Shown here: positions 1 through 64,000 of the stretch, piece by piece
How the letters are laid out: every line of letters starts with the position of its first letter
Position numbering within the stretch: the first letter of the stretch is position 1
Source of the DNA: Amanita rubescens
Lineage: Eukaryota > Basidiomycota > Agaricomycetes > Agaricales > Amanitaceae
Reading direction: 5' to 3'
Assembly (NCBI GenBank): GCA_015039365.1
Contig: WION01000277.1
Span: 1 to 64,000 of the forward strand
Length of the DNA: 64,000 nt
Position numbers and translations under genes: made by a program
The notes under the pieces: generated by a model
The model's database searches: none
What the model saw: only the letters and a program-made list of their open reading frames with translations
Told to the model about the DNA's origin: nothing

Positions 1-1427
1 TGATAAGCAAAACGTACTTCAAAGGGAAAGGAGACGTACCTGTATATACTTCTTGAACGATGCGCAGAGCGCCTTGGTGCCATCTACACGCGCGAATAAG
101 GCATACATGGACCCGAGTGTCTCGACATCTCTACGTCCCATATATATAGAAACGGCTGGATATAGGTATTAGTTAACTCCGACCACGGAAAGTAGATACT
201 TACTTTCGTTGGCCAACCAATCGATGCGATTCGTCCACAAGGCCACTTCGGTCACTTTGCGCACAAGACTCCAACTACAGATAGGGAGTATCTTTGCCCG
301 CTTAATCTCTTCCTCGAGCCGCAACCTCCTATTCCGGAAGAAATCGGGAGCATCATCTTTCATCGTCTTGGAAAGTCTTTCGGATTCCTCTTCATAGAAC
401 TTGCGTGTAACTTCAACGTAACGGTCTTCGAATAAGTTATACTTGTGATAAATGAGAAGCTGCTTGATAAGGAGTGGGATTAGATCTCTCTCGTCATGCT
501 TAAGCCTGCTACGTCGTCAGCAAAAGAATGGTACGAACCACATGAAGTACCTGAGAGACCGTTCCCAGTTTACCCAGCTTTCAATGTCTGCCCGGAGGCG
601 GTCAACGATTGGCTGATTGTCGAAAATGCGGGTGTTGAAGATTGAGAATGCCAGCTCGCTATGGCCGAGATTTAACCAAACCATAAACTCAATCACGGAT
701 TATTGTATACGCACCGTATGTGTGCTACACTGCGAGCTTTAACAACATATACTTGATCCAGATAAGTAAGGAGGGACTTAAGAAGGTCCTGATCATGTCG
801 CAGTCCAATTTCAGCTGATATACGCGAACCTCAAAATTTTGTACACACCGTCTGCATATTGAACCATTCGCATACATCGACGAAATGACGTATCCATTCT
901 ATTCCTTTGACGTCTAGCTGGGTAAGAATTTTGCTCAATTGCCCCGTACAGCGTTCAAACTCCAATTTAAGCGTATCATAAAGACCTTCGCCTTTATCTT
1001 CCACGAGAACAATCGAACGACAGGCATTGTAAATTGTCTCGTATGTAGCTGGAATGATTTCTGGGTGTTCCTTGGTTAAGATAATGCGGATGCAGCGATG
1101 GAGGAGGGCAAGTTGAGTCTGTGGTAGAACGGGCTTCTCGTCTGCAACTTTGTTCCGTCAGTGAAACATGAAATCCTCTAAATGGAGACACAGACGACGA
1201 GAGCCAATGATTTCGATCTTTATGGGACCTTTTGAGGCCTTTGGCTGCTGGGATTTCGAGTTTGGCCTAGATGCTGTGGCAGAGTCAGAGTCGGTGTCGA
1301 GACGCGGAACCTTGCGACTAATAGATGCCGATGCATCGTATAGCGTGTCGTTTACTGCAGTTGGACGTAAAGAGGTGAATCCATTGGAGGTGTGAGGAAG
1401 TGAGAGAAGTGAGAACAGGATCGACAT
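1..1427 (-). CDS. Cullin-4-like ubiquitin ligase scaffold, N-terminal half (runs off left edge)
   Basis: Spliced minus-strand reading gives a cullin N-terminal repeat region: a short low-complexity leader from ATG 1427, then helices containing KPVLPQTQLALLHRCIR, LLTYLDQVYVV, LAFSIFNTRIFDNQPIVDRL, KYNLFEDRYVEVTRKFYEEE, FRNRRLRLEEEIKR and LGSMYALFARV near the left edge. Order and spacing follow the CUL4 stalk (LFLDRTYV, then GLELFR, ETNRLYA, RLEEE and MYQLFSRV in animal CUL4). Cullins scaffold RING E3 ligases; CUL4 binds DDB1 through this N-terminal part. At least five short GT-AG introns are needed. The cullin homology and neddylation domains would lie beyond base 1. CUL4 is preferred to CUL1 or CUL3 because of the LFARV...YIQ stretch, but the paralogue assignment is an inference. 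Confidence 0.72.
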
Positions 1428-1450
1428 GTTGACGGTCAGTATCTACGGAG

Positions 1451-1553
1451 GTCCATTGAAAAGTTCTCACGAGCGTCGATCTTGGGGCGAAAGAAGAGTT
1501 TGAATGAACTCATGAATATATAATAGCAATTGTATTAAGTATCTGGTTTTGGT
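1451..1553. repeat. Dispersed repeat fragment (partner 10,836-10,923)
   Basis: The block begins gtccattgaaaagttctcac and ends in atctggttttggt. It recurs in diverged, slightly shorter form at 10,836-10,923, and its first 20 bases recur at 12,432-12,451. It lies just upstream of the cullin start. No coding capacity was recognised. Confidence 0.8.
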
Positions 1554-1753
1554 ACCGCCTGTTGGATGTGAGACGTGACGCGTGACGTGAACAGGGACCC
1601 TCGGCAAACGCGCGAGGGGAGTCTCGTATTTCGTAGTTACTTATACTACGTAGGAACAAAGGGAATAGGAATAAAAGGCATAGTAGGAAATATGTACGGT
1701 GCAAGCGAAAAAGGGGGGGCGTGCCCAGCGCGCGACTTCCGCGTGTGCATCAC

Positions 1754-1794
1754 GCATCAGCGGCGGGCTCGGAATTCGCCGGTATTCGCCAACA
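1754..1794. repeat. 41-bp dispersed repeat (partner 53,816-53,856)
   Basis: A 41-base block starting gcatcagcggcgggctcgg recurs 52 kb away at 53,816-53,856 with two mismatches, in the same orientation. Function unknown. Confidence 0.75.
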
Positions 1795-1971
1795 CCGCCA
1801 TCAACAATCTCAGAATGCCATGAATGCAGAAAGATCCACGGACCCAGTACGCTGCTTTCGAAGCCGCTGATCGAGCCCCCGTCGTGTTCACACAGCCCAT
1901 AGAACTCAATTTTCATGAGATTCGGAGGGCTTTCAAAGTGGTAAGATACCAGCGATATCATTGAACGGTAT

Positions 1972-2050
1972 GTGCGAGATACATGGTGAATGTCTACTTC
2001 GCCGAGCTACATGCCCACTCGGTAAGAAACGACGAGCGAGACGAGCATAT
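1972..2050. repeat. 79-bp identical dispersed repeat (partner 10,922-11,000)
   Basis: Seventy-nine bases beginning gtgcgagatacatggtgaat are base-for-base identical to 10,922-11,000. At the partner site this block directly abuts the copy of the 1,451 block, whereas here the two are about 420 bp apart. The partner is therefore a rearranged, deleted derivative of this region or vice versa. Identity suggests a recent event. Confidence 0.9.
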
Positions 2051-3409
2051 ATCCTGGCCAGTCACTACTAGATAAGCGTCGGCTAAAGCCGACAGAGACC
2101 TTGCTGGTACTATTCTCGACTCGATGTACAAGTTCTTCCAAGGCCATATCCATAATCACGGGGAGTAGCAAGGCATCTATTTGAGCTTCTACTACAGCAC
2201 CACCACCTTGTTGTAGTATACATTTTATCTGCATAGACAAGTCAAATGGAGGCGGCCGGAACAAAAGTTGTTGCTCCCAGCAGAAGTACTACTACGCACG
2301 CTGTGGAGGAAAACGTACTAGTTCGTCTGCATTGATCATCATCCATACCAAACCGTACAATGTCATCTTCCCGTAAAAGCCGGAAAAAGACCAAAAGAGT
2401 GAACGGCACACCGAATTTTCACCGTCGCGTGGCTAAGCAAGCCCCAACTTGGAGTCCAATGGTAGAGCGACAGTGTGGTTATAAATGGAGGTCCATGCTC
2501 TGGGGTGGCCACAACAGTACGTTGTTCGAATCAAGAGGGAACTGCCGTCATGAGTAACGTACTAACGCTCCAGGAGATCTGGGCAGTGAGGGAATGAGAT
2601 AAGGGTGCAGAACAGCGTGTGTGCCGGTATATTCATGTGTATGAGGGTCGGTCTCTTCGTCACATCGTCAAATTGAGTCGCTGGTGAGCGAGGCATTGAC
2701 TCGGAAGTCTTGCCTAGGCGGAAGCTATGGTGTCAATAGCGTACTGTAATGGCCCGGAACTGAGTGAGCAGAAGTCGAGTAAAGGTCAATTGGGCGCTTA
2801 CCCCTCGTGGCCTTTCTTGTCCCACTATTTTGTTGTCGCTGCAGAACGACTCTTGAAGCTGTTCTGTCTTCATTGGAGGTTAGACGTGTCGAAGGCTGGA
2901 ATGAGACGACTGCCGGCATCCATAACGCTCGTATAGATAAATAAGGGCCAGAAGACACCGAGACACGATACTTGAATCTGGGCTGCAATCGGCCGGGACA
3001 ACTTGAGATCCAGAAAGAGACGAAGCAGAGAACGGCATTTCAGAGTCTACGGACCTCACATATTTAACGATGCAGAGAGGTACATGTTAGGGGACCGCAA
3101 ATGTATGACGTATGAATCGGAGAATGAAAAAAAGTTCTGCGATAAGATAGGTCAGCTGATAGGACACGAATTAAGGGGGCGCGAGAAACCTTGCCGAGCA
3201 AGGTAATGATCCTTCTAAAAGAAACAGTCAGAACCAGTGACAACCACCATCTTACGCTAGGCCGAACTTGGACATCGCACTGAATGTACGGTGTATGCCG
3301 TGTCAATTTGGTATCAGTATCACACCATCCCAGAACAGGGAGGAAAAAATGCACTCTATCAAATACCAGTCAGCAATCTAGTAGTTCTGTACGACAAGAA
3401 CAGAATGCC
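2051..3409. other. Gene-poor interval, no convincing gene
   Basis: Only short open frames occur on either strand, none with recognisable domains, splice structure or coding bias. The stretch probably belongs to the decayed repeat landscape that fills 1.4-11 kb. Confidence 0.5.
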
Positions 3410-3795
3410 CCTCGTATGTTAGTCCAGGCCTCAACACCGGCTGACTTGGAGGAGAAGAATCTCTGTAGACCACACTGGATACCAGCAAGTGTTCACACCC
3501 CAGTATGTGGGCCATCCAAACCGATTACATCACAGCCCGAAGGACGCAAAGTCGATTCGAATCTGTGGGGTGTTACAAGTTGAACGACGAACAGTCAATT
3601 CGCCCCGGAAGTGTCATATGGTCCGTTACTACGAACACCTCAGAGGCAGGACATTAACTTGGCACGGGCGGACGTCATCCAGACGCTCAGCCGTTGGCCA
3701 GCGATGCGATGCACCGATAACACCGATAGGGCCATCGTAACCGTAGATTCGCTGACTGGAACACTTACCATGGTGGTAGTTGATGAAAGAGACAA
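3410..3795. repeat. Diverged dispersed repeat, copy 1 (partner 17,045-17,500)
   Basis: A series of shared blocks in the same order (cccctcgtatgt, gtccaggcctc, atctctgtagacca, atgggccatcca-like, cacctcagaggc, cgatagggc, tgtagttgat-like) links this interval with 17,045-17,500. Spacing differs and identity between blocks is low, so these are old copies. No intact frame spans either copy, and the family is unknown. Confidence 0.65.
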
Positions 3796-4285
3796 AAATC
3801 CAAATTTAGGTTATAACTCCGCGGCATTCACACGCTCTAATAGTAATAGCAATTACCTTATGTAGCACTAGTAACAGACAGCAGCACAGGACCGTATCGA
3901 GCTAGTCCGTCCTCTATACCAACTTAGCGCCGTACATACAATAGTACGTGCATCCTCTGCGTATGCAACAAAATCCTGCAACCCTCAACAAGATGTTTGC
4001 GAGGCCTCTTTCCCAGGCAACCACCTCGGACCCGCAATCTGGGTACATTTACAACGTCTACAACGTGCGATTGTCTATGGGGATTGTTAAGATTCTGTGC
4101 GGCGTTAATAAATCGATGGATCGATTCGCTAGGCGGCTTACATGATGCCGCATCGGGTTGATCATACCGCTGAACTAGTTCTTTTAAACATTTTGCGCGT
4201 CAAGATCCCTGAACAAATGTGCTCAGGTCAGCGCATGACAAGACAAGTACCGAACATGGTGCCCCGTGGGTGTCCCCGGGGGAGG

Positions 4286-4597
4286 GAGGTTGAAGTTGAG
4301 GAAGAAGGACATCGTCATGCTGGAGCCAGCGCCTGTGTTCATACCTTGGCGAGCACGAACGGCACGGGAACGACAGAGGGGCGGATGATTAATGTGACTG
4401 TCGGAGTGCGATGCACTTAGCGTTTGCGTTGCGATAGTAAGGAAAAATGGCTGTTTCTTCAATAATGTTATCGGTCATATTGAACCTGTCACCCATCCAG
4501 GCTGTCCTTGAGAGTTTGAGCGCTTGATCTACTACACCCTCAAAGCATGCTATTTTGAGCCGGAGATTACTTATAAATAGGAATCGGTTGGAATCTC
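4286..4597 (-). pseudogene. Fragment of ferric-reductase-like gene, copy 1
   Basis: This interval is a diverged direct copy of 10,449-10,679 (shared gaagaaggacatcgtcatgc, agccagcgcctgtgttcata and cttataaataggaat blocks). On the minus strand the better copy leads into a ferric-reductase-like NAD/FAD domain at 9,963-10,505. This copy retains only the piece upstream of that domain plus extra inserted bases. It is a non-functional remnant. Confidence 0.55.
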
Positions 4598-7500
4598 GAT
4601 TGGCTCAGCTCGGGCTCAGGCTCGAGCGCGGCTTTGAACCAAGCTTATGATAGTACTAATAGTGCTGCCAGACTGGTGGTGACACTTGATCATCTTAGGG
4701 CCGAGGTCTTCATCACCTTCTGGACCAAAATAAGTGGGGTGTTAATTCAGGTACTGACCGGTGACACGAGCCTTAGGCGCCGTATAAATGATTGAAGGGT
4801 GCCACTGCCACGCCCCACCCTCGGCAGTTGCCCTTGCCCAGGACGCCCTCAAATAATGATGATGATAGTAGGCTGGATATCCTCCGAACAGTCAAGCACA
4901 ACGTTTCCAGGTTATGCAACGTGGCATGTACATATTATAATCTGCGATACAATGTGTCAATGCGCCTCAGTGGGTATGTGATGGATTGTGGTATATACAT
5001 GCTAATAAGGGGGGGTATGCGAACGTGTAAAAAATAATTGAGCCGAGAGTGCCAGCACTATCATCCTATCATAACCGAAACAGAAAAACGGAAATGCAAA
5101 ATGCTGATAACAACAAAAGCAGCACATTCCAAAGAATGACACCCGAGTCGCACTTTATAACAAGGATGAAGTTGGAAGAAGTGTCCACCGTAGAATCGCC
5201 AGCAACGTTAGTGAACTTTGCGCCATCAAACCGGAGATCATGGGCCTCATTCAGTATACTTGGGCTCGATCGGGTACGTGGCTTTGTCGGCTTGTTTTCC
5301 GCGATTGACTAGATTAAGTGTACGCATCAAAGTTGAGTCGTTTTGTTCATGGGCTTGGCATGCGTGCTCACCTGCAATAGCTCTTTTAGGATATGATAGT
5401 CGTTTAGAAGATCTTCCATGGATTCTACGTGGAGTTGATGCAACGAGAGGTGTACGTGGTTTTTCACCATGCTGTTGCATTTTCTCTGTATACGGTCCGC
5501 AATGCTGCAGTGTACATGTCAGAAGTCGTAGAGAACGATAATAATGATTTCTTACAGAGTAATTTCAGGAGCTAGTAGACAAAACTGGCATCGAAGTGCG
5601 TTTCCGTCCAATGATATCATGGCTATTGCTCGTTCAAGAACCACAAGAAGATCTTGGACTGTGTCCGTGCGGACATTCGTCGCTCCTGAGTCACAGACGG
5701 TCCTAAGCACCTCTTGCACAACTCTTAAACATAGATGATGTGATGTGTTCTAGATTGGAGGATATAGACGTTAATGAACACTGTCAGGCCGAAGGACCAC
5801 ACACTTTGTGGGCAGAATTAGAAGAGACAGAGCGAGTCCGATACATCGTTACGATGAACGTTACATTTCAAGCTTATGTATTTCCTGAATCCCAAGTCCT
5901 GAGGATGATGAAAAAGCGGAGCACAGTTTCCTTTAGGAAACTTAGCGATCGTTGAAATAGGGTGTGCAGGTCGTGCCATCAACGGCTGCTGATGGGAATG
6001 CGTCAGATGTGTCGGACCGGTTCCCGAATTTGCCCCCGCTTCACGCTCCGCTCGGCTGTCTCCGCTGCCCAGACGATTTAGTAAATATTCATGCATGAGA
6101 TCGCATCTATTCACACAATATTACAATATTATTATTTGTCACAGCATCATAGGTTACCCCTTTTGAGTGCACAATTCAAACTCGGTTCTGCGCTGCAGCT
6201 ATTACTTTTTGAGATATATCATGAAACCACAGCACCGATCGCCCATTTACATTTTTTGTTCCAACTCCTCCAAGATGTTCTCGCATTTCAAGTCAGCCTG
6301 CGCTACTTGTGACAATGACAATTCGATTAATGCTCGTGATGCTTCCTCTCCATCCCTATAACGCCACGTACCTCAACCGCGGAGGAACCGGAGAGCTCGG
6401 TGATCCTGCGTGAGTGTGGTACCGGAGCGGGTGAGGTCGAGCCCGGAAGTTCAAGGCTGCACACTGTTGGCAGGCCGTGCGGCAGGACCCCTGAAAACCC
6501 CCTCGGTGATCTGGAAATGCCCAAATTTGGGGTTTTTTATCCAAGCCAAATTCCGAGCTTTTTTTCCTCAGGCCTGCGGCGCACCCCGCCGCAGGCCAGT
6601 TTTTATGCTCTGGCAGATCAGGCCTCTCCTCCCCGCCACGTAATTTTTATCCTCTGGGTGGCTCAGGCCTCCCAACGATGACGACAAGTTATTTTGGCCT
6701 CAAGACAATCTATGTAACCCGTACTAAATAGTCTTAATGAGCCTAGAACACCATTGTATGAGGCAAAGGCAAGAGTTGTTGCGCCAGGAAGAGTCATAAG
6801 GCTTGGTGCACGTGTATGAATAATTCATACTTGCTACCACCATTCCACTGCTCCACTCTTTCGTGCTGCGTAGATCGTCCAGATTCCGCATGTCCTTCCC
6901 AAACTGGGAGCATGGAAAAGCGGGATCTATGACAGATTTCGCCCCATCCAACACAGCCCGGCGGAATCGATCGTATAACTTGTCAAGGAAATTCCATGCT
7001 GGTAGTGGACGGACTTCGTGGGCAGAAGTTTAGCCATCCCTTTTTGTTTCGCCGAAGATCCGACCACAGTGATGGAGATGAGAAGGGGTCGATGGTTAGA
7101 CTGAGTCCTTTACGAGAGCCGCCTCCAAGAGGCTTGCTATTTTTTCCCCTCGAAGGCCGAGATAAGCAGCGAGGGTACCTAAACAGTCATCTAATCTTTT
7201 GCTCATCTACGAAGGCTTGACCACGACACGTCAGGGTGACTGCCTTGGCAATGGCGGCTCATTATCGATTCACATACAATGGGCGCACGGTACATGTTAG
7301 GGAGTGTGAAAGGAACCAGGTAGCAGAGCAAATGAGAAAATTACAAAGCAATTAAGTGGAGGATTTTGTAGACCGTCGCCTCTGAGGCGAATGATCTCCC
7401 GCTATAAGCATACGATGACGGAATAGCATTCCAAAGCATCATATGTGCATCGTTGGCTGTGGGTGTAAAATTGATATGACCAACAGCTGAAGTCGGAAAG

Positions 7501-8734
7501 ATAAACAGGTCAGGTCATAGTCATGTCCATCGGATATAGAACATCAGCCCGATCTGCTTCTTCAGAAAAATTGCGAGTCGAAATGAAATGCGTACAGCCT
7601 GTCAACATGCATCTGCACACTCCATAACACCATCCTTCAGCATATTCAACCAGATAGTCATGTAAGAAGCTGTATTCAATCTAGTATCCAAGTTCCAGAT
7701 CTTACCCGTTACAGGTATAGATCTCTTTCAAAGAATCCGATGAAGCAAATCGAGGCGATCTTCCTTGCGTTATGCCAATCGACATGCCTAACCGTTCATT
7801 TCAAACTTTCCATGAGAGCCATCAGCCCTAACATCTGAGTCGGTGGATGACAAGAGAAATTGTACAGCAAGACAGTACAGCAATCAAGGATCCGTGCCCG
7901 CACCGCTTCACCGGTTTCGTCCAGCTTCTTTACATGCTGGGGCAGATGCTGAGCCAAATAGGATTTTTGGGAGTACCTCCTATTTTCCGGCTAACAGTAG
8001 GGTTACGATCTGTTACGATCAACTGACCTCTTGTCGGGTTATAAAACCCGCATGGGTAAGTGAAGCTGGTCCTCACACACTACTATCCCGGTCTTGTGAC
8101 AGCGAGGGTGGGCTGTGTAGTACGAGCATGAATTCGCGTCGTGAGGACCGACGGTCCATCTACATCGGTTCAAAGAGCATGGCGGATTCCCGTCAAGGTG
8201 AACGGTCCAAAAAAGCCAGGTGACATACGGTACTACTAATGAACCGCCCATCTTTGTCGAACTTTCGCACCGAACTTGGAAGGGTTTGAACGCTCAACAA
8301 GTCTATCAGAATCAACATTCCTTTTCCAAAGCTAACCAATGACGATACGCTATGACCCGACAGGGACAAGTAGAGGCAAAAAGATAGCGACAACTAAATC
8401 CCGGAAGCAAGCGCTGCTGAGCCGAGCTAGCCGAGCCGAGCTGGAGCTTAAATTGGGAAGCCGCTCTTATTGGCTCGGCTTCTTTCGGCAGCCGCTCGGG
8501 CATGGCTTTGAGCGGCTTCGAGCTCATCCTCTCCACCTCATCTGCATGCCTGCCTTTCCACACGATGCGACGCCTCCTTTGCACCTAGCTCCGAGCACTC
8601 CATTGAGATGGTCTTTAAGCACGCTACCAGGGCAGCTGCCTCGACGTCTGTGACAACCTATACCCGACCCAGCGCCACATGCCCTCGTGAAGCAATTCGA
8701 CATGGTTGAGCCTTGCAGCCAACCCTGTCCATTC
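4598..8734. other. Long gene-poor interval with decayed sequence
   Basis: Only short, domain-less frames are present. GAGC/GGCTC-rich patches near 4,600-4,640 and 8,410-8,530 resemble each other. A perfect 10-bp stem with 7-nt loop lies at 6,571-6,597 (ggcctgcggc / gccgcaggcc). The minus frame at 6,724-6,954 and plus frames around 5,540-5,955 look like remnants of coding sequence, but no family was recognised. No RNA gene was seen. Confidence 0.45.
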
Positions 8735-9310
8735 TCTCGTGCTCACCTCCCCAGCACCCAGCACCCACCCTATCTCCTCTCGCGCACGCACTGCATCAAG
8801 CCCCATCCGGCATCCGCTCTTTCGCACTACCAACCCCGGCTGTTCTCTCTGCCAGCCCCGTACACTCTCTCTGCCAACCTTGTACGCTCTCTCTCACGCT
8901 TGCATCTCCAGTATCCAGCACCACCCAATCTCCTCTCGCGCACACACCACTTCAAGGCCCATCCAGCATCTTCTCTCGCGCTATGTCCGCTCCGCATTCC
9001 CAGCACCTGCCCGCACTCTCGGACTCTGAGTACCAGCCGTCCGTTCTCTCTGCTAGCCCCATAAGTTCTCTCTCTCACGCTTGGATCTCCAGCATCCAGC
9101 ACCACTAATCTCCTCTCGTGCGAACACCACAAAGAGCCCCATCCAGCATCTTCTCTCTCGCGCTATGTCCACTCCGCATTCCCAGCACCTGCCCGCACTC
9201 TTGGACTCTGAGTCCCAGCCACAGCCGTACGTTCTCTCTGCTAGCCCCGTATGCTCTCTCATGCTTGCATCCCCAGGCACCTAGCACGACAATCTCCTCG
9301 TGTGCGCACC
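8735..9310. repeat. Tandem repeat, ~180-bp unit, about three copies
   Basis: Two nearly complete units, about 8,899-9,078 and 9,079-9,263, share catccagcatcttctctc, gcattcccagcacctgcccg and cgttctctctgctagcccc in the same order. A shorter copy precedes them (8,735-8,898) and a truncated one follows (9,264-9,310). The unit is pyrimidine-rich on the plus strand, so several frames stay open by composition; these are not taken as genes. Copies differ by small indels. Confidence 0.8.
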
Positions 9311-9962
9311 CCACATTGACTGTTACTCTTACATACTGCATTTCTCGTGGTTTACTGGGCTCCTCGGCGTGAGAGAACGCGTGCGAGGTATAGTCCTCTT
9401 GTACCAATTTGCAAATGCAATTATCACCTTGCTCATGAAAAACTTCTGTTCTACGTTTGATGACCGGCCCTTGAAAGCTCAACCCCATGCAGATGGTGAT
9501 GGACTTGATAATGATATGGCCCCTTCTCATTGCACACTGAGCCCATCTCTCAAGGGTTAAATTTTTATTTTATTTTTATTTGCACTCTTTACGTATTTTT
9601 GTAATGTATAAACACGAGCCAATGTGAGAAAGCAGATGGGTGCTGAAGATGCGAGCAAGAGACAACAGTGAACCAGGCCGCCAGCGAGAACGACCGCGGC
9701 CGCAACTGGGAGTGCAAGAGAGCAGGTGGGTGCTGGAGATGTGAGCGTGTGACAGCGGACAAGGCTAGAGAAGGGTGGGCTGAAGCGGGCTGGGGGATGT
9801 TTGCCAGTACGTGTGCAAGATGTGCAAGAGTAGAAGGTCAGAGCGAGCGGTGAGAGGCGGCGAGTGGGGCGGAGCATGCAGGCGGCGGCAATCCGCCTGC
9901 TCATGAGCCGATCAAAATAGCTTCGGCTCGGCAACTGGAACCTAAAAATAGGCTCCGGTGAC

Positions 9963-10505
9963 TTAAGCTAGCCGGAGCCAGCAGCCTTTGACATCACTAG
10001 CTGCACGACCTACGGTCTCGCCCAGCAACCCAGTGGTGAACACTACCTCGCTTCTTCCACTCACGAATAGCATCGTATCAAAGACAGACGGATCATGCTG
10101 CTGCTCATCCTCTATAGGGACCGTCAACCATGACGTACACAGCAACTGTGACTAGGACACTCCCATTCTTATATGTAGCCCTCGAGTGTAGGCAAGGTTA
10201 TTGAACGCTACCCAACACACGGGCTCCGTGAGCGGCAGTCGCGCGAGATACCCTTTCGTATGCGTGGCATACGTGATGATTAAGGGGTGCGACTCGAAGA
10301 AGTGACCTTGGAAGAAGAGCCGCAACCGGACGAACTGTCCTGCCTTCCATCTGGTAATATATGGATGGGAGAGTGGGCAGGTTAGTCGTGCTCGTATTTT
10401 GTTCGGTAGAGGAGACTGACTAAGGTCATTTATCTGTCTAAAGAATGAGAGGTTGAAGTAGAGGAAGAAGGACATCGTCATGCTGAAGCCAGCGCCTGTG
10501 TTCAT
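9963..10505 (-). pseudogene. Ferric-reductase-like (FRE) C-terminal domain relic
   Basis: Minus-strand translation contains WKAGQFVRLRLFFQGHFFES followed by HPL, matching the FAD-binding entry of fungal ferric-chelate reductases (W-x-AGQH-V-x-L, then FESHPFT). Further along comes DTMLFVSGRSEVVFTTGLL, matching the nucleotide-binding turn (VLFVAGGSGxTFTxGLL), with the glycine-rich motif degraded. Ferric reductases move electrons from cytosolic NADPH across the plasma membrane to reduce iron. The heme-binding transmembrane part is missing or unrecognisable, the two pieces are not joined in one frame, and the region sits among repeats. It is therefore called a relic. Confidence 0.6.
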
Positions 10506-10679
10506 ACCTTGGCGGACACGAACGGCAGGGGAACGGCGTTGCGATAGAAAGGAAAAATGGCTGTTTCTTTAATACTGTTATCTGTCATATTCAACCTCCA
10601 GGCTGTCCTTGAGTGCTTGATCTACTACGAGCCATTTTGAGCCGGAGATTACTTATAAATAGGAATTGGTTGGAATCTC
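10449..10679. repeat. Direct repeat of 4,286-4,597
   Basis: This is the second copy of the ferric-reductase-associated segment. It is shorter because two stretches present in the first copy are missing, one after the tgcgatagnaagg block and one inside the ctgtccttgag block. It adjoins the reductase relic, so it is probably the less displaced copy. Confidence 0.75.
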
Positions 10680-10734
10680 CGATGTTTCATTTGCATGCGC
10701 GTCCGGTTGACCCCTTTCAACACCCCTCGTAACG

Positions 10735-10812
10735 GTCATGACTTTCGTTTTCAAACTCCAGAAGGCCAACGACGCAGCTGCTATATATATTTGCAAATTT
10801 TGATGCACGACC
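10735..10812 (+). pseudogene. 5' fragment of a PB1-like-domain gene
   Basis: The block gtcatgactttcgttttcaa through ttgcaaattttgatgcac repeats at 12,452-12,528 in the same orientation. There it is the start of a PB1-like coding segment. Here a tatatata stretch interrupts it and the rest of the domain is absent. With its partner it brackets the APH-type kinase gene. Confidence 0.6.
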
Positions 10813-10835
10813 AATAGTAATCCGAGTTGCTGGGA

Positions 10836-11000
10836 TCCATTGGAAAGTTCACACGAGCGTCCATAAATTAAGAAAGAACTCATAAATATATAATAGCAAT
10901 TGTGTTAAGTATCTGGTTTTGGTGCGAGATACATGGTGAATGTCTACTTCGCCGAGCTACATGCCCACTCGGTAAGAAACGACGAGCGAGACGAGCATAT
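10836..11000. repeat. Rearranged copy joining the 1,451 and 1,972 repeat blocks
   Basis: Bases 10,836-10,923 correspond to 1,451-1,553 with an internal deletion. From 10,922 onward 79 bases are identical to 1,972-2,050. The two source blocks share a g-g-t-overlap at the junction, consistent with deletion of the intervening ~420 bp before or during copying. Confidence 0.85.
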
Positions 11001-11092
11001 AAATTTGCAAACTGCGGTAATGTTACCTGCGGTAGCGGAGCAAACTCGTACAACACTAAGCATCGACCCGTAAGCGCAACTGCCGGAAGGAG

Positions 11093-12325
11093 TCAATGAA
11101 GCTTTCGGATTCCCTCGTCCGAGTCTGATTCATCTGAATCAGGAACCCAATCGACCCGGCCATCGGCGTATGCCTTTCCAGTCCCCGCTTCTTCTGTTGC
11201 CACATAACGCTCGAGACGGCCTTGCATCATCTTGTTGCTCCACAAAATCCTATTCATGAAGATAGCCTTGAAATTATTGAGAGTCGAACATCTTCCTGAG
11301 GGTATGCAAGCCTGGGCTTCGAAGTAACGAGCTGAACCGGGTGGAAACTGTTTCCGAATAGCGCGAACAAAGTGTGGTCGAAGGATAGCATTTTCGTCGT
11401 AGAGGTTTTTGGAAGTGTCAACGTCTTGTATGAAGACTGGGTATTCGTAGAGAAAATAAAGAGGCGCAGTGTGTGCATGATCCCAATCTATGACGCCGAC
11501 AAGGCGTGGAGGGGAAGTGCCACCGCTGAGTGTGGGATCAGTGAAAAGGAGATTTTGACCATCGAAATCTGCGTGCCGGAGTCGGAAGGGTGGACGGATA
11601 TATGGCTCGTGCTTGTGCGAGACGAAATAATTCTTCAAGATGTCCCGTACTTTATATAATAGCATGCGATTCTCCCTGGATATGCTGCTACTGGACGAAA
11701 AACGGTCAATGAAAAGGTTGAGATAATTAAACGCAGATCTGAAAGGCCCGTCGGACATGTCTTCGATCACCTCTTGCCCATTGATGTTCTCCATCATGTG
11801 GTGTAGCAGTGGTCCAACGGAGCCGTCTTCAGCGATAGAACCCGTAGCTTCGAATTCTATGTTTGCAAGCTGACCGAGCACCCAGGCGATCTGGGTCAAA
11901 ACGTCTTTCTTGTGCTCTAACGTGAGATCATCCCAGATTTGGTAAAGGTTTACGCCTTCGACGTAATCCATGACAAGGTATTGCATACCGACCTCGTTGG
12001 ACGGCGAATCCTCGAAAAAGTGGACGACGGGAACGGGTATTGAAGTACGTAAGCGGACGAGTGTCATCGTGGCAACTTCACTGCGCAATGCAGACGGATG
12101 GCGGAGCGACCGACAGAGGCGTGCTATCAGTTTCCGGCCATCTTCTGTGTCGAGCATGTAGATTTCGTGATACGTGCCGCGAGTAACTTTTTGACAAGAT
12201 GCGATTGTCCGGCCAATACGTGTATGGACGAGATCGCTGAGTCCTGTCAGATTAGGTTTCAGCTCGGGATACTCATCACTCTCGTATTCATCATCGTCGA
12301 GGCTTGGGAGGATGGAGAGAGACAT
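11093..12325 (-). CDS. APH/choline-kinase-like phosphotransferase family protein
   Basis: A single-exon, 410-residue protein. The N-lobe has the expected lysine context (GRKLIARLCR) and a YLVMDYVEG hinge. The C-lobe has the catalytic loop LRHADFDGQNLLF (H-x-D-x4-N Brenner motif) and the metal-binding VGVIDWDHA. This is the aminoglycoside phosphotransferase/kinase-like fold, which in fungi is a large family phosphorylating small molecules or fructosamines; the substrate here is unknown. All catalytic residues are present and the frame is intact, so the gene is probably functional. The tail is acidic and serine-rich (DSDESDSDEG). It lies between two directly repeated PB1-like gene fragments (10,735 and 12,452), suggesting arrival or survival within a duplicated segment. 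Confidence 0.85.
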   Translation of the reverse strand: MSLSILPSLDDDEYESDEYPELKPNLTGLSDLVHTRIGRTIASCQKVTRGTYHEIYMLDTEDGRKLIARLCRSLRHPSALRSEVATMTLVRLRTSIPVPVVHFFEDSPSNEVGMQYLVMDYVEGVNLYQIWDDLTLEHKKDVLTQIAWVLGQLANIEFEATGSIAEDGSVGPLLHHMMENINGQEVIEDMSDGPFRSAFNYLNLFIDRFSSSSSISRENRMLLYKVRDILKNYFVSHKHEPYIRPPFRLRHADFDGQNLLFTDPTLSGGTSPPRLVGVIDWDHAHTAPLYFLYEYPVFIQDVDTSKNLYDENAILRPHFVRAIRKQFPPGSARYFEAQACIPSGRCSTLNNFKAIFMNRILWSNKMMQGRLERYVATEEAGTGKAYADGRVDWVPDSDESDSDEGIRKLH

Positions 12326-12451
12326 GGTCTTGGAAAGCAGGCGACTCGGATGATGATATTGAGCTGGAAGCTGGACCCCCCAATGAGTTGGTTAAAGGGA
12401 ACACATCAGCAATCCTGGAGGAGTTCAAGAAGTCCATTGAAAAGTTCTCAC

Positions 12452-12660
12452 GTCATGACTTTCGTTTTCAAACTCCAGAAGGCCAACGACGCAACTGCCG
12501 TATTTGCAAATTTTGATGCACGGCCAAGCTGGGGAGATCTCGCCTCGAAAATCACCGGGCTGTTTAGCATTTTACCGAACAACGTCGCCGTTATTTTCAT
12601 CCACAAAGCCATGGGCGAATTTACTCTCAAAAACGAGTCTTTCTACGAGATTTTTTGAAC
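12452..12660 (+). pseudogene. PB1-like domain fragment
   Basis: Translation from 12,455 gives MTFVFKLQKAND, then RPSWGDLASKITGLFSI, VAVIFIHKAM and GEFTLKNES. This is the order of a PB1/ubiquitin-like interaction domain: basic beta-1 strand, W-x-x-L-x-x-KI-x-x-LF helix, acidic turn, ITL strand. A stop follows at about 12,656, before the domain ends. The usual acidic D-x-D cluster is altered (IHKAM), so binding ability is doubtful. No downstream effector domain continues in frame. Its first 78 bases are copied at 10,735. Confidence 0.5.
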
Positions 12661-12863
12661 AACATGATCATATTATTGGTACCTCAGAGGCTTTTGACAA
12701 CGTTACAATGTTCATTATACTGTGAATCATACTAGTTATGATGACTCTGTTCGCCAGAGTCTACATCCATCATGCTTTCTCCCACGGACATACGTGGACA
12801 TCCAGGCAGTATGACCACATTTACGTCCCAGCCGCTCAAGGGGCCTGCATCCGCTGAATCATT

Positions 12864-15825
12864 TCATCTTGAACCGTCGGGCGATGGCATCGTGATAGCG
12901 AGCAAGGTTGCAAATTCTGTCTCAACTTTTGCCTTGTCTAGTATGCCATAGACGCTAGCTGAGGCGCCACGGATGGCGATGGTATATCGGTTGTAGGCGT
13001 CCTTTGCTACCCTCTCTTCTTCCATCTGATTCTCCTTCTCGACCAACTCCGGATCTTTTTTGCGCTTCTTTTCTGGGTGTGCCGCCCGATACTTATCACG
13101 GGCCTCTACCGCGGCCGTCAACTTTTGTGTGAGTTTCGGAAACTCGTCCTCCGTAGTGGATGTTGGTGTTGTGACTTTTATTTTCGATTTTGTTCTTCCG
13201 TGATTAGAGTCATTGCCAAGTTCGAAAAGCATTGCAAGATAGGGAAGGGGTCCAGAAAGGCTACGCGGTAGCCCGATCGGCCGTATAGCCTGTTCTGCGG
13301 TCGTGTCAGCTTGACTTTTAAACTTGACCTGGCCGAAAACTGCGGACAACATTCGCGGGATTGAAAATCGCCTCTGCGTCGATATCACCGTAATAGACAA
13401 TCATCATAAAGTCAACTGATTCTTGGTTAAAGCAGCACTGGAGTATTGCGCCACGAGCCCATAGGTTTGCAAGTAAATCCCTAAGTGGGAAGGAATCGGC
13501 AGAAGTATATAAGATTTCACCGAAAAATGTACTTACTGATCTGCCTTTTCGGGTAAAGGGTCTTTTGTCACAATCCAATGTGTAAAGTTCACATGCGCAG
13601 CCCCGAAGGCCTTGTCATACTCCGTTCGATGTTCACCTGCCCATGTTGTATTGCCGAAGAGGGTGTCGATGACTGTCAAAAGGGGGACAAGGCTGAGAAG
13701 GTTCGGCCGCGCCCGGGATACCATCGGCGCCTGCAAAGTCGCGAGCCAATAGGAGCAGTATCCGTGCACCTAATTCACCTATGAGACCTTTTTCGACCAA
13801 TCCAGCGCTACATAGCCGCTTGCTAAAGGTGTCCAGAACCCGCCCCAAACGCTTGTCATCATTTGGATCATGTAAAATATCAACAGCGCCCAGGACGAGG
13901 ATCGGCTCCGACGGCGAATATGTGTAGAGTGTTCGACGATCATCTGAGATGCCAGGTGACGAGTCTCATGTGGTTGGCAACACCTGCGATCTGCGAGTGC
14001 AATAGCTTCTGAATTAACAACGACGGGTTCAAGGCATAGTCGCTGCGAGAGCACGGTAAAAACATGGTCTAAGCTCTTATCATTGAATTTCTCGCCATTT
14101 ATAAGCTTCAGGGAGGCCGTGCAGATCATATCATCCTCGCCCTCTTCAGGTAAAAGCGCCCTCCAACTAATGTAATAAGCAACATCTTCCGCAGAGAATG
14201 AGAGCCGCATACAGGGGGCGTCCGTAACTGGCAAGATGCGTATGTGACTGCAATTCGCCGATTGTAGCGACTTCTGATACGCCTTTATTGTCGAAGTGTA
14301 ATGCGATATATGGCAGTAGCAATTTTCGCATTTCCTTGGCAAGCCGCAGAGAACGCACTATTATTCGTCAATGAAAGACAAGTGCAAGGGGAAAAATTGA
14401 AGACACACAATCTTGCGACGGAGTAAAATAAGATTTGGTCCCCACGAAGACATACCACATCCTCGTCATCTTGGGTTGATGACTCAAGAGACGCAGCAGG
14501 ATCCAGAACCGCATTTCCAGTACATGAGCTTCATCAAAGTAGGTCACGCATAAAGGCTGCTCGCCACGATAAAGATTGGTAAGGAATTCCATTAGGGCCT
14601 CGACAGCCGCTCGGGCCCCTTCGTAAAACTTCAGGCTTGTTGCCACAATGTCGTGGCCCGGGTCATTCTTATCATCGGGCCTCTGAGGGCCGCTGCCGGG
14701 ACGTTCCGCCTCTAATTTAATCTGCCAATGTGAACTCTGGAACATAAGTAATCGATGACTTACGATATTCGCTTTGTTCAATACTTCAGGAAAGAACTGG
14801 CGCCGTGATTCACGTCTACTTTTCTCTTCCATAATGCCATGCCACCATGCGCGCAGACCGTCCTTATCAAAGTGGAACTGTTCAAGTGCCTCCTTGAGCC
14901 ACTTTAACATGACCTCGTGAACAGCAGTGAGGAAAGATGCGATAGCGATATGTGCAGTAAAACTCATATCGTTCTCTGCGGTTATCTGCGCAAAATAGGA
15001 ATAAACACCTTCATCAGATGGTGGGTAGCCTGGAGAGGCTGGATGGCGGAGGCAGATGGGAAGCGTGAAGATGTGATTGCCAACCTAATAAAGACTCCGT
15101 CAAATGTTTCCTACAGATAGAATATGGGCGTACCTCTGTGAGCATGCGCGATTTGCCCATGCCAGAACTTTGAAGTACAGAAATTATTTTGGCGTACGCC
15201 AGTAACTTGTTAGATCGGATATCATTGTCAGTGTCGTGGAGGAACTTGACAAAATCGGTGGCAGCGTTTCCAACAAATGGTTTACTATAGGCCACACCAA
15301 GCTCTGTTGGTGACAATAAGTAAACTTAAAAGGTTGGCTAAGAAGTCCTACGTTGAATTAAATGAAAACTAGACAAGCGAAACATAAGTTTTGTGGCAAA
15401 CAAAGAAAAATTATGAATACCGTTTCCTTTTCTCCCAGAGCGTTTGACCTTGGTGCTCAGGCTCAGACATTGGTCGCAATATTTCTGTGGCCGTAAGACA
15501 TAGCTTAAAAGAACAAGGCCATGAAACTGTACTCACTCAGACGTCGTATTTTCTCGAACGTGCCTTGCTGCCAACACCAATTGAGAAGTTTCGTCAAATT
15601 TGAATTCTCGTCCCCATTATGATCCGACGAGTACTCCTTCACAATGTCTCTTGCATTCTTCGAATCTCTGAACTTCTGATCAAGCTTGTCTGGAGCAGAT
15701 TCAACTACATGTTGTAGGATGAAAGTTATAGGTGGCATCTTGTTGCGATCTGGATCGCTCTGTGCATATACAAAAGTATCCGATGAAGTAGGATCAAGAA
15801 TGTCGTCGTCAACGAAGTCAAGCAT
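12864..15825 (-). pseudogene. Crinkler/RHS-type (CR) P-loop NTPase-REase effector-like gene, broken
   Basis: Spliced minus-strand reading gives an N-terminal segment from ATG 15,825, then a P-loop NTPase with Walker A SSGMGKS (about 15,150) and Walker B VTYFDEAH (about 14,540). A C-terminal restriction-endonuclease-like fold follows, with VDFMMIVYYGD and a QVK motif near 13,320-13,410. This NTPase plus REase architecture is the one described for Crinkler/RHS-type eukaryotic effectors, common in Agaricomycetes and thought to derive from transposons. The open frame changes at least three times between about 13,950 and 14,220 with no plausible introns there, so the gene appears inactivated. Sequencing error cannot be excluded. 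Confidence 0.62.
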
Positions 15826-15839
15826 GTTGGTTCGAAGTG

Positions 15840-17044
15840 AACATAGAACGTATTATATATAATATAAGCGGTACACTGCGACTATATAAGTTGGAATGAT
15901 GTCAGAATGACGCTAGTCACATAAGGCGTGACGTCGAGCAGTATGAATGTACTGACCTGTCATAAGTACCCTCAGTTTAAGCTGGGTTCTGACTAGAACA
16001 GGACGTACTTGTTTGGTGTAGATGGCGCGCCTACATCTGGGATTGTCAATCTGGTATGCGCTCACTACAAGCATCGGCAATTACTCTGCCCCGGGCACCA
16101 ACGACGGGAAAGAGTGGAACGAGTTCAAGTGCATACATACAGCAAACACAATGGGTACTCGACTAAAGTCCATGAGCTTTGCGCCGGTAATGAACCGACA
16201 AACATGATTTCGCCTACTCCAACGCTGATGCATAAGGCTAAGATGAAGCCGACTTGATATGTCCTGACGGGTTTTCTTGGCATTAGCACCGATTCGGAGG
16301 CAATTCGAGGGAACGCATATCACCGTCAACATAAGTGCGTGAGCAATCGCTTTTTGGATGGTACAAAGAGCTCCACCATGTCCTGGAATAGGTTGAACGG
16401 CGGGATGCTGGGACCGTTACGGAGGGATAGGGTCCTTAGGAAGGAGGAATGGTTGGCAGGCATTTCGTTAACCGACTCTTTGGGCGGATCCCGGTACATT
16501 GATTGTGGCTTTTAACAAGGACACCTATATTTTCACTCTTATCTCTTCGAACTCGATTTATTGATGTCTTGCACCCAAACATCGTACACCGACTTTGCAA
16601 AGTTGTATCTAGTTTCTTATGAAACGCGTGGTCTGTTTGTATTTCTGGCCGTACGCTTAACATCGTCCTCTACTCGCTTCAGGATGTTGATAGTTGGCGC
16701 CCGATTTACCGTACCCAGATGATCGTAGTGTGTTTTGACCACTATGCACGAGGCATCAATGGCTTTCACGGGGAATAAGAAAGCTAGACAGACCTTATCA
16801 TGCGATTGCTTGCTACGTCAGGTATTCTTGGATGACATCGCGGATCTAGGGCTCGTTAGCGCCCGGGACAAGCGGAATAGAAAGCCATCGGACGTACTTT
16901 TGGCCCGATGAACAATCCGATTGACATTCCACATTCATTGTTTGTACAAACAGCCAGTCAAAGGGTGGGTGTGGTGTAAGGTCGCAAAGAACTAGAATTG
17001 CACATCAATCAGTAATCTGGCTTTGTGTGATGAGATGGAAACAG
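15840..17044. other. Gene-poor interval
   Basis: Short frames only. An AT-rich stretch (15,850-15,870) lies just upstream of the effector-like gene and may be part of its promoter. Nothing else was recognised. Confidence 0.4.
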
Positions 17045-17500
17045 CCCCTCGTATGTCGGTCCAGGCCTCCAACATGTAATTGCTTATGCAGGTTATCTGG
17101 AGGAGACAGATCTCTGTAGACCATGCCAGATGCCTCTGGCATCGGAGGCGAGGTTTGCACCCCTGGACATGGGCCATCCAGACATGTTGGCGAGTAGAAC
17201 GACCCAAAGTCTTTTCATAGTCGTGGAGAGAACGTTGCAGACATGTCCGCCCGGGAGGATGCCCTCGAGGGTCGGGTGTCATTTGATACGCTACTTCCAC
17301 GCTAGCATCACTAGGATGCAACTCGGAGGCGCATCGTTTAGTGCGTGACGACAAGCACCTCAGAGGCCGAGAAACAAGTGCAAGCGCGCGGACGGGAAAC
17401 AATAGTATCCCACTGCCGCAGGCTGCGGTGCTATGCACCGAATGACACCGATAGGGCTGTCGTAATCGTTGTACTTACCATCGGTGTAGTTGATAAGAGA
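17045..17500. repeat. Diverged dispersed repeat, copy 2 (partner 3,410-3,795)
   Basis: Shares the ordered blocks listed for copy 1. It includes a short inverted pair around the gccagatgcctctggc segment (near 17,125). The open minus frame across 16,992-17,438 has no recognisable domain and is not conserved in copy 1, so it is not called. Confidence 0.6.
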
Positions 17501-17578
17501 TCCGTATGAACTTACTTGTTATAGAGTACGCCATATATGGCAACTTCCGGCCTATGAGGTATTCATTATTCAACGCTC

Positions 17579-20500
17579 ATGTCAAACCTGAGGCGGTCTC
17601 TCTCTGCCGTCCATTTCGATGAGCTGAGCACCTTACAGGATACAAGACAACCATCACGCGATTCCTCACTGACCGACTCTTCCGCCGAACCACTACAACC
17701 TCCACCTGAATACCGGCATTACAGTCCTCATATCCTCCACTCACACTTTTCCAACCATGAACGTAGTTTCTACCACCACCTGCGAGAGCGTGGCTCAGAA
17801 TACGCTGTTGACGCGGATGAAAGCGAAGGAGAAGAGCGAGAAGATGTCGGAGAAATGGGTCAGACCCGCGTTTCGGACTCTGCTACAAAACACGGTTCAG
17901 ACGCAGAGGAGCAACGGCCTTCGATGCTTATACGCGGAAGAAGACAGCCTTCAATCACTTCTTCTGACCCCGATGTGGATATTGCTCCTGGCAGCTCGAC
18001 ATCGAGTGCAGCCAAAATTTCACCAGGCTTTGGGAGCAACTTGAAACGGAGTTTGCAAATTGATATGAAAGACCTGGTTGGCGACTCTGTGGCGAATGTT
18101 CGTGTCGTTAGTTCTCTCTTTCGCGATGTGCTAATAACAGAACTACTTTTTAGATGAGCATTAGCCCAGGGTCTCGAGATGTCGTTTTGGCAGCGTGCGT
18201 ATCATTTCGTCTAGCTATTTTAAACGCGTTTTGATTAGAGCTCGTACACGTAGTCGCCGAGGGATGTACATCATTGACCTCGAAACACCGCTTGAAGTAC
18301 CTCGCTTTCTTCCTCAAGGTGGAACGTGGGACGTTGCAGACGTGCAGTGGAACCCGCATCCTACTCGCGCAGAGTACATCGTATCCACCTCTGCAGAAAA
18401 ATTGTATGTTCCGTAACTCTACTCTTCTGCGGGCGGTTTATACGAACAAGCTTAGGTTGATTTGGAACTTGGTACTCCGCGGTAAAACCAACATAGAGCA
18501 CGTTTTACAGGCTCACTATCGTGCCATTACTGATATCAATTGGCATACAACGGAATGTGATACGGTCGTCAGTACTGGTATCGACTCTTGGGTATGGGCT
18601 TGGGATTTACGTGATCCTAGGAAGCCTATCTTTGGTGCGTTTTATTTCAAAGGATTAGTGTACTCGCTGACGCGCGTATTCCCAGGTTTGTCTGCGTTTA
18701 AATGTAAGCAAACCATTTCGTCAATTCAACAATCTAACATGCCATAGCCGGAGGGACGCAAGTCAAGTGGAACAGACAAGATGGCAACATCTTAGCATCC
18801 TCGCATGCTAATGAGGTTTACATCTGGGACCGTCGAGTACGTTTGAACCCGTTTCGTTTTATGCGATCGTTTCTCATCATGCGTTCCCAGAAAGGATCTC
18901 TCCCACTAACTCGCATCCACGCTCACAACTCCAAAATTTATGGTATCGACTGGTCACACAACCTCCGGAACGAGATTGTCACATGTTCTCTTGATAAATC
19001 CATAAAAGTATGGGACGTCTCGGAATCTCGCATATCCAACATGTACGGCAGCCGGCCGACTAACGTGTCATTCCTCGACAAAATCAAGGAGAATGAGTTT
19101 AGCATCCGCGGCCCGTTGGCGCAATGCGACCCTATAAGGATCATCAACACTCATTATCCCGTTTGGCGGGCAAGATACTTGCCATTTGGGAGAGGCATTT
19201 TGAGCCTGGCGCAGAGAGGAGAGACGGCGTTGGAGATGTACGCTTTGAATGGTCCCGTGGAAAACAATACGGCAGTTGAAGTCTTTGAAGGCCATACAGA
19301 TGTTGTGAAGGAGTTTGTATGGAGAAAAGGAGATTACGGTACGAATCTTTTATTCTTCATGTTATTGTTCATTAAATGCTCGATTCAGATGAATTCCAAC
19401 TAATTACGTGGTCGAAAGACCGAACGTTGAAGTTTTGGCCTATAGACATGGAAGTGTTGCAGGTGCGTTGACGGTCATTATTCTTCTTTTTGCAATGTTT
19501 ATTTAGTGGAATCAGAAAGTCGGGTATGAGTCGGACCCGTCTAGGAGCAAGCATCGCGGCAGCATGCGGCCCCACACTATTTCGTACAGAAATCCACCTG
19601 ACGGCGTGGACCATGTAACGGCATTGTCAGGTCCCTCGAGAAACCGTCCAACCTTCCTTCAAATGCGTCCTGTCATCTTGCCCGACATACAGTATGTGCT
19701 TTCTATTTCCTTCGTTTCATTGTATCTTACTCAAGTGAAATTAGCGCGGCAGGCACTTTGCGTGAGTAGTTGCAGCTTCATGTTCAGTTTTGTAATATAA
19801 TCAATTTCATTAATAGGAGCGACGACGAAGCCGATAAATGTGCTCGCTAACACCTCGGCAAGGCCAAGAGGGGAGACTATGAGCCGAGGGATTGGGATTG
19901 GTCCTGGGAGGAGTGCAGCAACGATCAACGCCTTCATGTGGTTGTCAAACGTCAAAGTCGGGGAACCGAAGGAGGGTAGCTCCGGCCCTGCGAGTAAAGA
20001 GAGAGATGGAAGGTCCCGATCAAGACTGAGCTTGAAGATGAAGCAGTTGGAGCCTGCTGCTGCTACGGTCGCCGATCGTATGGGTTCGACGGAATTGGGC
20101 AAGAGAAGGAGAAGCGAAAGTAGATCCAGGGCTGTAGATGGCCAGGATTCGACTGGTCAGTCACTGCAGGACGAGTTGAGTTTCTTTTCCTGCCGTATTG
20201 AAGGGAACGCTGATTGTTTAAAAGGATTACGACCGTATTGACCAAGCTCCAGGCGCACAAGATCAAGCTCGAAAAGGTGATTTGATCGTTTTTGCCTAGT
20301 GACGATGTGCTCATAAACTCTCACAGCATGACTTGACGAAGAAGCTCAATTGCACTTTAGGTTTACACGGTCCATGGGGCGAAGTCCACAAGTTACAGGT
20401 GTTTATCCGGGTTACATTCACTTTTCCCCGCGATTATCCTCATGCCAAGTATCCACACGGGATCCCGACTGTTGATTTGGAGCGGAACCCTCTTATCCCC

Positions 20501-23247
20501 ATTTCTCTCCGTGCATTCATGCTTCGTCGCCTACGGACCATCCGAGAACGGCGCCGCCCATGCCTTGAAGCATGTCTCCGGTTCCTTCTCTTTGGCGACG
20601 AAGAGGAAGAACAGCCTGGGCCTGTCCTACATATGGACTCCGAAAGCTCTTCAGAGGAAGAATCCACGTCTGTAGGTCGGGAGAGAAGGAAGAAGAAGAA
20701 AGAAGTGCCTGCCATCAGCATGTTGAGGAACCATAAGAATTTGGCGGAACCTAGGACTTCTCAAGGGACGTTTGGGCCTAATGGGGAGCTGGTGTGCTTT
20801 TTCCGTGCATCGCCGAGGATTGTGAGGAATGTACTGAGGGGGCTGACGAACGGGACTGCCAGTGGTTCCGACGTGACGCCTATGTCGCCTCCCAAGCAAC
20901 TTGAAGAATTACCGGGTACCCCTCACGTCGGAGCTTTCCCAGACCAAGATGGTGGTATGTCCGGGCTGCTGAGATCTCCTTCGCTCGTTCAAGATGCCAT
21001 GTGGAAGCTGGGAGTCGCGGCAAAGGATAGGGATAGAGGGTTGAAACCTCTAGCCGACGCTCGGCGCGACGAACCGGGAAACGGTATTGTCAGGGTGATG
21101 GCGAACGTTTTAGCGTATTCGCGGCAGGCGAAGGCCAGGAGGGAATCTGATGGAAATCATCACCCGATGTCCGGGGCCGCCTCTGTCAATGGCGGGGACG
21201 GCGGGAAGAATTATGCATTTGTTGCTACGAGGAGTACGGTGTTCCTTGTGAGCACGAATGAGACGGCGGGTCCTGACAAGAAGGTGGCTGTCGGGTATAT
21301 ATATGCTTGTCCTGAGGAGGGTTTGGTGGAGGTCTGTGCGCGGAATGCGAAGAACGCAAGGGCGTGTGGGAGGTATGACCACGAAAGGGTCTTCAAGATG
21401 CTTCAGACGTTGTTTGTTGTTGAGAAGAGAAGAGGAGTGGGGAATGATAAAGAGGACAAGGCTGGCTTTGCGTCGGATATCGTAGCGAAGCGGGTGGTCA
21501 TGGATCTGTAAGTTTAATTGTATTTCTTGGTACGTTTGACTCTAACCATTTTACATTACAAGGTATACGGACTTTGCAAAAAACAAGGACGTTCAGATGC
21601 TCGGCATGCTGTCTATGCTCATGCTGCAAACTCGTTATTGCACACTTGAGATTCTGGGTCCTTTTGCTATGCCCGCATCTTCTGCAAACCCCATTATAAC
21701 ACAACAACGCCTTACGTCTCGCCCTGACTTTGGTGGGATTGTCAACTCATCAGCTATGTTGACTGTTCCTAAAATTGGCCCGGTTGATTATTTCAACCTT
21801 ACCAGAGCGATAAACGGTGCAGCGCCTATGCCACCCTCGTCTCCGGAATGGCCACGTCTGGCCACTATGCCGCCTATGTCCCCTCCCCCGCCTCTGTCCA
21901 ACCCGAGCACGTCTCGCGGCTCGTGGTCCAATTTGTTTGGAGCAGGCGGCGTCAAGCAGTTTGTGCAAGAGACGTTTACGAAGGATGGACCACAGACGCC
22001 ATTGATCGTGTTGGATCCTAGCACGGTTGCGGAGAACGTCAAGGGCGGAGAGGGAAAGGCTGGACGGACGTTGTCCGGGGGTTCTGGAGCGAGTGGAAGG
22101 GCGTTGGAAGGTGTTGGTGTGGTTACCACGAAGCAGCAGCAGCAACAACCCCAGCAAAAGAAAGGGAAGCAGCGGAGAGAATCTGCGTATGCAGTGCTCC
22201 AGCCGCAACCGCAGTCTCAGAGTGCTCAAATGGGGCCGCTGCCGTTACAGCAACTACAGGCAGGAGTCGATGGTCCGCCTCCACTGCCACCACCACCGCC
22301 GTCGACGAGGTCGCGAAGTGAGATTGTGCCTGGGCCCTTGAAGGCTTCTCTCTCGTATTCGTCTACTTCGTCGGGAGGATCGTCTGGGGCCGGATCCGGG
22401 ACTGGGATCAAGAGGTCGCCCTTGGTGCCCATTGAGAATGTCGATTGGGGCACGAGAAGGCGGGGTGGTGGTAGGGAGGCGGATAAGGGGAAGAAGAGGG
22501 TTGTGTTTCAGGAGGATGAAGGAGATAGGTGAGCGCTTTGCGCTGAATGGTGCACATGTTGCAATGTTAATGAGTTTCTGTTTAGACAGCCGCCCTTGTT
22601 TGGCCGGCAGCTGGTTGAGCAATTCAAGGCACATGTGCATGCGTATGCGGAGATTCTGCATCGGTGGAAGATGGACCATCAGAGGTTGGAGTTGCTTAAA
22701 GCCGTCGGCAAGAGTATGTCAATGAAGAAAGAAGCAGAAGGGCATGGAATCAGTAAGTACTTGATCGGAAGCGCGTCCCGGTGCGATTGAGTGATGTATC
22801 TTCGCAGATATGGCCAAAGTGTGCAATGTGTGTTTGACGACAACAGACAGGAACGGATGCCCAGTATGCGGGAGCCGAATCGGGGCTTTGCTTTGTTCAG
22901 TGTGCCGATTACCTGTCAAAGGTACTCAGACTATATTGCTTTTGCGATAGCGGTGCGCTGATGCTTCCTTTCTTCCAGGACTGTCAAGGACATGCATGCT
23001 GTGCTTCCATGTTGCGCACATGTCATGTCTAAAAAAGATGACTGTACCCATGTGTCCCACCGGGTGCGGATGTTTTTGTGATGGACAGTACGGAGAATGG
23101 GATGTGGGGAGTGCTGTTGGGCCTGGGACGTCGGTGCAGCATATTCCTCCATCGACGAGAGCATCATCAGTTATGCCACCTGATTTTGATCCGGTGCTGC
23201 ATTATCGGACACAGTACACGCCTTCACCCAGTTTGTTATTGTCGTAG
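17579..23247 (+). CDS. WDR59/Mtc5-type SEA-complex (GATOR2-like) subunit
   Basis: A large multi-exon gene. A serine-rich leader from ATG 17,579 precedes a WD40 propeller (18,150-19,700; WNPHPTRAEYIVSTSAEKL, SSHANEVYIWDRR, CSLDKSIKVWDVS, TWSKDRTLKFWPID). An RWD domain follows (about 20,170-20,640; LHGPWGE, VTFTFPRDYPHAKYP, CLEACLRFLL). A low-complexity linker contains the DVQMLGMLSMLMLQT helix. The C-terminal zinc module (22,810-23,090) carries CNVCLTTTDRNGCPVCG, CSVCRLPVKG and HMSCLKKM...CPTGCGC. This exact order defines WDR59 (yeast Mtc5/Sea3), part of the amino-acid-sensing complex controlling TORC1 at the vacuole. All domains connect through short GT-AG introns without visible breaks. A decayed copy of the 3' half lies at 37,060-38,335. 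Confidence 0.9.
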
Positions 23248-23464
23248 CACTGGTTTGTCCTTCTGATTTCACAACAAACAATAGCCAGCATTAGGGGAAG
23301 CCCCCTCCTTGTACTAGACGTTTTAGTAAAGACAGCAGGGATGTGATCTGTAGAGAAAGGCATTCAGGCGGTGTATTTGGTGATTCTGTGGTGAATTAGT
23401 CCATCAATCGGGCCGTGCGCGTTTGCGTGTTTATTCGGTTGTCCATCAGAAGGATGGCCTCCGA

Positions 23465-23575
23465 CTTTTCTGTGATGGATCAGTGGCAGAATTTGGAAGT
23501 CTTGTTGAACCACGTCCTGCGTCGACGAGAGCATCGTCGGTTACGCTGCCTGATGCCGTCTACGCTTTCAAGTTG
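23465..23575 (+). repeat. Decayed second copy of the WDR59 3' end
   Basis: The stretch from ttttctgtgatggatcagtg to gacgagagcatcgtcggtta matches 23,075-23,215 inside the last WDR59 exon (tttttgtgatggacagtacg to gacgagagcatcatcagtta). It lies ~250 bp downstream of the stop and is a partial tandem duplication. It is also present in the distant copy near 38,330-38,450, so it predates that duplication. Confidence 0.7.
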
Positions 23576-23682
23576 TAGCCAATTGTATTGTAGTCGCGAC
23601 AAACAAAGAGTGGTCGTGGCACATGATATTCCAAAAGCCTGTCGGTGTACAACCTACACGCTCGCCGTCGCGCCATCTCCAC

Positions 23683-23701
23683 AGGGCTCACTGTGAGCCC
23701 T
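23683..23701. repeat. 19-bp near-perfect palindrome at insertion edge
   Basis: agggctcac-t-gtgagccct: two 9-base arms around one base, exactly at the left junction of the 1.1-kb insertion. It could be an element terminus or a recombination-prone target. Confidence 0.7.
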
Positions 23702-24788
23702 AAACCCAACGATTTTAACCCTGCGGTTGGGTTAAAATCACTTTTCACCCGAATGCCATGCGAACAACGGGTGAACTTGAATCGGGTTACTTTCACCAGT
23801 GTGTCCGGGTGAAGCCAAGTCACCTGGTTAACGGTTGATTTTCCATCTGAGACAACGTCACCCGCACAGAACGGGTGAATATGATTCATATGACCGGGTG
23901 AATATACAATTTTCTACTAGTATAACTACACCCACTACGTCACAGCACCGTAATCCACTTGTCCTATTCATCCCGGCTATAGGTAGACTGCTGTAACTCT
24001 CCTGAACGGTCAATTATTACCCAGTTGTTACCAGTTTGTGCACGTCCGACAAGGCACTGCACCGTTGTTATATCCACAACCTCCTTCCTACCCATTTTTG
24101 AATAGACCGGGAATCCCATTGAGTTTGTCATGTCTACCTCGCACCTATGAATGGCCGCGAGAATGTACGTTGTGTCCGATTGGAGCGCTGGATCCAGTTC
24201 AGGTGCACGTGGTAACTGCACAACAAGGATATGTTCAAGTTGCCCATAGAAGTCGGCTATCTCATAATGTGGAGCCTTACGTCGTTTGCGTGCGTTTTGG
24301 TCCACTAACAAGTCATACTATATGCATTGGTGAATCTCCAGCTCCGCATTACAACTCAAGTCACTCACCCTAATAAATGTTGCATCCCTCCTGTCCTCTG
24401 CTGCAAAATTAAGGGATGCAGCACGCATATCATCACCATTCAACCGACGCACCCGAGCCCATTGCTGTACATTGTCCATCTTGAAATAACGTCTTACTGC
24501 CTTCAACGGCTTTCCAAATCGCGTGGAAAAACAGATGGCAATCTTCTCTTCGATCCAAGAAGGTAGGCTTGATGACATGCGGTGTGGGGGCAACAAGATG
24601 CATGTCGGGTCTGATTAATGATTGTTGATCAAGGTGTGATATGAATTGAACACGAGAACGTACAAGAGTGATGAGAAAACGATCCTTTGGCCTCATCTGT
24701 CGCTTTGGGCCTCAGAGCAAGCTCGTCTGCCAGTCCAAACTTGATCTTTATCTGATCCAACTGAGCGGCGGCAACAACATAGTTATCG
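23685..24788 (-). mobile_element. ~1.1-kb insertion defined by an empty-site copy
   Basis: The flanks (ctcgccgtcgcgccatct on the left, ctactcggatcgtatgggca on the right) are contiguous at 38,580-38,640, where the homologous sequence runs through without this segment. The insertion has a 19-bp palindrome at its left edge (23,683-23,701) and an 11-bp stem-loop at 23,711-23,739. It carries five CGGGTGAA 8-mers (four direct at 23,768, 23,806, 23,872 and 23,895; one inverted at 23,744). It also holds minus-strand coding remnants (ARVRRLNGDDMRAASLNFA; DFYGQLEHILVVQLPRAPEL; ITTVQCLVGRAQTGNNWVII) in at least two frames. The protein family was not identified; I infer a non-autonomous or decayed transposon. 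Confidence 0.6.
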
Positions 24789-25801
24789 ATCTCGTGATCT
24801 ACTCGGATCGTATGGGCAGTAATCCCATAATTGCCAGCCTATCACGACTTTGGTGACGAGTTTCTACGAGACGCGACGAAAGCAACTTTATTCCCTAGGG
24901 CCTACCGAACCACAAGTTGTCGGTACGTCTACGGTCGCCCTCTATGCCAACTTGCTGTCACATGGTTAAAAACTTGGGAAATATTGGAAAAGCAGTCGCT
25001 GTTGCTGTTTTGCCATTGGTCCTGCCAGTGATTTGGCTGGCAAACTTCCTGTTATCGTGTCAAATTCTCGAAATCATCGAATTAGTGACAGCAAAGGTAT
25101 GAAATCTTAGTTGCTTCGTGTGCATAATAGGCCAACTAACTCTCGTCGGCCATTCGACGAATACCTTCCTGATCGTCATCACCAGCACGCCGCTACATGC
25201 GATCCCACCTCAACTTCTCTCGCGTTGCCTAAGCCACGTTGTCCCCGACATAGAGAACACGGAAAATGAGGCATACTTAAATCCCCAGCCAGCGCGACGC
25301 CAATTTCGCGGGTGGGAAAATTACCAGTCGTGTTTCCTCTTATTCCCAAAAACTAGAGAATATGCAGACTCCTACTGGGTAGGGGCAATGGACTGCTATT
25401 TTTGAAAGTCCGACGTGACGCGCCATGGCAGAGGCGCATTGTCTCATGTCTGTCATGTTATCTAGAACCTGAGCATCGCAAGATGGCATTAGATGTATTA
25501 ATAGACATAGGCTCATAATTATATTATACATGTATTCTTCATTGAATATGTAAGATGGGGGGGTTCAATACTAATTTGGTCACTGGATCTCCGGCATAGG
25601 CTGTGATATTGGCCAATATTTCATGGAGATTACATTTGGCAAGGTCAAAAATAAATATTTGGTTGGTCATATGGCTGACCTGTGGACATGGTGGACGTCC
25701 AGTGGTACATCCGCAGTGTCAGGGGCCATCTGCTTACTAAGCAAATGAGACCAAGACGCGATTGACGCGCTTGACGCGCCGTCCACTTACGGCAAGGCAA
25801 A
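24789..25801. other. Intergenic: WDR59 3'-flank continuation, then transposase-gene upstream region
   Basis: Up to about 24,850 the sequence matches 38,620-38,690, the flank of the decayed WDR59 copy. Beyond that no gene was recognised. Bases 25,750-25,800 are rich in gacgcg repeats immediately before the transposase-like gene. Confidence 0.45.
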
Positions 25802-28590
25802 ATGCAATGGCGGCCATTGAAAAGCGAGCGCTGGAAGTCCTCTAAGCGTCGTACAGCAAAGCAGAAGAATCAGTTAGCCAACCTGCATGCAAAACATCAC
25901 CCCAATGACGAAAACATCCCTCCCCCTCAAGAGCTACCCACCACACCCTCGAACAGCAGCCATACAGGGGGTGTAGATGCTCTGGCAAATCAACTTGATG
26001 TTCTGAAGGATAGAGCAATTACTTACGAGCGAAAATACCGCAATGAACGAAAAAGAAATGCCCGGAAGGAAATGGCACTCATGTCCCTGAAAAATCAATA
26101 TAGCAGCCTATCCACGGAGCACAAGGATTATCAGGATCAGCTACAGCACCTGCATTCTCATCACGGAAAACTCACCAAGCAAAATCACGCACTTGTCATG
26201 CGTGTCAGATGTGCTATTGCTGCCAAGAAGCTTGCTAACGACAAGGCCAAGGAGGCATCAATGGAGGAACCCACATTCAATTTCAAAGAAGACGGTATCA
26301 TCACCGATGCTTCTCGAAGCATGGTGCGGGACCTGGTTGCCAAGTTGGATGTACCAGTCGCAAGTGTTAATGGTGCCGTAAATGTTGTGGCTTCCGCATT
26401 AGGAGTCAGGGTCGAAGGGTGTGCCAGTAGTCGCAGTATTCGCCGGATTATTGGGGAGGCAGGCGTTGCGGCTGAGGTCCAACTTGTAGATGAAATCCGT
26501 CAGGCAGAAGGTACGCCTCGAGTCACTTTGTTTGTTTCCTGGTTAATAATGAGTTAGGGGTAACACTAAGTGGAGATGGAACGACTCACAAAAACGTCAA
26601 CTACCAGTCGCACCATATAACGTATGCGCTTCCCGGCAGTCAGCCAGTTACCCGATTTGCAGGAGCATTACATGAAGTTAACCACACAAGCGAGACCCAG
26701 CTTTATGGCTGGCAATCTCGCATTTCATCCTTATATGCATCCTTCAATGACATAAAGTCTTGTCAGAATAAGGCTGATCCACGGACTTTCACTGCCAAAG
26801 TAAAAGGAATGCTTACCGATCACGCCGAAGACCAGAAGAAGCTGGCCCGTTGCGTTGAGGACTGGAAGCATCTCTCCGAGCGTGAGCTACGGGGAGAGCA
26901 AGCTCTATCAGTGTTACCCCCAAGCGAGCTGTTTCCTCACCTTACCGTAATGATGGACAATCTAATGGTGGCAGCGGGAGGTCCAGCCGGCTGGGATACG
27001 CTTCCAGTTGAGAAGAAGAAAGTTCTTGGGGACGAAGCGTTACGGCAATTACGAATTAATGTTGGCGAGATCGCTTTTGGTCAACTGTCAGATGCGGAGA
27101 AGAACGCGGTTGATTTTTTCGTATGGGCTGGTTGCTGCATGCATAAGGAACTTAATGCTATGAAAGGAGGAAACGCACGAATTCGAGCATGGTGGGGACA
27201 AAATGCTATCGAAGGCCCAGTACTTTTGATGAATAAAGATAATACCGCTGCTGCCGCTGCCACTTCCGATAACTCAAAAGTGAAGGACCGCGCCGTCAAC
27301 GTCTCTGCAGGAGGTGCGCAAAAGGTTCTTGACCTAGCTGGGGCCATCTTTCGACACAAAGACAGCAAGAAAGGTCAACATGATTCCCTTCGTTACCACA
27401 TGGAAAACGTACTTGGCTTCAAAGTCCAGTGGCCGGATACCAGCAACACCCGCTACCACAGCCATGGGGATGCCGCTTGCGAATTCCTTGTCCACGAGCC
27501 ATTGTACGTTGCATACCTAGAACAAATCCGTTTGAAGAAGGATAGTCGGACACTCACGAATATCGAAGAAAATGTTTTGCGTGGCTTCTCTTGCCCTAAA
27601 ACGAAGGAAGAAATTGTTTGCTTTGCAGCATATAATCAATGTATCACGCACCCGTACCTGCGAACAGTGCGTAACAATGAATCAAACATTTTAGATCTCG
27701 GTTTGGTGCATACTAGCCTAATAGCTCATATCCAAAAGCTGCGCAATGACGTTGACCTGGTAGTTGGACCGTCTGCAACGTACAAGACAGCTACTATGGA
27801 TGGAACTCCATTCACTCGACCGGAAGCTGTGTATGTCATTCAGCGGATTTCCAGTGATACCGTGACATATCCTCACATCCGTCGACTCCTCGCTTCATTT
27901 CTTGATGGTGCAATGGAGACCTGGATCCGCTTTTCACGAGAGTTTGCGAGTGGAGGCAAGATTGACGGAGCAACGGCTACTCAACGCCGGTCAGCATTCA
28001 TGAAAACCACGAACGACGACAATGAAGGCGCATTGGGAACTGTATGCACCTCTTTGCGTCGTGCTCCCAGCATGTCATTATCACATTTCAACTCACGCCT
28101 CATGTACAAGAAAAACAACACTAGTTCATATGTATCCAAGTTCCTGGGCCCAGAGGAGCAGAAAAGGTTGCGAAAGAAAGCACGGGAGAATGATCGCCGT
28201 GGAGATGAGCGAGTTCGACGAGAGGCTCAAGCGGAGTACGATAAACAATTGGCTCACAAAAACAAGGAATTAGACGTACGCAAAAAAGAAAGGAAGGAAG
28301 CCATCCTTGCAAAACTGGAATCCGTCAGCCCTCGCACCACTCCCGAAGCGATAGAGAGCATGAAAGTTGCCGAAATCAATCTCCAACTTCGGTGGCATCG
28401 TCAATTCGATAGTCAAGTTCCCCCATCCAAGGATATGCCCAAATTGAAGGCGGAAAAGGTCCTGGTGCTGAAGAGCGCAGTAGAGCGTTATCTGCGTGGT
28501 GAGGCAGTGCCAGGCGAGTCGGCGAACAAAGCTGAAGCGAGCATTGGACGTGTGGGAGACAATGGAGATAGTGAGGAGGAATTATATTAA
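25802..28590 (+). CDS. Transposase-like protein of unassigned class (two exons)
   Basis: Exon 1 (25,802-26,512) encodes a basic, coiled-coil-rich N-terminus (YERKYRNERKRNARKEMALM) followed by a helical domain. A 49-nt GT-AG intron (start gtacgcctcg, end atgagttag) joins it to a ~675-residue second exon. Near the start of exon 2 is TLSGDGTTHKNVNYQS. Further on come FFVWAGCCMHKELNAMKGG, a C/H-containing motif, and NTRYHSHGDAACEFL. An acidic D followed by a cysteine/histidine insert and a charged C-terminus suggests an RNase-H-like transposase, but I could not assign hAT, KDZ, Plavaka or another known superfamily. The frame is intact. Terminal repeats for this gene were not found; the 91-bp inverted repeats start 216 bp downstream. 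The start could be 25,802 or slightly downstream. Confidence 0.6.
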
Positions 28591-28805
28591 TAGAATTCTC
28601 AAATTCCTCGCTCGTCCTGTACCCCTGGGCTACAACAACACTCTGTATACCTTCTCCATACCTCCCACATCACATTAGGGCCTTCGTTCCAGCGGCACGA
28701 AGCCCAGTTCTGGTGTGTTATAACATTTGCCATCGGGCCTGCTGTTCTTCGCTTATATTAGCTTACATAATCATCACGCTTTTCTGACCGTGGTTGCCCC
28801 TCCCC

Positions 28806-28896
28806 ACTCCTACCCAGTCCCTCGGTGCTGCGCTTGACGAGCTTAAGTAAGCGTTAACGCACCGGAGGGACTGGCTTTTAACACATGTAAACAAAA
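28806..28896 (+). repeat. Left 91-bp inverted-repeat arm
   Basis: Exact reverse complement of 29,534-29,624. The base outside (28,805) does not extend the match, and the first inner mismatch is at 28,897. Confidence 0.95.
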
Positions 28897-29091
28897 CGCT
28901 CGGCACGACGTGACGTGACCTCGTCGCTTAACTAATGCTGAAATATTCTTCCTCGACTTTATGTATTCTCTACATGCATTGTCAAAGGACTTGAGTAAAT
29001 CACATATTGTTATTCCCCTACATTGCCTGGTTTTTGGGCTGGGGGAGCAAGATTGTCCTATATGTAATACATTTGAATACATAATTTAATT

Positions 29092-29162
29092 GCCTCTGTG
29101 GCTGAGTGGTTAAACTCTCAATTATTTTTGTATGGTTGAGGGTTCAATTCCAGCACCAACCA
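29092..29162 (+). other. tRNA-like sequence with A and B boxes (not a functional tRNA)
   Basis: An A-box match tggctgagtgg lies at 29,099-29,109 and a B-box match ggttcaattcc at 29,141-29,151, with tRNA-like spacing. Acceptor and T stems do not pair in the expected register, so this is a tRNA-derived or SINE-like promoter rather than a working tRNA. Confidence 0.5.
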
Positions 29163-29264
29163 CATTTTTTCTATATGAGACAGATAGTCACTATGTGCTA
29201 TGCTCGTAGATGCAAATAAAATGCCACAGAGACTTATGGTGGCTAATGCTGAAGGCATAAAAAG

Positions 29265-29337
29265 GTGAGCCTGCCCGGATTTGAACCCCAAGCCATGCAA
29301 AAACAAACCATCATAACAACCATTCAGCCAAACAGCC
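29265..29337 (-). other. Second tRNA-like sequence, opposite strand
   Basis: On the minus strand an A-box match tggctgaatgg (29,320-29,330) is followed by a B-box match ggttcaaatcc (29,277-29,287). Stems again fail to pair. The two tRNA-like units converge inside the inverted-repeat element. Confidence 0.5.
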
Positions 29338-29533
29338 AATTGTAACTATACATCACAGGTTTTATATATAGACGAATCTCACCCTGGCCAGCTTTAACTA
29401 GACGAGCATGGAAGCAACAACATTCCTAACCTCATCACAATTATACATCACTACTAAGCTGTATGGAGCGTACACGAATGCAAAGATAAGACAAATGAAT
29501 GTGATCGATGTGTGACGCTCGGCATTGCAGACC

Positions 29534-29624
29534 TTTTGTTTACATGTGTTAAAAGCCAGTCCCTCCGGTGCGTTAACGCTTACTTAAGCTCGTCAAGCGC
29601 AGCACCGAGGGACTGGGTAGGAGT
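29534..29624 (-). repeat. Right 91-bp inverted-repeat arm
   Basis: Exact reverse complement of 28,806-28,896. Confidence 0.95.
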
Positions 29625-31336
29625 CTGGAGAATATGGCCAAATACACGGCGGTTGAAGAGTGGACGCAGTGTTTGGGAAGAGGGACATGCAGGAGTGGTG
29701 GTGCTGAGATAGACAGAGGGAAACGGGAACAATAGAGACGGAGGCCGAGGAAAGTAGCAAGATTCGTGAAGGATCATTTGAAGACCGAGCCGGGCGGGGA
29801 AGACTGCTTTACTGGAGACGGCTGCAGTGATTACAACGTTCCGCAAGATCCTCTATTTGCCCCAAACGAATGACGGATCCCCAAGTCTAGTGACGTCCCA
29901 CTCGCCTGCAGGTATATCTTTAACGGACGAAGAAGGACGACAGCCTACTTCTTGCACAAGTGCAGCAGTGCCGGTTTGTATCGACGAGCCTAGTTGCGAG
30001 ATCCTAGTTGACCAGAACCACCTGCACCACTCCTTCCCCTACCTTCGGAAGCTGTCGTATTTCCTTCCCAAAAGTAAGACAAGCCGACCAACCGTCGTCG
30101 TCTATCGCTAAATTGTCATACTGTTCGAACCGACCCGTGGATGTTCGAGCATCGATGATCTCTGTAGCGTCCACGACAACGATCTCGGATGACATCGTCA
30201 ACAGCAACCATGGTACTTGGTGGAGAGGAATAAATGCAGCAAAAGGCAGGTCCAACGGATAGCGTTGAACGAACGTTGGGAATATCCGACACGAGGAAGC
30301 TCTAGTCTTGACGAGCCCGGGACTCGGAAGTGCGTGGTCGAAAGGTAAAATCGAGTCCTGCCCTACGACAAACGGAATACAGCTTACAAGGGGGACGACC
30401 GGCGTTTACGGCGGTGGGCGTTACAGATGAACACTCGGTTCTGACTTCGAGGGAGCGATAGGGAACCAGTTTCTGTCAGGACGATATCGTTCTTCCGAGT
30501 GTCCGGCTGTCGCTCGGGAGGCGTTTGCTATTGGAAAGAAGCGAGACACTATGGCCGTTCGGACGGTGACAGCCCGGATGGCGAGTTTCCGTTGAAGCTC
30601 CTGCGTTGGTTGGACTCCCAATACGGGGAACCCTCCAAACACCGTTGCCGAGAAAATGGAAAGATGCTTTAGCAAATGCGGATAGAGACAAGAAATCGTT
30701 GCTCTCGATGCCAGCAGACAATGACTCTTTGTACCAGGCGAAAAGACAGCCTTCGACCTTCGAAGCGTTCATCTGCGAGGGTAAATGGAGGATGACTTTT
30801 ACTGGATGATTGAAACCTCGGGACATGAAGGGACTTTTTTCAAAAAAAGAACCCGTTATGCCTTTGGCACATGGTAGGACTCGGACATCCACTGTACATA
30901 TGGTATACAAACTGTGAGCCTGCCTGCAAGATATCTTCTTCCACTAAAGATAGGTGTGGCACTGTGTGCCAGGTCTGACTTGCATACAAATTCATGTTTT
31001 AAGTTCTGCATAAATTTTGCAGTGATGCTGAACAGTTATTTTTCAGCATTAGTACATTCATTCTATTCTGAGAGTCATGTGTAGATGAGTTATGTTTTTG
31101 AAAGCTGTTACCTTTTTGAAGTTTTCTTGTACATTGTAGGCATCTGCAGTTAAGATAAGCCTCAAAGATACTCTCACTCAGCACCCAGTTGGTAGTACAG
31201 TGCATTCAGTCTGGTAAAGCAGAAATGATTGAAGGCAATTTTGGGTCATTTTTAATCATAAATGTCCATAACATCAGACTCCAGTATTCAAATACTACAT
31301 ATTCTGAATTCATCACCAGGCTACTGTAGTACACTA
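29625..31336. other. Intergenic, partly 3' flank of the NACHT-ankyrin gene
   Basis: No gene was recognised from 29,625 to 30,880. From 30,884 onward CpG vanishes and composition changes to match the downstream receptor gene, so 30,884-31,336 is probably its 3' untranslated and flanking sequence. Confidence 0.5.
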
Positions 31337-34300
31337 CTACATAGATCTATATTCTTGTTTTGCTCCATATTTCAGCAACAGATCCACAATGGACTTGTGG
31401 TCCTGCTTAGAGGTAGCCAAGCTGTGAAGAGCTACATCAAGGTGCTCCTGTGGTGCACCATGATCAAGCAGTACTTGCACAGCTGCTTCATTACTTCTAA
31501 GAGATGCTGCTTGCAGTGCATTAGAAACTTCTGATTTCACAACATAAGAGCTGCTTTCATCACTGTCATTGACATTATGATGTCCATATTCCTCAATGTG
31601 TACAGTGTGGTTGCAGCTGACATTGGCACCTGCTTGCAATAGCAATTCCACAATGCCCACATGACCCACATATGATACAGCTTGTAGGGCATTTCCATAC
31701 TGTCCCCCCTGTGCATTCACATTAGCACCAGTTTCAACCAGCAGCTCAACAATGTGCTTGTGACCCCTATATGATGCAGCTTGCAGGGCATTTCCAAACT
31801 GTCCTCCCTGTTCATTCACATCTGCTCCTCTTTCAACCAGGAACTGAACAGTGTGTTTATGACCCTGATATGATGCAGCTTGCAGGGCACTTCCATACTG
31901 TCCTCCCTTTATATTCACATCTGCACCCTTCTCAACCAGCAACTCCACAATGTCCCAGTGACCATAAGGTCCATAACATGATGCAGCCTGCAGTGCATTT
32001 CCATGTTTTCCTCCTTGTGCATTCACATCTGCTCCTCCTTCAACCAGCAGCTCCACAATGTCATTGTGACCCCAATATGATGCAGCTTGCAGGGCACTTC
32101 CATATGGTCCTCCCTCTGCATTCACATCTGCACCACTCTCAACCAGTAGCTCCACAATTCCCCAGTGACCATAACATGATGCAGCTTGCAGTGGATTTCC
32201 ATATTCTCCTCCTTGTGCATTCACATCTGCTCCTCCTTCAACCAATGCCTCCACAATGTCCTTGTGACCCCAATATGATGCAGCTTGCAGGGCACTTCCA
32301 TATTGTCCTCCCTCTGCATTCATGTCTGCATCATTCTTAACCAGTAGCTCCACAATTCCCCAGTGACCATAACATGATGCAGCTTGCAGTGGATTTCCAT
32401 ATTCTCCTCCTTGTGCATTCACATCTGCTCCTTTTTCAACCAGCACCTCCACAATATCCTTGTGACCCTGATATGATGCAGCTTGCAGGGCACTTCCATA
32501 CTGTCCTCCCTTTACATTCACATCTGCACCCTTCTCAATGAGCAGCTCCACAATGTCCTTGTGACCCTGATATGATGCAGCCTGCAGGGCACTTCCACAC
32601 TGTCCTCCCTTTACATTCACATTTGCACCTCTCTCAACAAGCAGCTTCACAATATCCCAGTGACCATAATATGGTGTAGGTTGCAGTGCATTTCCATATT
32701 CTCCTCCTTGTGCATTCACATCTGCTCCTCTTTCAACCAGCAGTTCCACAATGTCCTTGTGACCCTGATATGATGCAGCTTGCAGGACACTTCCATACTG
32801 TCCTCCCTTTGCATTAACATCTATACCCCTCTCAACCAGAAGCTCTACAATGTCCTTGTGATTCCAATGTATTGCAGCTTGCAGGGCATTTTCATACTGT
32901 CCTCCTTGTGCATTCACATTTGCTCCTCTTTCAAGCAGCAGCTCCACAATGTCCCTGTAACCATAACATGATGCAGCCTGCAGAGCATTTCCATACTGTC
33001 CTCCTTGTGCATTCACATCTGCTCCTTTTTCAAGCAGCAGCTCCACAATGTCCTTGTGATTCCAATGTATTGCAGCTTGCAGGGCATTTCCAAACTGTCC
33101 TCCTTGTGCATTCACATCTGCTCCTCTTTCAACCAGCAGCTCTGCAATGTCCTTGTGATTCCAATGTATTGCAGCCTGCAGGGCATTTCCATACTGTCCT
33201 CCTTGTGCATTCACATTTGCACCTCTTCCAAGCAGCAGCTCCACAATGTCCCTGTAACCATAACATGATGCAACTTGCAGGGGATTTATGAGCTCTTCTC
33301 CCCATGCATTGACATTTGCACCTTTTTCAAGCAGTAGCTCAACAATATCATTGTGGCCATGATTTAATGCAGCATGCAGGGCATTTATGAGCTCTTCTCC
33401 CCATGCATTGACATTTGCACCTCTTTCAAGCAGTAGCTCAACAATATCATTGTGGCCATGATATAATGCAGCATGCAGGGCATTTCCAAACTTCCCTTCC
33501 CATGCATTCACATCTGCACCTCTCTCAAGCAGTAGCTCAACAATGTCTTTGTGGCCATAATATGATGCAACTTGTAGTGCATTTCCAACTCTAGCACCAC
33601 AGGCATTGATATCCATATCTGGATTATACTTTAGAAGGGTCTTTATAATGGCCATGTGTTTATTCTGTGATGCTACACATAATGCTTCTATGATCTCAAT
33701 GTCCCTCCTGACACTTGGTAGCAACCACTCAGTTGTTATCACCAGGCCATGATATGCAGCACAATGTAAAAGGCTTGATCTTTTCATATCTTCAACATAT
33801 GGATATGTCCAAAGTGGTGCATTATGTATTCTAATCCAGTTTTCAAAAGCAAGGCTTGTAAGTACAAAAAGTTTCTTGATCTTTTCAATAACATCAAGTT
33901 CCTGATGGGCCTCTAGGATGTGATGTGGCCAATATGTTGCAGAATATCTAATAAGTGACCATTCATCTCCTGTATCAGTATGACTTTCAGAGTCAAGTAT
34001 GCAAGTCAAACAACATTGCCCTATAAAACTCCCCCCTTGTGAGGGATCCATGATCACATTGGCCTGTATGGTCCTTTGTTTTTTTAGAATGTACTGCTTG
34101 ACAGATGCATGTGCTAGTTGTATTGTGCTATCATCCATTCTAGTCACCAGACTAGAACAAATTTTTAGAATATCTAGTGGAGATGATAGCTTTCCATCTG
34201 AATCAAAGGTATTCTTTTCCATATCAAACTCCACAACAGTTGCCAGATACTCCATGTGCAATGGTTCCTTTGCAAATGCCAACCACATAAACAGTTTTAC

Positions 34301-36222
34301 AGCATCTAGCACATCAGCAGGGGGAATTCTGTTAAGGATTTGATCATATGTTTCTTCCAATGTTATAGGAAGACTATCAAGAGTGAATTTCAATGTTCTT
34401 TTCCTTTTAGTGCATTTCTTTAGCTCTTCCAGTTGACATGCTACCCAACGGAACCTATTTACCATTAGGTAGATCCCTGGATTTGAAAGAAAATACTTAC
34501 ATCCCATTGGCCTTTTCCAAGAGCACCATTCTAATATCATTTTTTTCTGTTATGCCCCATTCCTTCAATCCTGGGGAGGATTGGAGCATATCATTGATGT
34601 AGTTTTCAATGTCATCATCAACTGCCTCACAAGTCATATCAACTGCCATGGGCTCCATTGGTGTTAACAATTCAGTAATTTGTTGTTCTTGCCTGCTGGT
34701 AACCAGCAAATGCAATTGTTCTAGGCCCTGTCTATGTAAATTTTCAATTTGCATCAAAACCTTCTCCACCTCCAGACATTCATCCAGAGCATCGATAAGA
34801 ATGTAAGTGTCTTTAAAGCCACATATAAATTGTCTCAAAATTTCAAGCATTATTTCATTTGATGGTTTTGAAAGCCCATCCTGACATTCCTTAGTATAAG
34901 TGTTGTTCAGAAGTGATTGATCTTGTGGTTTCCAAGCAAGAAGATGGACAACCAATGAATTGAGAATTTCGGTTGCTTGTCTCTTTTTGGCATCAGAAAT
35001 ATCACAGTAGAAATATGCAATTCCAATGGAATCCTTTGGATTGATAGAATGAATGTCTTGGACAACCTTGGAGCTTCAAGACATCAGTGGAAAATCATGA
35101 AAAGCCACTGGTCTTACAAAAGAATAGTTTTTCCAGCACCAGCTACAACTAGCATTGAGACTCTACAGGCTTTTCCAGTTTTGATATATGCTTACAGATA
35201 CCATGGATCCACATGAATGAATTGGGCTTCTGTTTCCATTCCACATACATCTGGTATCTCAGGAGCCATGATCCAGTGTCAGAGTGACATTTTTCAAGGG
35301 CATTTTTATGGTTAGTAGATGGATCAGGTGGCATCAGCCACTGTCTGTACTTCTCTTTTACATATAAGAAGTCAAATCCTGATTCCTGATAACAATGTGA
35401 AATGCATACCTTCAACATGTGAAAGTTGAGGAGCCTGGTGGACTACAATATGTGATGATGAACATAATCAAGTCTAGTACTAGTGGGAACCTACCATTTA
35501 TAATCTACAAAATGTCAATGAAGCCCTCCAAATCGCTAGTGACACATACCTGATCCCTCTGAACCACAGTGAATGAGGATCCTTTGACTTCAAAGTGATG
35601 TGCATGGGCAAAGAAGACAGTATTTCTAAGTGAAATTAGCAAAGCATAAACCCAGGAGTGTCACATTTTGAAATTGATGGCAACATATTTGTGAAATGAT
35701 TAATAATTGTCCTTGAAAGAATAGCCTTATCCACTCACCCATTCTGAATGGCAGGTACTGTTCCTGTGGGTTGACTGAAACGAAGATTAGTTGGTGGTGG
35801 ATGGCATTTTCAGAGACTTGCCTGTTTTGTTGGGCCATGGGATTGGTTGAGCCAATGTTCTCAGTATTCACCCCAAAACTCTTGTGAGAATCAGATTGCC
35901 TGAAATAATAATTAAATAAGGTTGTCAGTATGTAGATGGATTTTTGCAACACAGACTTATTTTGCTGGGGTATTGCCACATTGATTCCAGAGTCAGTCTT
36001 CTTGGGATTGGTCACAGCAGCCTGCTGAGAATTGGTAGGTTGTCTGAAATGATGGTTAGCATTGTTGGCAGATGAATTTTGAGATCCTGGCCTGTTTTGC
36101 TGGGCTATCACAGTTGAGCTAATATCTGTAGGTATTGAAGTTGTGTTGTTATCTTCAATGCCAATGTCATTCTCCAGGTTGTGAGTACCCTTGCGACTGA
36201 ATTTAGAGGGAGAGCATCCCAT
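31337..36222 (-). CDS. NACHT-ankyrin STAND (NLR-like) protein 1, predicted lipid-anchored
   Basis: Spliced minus-strand gene. The start is taken at ATG 36,222 rather than the upstream 36,288 because it opens MGCSPSK, an N-myristoylation/palmitoylation signal. A Q/N/S-rich segment on small exons follows, then a short exon with HHFEVKGSSFTVVQRDQ, typical of agaric NACHT N-termini, and a WLMPPDPSTNH...DTGSWLL linker. The NACHT ATPase has Walker A VAGAGKTI (near 35,130), Walker B YILIDALDEC and sensor HLLVTSRQEQ. A 46-nt intron (34,455-34,500) restores GMFRWVACQLEEL. About 20 ankyrin repeats of 33 residues follow (GNALQAASYxGHKDIVELL type). Such proteins are fungal immune-type receptors acting in heterokaryon incompatibility or pathogen sensing; the ligand is unknown. 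The long exon is intact, and the whole unit is almost CpG-free. Confidence 0.85.
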
Positions 36223-36288
36223 GATGATAGTGATGGAAGAGAGATAAGTGTGGTGGGAAAATGCTATGGCAAGGGTCACGTTCGTCAC

Positions 36289-37059
36289 ACTGGCTCTTTT
36301 GAGATTGCCACGTGCTCTGGGGACGCACTCAAACGACGGTTCGAACTTCGTCCTTTCCTTGTGTCAATATATGCCAGAGTATACCTCACATCCGCGCTAG
36401 GCAAGGGGTGTATGTGAATTGCTATCAAGGAGCACCAGATCAGACACCAACACTTGTTGCGCGGTCGAGTTGGCATGGTCGTACTAGTTGACGGTATGCA
36501 CTGCTAGCTGTGCCCACTGTACACTACAGCGCGTGCTTCTCGTACAAGTCTAACCGCGATTGTCCTCAGGAAAAGGGATGAAATTGACCGTGAGCTAATA
36601 GTAGTACTTCAAGATCTACAGTTACCGTGACTGGGGGTTTGGTTACGCAACTGATATCAACACCCCACGGCTAATTCATGGCAAGGCCACCCGCGATGGT
36701 TTGCAGGCTTTTTTGGCTGTGTTTTTCTTTTCTTTTTTTTTTTTGGGGGGTCGGGATGTCCTATTCTCAGCGTACGCAGTGCCTCCCACTCGTTTTCGCT
36801 CATCTCACCAAAATTAAATCTCTCAGAATGCATAAATTCGACCCCTGAGGACGATCAGGCCAAGGCTAACAGCGCTAAGCCCGCCTGATTTCTATTCTCC
36901 ACTGTGCCATCATTGAAATCCGCGGTACTCGTCATCAGATCCGTCATCCACAGCTGTTAGAGATGAGTGCAGCGCTCCGAAGCCTCAGTCAGGACCATCT
37001 GACACCCAATGGCGCTCTCCCAGCCTACCGCCATCCCCAGCGCGGCTCCGTTTTTGTTC
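36289..37059. other. Intergenic region with a T12/G6 tract
   Basis: Contains the divergent upstream region of receptor 1, where CpG becomes frequent again beyond about 36,190. A homopurine/homopyrimidine run of twelve T followed by six G lies at about 36,733-36,750. No gene was recognised. Confidence 0.45.
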
Positions 37060-38335
37060 CATTTCCGTTCCGTTTACGTGTGTCGTTGGTATCCGCCAAA
37101 ACAGTGGGTGGGAGGTTGGGAATTATTGCGGAGTGCGGAGAAGAGCTGCCAGCTTTGATTTACGTCGAAGCTTTCCAGAACCGAGATGGTGCTACGCTCG
37201 AGAGGGCCACCTCTCTCAAAGGTGGGATGGCGGAAAGATCTATGTGTTTTCGCTACGAGGAGCACGGTGTTCCTCGTGAAGGTCCAGGCAAGAAGGTCGC
37301 CAGAGGTAGCGTTCAAAATGTTTACTGCACGTCGTATGGATCTGTAAGTTTCGACCCGTATTCATGATATATATGGTTCAATTAACTATCTGCTTTACAA
37401 GAACAAAAGACACGTTCACTGCGTTCAGATGCTCGTCGAGGCTGTCAAACATTTCAGTTTTGTTGAGCGAACGGTTCCTAAGCCGGCGGGAGGACGACGT
37501 TGGACGTATGACTGCCTGGAAGTACATAACAAAGCGGTATCAGCCGCCCCAAGGAAAACAAAGGACGACAGAGAAGAACAATCGGACCGTAATCGCACAA
37601 CGCCTAAACAGGACGACAAAGAAATGGTAGATAAAAGACATGGCAGTCCAGACTCCACCCCCGCCGTTCGGGGTCACCCTCTGGCCGCGTGCCTGCCATT
37701 GATAACGATAACATCAATTGGGGTTTGAGAAGGCGGGAAGACCACGGGGATGGTAAAAGAGTCCGAGAGATGCTGATAAGGGGAAACAAGAGGTTTTTTT
37801 TTTCATGACGATAGGTGAGCGTCACCTTTGGAACGCACGTTTGTCGTGGTTTTAATTATGGGGTTTATGGGGTTTTCTTGTTGCCGGTGTTTAGAACAGC
37901 CGCCGTTTGGTTGGTTGGAACTTGGCAATTCTCGGCACGTGCATTTATGTTTTTAGCATTTTCGGCGGGAGATGGAGTTGGTCGCAAGACTGTAACTACT
38001 AACTAGGTCATTGAGAAGAGCAGAAGGGTGCGGAAGCGTAAATAATTCAGAAACGAGTACCTGTAGTACCTGTGCAGTTGAGTGATTTTTTTTTGGTTTT
38101 GCAGAGCGGCGGCAGAAGGACCAGATGTCCGGTATGCGAGAGCCGAAATGGGGTTCGGTTGTAGTACCGGTTGAGGACCTGTCAAAGTTGCTTCGGACTT
38201 TGTTGCGTTGCGATAGTGGCGCGGCGCTAATGCCGTTGTGGATACCTCTAGGCTAGTAGGAATGCGTATATGCTGTGTTTCGATGCCGGACACATGTCAA
38301 GATAACTGTACTGCCCATGTGGGTGTTTTTTTTCT
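37060..38335 (+). pseudogene. Decayed duplicate of the WDR59 3' half
   Basis: Blocks collinear with the WDR59 gene run through this interval. cgctacgaggagcacggtgt corresponds to 21,228; atggatctgtaagttt (exon end plus donor) to 21,500; gttcagatgctcg to 21,592; gtatgcgggagccga-like to 22,864; and tgctgtgtttc...acatgtca to 22,998. Indels and stops abound, the low-complexity linker is missing, and the zinc-module cysteines are partly lost. Sequence upstream of 21,100 (propeller, RWD) is absent. It is a partial genomic, intron-containing duplication rather than a retrocopy. Confidence 0.8.
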
Positions 38336-38690
38336 TCTGATGGCAGGCTGGCAGTATGCAGAACTTCGACTAGTCGCAAAGTCTTATTAAACCTGGGGTC
38401 ATTCTACTGTCGACGAGAGCATTGTCGGTTACACCGCCTAATCGTGTATTTTACCGTGACTCGGTGTAGCCATGTACACCTTTGTCGAGTTTGTTCTTAT
38501 CGTTGGCGTAGCTCCAAGATAAACAAAGAGTGGTCGTGTGCCCAGATATTCTAAAAGACTCTTCTGGCCGCACAACCTACACATTCGCTATCGCGTCATT
38601 TCGACAAGTCCCTCGTGGTCTATTCGGATCGCACGAGCAGTAATACTATAATTACTGGCCTATCATGGCGTTGAGCTGTCAGATCGTATG
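38336..38690. repeat. Copy of the WDR59 3' flank (empty site of the 1.1-kb insertion)
   Basis: Matches 23,465-23,690 and continues directly into sequence matching 24,789-24,850, skipping the insertion. Shared blocks include gacgagagcat, acaaagagtggtcgtg and ggatcg...cagtaat. Confidence 0.7.
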
Positions 38691-39538
38691 TCATATCTAT
38701 TACGTGATTTGTTTTACGTAATGGTCGTTTTTCTTTCGTTTTGAGCTCGTTTTTGAAGCGCTTTGGTTGGTGTTTTTTGGTACGTTGTGGTGGTGGGTGA
38801 ATGCGTTTGTGCGTACTTGAAGGCAGAATGGGCACAGGAGCGTTGAGGAGGGTTTTAACTGAGGAGACGGTTATCAGGAATCACAAGGTTGGGGTGTTCA
38901 GCGTGCCTGGGACTCGGGACGCGGGACGGTTAGAAGGCGCACAAGGCTTGGATTGGTAGGACGAGCGCTCGATGAATAGTCATGGGGGCTCATGGAACCG
39001 GGGAAGGTCGGTCATCTTTACGCATAAAAAGGCGCAAAAGTGGGTGGGTACCCTGGCATAAAAAAATATGGCGTCAGTTGTAGCAGCTGCGGTGATTACG
39101 TCGCCTAGTGCAGTTCGGTCTGTGCAAGCGACAATTGCGATTGGCGCGCTTAGCGTCTGGATCGCATCACAGCTTCCAGATTGCCTAGAAGCGGTTGACG
39201 CTTGCTCTGATCTTTACAACTTGTTTCCGCTCACGGAGTCATCCACTTTCAACATTCCGCGCTCATCCTCCGCCTCCGCCACAACGGCACCCAGGCCTCG
39301 CGCCGTTGCCATTCTCTCTACCCGCTCTCTCTTTCTAGCTACTCTCCTCATCTCTTCTTTCCGCATCTTTGGATTCTATCTTTCCATACTTGCTCTTTTC
39401 CTCTTCCTCATCTGCTATTTCACTGGCACTCCTTACTCTCAAGCCGTTCACCGCTCTCGACGTCTAAACACATTCACCAAATCTCTCTTTTCCAACGCTC
39501 GCCCTCTCAAATTCAAACTTTCCCGTCCTCGGTTTAGG

Positions 39539-41357
39539 ATGCTGCTTTCCTCAAGGAAGCAGGCTTCATCCAAAGCTTCGCTGGCATTTGCAAGGTGGGG
39601 GACGGACAAGACTTCAGCTTTGATCCGGAGTGTGAAGAGTCATGGGAGGGGGATTAGGAAAGTTGCGTATTATTCAACCGCGAGACCGGATAACCAGACC
39701 GGCACTGGGTCCGGTGCTGCGGGTCCCGAATGGGGTCCTGGTTTGCCTCTCTATCGTCAGTGTTTGCGTTTTTTTTGGCATTCTTTTCTGACGAGGATGC
39801 AGGGAGAATCATCACTGCGTGGACGGAGACGCCGACAAAGTGGTACCCGCTTCCTATTGCGGTTGGAGCGCTGTTACTCGTTGCGATTCAGTACCGCAAG
39901 AAAGTCAAGCAGGCGCAGAAAGAGGTCCACCTAGACGAAAATGGCGTGGAAGTTGTCAAGCTCAAGGGTCCATGGCATGTACGTTCTATTCGTTGGCGTT
40001 CTTTATATAACGAGTGTAACTAAATGTATGTATTATAGGTTCATGTGATAGGTGCTCTCCCTCTACGGAACATGTCTCGTTTGTGGGGTTATATCAACTC
40101 GCTAGAGTTGCCAGTGTGGTTTAGACCTTATGGGTTTAAATTATATGCAAATGTGTTTGGATGTAATCTGGACGAGATTGAACAACCGGATTTGACGGCG
40201 TACAAAAGTCTGGGAGACTTTTTTTATAGAAAGTTGAAGCCTGGCGTGAGGCCTGTCGATGGTGCTGCTTTGGTGAGCTCAGCGTCTCGTCGTGAGAAAT
40301 AAACTGACGATGGGGAGTCAACAGGTCAGCCCAGCGGATGGCACGATTCTCCATTTTGGAACGATTACAGATCTAAGGGTGGAACAGGTCAAAGGCATCA
40401 CGTATTCCCTCGACGCCTTTTTGGGCGTGGACAGGCCAAGTAACATCAAGGCTGTTGTCGAACATAACCCCGATATGGCAGTCGTCGATGACGAGGAGTT
40501 TGCAAACGTGAACGGGATCGAGTACAGTTTAGGACAACTATTGGGTGGTGGAAACTCCAATGGTTCCTCGTCTCCTTCCGGTCTGACGCCAACACAGAAC
40601 GGATTCCAGACGACTTCTGCGAAAAGGAATGAAGACGAGGGTGATGCGTCTGTTGTGGAGCCCAAGCGGAGTTTGCAAGAGACTATCGCTCACGATGTAT
40701 CCGTCGTGCAAAGCATGGGCATGAAAGATTCGCTCTCGCTCTCTAAACCCAAGCACGAGCGCAGACACAGTTCGTATGTCAAGAGTCTGCGTCCGGGGAA
40801 TTCTCTCTTCTTTACTGTGGTGTATTTGGCGCCTGGGGATTATCACAGGTTCCATTCGCCTACGGCGTGGGTGGTTGAGAAACGTCGCCATTTTGTCGGA
40901 GAGCTGTTTAGCGTGTCACCGTGGATGGCAAAGAGGCTTGAGGGGTTGTTTGTGCTGAACGAGCGCGTGGCGTTGTTGGGTAGGTGGAGGTATGGGTTCT
41001 TTGGCATGGTGCCCGTGGGTGCGACGAATGTGGGGAGTATTGTAGTCAATTTCGATCAGGTCAGTGCAGCCTCGTTGAGTTGGTCCTCATTGCTGATGGA
41101 TGGTATTAATACAGAACCTGCGGACGAACGTGCGTGGGAGAAAACCACCCCCTGGCACGTACAATGAGGCTGTGTACTCTTCTGCCTCTACGTTACTAAA
41201 CGGCCAGCCTCTCGTGCCCGCGCAGGAGATGGGAGGGTTCAAGCTCGGAAGCACGGTTGTCCTCGTGTTTGAGGCGCCGGATGATTTCGAGTTTGCAGTG
41301 AGGCCTGGGCAGAAAGTCAAGGTTGGGCAGAAGTTGGGAGACGTGGATCGCAAGTGA
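39539..41357 (+). CDS. PSD1: Phosphatidylserine decarboxylase proenzyme, mitochondrial type (PSD1)
   Basis: Converts phosphatidylserine to phosphatidylethanolamine at the inner mitochondrial membrane. The start at 39,539 gives MLLSSRKQASSKASLAFAR, a basic amphipathic presequence, followed by a membrane segment (YPLPIAVGALLLVAIQY). Then come LWGYINSLELPVWFRPYG, the SLGDFFYRKLKPGVRP motif, SPADGTILHFG (spliced), a GDYHRFHSP catalytic histidine region and the autocleavage LGST (codons 41,244-41,255), where serine becomes the pyruvoyl group. Four or five small introns are needed. Upstream in-frame codons extend to 39,068, but that stretch is pyrimidine-rich and probably leader or 5' UTR. The gene is head-to-tail with CHS7. 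Confidence 0.9.
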
Positions 41358-41557
41358 CGGGTTCAGAAAACATGACATATCTTCTCTTCAATTTTTTGAT
41401 TTGTTTTTTTAAACGCATTGTCCATCCATAAGTAACAATCCAAATGATATGCAATTACAATTGAGACGAGGGTTTGAGAGTTGTGACAGTGACACGGGCT
41501 TGCACGCCGCCGCCTCCGCCGCCGAAAGTCCCTTGTGCTTTCTTCTCATCGTCGCCT

Positions 41558-41750
41558 CCACCACTCCTGCCACTTATACCCTCCTCACCAATAACTCGCC
41601 GCATACTTCACAGCCCGGCCCACGTAGAACCAAGTCACTCTACTGGCCATCTGCGTGCTTCGCCTCACCATATCATACATCACTTGGCGGATAGTAAACC
41701 TGTTCAACGCAAGGCGAGAAACAAAACAAAGATAAGATCAGCACCGGTAC
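41558..41750. repeat. Dispersed repeat (partner 61,737-61,904)
   Basis: ccaccactcctgncacttat, ataactcgccgcatacttca, cacgtagaa-caagtc and gttcaacgcaaggc are shared with 61,737-61,904 in the same orientation. This copy has an extra ~26 bp (atcatacatcacttggcgg region). It lies in the PSD1-CHS7 intergenic space. Family unknown. Confidence 0.85.
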
Positions 41751-42193
41751 GCATTTTTTTTCTTCGCTTAGGAAGCGAGAGAAGCTAACAAACTCACCCT
41801 TCCCATCTTGATTGAACTTGCACGTACCCTCCCAACTGCGTCATCGTCTCCGCTCCTTCCTCTACTTCCATCTCTGCCTTTACCTCGGCTTTTAATTGGA
41901 CTTTTGTCCGTTTTGGCACTATCGGTGTCACCAACGTCGGTTTCTGCGCTGGCGTCGCCATACCCGCGGGTTCCGTCTCCTTTTCTATACCCGTTGTTGG
42001 TATTGTTGTTGTTCCTCCGCCGCCTCCTCCTCCACCGCCCTTTTCTGAACCTATATCTGCATGCATCCCTTTTTCTGTCGCCGTCGCCGTTGTCGTCGTC
42101 CCTGGATCGGATCCAACCACTGCAGCCAAAATCGCAGGTTGGACAACGCTCGTCTTTACCCACGTAAACATTTTAGCAAGAGCGGCAGCAGAA

Positions 42194-43690
42194 ATGGGAA
42201 TATCGTTTGGATCGTTTAATGAGATTTGCCAGACGGCGGCGTTGGTCATTTGTCCACTCCTCGGATCTGACCAAGGTATCGAGCCACTGTGTTACAGTAG
42301 GAACGTGGACGTCGGCGGAACCTTGATTTTTCAACCCTGTGAGTGTCCTCGTGTTCCTATGCGTCGTTGGCGTCGTGGTGTGGTGGGAGAAGGATGGAAA
42401 GGGAGAGATTGTTTTGCTTGTTATATGACAGGAGATGGTTTGGTCTAGTTTCGAATGTCGTGATTTCTGGGACTTGGCCCCTGATTCGCTTTTTTCCTTT
42501 CTTTTTTGCGTCACGGAAATGTCACGGTACTGACTTGCTACGCTCTCTAGCAACATGCTTCGTGCATATAGTCGCGATAATAATGACCGCAATTATGATC
42601 TACCATATTCGGGGCAAGTACACCGCCGTAGGTCAGCCTCCCATTTCTTTGTTTGTATCTCATCCGAGACGCTTGATCGAGCTGATACATGATGTCGCAC
42701 GCCACAGGACGGAAAGAAATTGTATTGTTTTTCTGGACATACATGGCCATTGAGCTTCTCGCCGTGTTTTTAGATTCCGGTATCATACCCACTGCTAATA
42801 CCAGCTATCCGGTGAGTTTAATTGTTCTGGATCGGCACGGGATGAGTTGACGATCGGTGTCTCAGTGGTTTGCGGCTGTGTATACCGGTTTGGTAGCCAC
42901 TGCGTACGCATGTTTGCTCATCAACGGATTCGTCGGGTTCCAATTCGCTGAAGACGGTACTCCGCTGTCCCTTTGGGTGTGTATTCCGCACTTCCGCGAT
43001 CCGTCTCTCCGAACCACGTGTATCTAACCCCCGTTCTCTAGTTCCTCCGCATCTCATGTATAGTCGTCTTTGGCGTCTCGTTCTTTATCGGCATCGCCAC
43101 GTTTAAAGCTTTCGCCGGTTTCAGCTACGCCAAGCCTGTCGCACTATGGATCATCTATATTTTATGGCCACTCGTCTGTGTGGTCATTTACATCATCTCA
43201 CAACTTATCCTCGTGTTCCGTACATTGGAAGATCGTTGGCCGCTCGGTGACATTGTATTCGGAACCGCGTTCTACGCCATTGGACAAGTCCTACTATTCG
43301 CGTTCAGCGTGACAATATGCAACGCCATCAAACACTACATCGATGGCCTATTCTTCTTCACGCTCTGTATCCTCTTGAGCGTGATGATGGTATACAAATA
43401 TTGGGACTCTATCACCGTACGTCTCCTATTCCTATGTTGCCCCCTTTTTTTTCTTTGCTAACTGGTGCGCGTAGAAAGAGGATTTGGAGTTTTCCGTCGG
43501 CTCCAAAGCGACCGTTTGGGAAGTGAAAGATCCGCTATTGACCCCTGGTGGACATGCCGGTCCGGGCGGGTATGACGATGATGGAAGCGCGTATCATGCG
43601 CCTCCGAGTCTTGTGGGTGGCGTGAACGGGCAGCAGTATTATCAAAAGTCTGCAGCGAGGGGGTACCCGCCGATTGCTGATCGGTATTGA
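42194..43690 (+). CDS. CHS7: Chitin synthase export chaperone Chs7
   Basis: A polytopic endoplasmic-reticulum protein needed for export of chitin synthase Chs3-type enzymes to the cell surface. The start at 42,194 gives [20 protein letters not shown], then the family signature [16 protein letters not shown]. After the first intron comes [20 protein letters not shown], followed by about six further membrane spans ([105 protein letters not shown]) and KYWDSIT. The hydrophilic tail ends PPIADRY. All parts join through short introns with no breaks. Long glycine-rich frames on the opposite strand over the 5' end are shadows. Confidence 0.92.
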
Positions 43691-44231
43691 TTTGATCCGT
43701 GCGTATAACGGAAGAGCGACTGGCAACCAACCGAGTCCGGGGGGCGATGGTGCGATGATGGATTCCTGTTCATTCTTTTTAGTGAAAAAGGACACAGATA
43801 TTGAACGGGACTCGATTTTTTCTCATTCTTTCTCTTTTCCTTCCCTGTTCTTGTCGCTGCCCTGTTGACCTGTGCATCGCCTTTCCCTACATTTCCCTTT
43901 TTGGTAGTAAGTCATACCCGCCCGCTCGTTAGTTGCGTAATTATCCATAGAGATGACGAGGATGTATATAAGTGCTGCATACACTACGTAGCTTATATTT
44001 AAAGTATGTATGAACCAACATCCAACTTGTTGTGTATGTTTAAAGCTGATTAAGGGGTGTCCTCTTTTGAGCCATTGTATTGCATCTTAACTAGTGGCCA
44101 ATCATGAATCATATTACATACATATCATAATATACACAATTTGATGTAAGTATAAAGGAAGACCTACAACTTGTTGGCCTTCATTAAGATGAGTATTTGA
44201 ATTTCAGCATAACCATACATACAATGTATTA
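43691..44231. other. CHS7 3' flank and receptor-2 3' flank
   Basis: The first part is CpG-containing, T-rich CHS7 trailer sequence. From 43,989 CpG disappears, marking the 3' flank of the convergent NACHT-ankyrin gene 2. Confidence 0.5.
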
Positions 44232-47200
44232 TCATACTGATGGATTTGCTCCCTTGCTCAATAGGTGCCTTACAATTTCAGGATACTTTCTTGCAGCCTG
44301 CAGTGCATTGCCAAAAAATCCACCCTGAGCATTCACATCTGCTCCCTTGTCAAGGAGAAGACTGATAATTTCTGCATTGCCCCTCACTGATGCTGCTTGC
44401 AATGCATTGCCATAAAGTCCACCCTGAGCATTCACATCTGCTTCTTTGTCCAGAAGGAGTGTGACAATTTCAGCATTGCCACACTCTGATGCAGCATACA
44501 ATGCAGTACCATATTCACCACCCTGAGCATTCACATCTGCTCCTTTGTCCAGAAGGAGTGTGACAATTTCAGCATTGCCACACTCTGATGCAGCATACAA
44601 TGCAGTACCATATTCACCACCCTGAGCATTCACATCTGCCCCCTTGTCCAGAAGAAACCTGACAATCTCTGCATTGCCCTCCATTGATGATGCAGCATAC
44701 AATGCAGTACCATATTCACCACCCTGAGCATTCACATCTGCTCCTTTGTCCAGAAGGAGTGTGACAACTTCCACACTGCCAACCACTGATGCAGAGGCTT
44801 GCAATGCATTACCATGAAATCCACCTTGAGCATTCACATCTGCTCCTTTGTCCAGAAGGAGTCTGACAATTTCTGCATTGCCCCTCTCTGATGCAGCTTG
44901 CAATGCATTACCATGTTGACCAGCCTCAGCATTCACATCTGCTCCTCTGTTCAGAAGAAGTCTGACAATTTCTGCATTGCCCTTCACTGACGCAGCTTGC
45001 AATACAGTAGTACCATGTTCACCATCCTGAGCATTCACATCTGCTCCCTTGTCCAGGAGAAGCCTGACAATCCCTGCATTGCCCTCCACTGATGCAGCAT
45101 GCAATGCATCACCATATTGACCAGCTTGAGCATTCACATCTGCTCCTAGTTTGTCCAGAAGAAGAAGGAGAATTTCTGCATCTCCCCTCTTTGATGCAGC
45201 TTGCAATGCATTATGATAAAATCCACCCTGAGCATTCACATCTGCTCCTTTGTCCAGCAGAAGTCTGACAATTTCTGCATTGCCCTTCACTGACACAGCT
45301 TGCAATGCAGTACCATATTGACCATCCTGAGCATTCACATCTGCGCCTTTGTCCAGAAGAAGTCTGACAATTTCTGCATTGCCTTTCACTGATGCAGCTT
45401 GCAATGCAGTACCATATTGACCAGCCTGAGCATTCACATCTGCTCCTTTGTCCAGAAGAAGACTGACAATTTCTGCATTGCCCTTCACTGCTGCAGCTTG
45501 CAATGCAGTACCATATTGACCAGCCTGAGCATTCACATCTGCTCCTTTGTCGAGAAGAAGACTGACAATTTCTCTGTAACCCTTTTCTGCTGCTGCATAT
45601 AATGCAATGGGGCCATAAACCTCTCCACCCTGTGCATTAACATCTGCTCCTTTATCCAGAAGAAGACTGACAATTTCTGCATTGCCCTTCACTGCTGCAG
45701 CTTGCAATGCAGTACCATATTGACCACCCTGAGCATTCACATCTGCTCCTTTGTCCAGAAGAAGGCTGACAATTTCTTTGTAACCCTTTTCTGCTGCTGC
45801 ATATAATGCAATGGGGCCATAAATAAGTCCATCCTGTGCATTAACATCTGCTCCTTTGTCCAGAAGAAGACTGACAATTTCTGCATTGCCCTTCACTGCT
45901 GCAGCTTGCAATGCAGTACCATATTGACCACCCTGAGCATTCACATCTGCTCCTTTGTCCAGAAGAAGTCTGACAATTTCTGTGTAACCATTTTCTAATG
46001 CAGCATGAAATGCAATATCATATATTCCACCCCACAGTGCATCCTCATCTACTCTGTCCAGAAGAAGACTAACAATTTCTGCATAACCATTTTCTGATGC
46101 AGCATGCAATGCATTCACATATTCACCACCCTGAGAATCCACATTTGCTCCTTTGTCCAGAAGAAGACTGACAATTTCTGCATTGCCCTTCACTGATGCA
46201 GCTTGCAATGCAGTACCATATTGACCACCCTGAGCATTCACAGCTGCTCCTTTGTCCAGAAGAAGACTGACAATTTCTCTGTAACCCTTTTCTGCTGCTG
46301 CATATAATGCAATGGGGCCGTAAACAAGTCCACTCTGTGCATTAACATCTGCTCCATTGTTCAACAGAAACTTGACAATTTCAGCATGACCATCAGATGA
46401 TGCAGCCTGCAATGCATTGCCATATTCTTCATTCCATTCATTCACATCTACTCCTTTCTCCACAAGCATTTGGACAATTTCTATATTTCCACCTCTTACT
46501 GCAACATGAAGAGTCCCTGCATATGATCCAGGAAACCCTTCATTGTTTATGCTCAAGCTCTCCACAATATCTTTCAATCCAAGCAATGCAGCATAATGAA
46601 GTGGTGATGCATGATGATAATACCAGCTTATTTTCCAACTGTCATCATAAATTTCACTCCATTTGAGAAAGGTACCATTTTTATCTTGGAAAAATATTGT
46701 TCCAATGTTGTGCAATGATGTATTCTTGTTGCTAAGCTGGTAGTGATTTGGCCAAAGATTAACTGAATAAAACAACAGTGGAAATTTGGTCTCATTGGCA
46801 TGCCATCCATCTTGCATAAGATACATCAAACAGCAGTGAGCAATGGAAGCATGACCTGAAGCTAAATCAGGCAACCCAATCTTGTTTGGTTTCTGAAGAA
46901 AGTACTCCAGCACAGATGCATGAGCTAACTGAACTGTGTCAGAGCCTGTATTTATTACAAGACTGGAGCACATGTGCAACACATCTGCAGCATGTGCCAG
47001 TCTCAGACTAGGATCAAAGTTACCACTGAATGGATCAAACATCACAGCAGTGGCTAGTTGCTCTTGTGTTAAAGGCCTCATTCCTAACACTAACCACTGC
47101 ATAATAATCTGTGCAGATGACTTTTCTCTTTCATGGATTCTCTGAAGTATTTGATCATATATGGTTTCAAGATCCTTTGGAAGGCATTTCAATGTGTCCA

Positions 47201-48246
47201 TAAGCACCTTTTGGCTTGGACAGTGTCTCAGCTCTTCAATTTGGCATGCAACCCAGCGAAACCTACCCAATTACTTTAAGTTTTCATCATAATCAGACAC
47301 CATGATACATACATTCCATTTGCTCCTCTGATCAGTGCATTCTTCACATCTTGTTGTACTTTATGACCCCATTTCCTCAATCTGTGATCTTTTCCAACAA
47401 CTGAATTGATGTAGGATATGATGTCACTCTGAACTAACCCTGCAGACAGGGATATTTCAGCCAGGGTATATTCTCCCATGATGACAATGATTTCCTGCAC
47501 TCTCCTGCTGCTCACTAAAAGGTGAAGTTGTGGCAATTGCCACTCATGAATAACCCTAATCACTTGATCAAATAGCTGGTCATAATCATCACATTCATCC
47601 ATAGCATCAATAATCATGTAAGCATGCTTGAAGCAACTGAGGAGCCTCATCAGAAGATGAAGGAGTTCATCCTCTGTTGGCTTGTGTAACTGATCATGTT
47701 GCTCATAAAGTTGTTCCATGAGGAGATAATTTTTTGATTTTGCTGTGAAACTTAATGTTAGAGATGAAAGAAGACTTTCAGATGTTTGCTTTGCTTTGTC
47801 ATTGATATCAAAATAGAAATAGGCCAAACCAGACCCAGGTTGATCCTTAACAATGGTTTTGAGATTCTCAATGATGGTGGAACTAATCTTTCTTAAGTGG
47901 CTAGGAAAAAAAAAAGAGTAGCAGCATGCTCACCAGATGATTGTTTTTCCACAGCCAGCTATCAATCTTTGGGTCAATGACCATTAAACCTGTGCATCTC
48001 ACTCACATATGCCATTGATCCAGATGAGAGAATTAGGTTGCTCCTTCCAAGCAATATATCTTTCATCCCCAAGTAGCCACTGACCAGTGTCTTGATGGTA
48101 CTTTTTTCTAGCACTGTTATGATTAATTGATGGATCTGGGGCAGTCAGCCACTTTTTGAATTTTGCTGCCAACACAAGGATGACAAATCATTATAAAAGT
48201 TTGGTTAGACAACAAACCAAGAAGCTCTTCTGTATTTACTAGACAT
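44232..48246 (-). CDS. NACHT-ankyrin STAND (NLR-like) protein 2
   Basis: Paralogous in plan to receptor 1. A plausible start at 48,246 gives a very short leader spliced (intron gtaaatacag...gttggcag) to KFKKWLTAPDPSINHN and DTGQWLL. Walker A SGCGKTI is assembled across a GT-AG intron near 47,960. Then come LAYFYFDINDKAKQTSES, Walker B YMIIDAMDEC, sensor HLLVSSRRVQEI and, across the next intron, GMFRWVACQIEEL. About 23 ankyrin repeats (GTALQAASVKGNAEIVSLLLD type) run to the stop at 44,232. NACHT ATPases switch by oligomerisation on ligand sensing by the repeat domain. Unlike receptor 1, no lipidation signal or Q/N-rich leader was found. The unit has only five CpG in 4.3 kb. The start is uncertain. 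Confidence 0.82.
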
Positions 48247-48280
48247 AATATTTGAGATAAAAAATTTAATCATATTATTG

Positions 48281-49373
48281 CGACATGTGACGCACGGTTT
48301 ATCTGTGTCAAAGTCACATCAATTTTCAGCGTTGCATGAGTCATAAACACACATACGAAGTTGCCATGGACTTCAGTAAAAGTACCATCCTTGATATTGA
48401 TGTTCATATTGACAACACACAGTGGTGGTGCCGTGGTGGGCGATCAAGATGCAGAGATGGCCTGCGTGTCACGATGCCGGTCACATTTTCCACGATACGG
48501 GATCTTCTTGACGACTATCCCCTAGCCTATATCTCTTCCCTCGTTCTGTCTTTCGTTGTTCCCATACCTTCTCAAATCGATATCTCCCTCCAACCGTTGT
48601 CCCACCCACATATCCCACAAATCCCACAAATTTTTTAACTGCTTTACCCTCGCCACCACGTCTTTCTTCAAGTTCTGTTATGACCATCGTGTCTACGCAG
48701 TCCTGCTCGTACCCTCCAATACTAGTTGCCTCCACTCATCATTGAAAGCACAACCAGCGGTGGCACCAGCAACAACCGGAGTGAGACAACTTGCTCCGTG
48801 CCTATGCTGAGCGTAAGACATCTACTGGCTTCAAGCGTTCCTCCAACTCCTTTCACTGCTACCAACGACACTAGCCTGGTCGACATGTTCTGCACCCGCA
48901 AGGGTAACTGGTCCTTAACTACCGCTGGCATCAAGCGTCCCGATAACTCTACCTCCCCCTTCGCCTCTATCACGGTACCGCCCCCGACCGTGCTCCGCCA
49001 AGCATATACGGAAGGTAAAGCCATAGCTCATACTTCCTGAACACGTGGGAGGGGGCGGAGAGCGTATACAGATTATGTGGCGCAGCGGAGAGATGCGGTT
49101 GCCCCGAGTCGGGCATTGCTCTCATGAAGATGGAGCCCTATCTCCCATATACGCAAACTGACCGTCTTTTACAGCCCGCTGCCCTTTATTGATGACCCAT
49201 GCCCATCCATTATCGATGTACGTACGTACGCGTGTTCTCTTAAGTTGATTTGTGTGAGACAATATGCATATTGAATTTATGTCGTATCAATGTAAGGTGT
49301 ATGTCAGATATTTATGTCAGGGTACAGAGCTGAGCTGAGGTTCTCAGGCTATTCTACATTCCAATATCATATG
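48281..49373. other. Intergenic, contains repeat related to 52.0-52.2 kb
   Basis: Blocks around 48,800-49,040 (cctatgctgagcgtaagaca, ctcctttcactgct, agctcatacttcc) recur at about 52,050-52,165 in the same order. Neither copy has a recognisable product; open frames here are proline/serine/threonine-rich and probably compositional. gtacgtacgtacgcg at about 49,217 is a short simple repeat. Confidence 0.5.
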
Positions 49374-50624
49374 TTACATTGACCACTTGATATCATCGTC
49401 TTCCAAGTCCCAGCCGACATCACTGCCGTTGATATGCAAACAGTCATGATACACGAAGTTGAAGTTAACGCCATGTTCTTTGCATATATTCTGGAAAGCG
49501 TCTGGCATCGGTTTAAAACTATCCAAGACCACGGTTACCCGCTGTAGCCGCTCAACGAAAGAGAGCCGTTCAGCAGTACGAGATGCTACCATGACCGTGA
49601 ACCTCTCCATGTCGTTAGTTGAGTTACCAGGGAAAACCATTGTCAATGCCTTAAGTCGGGGTGCGAGGGATGGCATGTTAAGGCGACACGTCAAGAGCTC
49701 GTAGTGAAGTTGATAGTGGGGAGGACCAGAACCATTAACGCGTATAGTTAAGGATTTGATATCTGGTGAGCGCTGCAAAATTGCGAGGAAAGCACCGCTT
49801 GAGTCGAAGTGCCCAATGTACAGGTTTTGGAGGGTGCATTTTGATCTGTCCAAGAACGGCGGGACCACTGGTTCCAATTCAAGGAGCGACGTACTGTCAT
49901 CTATATATAGCTGACCAAGTGAAGGAGTTTGGAGAACTTTTAAGATCATAGGCTCCAAAGTTCGCAAAATTCTTAGACGTGGAAAAGTTACGATTGTCAT
50001 GTTGTCATAATCCTCTGAAGTTTCCTCAAGCATGCTGGGTATAACCAACTTCTCCAAATTATGCAATTTGGGGATAATTTTGTGAAACGGGTGCCCGAGA
50101 AAGCCTGTGAGCACGAGAGTGGTAACATTTGACCAGTCAAAATGCCATTCCCAGACGGCATTCAATTTGACATACGTCAGGTTGGGCGCGATCTCGAAAC
50201 AGTCCCCGTAGTCCCAAAAACGATTTGTGTGCCAATACGACTCGGTATTCAGCTCGAGGGAACGCAGGTGAGGAAGACGATCCTTTACAGGGGAGAGAAT
50301 TGAAACGTCGGATTTTAGGAGAGAGATTGAGGCATCCAGCCATCGCGCAGATTCTGGGATAAACACTTGGAGAACTTTACCCGTTTCGAACGGACCTTGT
50401 ATGTTGAAAGAAAACAGTTGCCCCCGATTACACTGCAGGAAAACCTTGGCCATAGAAATGATATCGTTAACTGACTTCTCATATGAATTCCGGTCCTCGA
50501 ATACTAAGCGTAACGTGCTCCAGAATTCTGTGCTCATCGACCGAAATATTATCCGCCACGTAGAGCAGATGTGACCGAGGTACCATGGAAAGTTGATAGA
50601 ATGACCGTTGCTGCGTATGTGCAT
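49374..50624 (-). CDS. F-box/LRR-like protein
   Basis: A 416-residue uninterrupted frame. Codons immediately upstream of the first ATG (50,624) continue in frame with APTEIIREIFKYFSSS, an F-box core, so the true start lies in an upstream exon beyond an intron near 50,740. After the F-box come INFPWYLGHICSTWRIIFRS and then irregular leucine-rich strands (LPHLRSLELNT, LTYVKLNAVW, LHNLEKLVIPS, FPRLRILRTLE, SLGQLYIDDS). F-box proteins recruit substrates to SCF ubiquitin ligases through SKP1, and agarics have hundreds of this PW-x-LG-x-IC type. The substrate is unknown. The acidic C-terminus ends DLEDDDIKWSM. Confidence 0.75.
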   Translation of the reverse strand: MHIRSNGHSINFPWYLGHICSTWRIIFRSMSTEFWSTLRLVFEDRNSYEKSVNDIISMAKVFLQCNRGQLFSFNIQGPFETGKVLQVFIPESARWLDASISLLKSDVSILSPVKDRLPHLRSLELNTESYWHTNRFWDYGDCFEIAPNLTYVKLNAVWEWHFDWSNVTTLVLTGFLGHPFHKIIPKLHNLEKLVIPSMLEETSEDYDNMTIVTFPRLRILRTLEPMILKVLQTPSLGQLYIDDSTSLLELEPVVPPFLDRSKCTLQNLYIGHFDSSGAFLAILQRSPDIKSLTIRVNGSGPPHYQLHYELLTCRLNMPSLAPRLKALTMVFPGNSTNDMERFTVMVASRTAERLSFVERLQRVTVVLDSFKPMPDAFQNICKEHGVNFNFVYHDCLHINGSDVGWDLEDDDIKWSM

Positions 50625-50834
50625 TGACGAGGAGAAATACTTGAAAATTTCTCGGATAATTTCTGTGGGCGCGGATTGCCAAGCTGCGATTGCAGTAGTG
50701 TCTGGAGAAACGCCAATCTCTCCCGAACTTGGTCTATTGTGAGTTATCAGACCATGAAGACGATGAACGAAGACTCACGCCATCAGGTATTGCTCTCAGA
50801 TTAGGTTGATATCACGTTCAACGATCGCGGGTTA

Positions 50835-51239
50835 AATTGCGGCTTCAGCTTCAGGAATATAGATCTCGTCGTCGTCCGTGGTTTGGTCCGTGCGCGTGAA
50901 TCCATACTTGCTCTCAATGAGAGTCTCAAACACCTGTCCAAGCACATCATTCGTCTTGTCGCAGGTCAAACCCTAACCGAGGTGAAAAGCTATCTCGTAG
51001 ACAATCTCTAGATCGCATTGCAGAGGTACACGTCGTCGCCGTGTTTTGTGCTTTTTCAACTCACCTGCAACAAAGAACGCTCCCATAGCCACCAGACAAA
51101 GCAGGGCCATACCTCGACGATATCAACACCTGCACTAAAGAATTCTATACCCTCCATCCAGAGGGAGCCGCAGGCACCTTTTCCGACTCGTCAAGACTTC
51201 ATGCATCGCGCTGGACACGACGCCACGTCCGCTTATTCA
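50835..51239. other. Unrecognised minus-strand tail and start of the tRNA-ligase relic
   Basis: On the minus strand about 45 codons ending near 50,835 (CDKTNDVLGQVFETLIESKY, acidic end EAEAAI) form an open tail, interrupted upstream by a stop. It may be the 3' end of an unidentified gene or relic. The opposite strand leads into the tRNA-ligase remnant. Confidence 0.3.
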
Positions 51240-53590
51240 CAGGCGACATCCGCATGAATATGGAGTGAGAATCACTCGAAGGATTCGTCGTCCGTAGCCA
51301 GATCACATAATCACGGTGGGCTCGTTGGCCTATCACCCCGGTTCCACCTTTTTTTCTTTATAATGAGGTCAAATTCGACGGACCCTGCCTCATGTACCGC
51401 GATTGGAGGGAAGAAACAAAATCTCTCCCAACCACGTATGCGAAAGACGGGGCCGCACTATGAATCCAAATGATTTTTCAAAGTCAAAGATACTTTGCCT
51501 GAGACGATAGATTGGGCCATCAAGGAAGTTAAACGGAATCCGGGAGCGTTTGCGCAGTATCAGATTAATAAAGGGATTATCAAGACAAGGGAGATGTTGG
51601 AATGGCTTGTGTCGAACGATGGGTAAAGGCAGTTCGTACAGTCGGCACTTCTCTCGTCAAGATACAGAATGGTTAACGTTCTCCTTGCTCTACGTGGTAA
51701 GTCGTTCCTCTAACAATGGACGATGCCTAATCCACTACATTAGTACTTGATGTACACCAGGTTGACAACTACCTCCTTCCTCCCGGTCCCATCACTTACC
51801 AGATCCGACCACAATTGCCCAGCCGATGTTCCTGCCTTGCCGGTTGGCTTGATACCTTCATTCCTAGTGCTACACCTTTCAGCCCCACAAACACCCTGAC
51901 CTCCCGCCGTTACACCTTCTGTAATGATTGATATGCTCCGTATAAGCAGAACATTCCCCAAGCTACTACTCCTGTTCCTGCCATCATCCAGCTGACACCG
52001 CCTCTCTCTTCTACGCTTCAAGCTCCGTCACTGGTAGCACTATCAGTAACCCCTCCGCGCCTACGCTGAGCGTAGGATGTCTATTGGCGTCAAGCATTCT
52101 CCATCCTCTTTCACTGCTGCCCCAGACTACATGCACCGTGCGTACACAGAAGATAGAGCCCCAGCTCACACTTCCGATCCCCGTCCCCACGCCACGACAC
52201 CGAAACCAAAAAAAACGACCTTTTTCCCTGGTAACGCGTTTATCAGGCGGATTTGCTTAGTTCTCGCTGGTAAAACGGGAAGGAAGAGTAGAGAGAGAGA
52301 GAGCAGACAGGTCACGCCGCCGTTGCTCCGACTGCTCTGTGCCTATCGACTTCTTCCTCTTTATCATTGATGAGGACAGCGGGAAGCGCAGAGTTGTACA
52401 GTAAATTGTCATTGGCATTACTCACCTGCCAAAGGCGTCAGGCTGAGCTTGCTGTTTATACCCTCGTTCAGCGACGTGGATAAGATCCGGTCCCCAATCA
52501 CTGCCGCCTACGGTCAGTACACCCACAATCGCCACAATCTTCACTTCGATGGCAAGGATGCTAGGGTTCTTGCGCCTCACCTAGCGTCGTTCTCCCACAT
52601 GAATGATGAACTGAATCCCTGTGGAATCCCCCGACGCCGATATCTCGGTTATACCATCTCCTGGGGTCAAGCGCTCATCTTCACCCTTCATTGTTACCCT
52701 TACCGGCAGATGTCATGTTCCGCGCCCTACGCCGACTCAGCACGTTCCAACGAGGAAGAGTCATGCTGATTGCATAATTTCAATACCGATATCACATCGC
52801 GCTGAGCGGGAAAGAGTCAAGATCGCTATTTCTGTCGTTCTCCCGGCACTGGCATGCTCAAAACCGTGTCAAGACACGTGGCCCGGACCTTGTGAGAAAT
52901 GCGTGTTCGAGTCGTACGTATTGACTTGCTATATGCGTGTTCCTTTGCTGATGAACCAACGAAGAAGCCAAAACTGGGAACGAGCCAGACCAAGCCAGAG
53001 TCGACGCCTTCCACCCTTCTCGCCTCCTCGCTGCTCGCTCTCTACTGGAATACTCTTTTAAGACTCTCCCCACTATCTTGGCACGTAACGGGTCCGTGCG
53101 CGGAGGTCCAACCATTGATCCCAACGCGTCTTTTCTGAGCTCGAACCTTCTTCCTCTTGGAACTATACAACGACATTATTGGAATTTATATCGGACGTCA
53201 TTGGCAGAGAGGGGCCATCAAGCCTAAACTTGAGCTTCTATGCCAGATGGAGAAAATATTACGGAGGGAACTGAAGTACAAAGTAGCGGAGAAACATCAG
53301 AAACCTGGCCCGAGGAGGAGCGTTCCGTGTTCCTCCCTGACACCACGCGTATGGGATAGGAGGGTGATGGCTCTCACTTTGGAAAACGCGGCTCACTAGT
53401 TGGTGAAAAGGCGGTGACAGAAGTAGGCGCTTGCAAAACACTTTATAAGGAGGGGGAAGTTGAAAAGATGTATATCGCGGTTGGGACGAGAAAGAGTACG
53501 TTAAATATTGGTCTGAATGAGCCCGCAACGCCCGGGGCTGCGGGATGTGGCCTTAGGTGGGTTGTCTCATTCATTGAGGTTCACGTTCAT
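51240..53590 (+). pseudogene. Fungal tRNA ligase (TRL1-type) relic
   Basis: Plus-strand pieces match fungal tRNA ligase in order. The adenylyltransferase motif LEGFVVRS lies near 51,275; EVKFDGPCLMYRDWREETK at 51,367-51,423; TIDWAIKEVKRNPGAFAQY and KGIIKTREMLEWLVS at 51,500-51,620. Far downstream, RRVMALTLEN (about 53,361) and MYIAVGTRKS (about 53,468) resemble the end of the cyclic phosphodiesterase domain. Stops and frame changes separate the pieces, and the central polynucleotide-kinase domain is unrecognisable, partly replaced by repeat sequence (52,050-52,165). The enzyme joins spliced tRNA halves and HAC1 mRNA and is essential, so a functional copy should exist elsewhere. The identification rests mainly on the 51.3-51.6 kb block. 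Confidence 0.68.
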
Positions 53591-53815
53591 CGACGATGTG
53601 ACTTGATTTCGGTTTTAGAGTTAACATAATTAACTTCGTACGTCACTTAAATATATACAATAGAATCTACCGTCCGGCAAATAACACGTTTGAGTGAGCA
53701 CTGTTGGATATAACGGCTCTCTATAGAACACAGAAATCAGATGAGCCAGCATATAGACGCAATAAACGACGCTCACGCCTTTGCATCCCAGAATACTATC
53801 CATGTTGGATGTGAT

Positions 53816-53856
53816 GCATCAGCGGCGGGCTCGGTATTCGCCAGTATTCGCCAACA
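53816..53856. repeat. 41-bp dispersed repeat (partner 1,754-1,794)
   Basis: See 1,754-1,794: 39 of 41 bases match, same orientation. Located about 250 bp upstream of the Ras-like gene. Confidence 0.75.
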
Positions 53857-54103
53857 ATCCATCCCCGGAATTGCCTGCTCAGTGCTAATCAGCCGAAGAC
53901 TTAAATTCTCTCGCGTCACCTCGTCACGAAAACCCGCTCCTTCACGCTATAGCAATCCAGAAGGTGGATTGTGCCTATGTAAGCGGGACTCACGTAACTG
54001 GGGGCTTGGACAGGCTCTGTATCCAGAATCCAGATATATCATTTCCCCACCCACTAGTTCCCCTTCCCCTGTCCTTTCCCCAGTCCTGTTCCCTCCATTA
54101 GAA

Positions 54104-55130
54104 ATGGCGGCCAACAGGGTTCGTACTCAATCCCAATCTTGTCTACAATTAATATAACCCGTGTTCTATCCAGGCGCTCCTGAGAGAATACAAGCTGGTC
54201 GTCTTCGGCGGAGGAGGTATGATATTACCCGCCGGTATCCCTTATCCCCGTGGTTTGCCACGATGGTTACTGCAATCTTAGGTACCGGAAAGACCGCGTT
54301 AGCGCTTCAGTTCATTCAAAACAACTTCATGGAGAAGTGTGATCCAACAATCGAGGGCGAGTGACATGATTTATCATATCACTTCTTAAAATCGATCCAG
54401 AAACAGATTCATATAGAAAGCAATGTTTTATAGATGACGAAGTTGCTCTTCTGGACATTCTCGACACAGCTGGTGGAGAGGAATACGAGTACGTGTCACC
54501 GTGTTGCTTGGTCTTCTCCCTTCGCCATGCCTCATGGAGATCCCATTGTGCTCTTTTTCTAACTGACATCTAGTGTTAATGATGTTATTGCAGGGCGATG
54601 CGGGGGCTGTATATGCGGGGCGGAGAGGGCTTCTTACTTGTCTATTCAATTACCTCTCGTCCTTCGTTCGAGCAAATCAGTGTTCTTCATCAATCAATAC
54701 GGCGTGTCAAGGGCCAAGATTCTTTCCCCGTCGTCGTTGTTGCAAACAAGAATGACTTGGGACACGAGCGCCAAGTTGGCACAAACGGTACACGTGTTCA
54801 AGTTTTATTATCGTCCTCCTTGTTCTAACCACTGCATCAGAGGGACTCAATCTCGCCAAACATCTCGGGTGCAAATTCATTGAAACGTCTGCTAAGGAGC
54901 GAATCAGTGTCGACGAGGCGTTCGTTGACCTTGTCCGCGAGATACGCAAGCATAAGGTTTGCCTCTTTGTTACCTGGAATTACATCTGTTCCTATTTGGA
55001 CATTAAGCCAGATTTCCGTGGTGTTCCTCTTCGTAGAGAAACGTCAGGTGATGTTTGCTTGTTTTATTGCCCTTCAATCGCTCTCATAATATTACCTCTC
55101 TGCTATATACTTCAGTCGTCTCCAAGTCCA
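54104..55130 (+). CDS. Diverged Ras-family small GTPase
   Basis: A two-part start (ATG 54,104, MAANR, then intron) leads into [19 protein letters not shown] (G1 loop, split by an intron), [20 protein letters not shown] (switch I), [17 protein letters not shown] (G3/switch II), [22 protein letters not shown] (G4) and FIETSAKE (G5), ending near VREIRKHK. This is a complete Ras G domain, close to fungal Ras1 in intron positions. The residue equivalent to catalytic Gln61 is Gly. The intron after DPTIE appears to use a GC donor (gcgagt). No C-terminal CAAX box was found; coding-like sequence continues toward the downstream kinase, with which it may form one transcription unit. The end coordinate is approximate. 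Confidence 0.75.
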
Positions 55131-55177
55131 CTAATGGCGACCGCAATCCTAGGGAGCAGCTCGATCCTGTTTTGAAA

Positions 55178-56624
55178 CGTGGTCCCATCAGTTCGCCCTC
55201 CCCGTATCCTCAATGGCTTGCAACCCTCACTAAGGTACTGTGTGCACCACCGATGTATCAATTCGCAACTAATAATGCTAGTCATCGACACGCACCGAGT
55301 CAACAGTTAGCAATGTTACTCTTGATCGTATATATGACCTATTGGATCGATCCGAATCTTCTGTTGTTGTACCTGAATTGAGTACTTCAGAAACTATGTC
55401 CCTGCTCGATTCTCTTCTTCACGTATGTGCATTTTCCACTAGTTTGTTCATAATTCACTCCTCTAAGCTGCTCAGCAACGGTACCCTTTCGAATTCTGGC
55501 ATTCAAGATGCAAACCGGAAGGCCAGGAAACTGATGCTCAAGTTGATATCGACCGACGTGATGCCCAAATCTTTGTTCATTGCTGGTGTCAAGACGGATT
55601 TTGACCCCATTGGGATCGGGGGCTTTGGGCGGGTTTTCAAAGGCAAATACAAAGGAAAACAAGTGGCACTAAAGATAGTGGACAAAGGCCATAGAGATGT
55701 TAGCACGATGCCGTTCTTTTCTCGCCGAAAGTACTGATTTTAGGTAAGGGTTCAGTCGGTCAAGATTTCTGTCGAGAAGCACTAGCGTGGCGATCACTCG
55801 CGCATCGGTTTATCATCCCCCTACTGGGAATATTTGAAAAGAAGTCGCAGCTATACCTCGTCTCACCACTCATGCAGAACGGAACATTAAGTGACTGGAG
55901 AAAGAAGCATAGACCACCCATATTTGAGCTCCGTAGGCTGGTGAGGTTACTTGAGCAGTGGTTGACAGAATTTTAATAACATCACGCACTCCCGTTAGAT
56001 GCTAGAAGTAGCTGAGGGCTTTCAGTATATTCACTCAGAAGGGATTGTGCATGGGGATTTGCATGGGGTAAGTGTTTTGACATGAACTGATCGGGAATGC
56101 TGAGTGTCATTTCTTACCAGGCGAATGTTCTACTTGATTCCAACTTCCATTGCCAAATCACTGATTTCGGGTCGACGCGGCATTTTGAAGCCACTGTTAC
56201 GCGATCCACGACAGCGCTTTCCTTAAATTCAGCTGCACCCGAGTTATTTGGAATGTGCATCGAATGTGGCCAGTTTGATTGCGACCGATTCCACGAAGGT
56301 CGCGAGAAGCAACATAGCGTCAAAACAATGGAAACTGATGTTTACGCGTTTGGGTGCCTTTACTATGCGGTGGGTTATAAGTTGTCGTTAACTTAACCCA
56401 GCATGTTGAGAGACTTGTGACTTGCGCAGATATTCTTTGACGCTGTTCCTTTTCGTGAAGCAACCGGCTTTCAGATCGTGCCACTTCTCATGAGCGGAAA
56501 ACGCCCTGATCGGTTGGAAAGTCCACAAATGGACGATAACACATGGAATCTTATCCGGAGCTGTTGGGAATCTATCCCTTCCAAGCGACCGAAAATGGAA
56601 CAAATAAAGGAGTCGTTGACATGA
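55178..56624 (+). CDS. TKL-like protein kinase A
   Basis: Multi-exon. A leader with PQWLATLTK and LDRIYDLLDRSESS precedes the kinase domain: glycine loop IGIGGFGRVFKG, lysine ALKIVDK, LVSPLMQNGTLSDW hinge, catalytic loop HGDLHGANVLL (HRD arginine replaced by glycine), ITDFGSTRHF, and a CIECGQFDCDRFHEG insertion after the APE-like SAAPELFG. It ends EQIKESLT and a stop at 56,624. The HGDLxGxN loop is typical of the TKL-like kinases expanded in agarics. Key lysine, Asp and DFG are present, so it is probably active. It is ~80% similar by eye to kinase B on the opposite strand, and homology starts near 55,178. The start is uncertain and may be joined to the upstream Ras gene. Confidence 0.8.
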
Positions 56625-56904
56625 AGGTCGGCTCAACCATCATTTATATGACATCTATGCTAAGATTAAACAACCTGCCCCTCGGGAAGACGTGATCCAT
56701 TGGCTTTGAATTCGTATTTTTGACCGTGCCTCATACCCCCTCTTATCTGACTAATTCCCACAACTTTATCGTTAACGAAATGGATCCCTTGAGCGCTCAT
56801 ACAACCTTCTCTCATGTAGTGGACTTGGCATGATATAATAGTGATATTAACATGGACAGCTATTCTATAATCATCGTAAATATAAAAAATGACAAGTACC
56901 TACA

Positions 56905-58375
56905 CTAATCAAGCAGAGTCAACAACTTCCTTATTTGTTCTATTTTCAGCCGCTTGGAAGGGATGGTTTCCCAACAACTCTGAACGAGGTTCCATGTGTT
57001 AGTGTCCATTGGTGGACTTTCCAACCGAAGAGGGCGTTTTCCATCCATGACAAGTCGCATAATTTGAAAACTGCTCGCTTCATGAAAAGGAACGGCATCA
57101 AAGAATATCTGTGTAACAAGTCGCTCAATATGCCGGTATAAGTTAGGGATACTAGCCTAAAACTGACCGCATAATAAAGGCAGCCGAACGCATAAATATC
57201 AGTTTCCATCGTTTTGGCGCTATGCTGCTTCTCGTGACCTTCGTAGCATCCATCGCAATCGGTCTGGCCACACTCGATGCACAGTCCAAATAACTCGGGT
57301 GCAGCGAAATTTAAAGAGAGCGCTTTTGTCGAGCGCGTAACAGTGGCTTCGAAATGTCGCGTTGATCCGAAATCAGTGATTTGACAGTGGAAACGAGAGT
57401 CAAGTAGAACGTTCCCCTAGGGGAATGAAAACGAGATAAGCTGATTGGAAATGTTGGATATCGGAGTGCTTACTCCATGTATATCGCCATGAATGATTCC
57501 TTCCGAGTGAATGTACTGAAGGCCCTCAGCTACCTCTAGCATCTGATGAGGATGAGCGATGTCACTGAACTGACAGCTACTGTTATCTTACCAGCCTGTG
57601 TATCTCGGACTCTAGTACGGGTGGTTCTTGCTTCTTTCTCCAATCACTTATTGTTCCATTCGTCATGAATGGTGATACTAGGTACGGCTGTGATTTTTTT
57701 TCAAATATTCCCAACAGGGGAAGGATAAAACGGTGTTTGAGTGATCGCCACGCTAAGGCTTCCCGACAGAAGTCTTGACTGAGTGAATCCTTGGCGAAAA
57801 TCAGTAGTGACCTTCATGAGCAAAGAACGGCAACGAGCTGACATCTCTATGGCCTTTGTCCACTATCTTTAGCGCCACTTCCCGTCCTTTGTATTTGCCT
57901 CTGAAAACACGTCCAAAGCCTCCGACCTTGATGGGATCAAAATTCGTCTTGACGCCTGTAATAAATAAAGATTTGGGCATAACATCGGTCGATACCAGCT
58001 TGAGCATCAGCTTCCTAGCCTTCCGGTTTGTATCTTGAGCGTCCGAATTTGGTAGGGTATCATTGCAGGCTAGCTGAAAAGAACGAATTACATATGATCT
58101 AGCAAGAAAATATATACATACATTGAGAAGAGATTCGAGCAAGGATTTGGTTTCTGAAGTACTCATTTCAGATGCGGCAACAGTATGTTCAGGCTGATCC
58201 AATATTTTGTGGATACGATCAAGGTCAACTTTGTTGACTGATTGTCTGCGTGTCATTAACTAGCAATTATCAGTTACAGTACGTTCATACCTATTCATAC
58301 CTTGGAAGTAGTACCTTAATGAGGGTTACGAGCCATTGAAAATCTGGGAAGGACCAACTGAAGGGACCGGGACCG
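56905..58375 (-). CDS. TKL-like protein kinase B, fused in frame to CorA remnant
   Basis: Paralogue of kinase A in tail-to-tail orientation, with 280 bp between stops. It has the leader DFQWLVTLIK, VDLDRIHKILDQPEH, glycine loop VGGFGRVFRG, ALKIVDK, LVSPFMTNGTISDW, catalytic loop HGDIHGGNVLL, ITDFGSTRHF and AAPELFGLCIECGQTDC, ending RKLLTLLD. All catalytic residues are present and introns match those of kinase A. The upstream reading frame continues without a stop into the truncated CorA gene (exon containing SRSHSNYLAQVSIG), so the natural start may be the CorA ATG at 59,902. An independent start such as the ATG at 58,256 is also possible. Confidence 0.78.
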
Positions 58376-59902
58376 TGGTTGTTCGCATCCGTCGTGACCC
58401 CGATTGAAACCTGTGCTAGATAGTTTGAATGAGAACGAGAGAGGATTTTCTCGTAATGGTTCAAGTTTTGAGTCATGGTGATTAGATGGTCTTGAATGTC
58501 GGATAGATAGAGACCCTACAGTGTGTTGTTGCATCAGGACGAGGGAGGGAAGGAAAGAGGGGAAGAAGAAAAAACGCACAATGGAGTCAGAGGTAGGCGC
58601 CATTCTCCAGTTCTCATTATATCTCTTGGCCAAACTCTTGACGACGTCCGCTTTACTTCCTATCAACCGTAATAAACCCATCACCTTCTTCCGGGAGGTC
58701 CCGATCCGACGTAACATGTCGGTCTGCTCGACTTCTTTGAGGATCAACACTAGCTCGTTGATACTGTCAACTTCATACTCGATGCTCTGGATGAGAGGTC
58801 TGAAAGCGTCGGTGATGTCGTCGATGAGGGCGTATGAGATCCAGTCAGAGGTGACGGTGATGGAGCCTTTGAATTGTTTGATCCGGCGACGAACGTTTTG
58901 AGGATGCGGAGTAGGTTGGAAATGGAACTGTGTGTGTTAACTTGTCGGAGGGGTTGCGTGCAAAGAAGCAAAAGACCAACATACAGAGAGAATGCCTTCT
59001 CGGAAGACGATGATGTACATGTTGGTGGGCTCAAGGTATGTAGGTTCGTATGGATCTTGCCCAAAACTGCGGAAACAAACGAGATAGTAGCTTTTGAACA
59101 GCTCAATCTTTTCGCGTGCTTCTTCCATGAGAATATCTTCCGCTGTTAGAGGATGGATGGAAAACACTTCACTAAGCATCTTCATTTCCTCCTGTGTGGG
59201 ACTGGTAACGTCTAGCCACCACGCTGAGGTATCCGAATCGACGTTGACACCTTCTTCGTGATATGTGTGTTTGCGTGCCGGGTCAAATCTGGGATTGGAC
59301 GAGCCTGATCTGCTTTTGTCCAGGTCTGGCGAGGGAGGCGGGTGTTTACCCGAGAATAGATCCCTGAATGATTGGCCGTCTGCGGGTAGTTCACTCAAAC
59401 TACGAGAGTGTATCGTCGCGGCAAAGGAATTGGAATAAAACGAGAAACGGAACGGCCGGTCGTGACCTGTGTTAAGTATCCCGCTTATTCTGTCTCCGCG
59501 GTGTACTTGAAGAGGCGAGATATCCAGTTTTGTCTTTTCCTGAGTGGCAAATTGCTCCATTCTAGCGAAATCAAAGCTGGAGCGAGACATGTTTGCCTGA
59601 TAAGTGGGAAGGTCGTAGCGAGCAGAGGCCGTCAAGTCATCCTCTTGACGTGGAGGAGCGGCGTGTATAGCGAATAGAGAAGATTCGCCTGGTGGTAGCG
59701 AATGGTGCGAAGGACTCTCCAGGCGTAATGGGCCAATGGTGTCGTCGTCAAGGATGCCATTCGGGATAGTGGTGGAGGTCTGTTCTATTTCACGCTCCTC
59801 CTGAGGGTCATTGAAGTCGGATGGACGAGAAATGGTTGGAGAATGGCGAGGCCTTGTAGTAAGATCATGGTCTATGATGGAGAGCGGCACGGTTGAAGCC
59901 AT
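58376..59902 (-). CDS. CorA/ALR-type Mg2+ transporter, cytosolic part only
   Basis: The start at 59,902 gives a long Ser/Pro-rich cytosolic leader, then the CorA domain: TSAWWLDVTSPTQEEMKML, FSIHPLTAEDILMEE, KIELFKSYYLVCFRSF, EPTNMYIIVFREGIL, DWISYALIDDITDAFRP, YEVDSINELV, RRIGTSRKKVMGLLRLI, YLSDIQDHLITMTQNLNHYE and SRSHSNYLAQVSI. These are the stalk-helix signatures preceding the membrane in fungal ALR1/MNR2. The next element should be the two transmembrane helices with the GMN motif. Instead the sequence passes into the leader of kinase B within about 15 codons. No GMN-bearing exon was found in the window, so the protein cannot form a CorA channel. It is either a truncated relic or the N-terminal part of a CorA-kinase chimera. 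Confidence 0.8.
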
Positions 59903-60203
59903 CCTGCGAACACCGTCTGGCCGCTTTCAACGACTTCTAATTTCGGTTTGTTCTTTTATGTCGTAACAGTGTATTGTCTTTATCTGTTCAGCACGTCTCT
60001 TTCTGCGACTCACATTTACATCATCCTCGTCATCAACGCCGTATTCCTCTCTTCCGAGTCCAACGTCTTCACTAGCTTCTGGTACGTCTCAAGCGAGTTC
60101 GTTCCATCCATCGCGCGAATCGAATCAATCTCTCGATTAACGAGCGATCATCGGTGCGAAAAGACGGTTGTTAATGTAGATTGTTGCTTGCCAGCTTCTG
60201 TCA

Positions 60204-61480
60204 TGTCCGCCCCTCCGAAAAGTCACAAACGCAAGCGCAGCATCCATGATACTCCCGTCGACCTGACTAAAATGCAGCTGGCCAGACAGCGACTATCGGC
60301 GTTGCAGGAAGAGTTGATGGGCATTGAAGAAACTGAGGCAGAAATGGCGGAGATCATGAAGCACTTCGACGCCCTACAGGGTATTCTTGGCAGTACAAAG
60401 AAGCCCGTGAGTTGAATCGTTAAAGGATTTCGTGTCTCTTATCTCAAACACCTATAAGAAACTTTCGTTTTCCTCAGTGTCACGATCCCAACTCACAGAA
60501 ATGGGACTGAAGCGAATACCTTTCCTGCTGAACGACGTTGCATTGGATGCGCGCATCGCAACTTCGTCTATTGATCCGAAACACACAGATGCTCTTTGCT
60601 TGCAGATCACTCGAATCCATCGCTCAACAAGTAAGAGAGTAAGTTTAACTCAGTCGCACATTATGCATGATGCTTGACAATGTAACGACCGTTTGCAGTT
60701 CGAAGCAGGCGCTCGAATGATCCTCGATGCCATTCTCTTGACCATTGCCGACATCTCTCTTGATGCGAAAGAAAAACTCCCTGTAGCAATCTTCCCAGAT
60801 ATGCGAATCGCGTCCGGCGATGGCGTGTTGGTGAAGAATACTGTAAACCAGTTTGAAGTGTGGCTCACCGGCAACGTTGATTATGGGGTCTGCACCTATA
60901 AACACGAGGCAAATCGCCGTACGACCTGTTTGATTAATTTCTTACTCAACGTCACCTCGACAATCTTTCCCAGCTAAGGTTCTCGAAGCATCGCTGGACG
61001 ATCTTATGATGTACACAGGAAATCGAATCATGCTGGTCGAAGCGAAACGTGATAAGGAAATGTTGATTGATTGTATGCCGGAAGCTACTAGTCAGGCTAT
61101 CGCTTTGAGCTAGGTAACCGGGTACGTGTTCAATTTCTTTGCCTTTGGCGTCACTGATTACCATGTACCTAGTAATAACACTGTTCGGTATTGTTTATCC
61201 GATGGTACCAAAGGTGTACACCAGTGATGCCCAAGGAAACCGCATCTCGTATGAAGGCCCCTTACTCACAATCGTGCAGCCACACCTTGAGGTTGGCGAA
61301 GACTTCAAGAAAGATGTACAATGCCTCGTGGAGTTACTGTATCATTGGGTATGTCTGGCTCCAAATGCTGAATTGTAACAATAATTGATTTTTTTCCCAC
61401 ATATTCACAGCTAAGAACTGATGGTGATATCAAGAATGATCCCCTTTGCACAGTTTAATGTTACTGCGAGTTAGGTAGAT
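60204..61480 (+). pseudogene. PD-(D/E)XK-nuclease-like agaric protein, disrupted
   Basis: The first exon starts MSAPPKSHKRKRS and forms a short coiled coil. Following exons give LKRIPFLLNDVALDARIA, ARMILDAILLTIADI, WLTGNVDYGV, a VLEASLDDL segment and IMLVEAKRDKE, where the E-x-K of a PD-(D/E)XK fold is visible. The pattern belongs to a large agaric family of predicted nuclease-like proteins linked to Crinkler-type effectors. At about 61,111 a TAG stop sits where the family pattern would continue. Near 61,215 the frame shifts by one base before SYEGPLLTIVQP and LVELLYHW. Two independent lesions indicate a pseudogene. Confidence 0.6.
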
Positions 61481-61736
61481 TGGACGCCCATAGTACTTAT
61501 CATGTCCTCATTTTTACAATAAACAGTCTCGCCTCTTGAGTCTCTGTGGAGAGGGCGAAGATATACGCGCCAACTTTGGCAGTACCGTTCTTGGGCTACA
61601 AAATGAGGAAGGCGGTATGCAAGCGAAGCCATTGCTTCACACTGCCCCCAGGGTTCACTGTACCGTCTGCGAGCGTGATGACCTTCTCTCACAAAAGGAG
61701 TCACCTTACCGCGTCCAGACCCGGGCCTCGCTTTTT

Positions 61737-61904
61737 CCACCACTCCTGTCACTTATACCCTCCTCACCAATAACTCGCCGCATACTTCACCACCCGACCC
61801 ACGTAGAAACAAGTCGCTCTACTAGCCATCTTCGTGCTGCGCCTCACCATAACCTGTTCAACGCAAGGCAAGAAACCGAAGAAAGATGAGATCAGCACTG
61901 GTAC
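61737..61904. repeat. Dispersed repeat (partner 41,558-41,750)
   Basis: Second copy of the PSD1-CHS7 intergenic repeat, lacking about 26 bp. It follows the broken nuclease-like gene. Confidence 0.85.
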
Positions 61905-62386
61905 ACTAAGTTGTGAGTCCACAAGTCGAATCTTGGCAGGGTTTAGCGGGGAAGCGGGGGCCTGGGCCAAATGTCGGATTGCGTTGGACTTCAGGAATTC
62001 CACTCAGACGGCAACGTTATCGGCGTAGAGTCCATGATCGATGGTGAGAAGCGCTCGTGCTGAGCGCTACAGTGAGGCTTGGAGGATTACGGCATAGCGG
62101 TGACCTGACAGACCGTGAATGAACACATAACAAAGTCGCCGGCACATCCCTAGCGGTAGAAGAGTGGGCCAATCAATCCGTTGCGGATAGTCTAATCACA
62201 AACTTTGAAGAAGCGTGCGGAGATGGGTGTTCTAGTGACTCGCGTTCAGGGATGCGGTGGGCAGTTTACATGCAAGCGCCTTAGGGCTGCAGGATGCGCT
62301 GGTATGGTGATAGTGTATTGGAAGACGAGTGATAATACATCAAGTGCCTTTTGTTATTTACAAAGTGTAGTCCAACAAATAAAGTA
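61905..62386. other. Intergenic
   Basis: No gene was recognised. The minus strand of 62,200-62,386 could hold a decayed continuation of the downstream effector-like gene's 3' end. Confidence 0.4.
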
Positions 62387-63825
62387 TCATATAATGCTTA
62401 AACTAGCGTCTGCAGAGCTCAGGGCTTCAGGACAACTACCGCTGAATATAGGTTTAATTTCTACAATTCTTTCAACCGGGGATACTGTAAATTGAAATAT
62501 ATAGAGGCGTCCATCCTGCAAGATGAATGAATCAAGGGCGACTGTGTTTGTCGATTCTGGCACGTAGTAAACATTGGATGCGATGGATTCCAGGCCGCCT
62601 TCATCATATTCAAGGACTCCCCTCGAATCTGTATAAGCGCAATTTTCGGATTTGGTTAGCGAGTCGAGTCTGGATTGATGAGGTGATCGGTGATGCAATG
62701 GGTTTACTGGTCACATCATTCCTATCCTCGCGGCTGATGAGGCAGATCATGTCAGAGATGTCATCCGAATGAAGGGAAGAGGCATCCTCGAATAGTCGTG
62801 CAAGTTGTTCTAATGTAATGTTTGATATCGCCTTGCGAACATCCTCCTGATATTGCCGGAATTTATCTGTCTGGCTGAAAATGTCGATACATAACCGGGG
62901 TACTGGGCCGAAAAGATCATATACATCATCGATGCCTGCATGGTCGGCAATTCCACATATTGATGCCCTGGTGGATTTCAGGGCATGAGTATGAATCCCA
63001 TACACAAGACGCAGGGGACTCACGCATAGCTGATCTCTGTTCGTGTCCATGGGTTCATGATGATGGTAAAGGCACTAACAGTCTTATTCAATCGCTTCCA
63101 TCGTTCCTCACTCGGAGAGGTGGAGTATATCATGAATAGGCGGGTGCCCTGTGGAACGAGGTGGGATGGAATGCCCTCTTCGGATTCGTCGGAATCGACA
63201 ACAGTCCAGACGAATTTGTGGAAGAAGGATGGGCGGAATTTATCTGGAGCTCGATAGACGCCTTCTTCTACAAATAGCAAACAAGACCCTTCCCGATACC
63301 AGATGACTGGCTTCCTTTCTGCAAGGCGTCGGCGCAGCACATAATACACCCAGACGCTCTTCCCTTTCCACACAATGCATGCATTGGTACTAGTCTGATG
63401 AATCGGAAAGGGAACTCACCGATGCCAGGTTGCCCTGTGATGATAGCACCAGGTGCCACTCCCTCGGCCTTTGAGGTGCCATCGTTGATTGTCTCGAGAT
63501 AATTGTATACCCGAATGTAATCAGCGCGGATCCAAATTTTTGAGCGTTCGAGACCCTTGATGCCGATATTGAGGACATAGCAGCCTGGAATGACATCGGC
63601 GTCGACATCATCCGCATCAAAATTCATATCCATGTGATCTTCGGTCTCAAGCTCGTCTCCTACGGCAGGAATGGGCTGCTGGCTGTTTCTCCACTCCTGC
63701 TCCTCATGTAGCATACTGATTCCCCAAAACTTGGCATGCAGTTTAGCGAAAGGTTGATCGTCGTCGATTTTTGGCCACTGCCCCAGCGGTGCGAAGCGAA
63801 CGACAGAGGTGAAGTTGGATTCCAT
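62387..63825 (-). CDS. Crinkler/RHS-type P-loop NTPase-REase protein, probably internally deleted
   Basis: The start at 63,825 (MESNFTSVVRFAPLG) leads to a linker with IWIRADYIRVYNYLE, then Walker A TGQPGIGKS assembled across a GT-AG intron (donor in gcatcg|gtgagt). YYVLRRRLAERKPVIWY and DDVYDLFGPVPRLCID follow, the latter after another intron. A C-terminal piece, DSFILQDGRLYIFQFTVS, resembles the REase-like domain of this family. Between about 62,600 and 62,660 the frame changes and roughly a hundred expected residues are missing; the end after VSPVER is short. The N-terminal NTPase half looks intact, but the whole is likely damaged. It differs clearly from the related gene at 12.9-15.8 kb. 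Confidence 0.62.
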
Positions 63826-64000
63826 GTCGTACTCCTATGTCTATCTTGTGTCTATCAGCATTATAATTATATATTTTAAATTGGCCACGGATCCAGTCGT
63901 GGCTCGTGGGAAGGTTCCATGAACCAAATTCGTATGTTTCCTCCGATCTTTGTGCGATAGAGCGCTCATGAAGGCGAAGTGAAGGTGAAGGGTCGGTCGG
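63826..64000. promoter_or_regulatory. Upstream region of the NTPase-REase gene
   Basis: An AT-rich block (ttataattatatattttaaa, about 63,861-63,880) lies 35-55 bp before the start codon in the minus orientation and is a plausible TATA-like core promoter. The assignment is positional only. Confidence 0.3.

Follow-up and report, generated by a model that had tools for sequence, protein, structure and literature searches.

A 64,000-nucleotide stretch of the Amanita rubescens genome (assembly GCA_015039365.1, contig WION01000277.1, positions 1 to 64,000 of the forward strand; hereafter the window) contains two CpG voids, each lying over the body of a NACHT-type ankyrin gene. CpG void 1 (30,883–36,193) retains 5 CpGs where its own base composition predicts 226 (observed/expected ratio, o/e, 0.022), and CpG void 2 (43,988–48,280), which covers a neighbouring homologous gene, retains 5 against 182 (o/e 0.027); neither feature is assigned a strand. 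The mutational product is TpG and CpA, the loss is specific to CpG and ends at sharp limits, the void CpGs are largely unshared between haplotypes, the reading frames are kept, and the ankyrin unit is CpG-free family-wide. We consider it likely, with a probability of about 70%, that CpG-specific methylation and C-to-T mutation have acted along the gene body but not at its start, while purifying selection maintained the protein. A large family of intact receptor-like genes carries this extreme, sharp-edged and seemingly recent footprint of CpG mutational load, and two questions can thereby be tested in a single species: how a fungal gene body comes to be singled out for CpG attack, and whether receptor repertoires are moulded by the pressure of mutation.

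Listed along the window, CpGs lie at 30,882 and 34,449 with none in between, followed within void 1 by those at 34,793, 34,970, 35,534 and 35,781, and then by 36,194 at the edge. This agrees with the first-pass annotation, which had read no CpG from 30,884 to 34,448 and only five through 36,192, and which had estimated that well over a hundred were due. The 3,565-bp CpG-free run would be expected to hold 159 CpGs from its own C and G content, or 208 at the density of the non-void part of the window (3,174 CpGs in 54,392 bp). Elsewhere in the window, CpG gaps reach at most 251 bp, and all four void edges are met by several CpGs within approximately 100 bp outside. Void 2, in the other NACHT-ankyrin gene, was absent from the earlier finding.

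Gene 1 (31,337–36,222, minus strand) is an NPHP3_N (NACHT-type) ankyrin gene whose ATG at 36,222 and introns are predicted from sequence. It comprises a frame matching NPHP3_N (34,500–35,075, minus strand; E 7.1e-19) and an ankyrin exon (31,337–34,455, minus strand; 1,040 codons from RFRWVA) that includes a 99-bp tandem array (31,647–33,587, minus strand; 19.5 copies, 80% matches). Its putative N-terminus, MGCSPSKFSRK (36,190–36,222), resembles an N-myristoylation plus palmitoylation signal, and such modification is a prediction. Gene 2 (44,232–48,407, minus strand), with a probable ATG at 48,407 (MNINIKDGTFTEVHGNF) read by eye, likewise presents an NPHP3_N exon frame (47,276–47,929, minus strand; E 7.8e-20), together with a winged-helix match under the curated cut-off and a 99-bp ankyrin array (44,292–46,278, minus strand) of 19.5 copies, which in the other haplotype has 9.7 (locus L072, 1,416–2,378). 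The STAND architecture, an NPHP3_N match plus ankyrin repeats, is present in both genes. Void 1 extends from 27 bp inside the putative coding start of gene 1 to 453 bp past its stop and covers the apparent introns; the first reading had already included introns and some 450 bp beyond the stop, whereas its placement of the other limit about 30 bp upstream of the ATG has to be corrected, the CpG at 36,194 belonging to codon 10 if the ATG is at 36,222. Since the ATG of gene 2 is probably at 48,407, void 2 begins about 125 bp inside that gene, and it ends approximately 245 bp past the stop.

The kind of mutation can be read from dinucleotide gains and losses computed against the non-void part of the window. 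Void 1 has 305 CpGs missing, 324 TpG+CpA gained, 361 G+C bases missing and a TpA change of +14; the corresponding figures for void 2 are 246, 282, 298 and -17. The CpG deficit and the TpG+CpA surplus stand at about 1:1, close to the expectation if every lost CpG had become TpG or CpA, and 1-kb windows entirely within a void display TpG and CpA o/e values of approximately 1.4–2.0. A TpG/CpA excess, proposed earlier as a check on deamination, is therefore present in both voids and about equal to the CpG loss. No CpA-to-TpA bias of the Neurospora RIP type was found in voids 1 and 2, where CpA was gained and TpA is unchanged. The ratio of TpG+CpA to CpG reaches 211 and 175 in the voids versus 2.4 in the first 30.9 kb; as a rough estimate, these ratios would imply, at equilibrium, that CpG loss relative to the reverse change is 70 to 90 times faster in the voids than outside.

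Depletion affects every part of void 1, with 0 CpGs against 15.8 expected in the 3' flank, 1 against 143 in the ankyrin exon and 4 against 67 in the 5' exons and apparent introns. All codon phases are depleted, only 1 CpG being found in the 1,040 codons of the gene 1 exon and 5 in the 1,011 codons of the gene 2 exon. A CpG-normal ankyrin gene on contig C100, by comparison, carries 65 CpGs in 312 codons, so that ankyrin coding constraint is not the explanation.

Within the genome searched (75.7 Mb, 786 contigs), the window locus occurs four times: as itself and in contig C145 at 100% as rounded (99.87% over one 1.5-kb stretch; counted as a near-identical copy), and in contigs C526 and C15 at 91%, the latter two being identical over the 10 kb fetched. 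We infer that these copies represent two haplotypes, each assembled twice. Between the haplotypes, void 1 has 1 shared and 10 unshared CpGs, 8 of the 10 opposing CpG to TpG/CpA, and void 2 has 1 shared and 4 unshared (3 of the 4 of this type) in a comparison that amounts to 5 CpGs, with those of the window copy at 44,991 and 45,551 uncounted because they fall in gap columns. The flanks retain far more, with 63/48, 89/7, 61/16 and 45/21 CpGs shared/unshared (63 of 111, 89 of 96, 61 of 77 and 45 of 66 shared). Fisher tests, which treat CpGs as independent, gave p = 2.8e-5 for void 1 and 0.021 for void 2. The sharpest comparison comes from the 5' portion of gene 1: there the haplotypes are 1.1% diverged (19 differences) and share 0 of 5 CpGs, versus the adjoining CpG-normal upstream flank (36,194–37,700, no strand), a low-divergence control with 19 differences in about 1.5 kb that shares 89 of 96 (p = 1e-5 at similar divergence). 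At such low divergence, this difference in sharing makes the CpG loss look recent and ending at the gene edge.

Haplotype divergence across 29,700–38,500 is mosaic, amounting to 12–14% left of the ankyrin exon, 8.6% within it and approximately 1–2% from 34.5 kb rightwards, a pattern that would fit a recombination or introgression boundary inside gene 1; for this reason divergence is well matched in just one of the flank comparisons. Further to the left, a 4.3-kb segment (25,364–29,625) with open reading frames at 25,775–26,557 and 26,494–28,590 is absent from C145 and C526, which, together with the approximately 12 bp shared by its joining points, suggests a recent insertion. At its right end lies an 823-bp repeat (28,806–29,628) with terminal inverted repeats of about 91–95 bp and 17 other genome matches at 97–100%, one of them partial.

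The single CpG common to both haplotypes in each void belongs to one conserved Arg codon (of RFRWVA), which is CGT in gene 1 (34,449–34,450, no strand) and CGC in gene 2 (47,257–47,258, no strand). CpG transitions of CGC or CGT would yield Cys or His, and retention of this CpG is thus a prediction of purifying selection under CpG mutation. Among 84 sites matching FRWVxCQ genome-wide, inside or outside voids, this Arg codon is CGC in 43, CGT in 24, AGA in 14 and CGA in 2, and one site has AGC (Ser). Among the sites read, CGY is kept in the two genes of the window, in their copies in other fetched contigs and in the paralogue on contig C166, and an AGA-type gene (C363) has 0 CpGs in 1,201 bp, with 43.8 expected. 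Neither haplotype nor the C166 paralogue has an interrupted ankyrin frame (1,070, 1,077 and 1,066 aa), and dN/dS is 0.58 between gene 1 haplotypes, 0.40 between gene 2 haplotypes and 0.35 between gene 1 and C166; the first 230 codons of the gene 2 ankyrin exon give 0.82, on 8 changes.

These observations bear on one of the two readings offered by the first-pass annotation, namely that CpG is avoided, here taken to be by selection, which would let a repeat-rich receptor gene evade CpG-directed silencing. The CpG-retaining gene start and the intact frames would suit such avoidance, but the 3' flanks, apparent introns and non-coding satellites described below are depleted as well, the sole shared CpG in each void is that of a conserved Arg, and 11 of the 14 unshared void CpGs are CpG versus TpG/CpA, the change expected from mutation. 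We regard this explanation as highly improbable.

To determine how widespread the voids are, we surveyed a sample of about 295 kb beyond the window, some of it duplicate copies, and searched the genome for protein motifs. Genome-wide, the ankyrin unit GADVNAQG, sought as a degenerate pattern, matched 395 sites, 393 of them in CpG-free form, although these units share common ancestry and are non-independent. As controls, the kinase motif HRDLKPxxN was CpG-free at 4 of 35 sites and the WD40 motif VAFSPDG at 18 among the 100 matches listed, of 410; a TPR motif pattern returned only 6 matches. The near-uniformity of the ankyrin units and their shared ancestry could reflect amplification of a CpG-free ancestral unit, the arrays being CpG-free by descent. 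As the sole cause this is refuted by the 5' exons, apparent introns and 3' flank, which are depleted like the array, and CpGs outside the arrays also differ between haplotypes, so that descent is a very unlikely explanation.

A CpG-free run of at least 600 bp occurs in 10 of the 38 NACHT/NPHP3_N loci fetched. Nine of these ten represent one family (L001–L008 and L071, which overlaps L001), and the tenth is L060. No run of this length was found in 20 copia loci, 7 loci of the 823-bp repeat or 3 methyltransferase loci. Transposons, considered as an expected target of the voids, were rejected, all 20 Ty1/copia loci sampled having a CpG o/e of 0.76–0.96; these loci may be too young to show decay. 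CpG content is normal in the sampled STAND genes of WD40 type, as it is in the C100 gene (L047, L075), which combines NPHP3_N and ankyrin repeats with a short, diverged array. On contigs C38 and C44, 14 of 15 WD40 units among the matches listed are CpG-free; the NPHP3_N loci there (L042 and L044) are CpG-normal (o/e 1.00 and 1.01), and we therefore attribute the CpG-free units to codon usage within an array that has been homogenised. Voids in this sample are a property of the ankyrin family and of a few satellite regions and do not extend to STAND genes as a whole, and the void class named previously, STAND genes, was too broad, given the CpG-normal WD40-type genes and one CpG-normal NPHP3_N-ankyrin gene. 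A CpG-free ankyrin unit lies approximately 3.4 kb from the C100 gene, on its contig, which makes this gene a natural control for the trigger of the voids.

All five void cores retrieved (genes 1 and 2, C166, C716 and C56) contain a long tandem array. That of C166 consists of 21.1 copies of 99 bp at 90%, and two are non-coding satellites downstream of a NACHT gene: 71 bp x 25.7 in C716 (L076, 13–1,851; 1 CpG in 2,001 bp) and 65 bp x 20.6 in C56 (L074, 372–1,722; 5 CpGs in 2,401 bp). Across an exon of the C716 family, CpG becomes sparser toward the satellite, and the void begins within an exon. Homology between C56 and its CpG-normal counterpart L059 stops at the void edge, so that L059 provides no sequence under the void. 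A long tandem array as the sole trigger was our initial idea and was rejected: a WD40 array (L077, 13.5 x 129 bp, 91%), similar in length and identity to that of C166, has a CpG o/e of 0.99. An array is thus not sufficient, and array structure, common to the voids, is a candidate cause of their marking.

The array trigger is retained as a rival in the following form: head-to-tail repeats would be recognised and their CpGs actively mutated in a RIP-like manner, with spread of 0.3–2.6 kb into the flanks. The arrays in all five cores, the fading of CpG in the C716 family and the near-totality of the loss, which suits an active process, argue for it; the CpG-normal WD40 array, the spared copia repeats and the C56 void, which ends at a sequence breakpoint with no spread beyond, argue against it. 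We judge it unlikely, while giving it appreciable weight. A horizontal transfer from a CpG-poor donor might also be proposed from a composition so sharply unlike that of the neighbours. However, every organism-named match among the best 18 relatives of the non-ankyrin part of gene 1 is from Amanita, and the void of the C716 family starts within an exon; such a transfer is the least probable of the alternatives.

The preferred reading, gene-body methylation followed by C-to-T mutation under purifying selection, can be set out as a sequence of steps. The void would be a domain of intense CpG-to-TpG/CpA mutation reaching from just inside the putative coding start to 0.25–0.45 kb past the stop. 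Within it, 5-methylcytosine laid at CpG over the gene body, presumably by DNMT1-like and DNMT5 enzymes, would be deaminated, and the promoter would escape methylation. Purifying selection would then remove the damaging products, such that CpGs at synonymous and non-coding positions are lost and the one in an essential CGY Arg codon is kept. In genes 1 and 2 the footprint is of this shape, with a depleted body and a CpG-retaining start region, the gene ends being placed from sequence and not from transcripts. The genome encodes predicted DNMT1-like, DNMT5-like and DNMT2 enzymes, and the DNMT5-like gene matches PDB 7r76 (E 5.1e-87), an entry named 'DNA repair protein Rad8' that we take to be the DNMT5 of Cryptococcus. 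Methylation machinery, a further check put forward at the outset, is thus encoded in the species. The other earlier reading, of a unit methylated and deaminated while its frame was kept, gains support from the TpG/CpA excess, the methyltransferase genes, the open frames and dN/dS below 1, with methylation itself as the presumed agent.

The extent of the loss deserves consideration. CpG depletion in humans is five-fold, according to the accessible text of PMC13297926, and since the void o/e values lie far below this, passive deamination may not suffice by itself, and an active, RIP-like step may take part as well. The spared copia loci, in which methylation had been expected, also tell against the preferred reading, unless they are too young. 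Going further, the fungus might possess a mutator devoted to CpG, analogous to RIP, that targets the bodies of receptor genes carrying arrays, its load being tolerated since the mutator and array shuffling diversify the receptors. We hold this proposal to be doubtful, less probable than the array trigger; if true, the absence of CGN Arg codons save one essential CGY would be the scar of a long coexistence.

Several known systems share features with these voids. The available text of PMC4352252 reports decay of basidiomycete transposons with a CpG signature and a Masc2-like enzyme; that process (methylation, MIP-like, then deamination) resembles ours in its CpG-only C-to-T change, DNMT1-type enzyme and lack of a CpA-to-TpA signature, whereas the voids affect satellites and intact genes under selection, and the 20 copia loci sampled are spared. 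Rhizoctonia solani AG8, also an Agaricomycete, undergoes CpG hypermutation with CpG-to-TpG differences between nuclei, genes included (available portion of PMC4014442), but that mutation is described as widespread over genes and repeats, while the voids are discrete and edged, with near-total CpG loss. Neurospora-type RIP has in common with the voids C-to-T mutation, here near repeated DNA, and differs in that here no CpA-to-TpA signature is seen, frames are kept, and copia repeats and a WD40 array are spared. Gene body methylation, stated in the accessible text of PMC13297926 to be largely lost in fungi, with exceptions, since it mutates coding DNA, would have in common with the voids an affected body and a spared start, a likeness read from the sequence footprint; in Puccinia striiformis it is linked to lower allele expression, and the portion of PMC12129025 available mentions no CpG exhaustion. 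The nucleotide-binding domain and ankyrin array with copy-number polymorphism that characterise fungal NLR/STAND genes (PMC4986451, in part) are matched by NPHP3_N and the ankyrin array here, including the 19.5 versus 9.7 copies in the gene 2 haplotypes, and CpG exhaustion goes unmentioned in the same part of that source. A search by title and the start of abstracts, with most subscription papers outside it, returned no description of CpG-void receptor genes in fungi. The nearest precedents found, judging from the available parts of PMC4352252 and PMC4014442, are therefore transposon decay and the hypermutation of Rhizoctonia solani, from which the Amanita voids differ in being restricted to the discrete bodies of intact genes under selection and in the near-total exhaustion of CpG.
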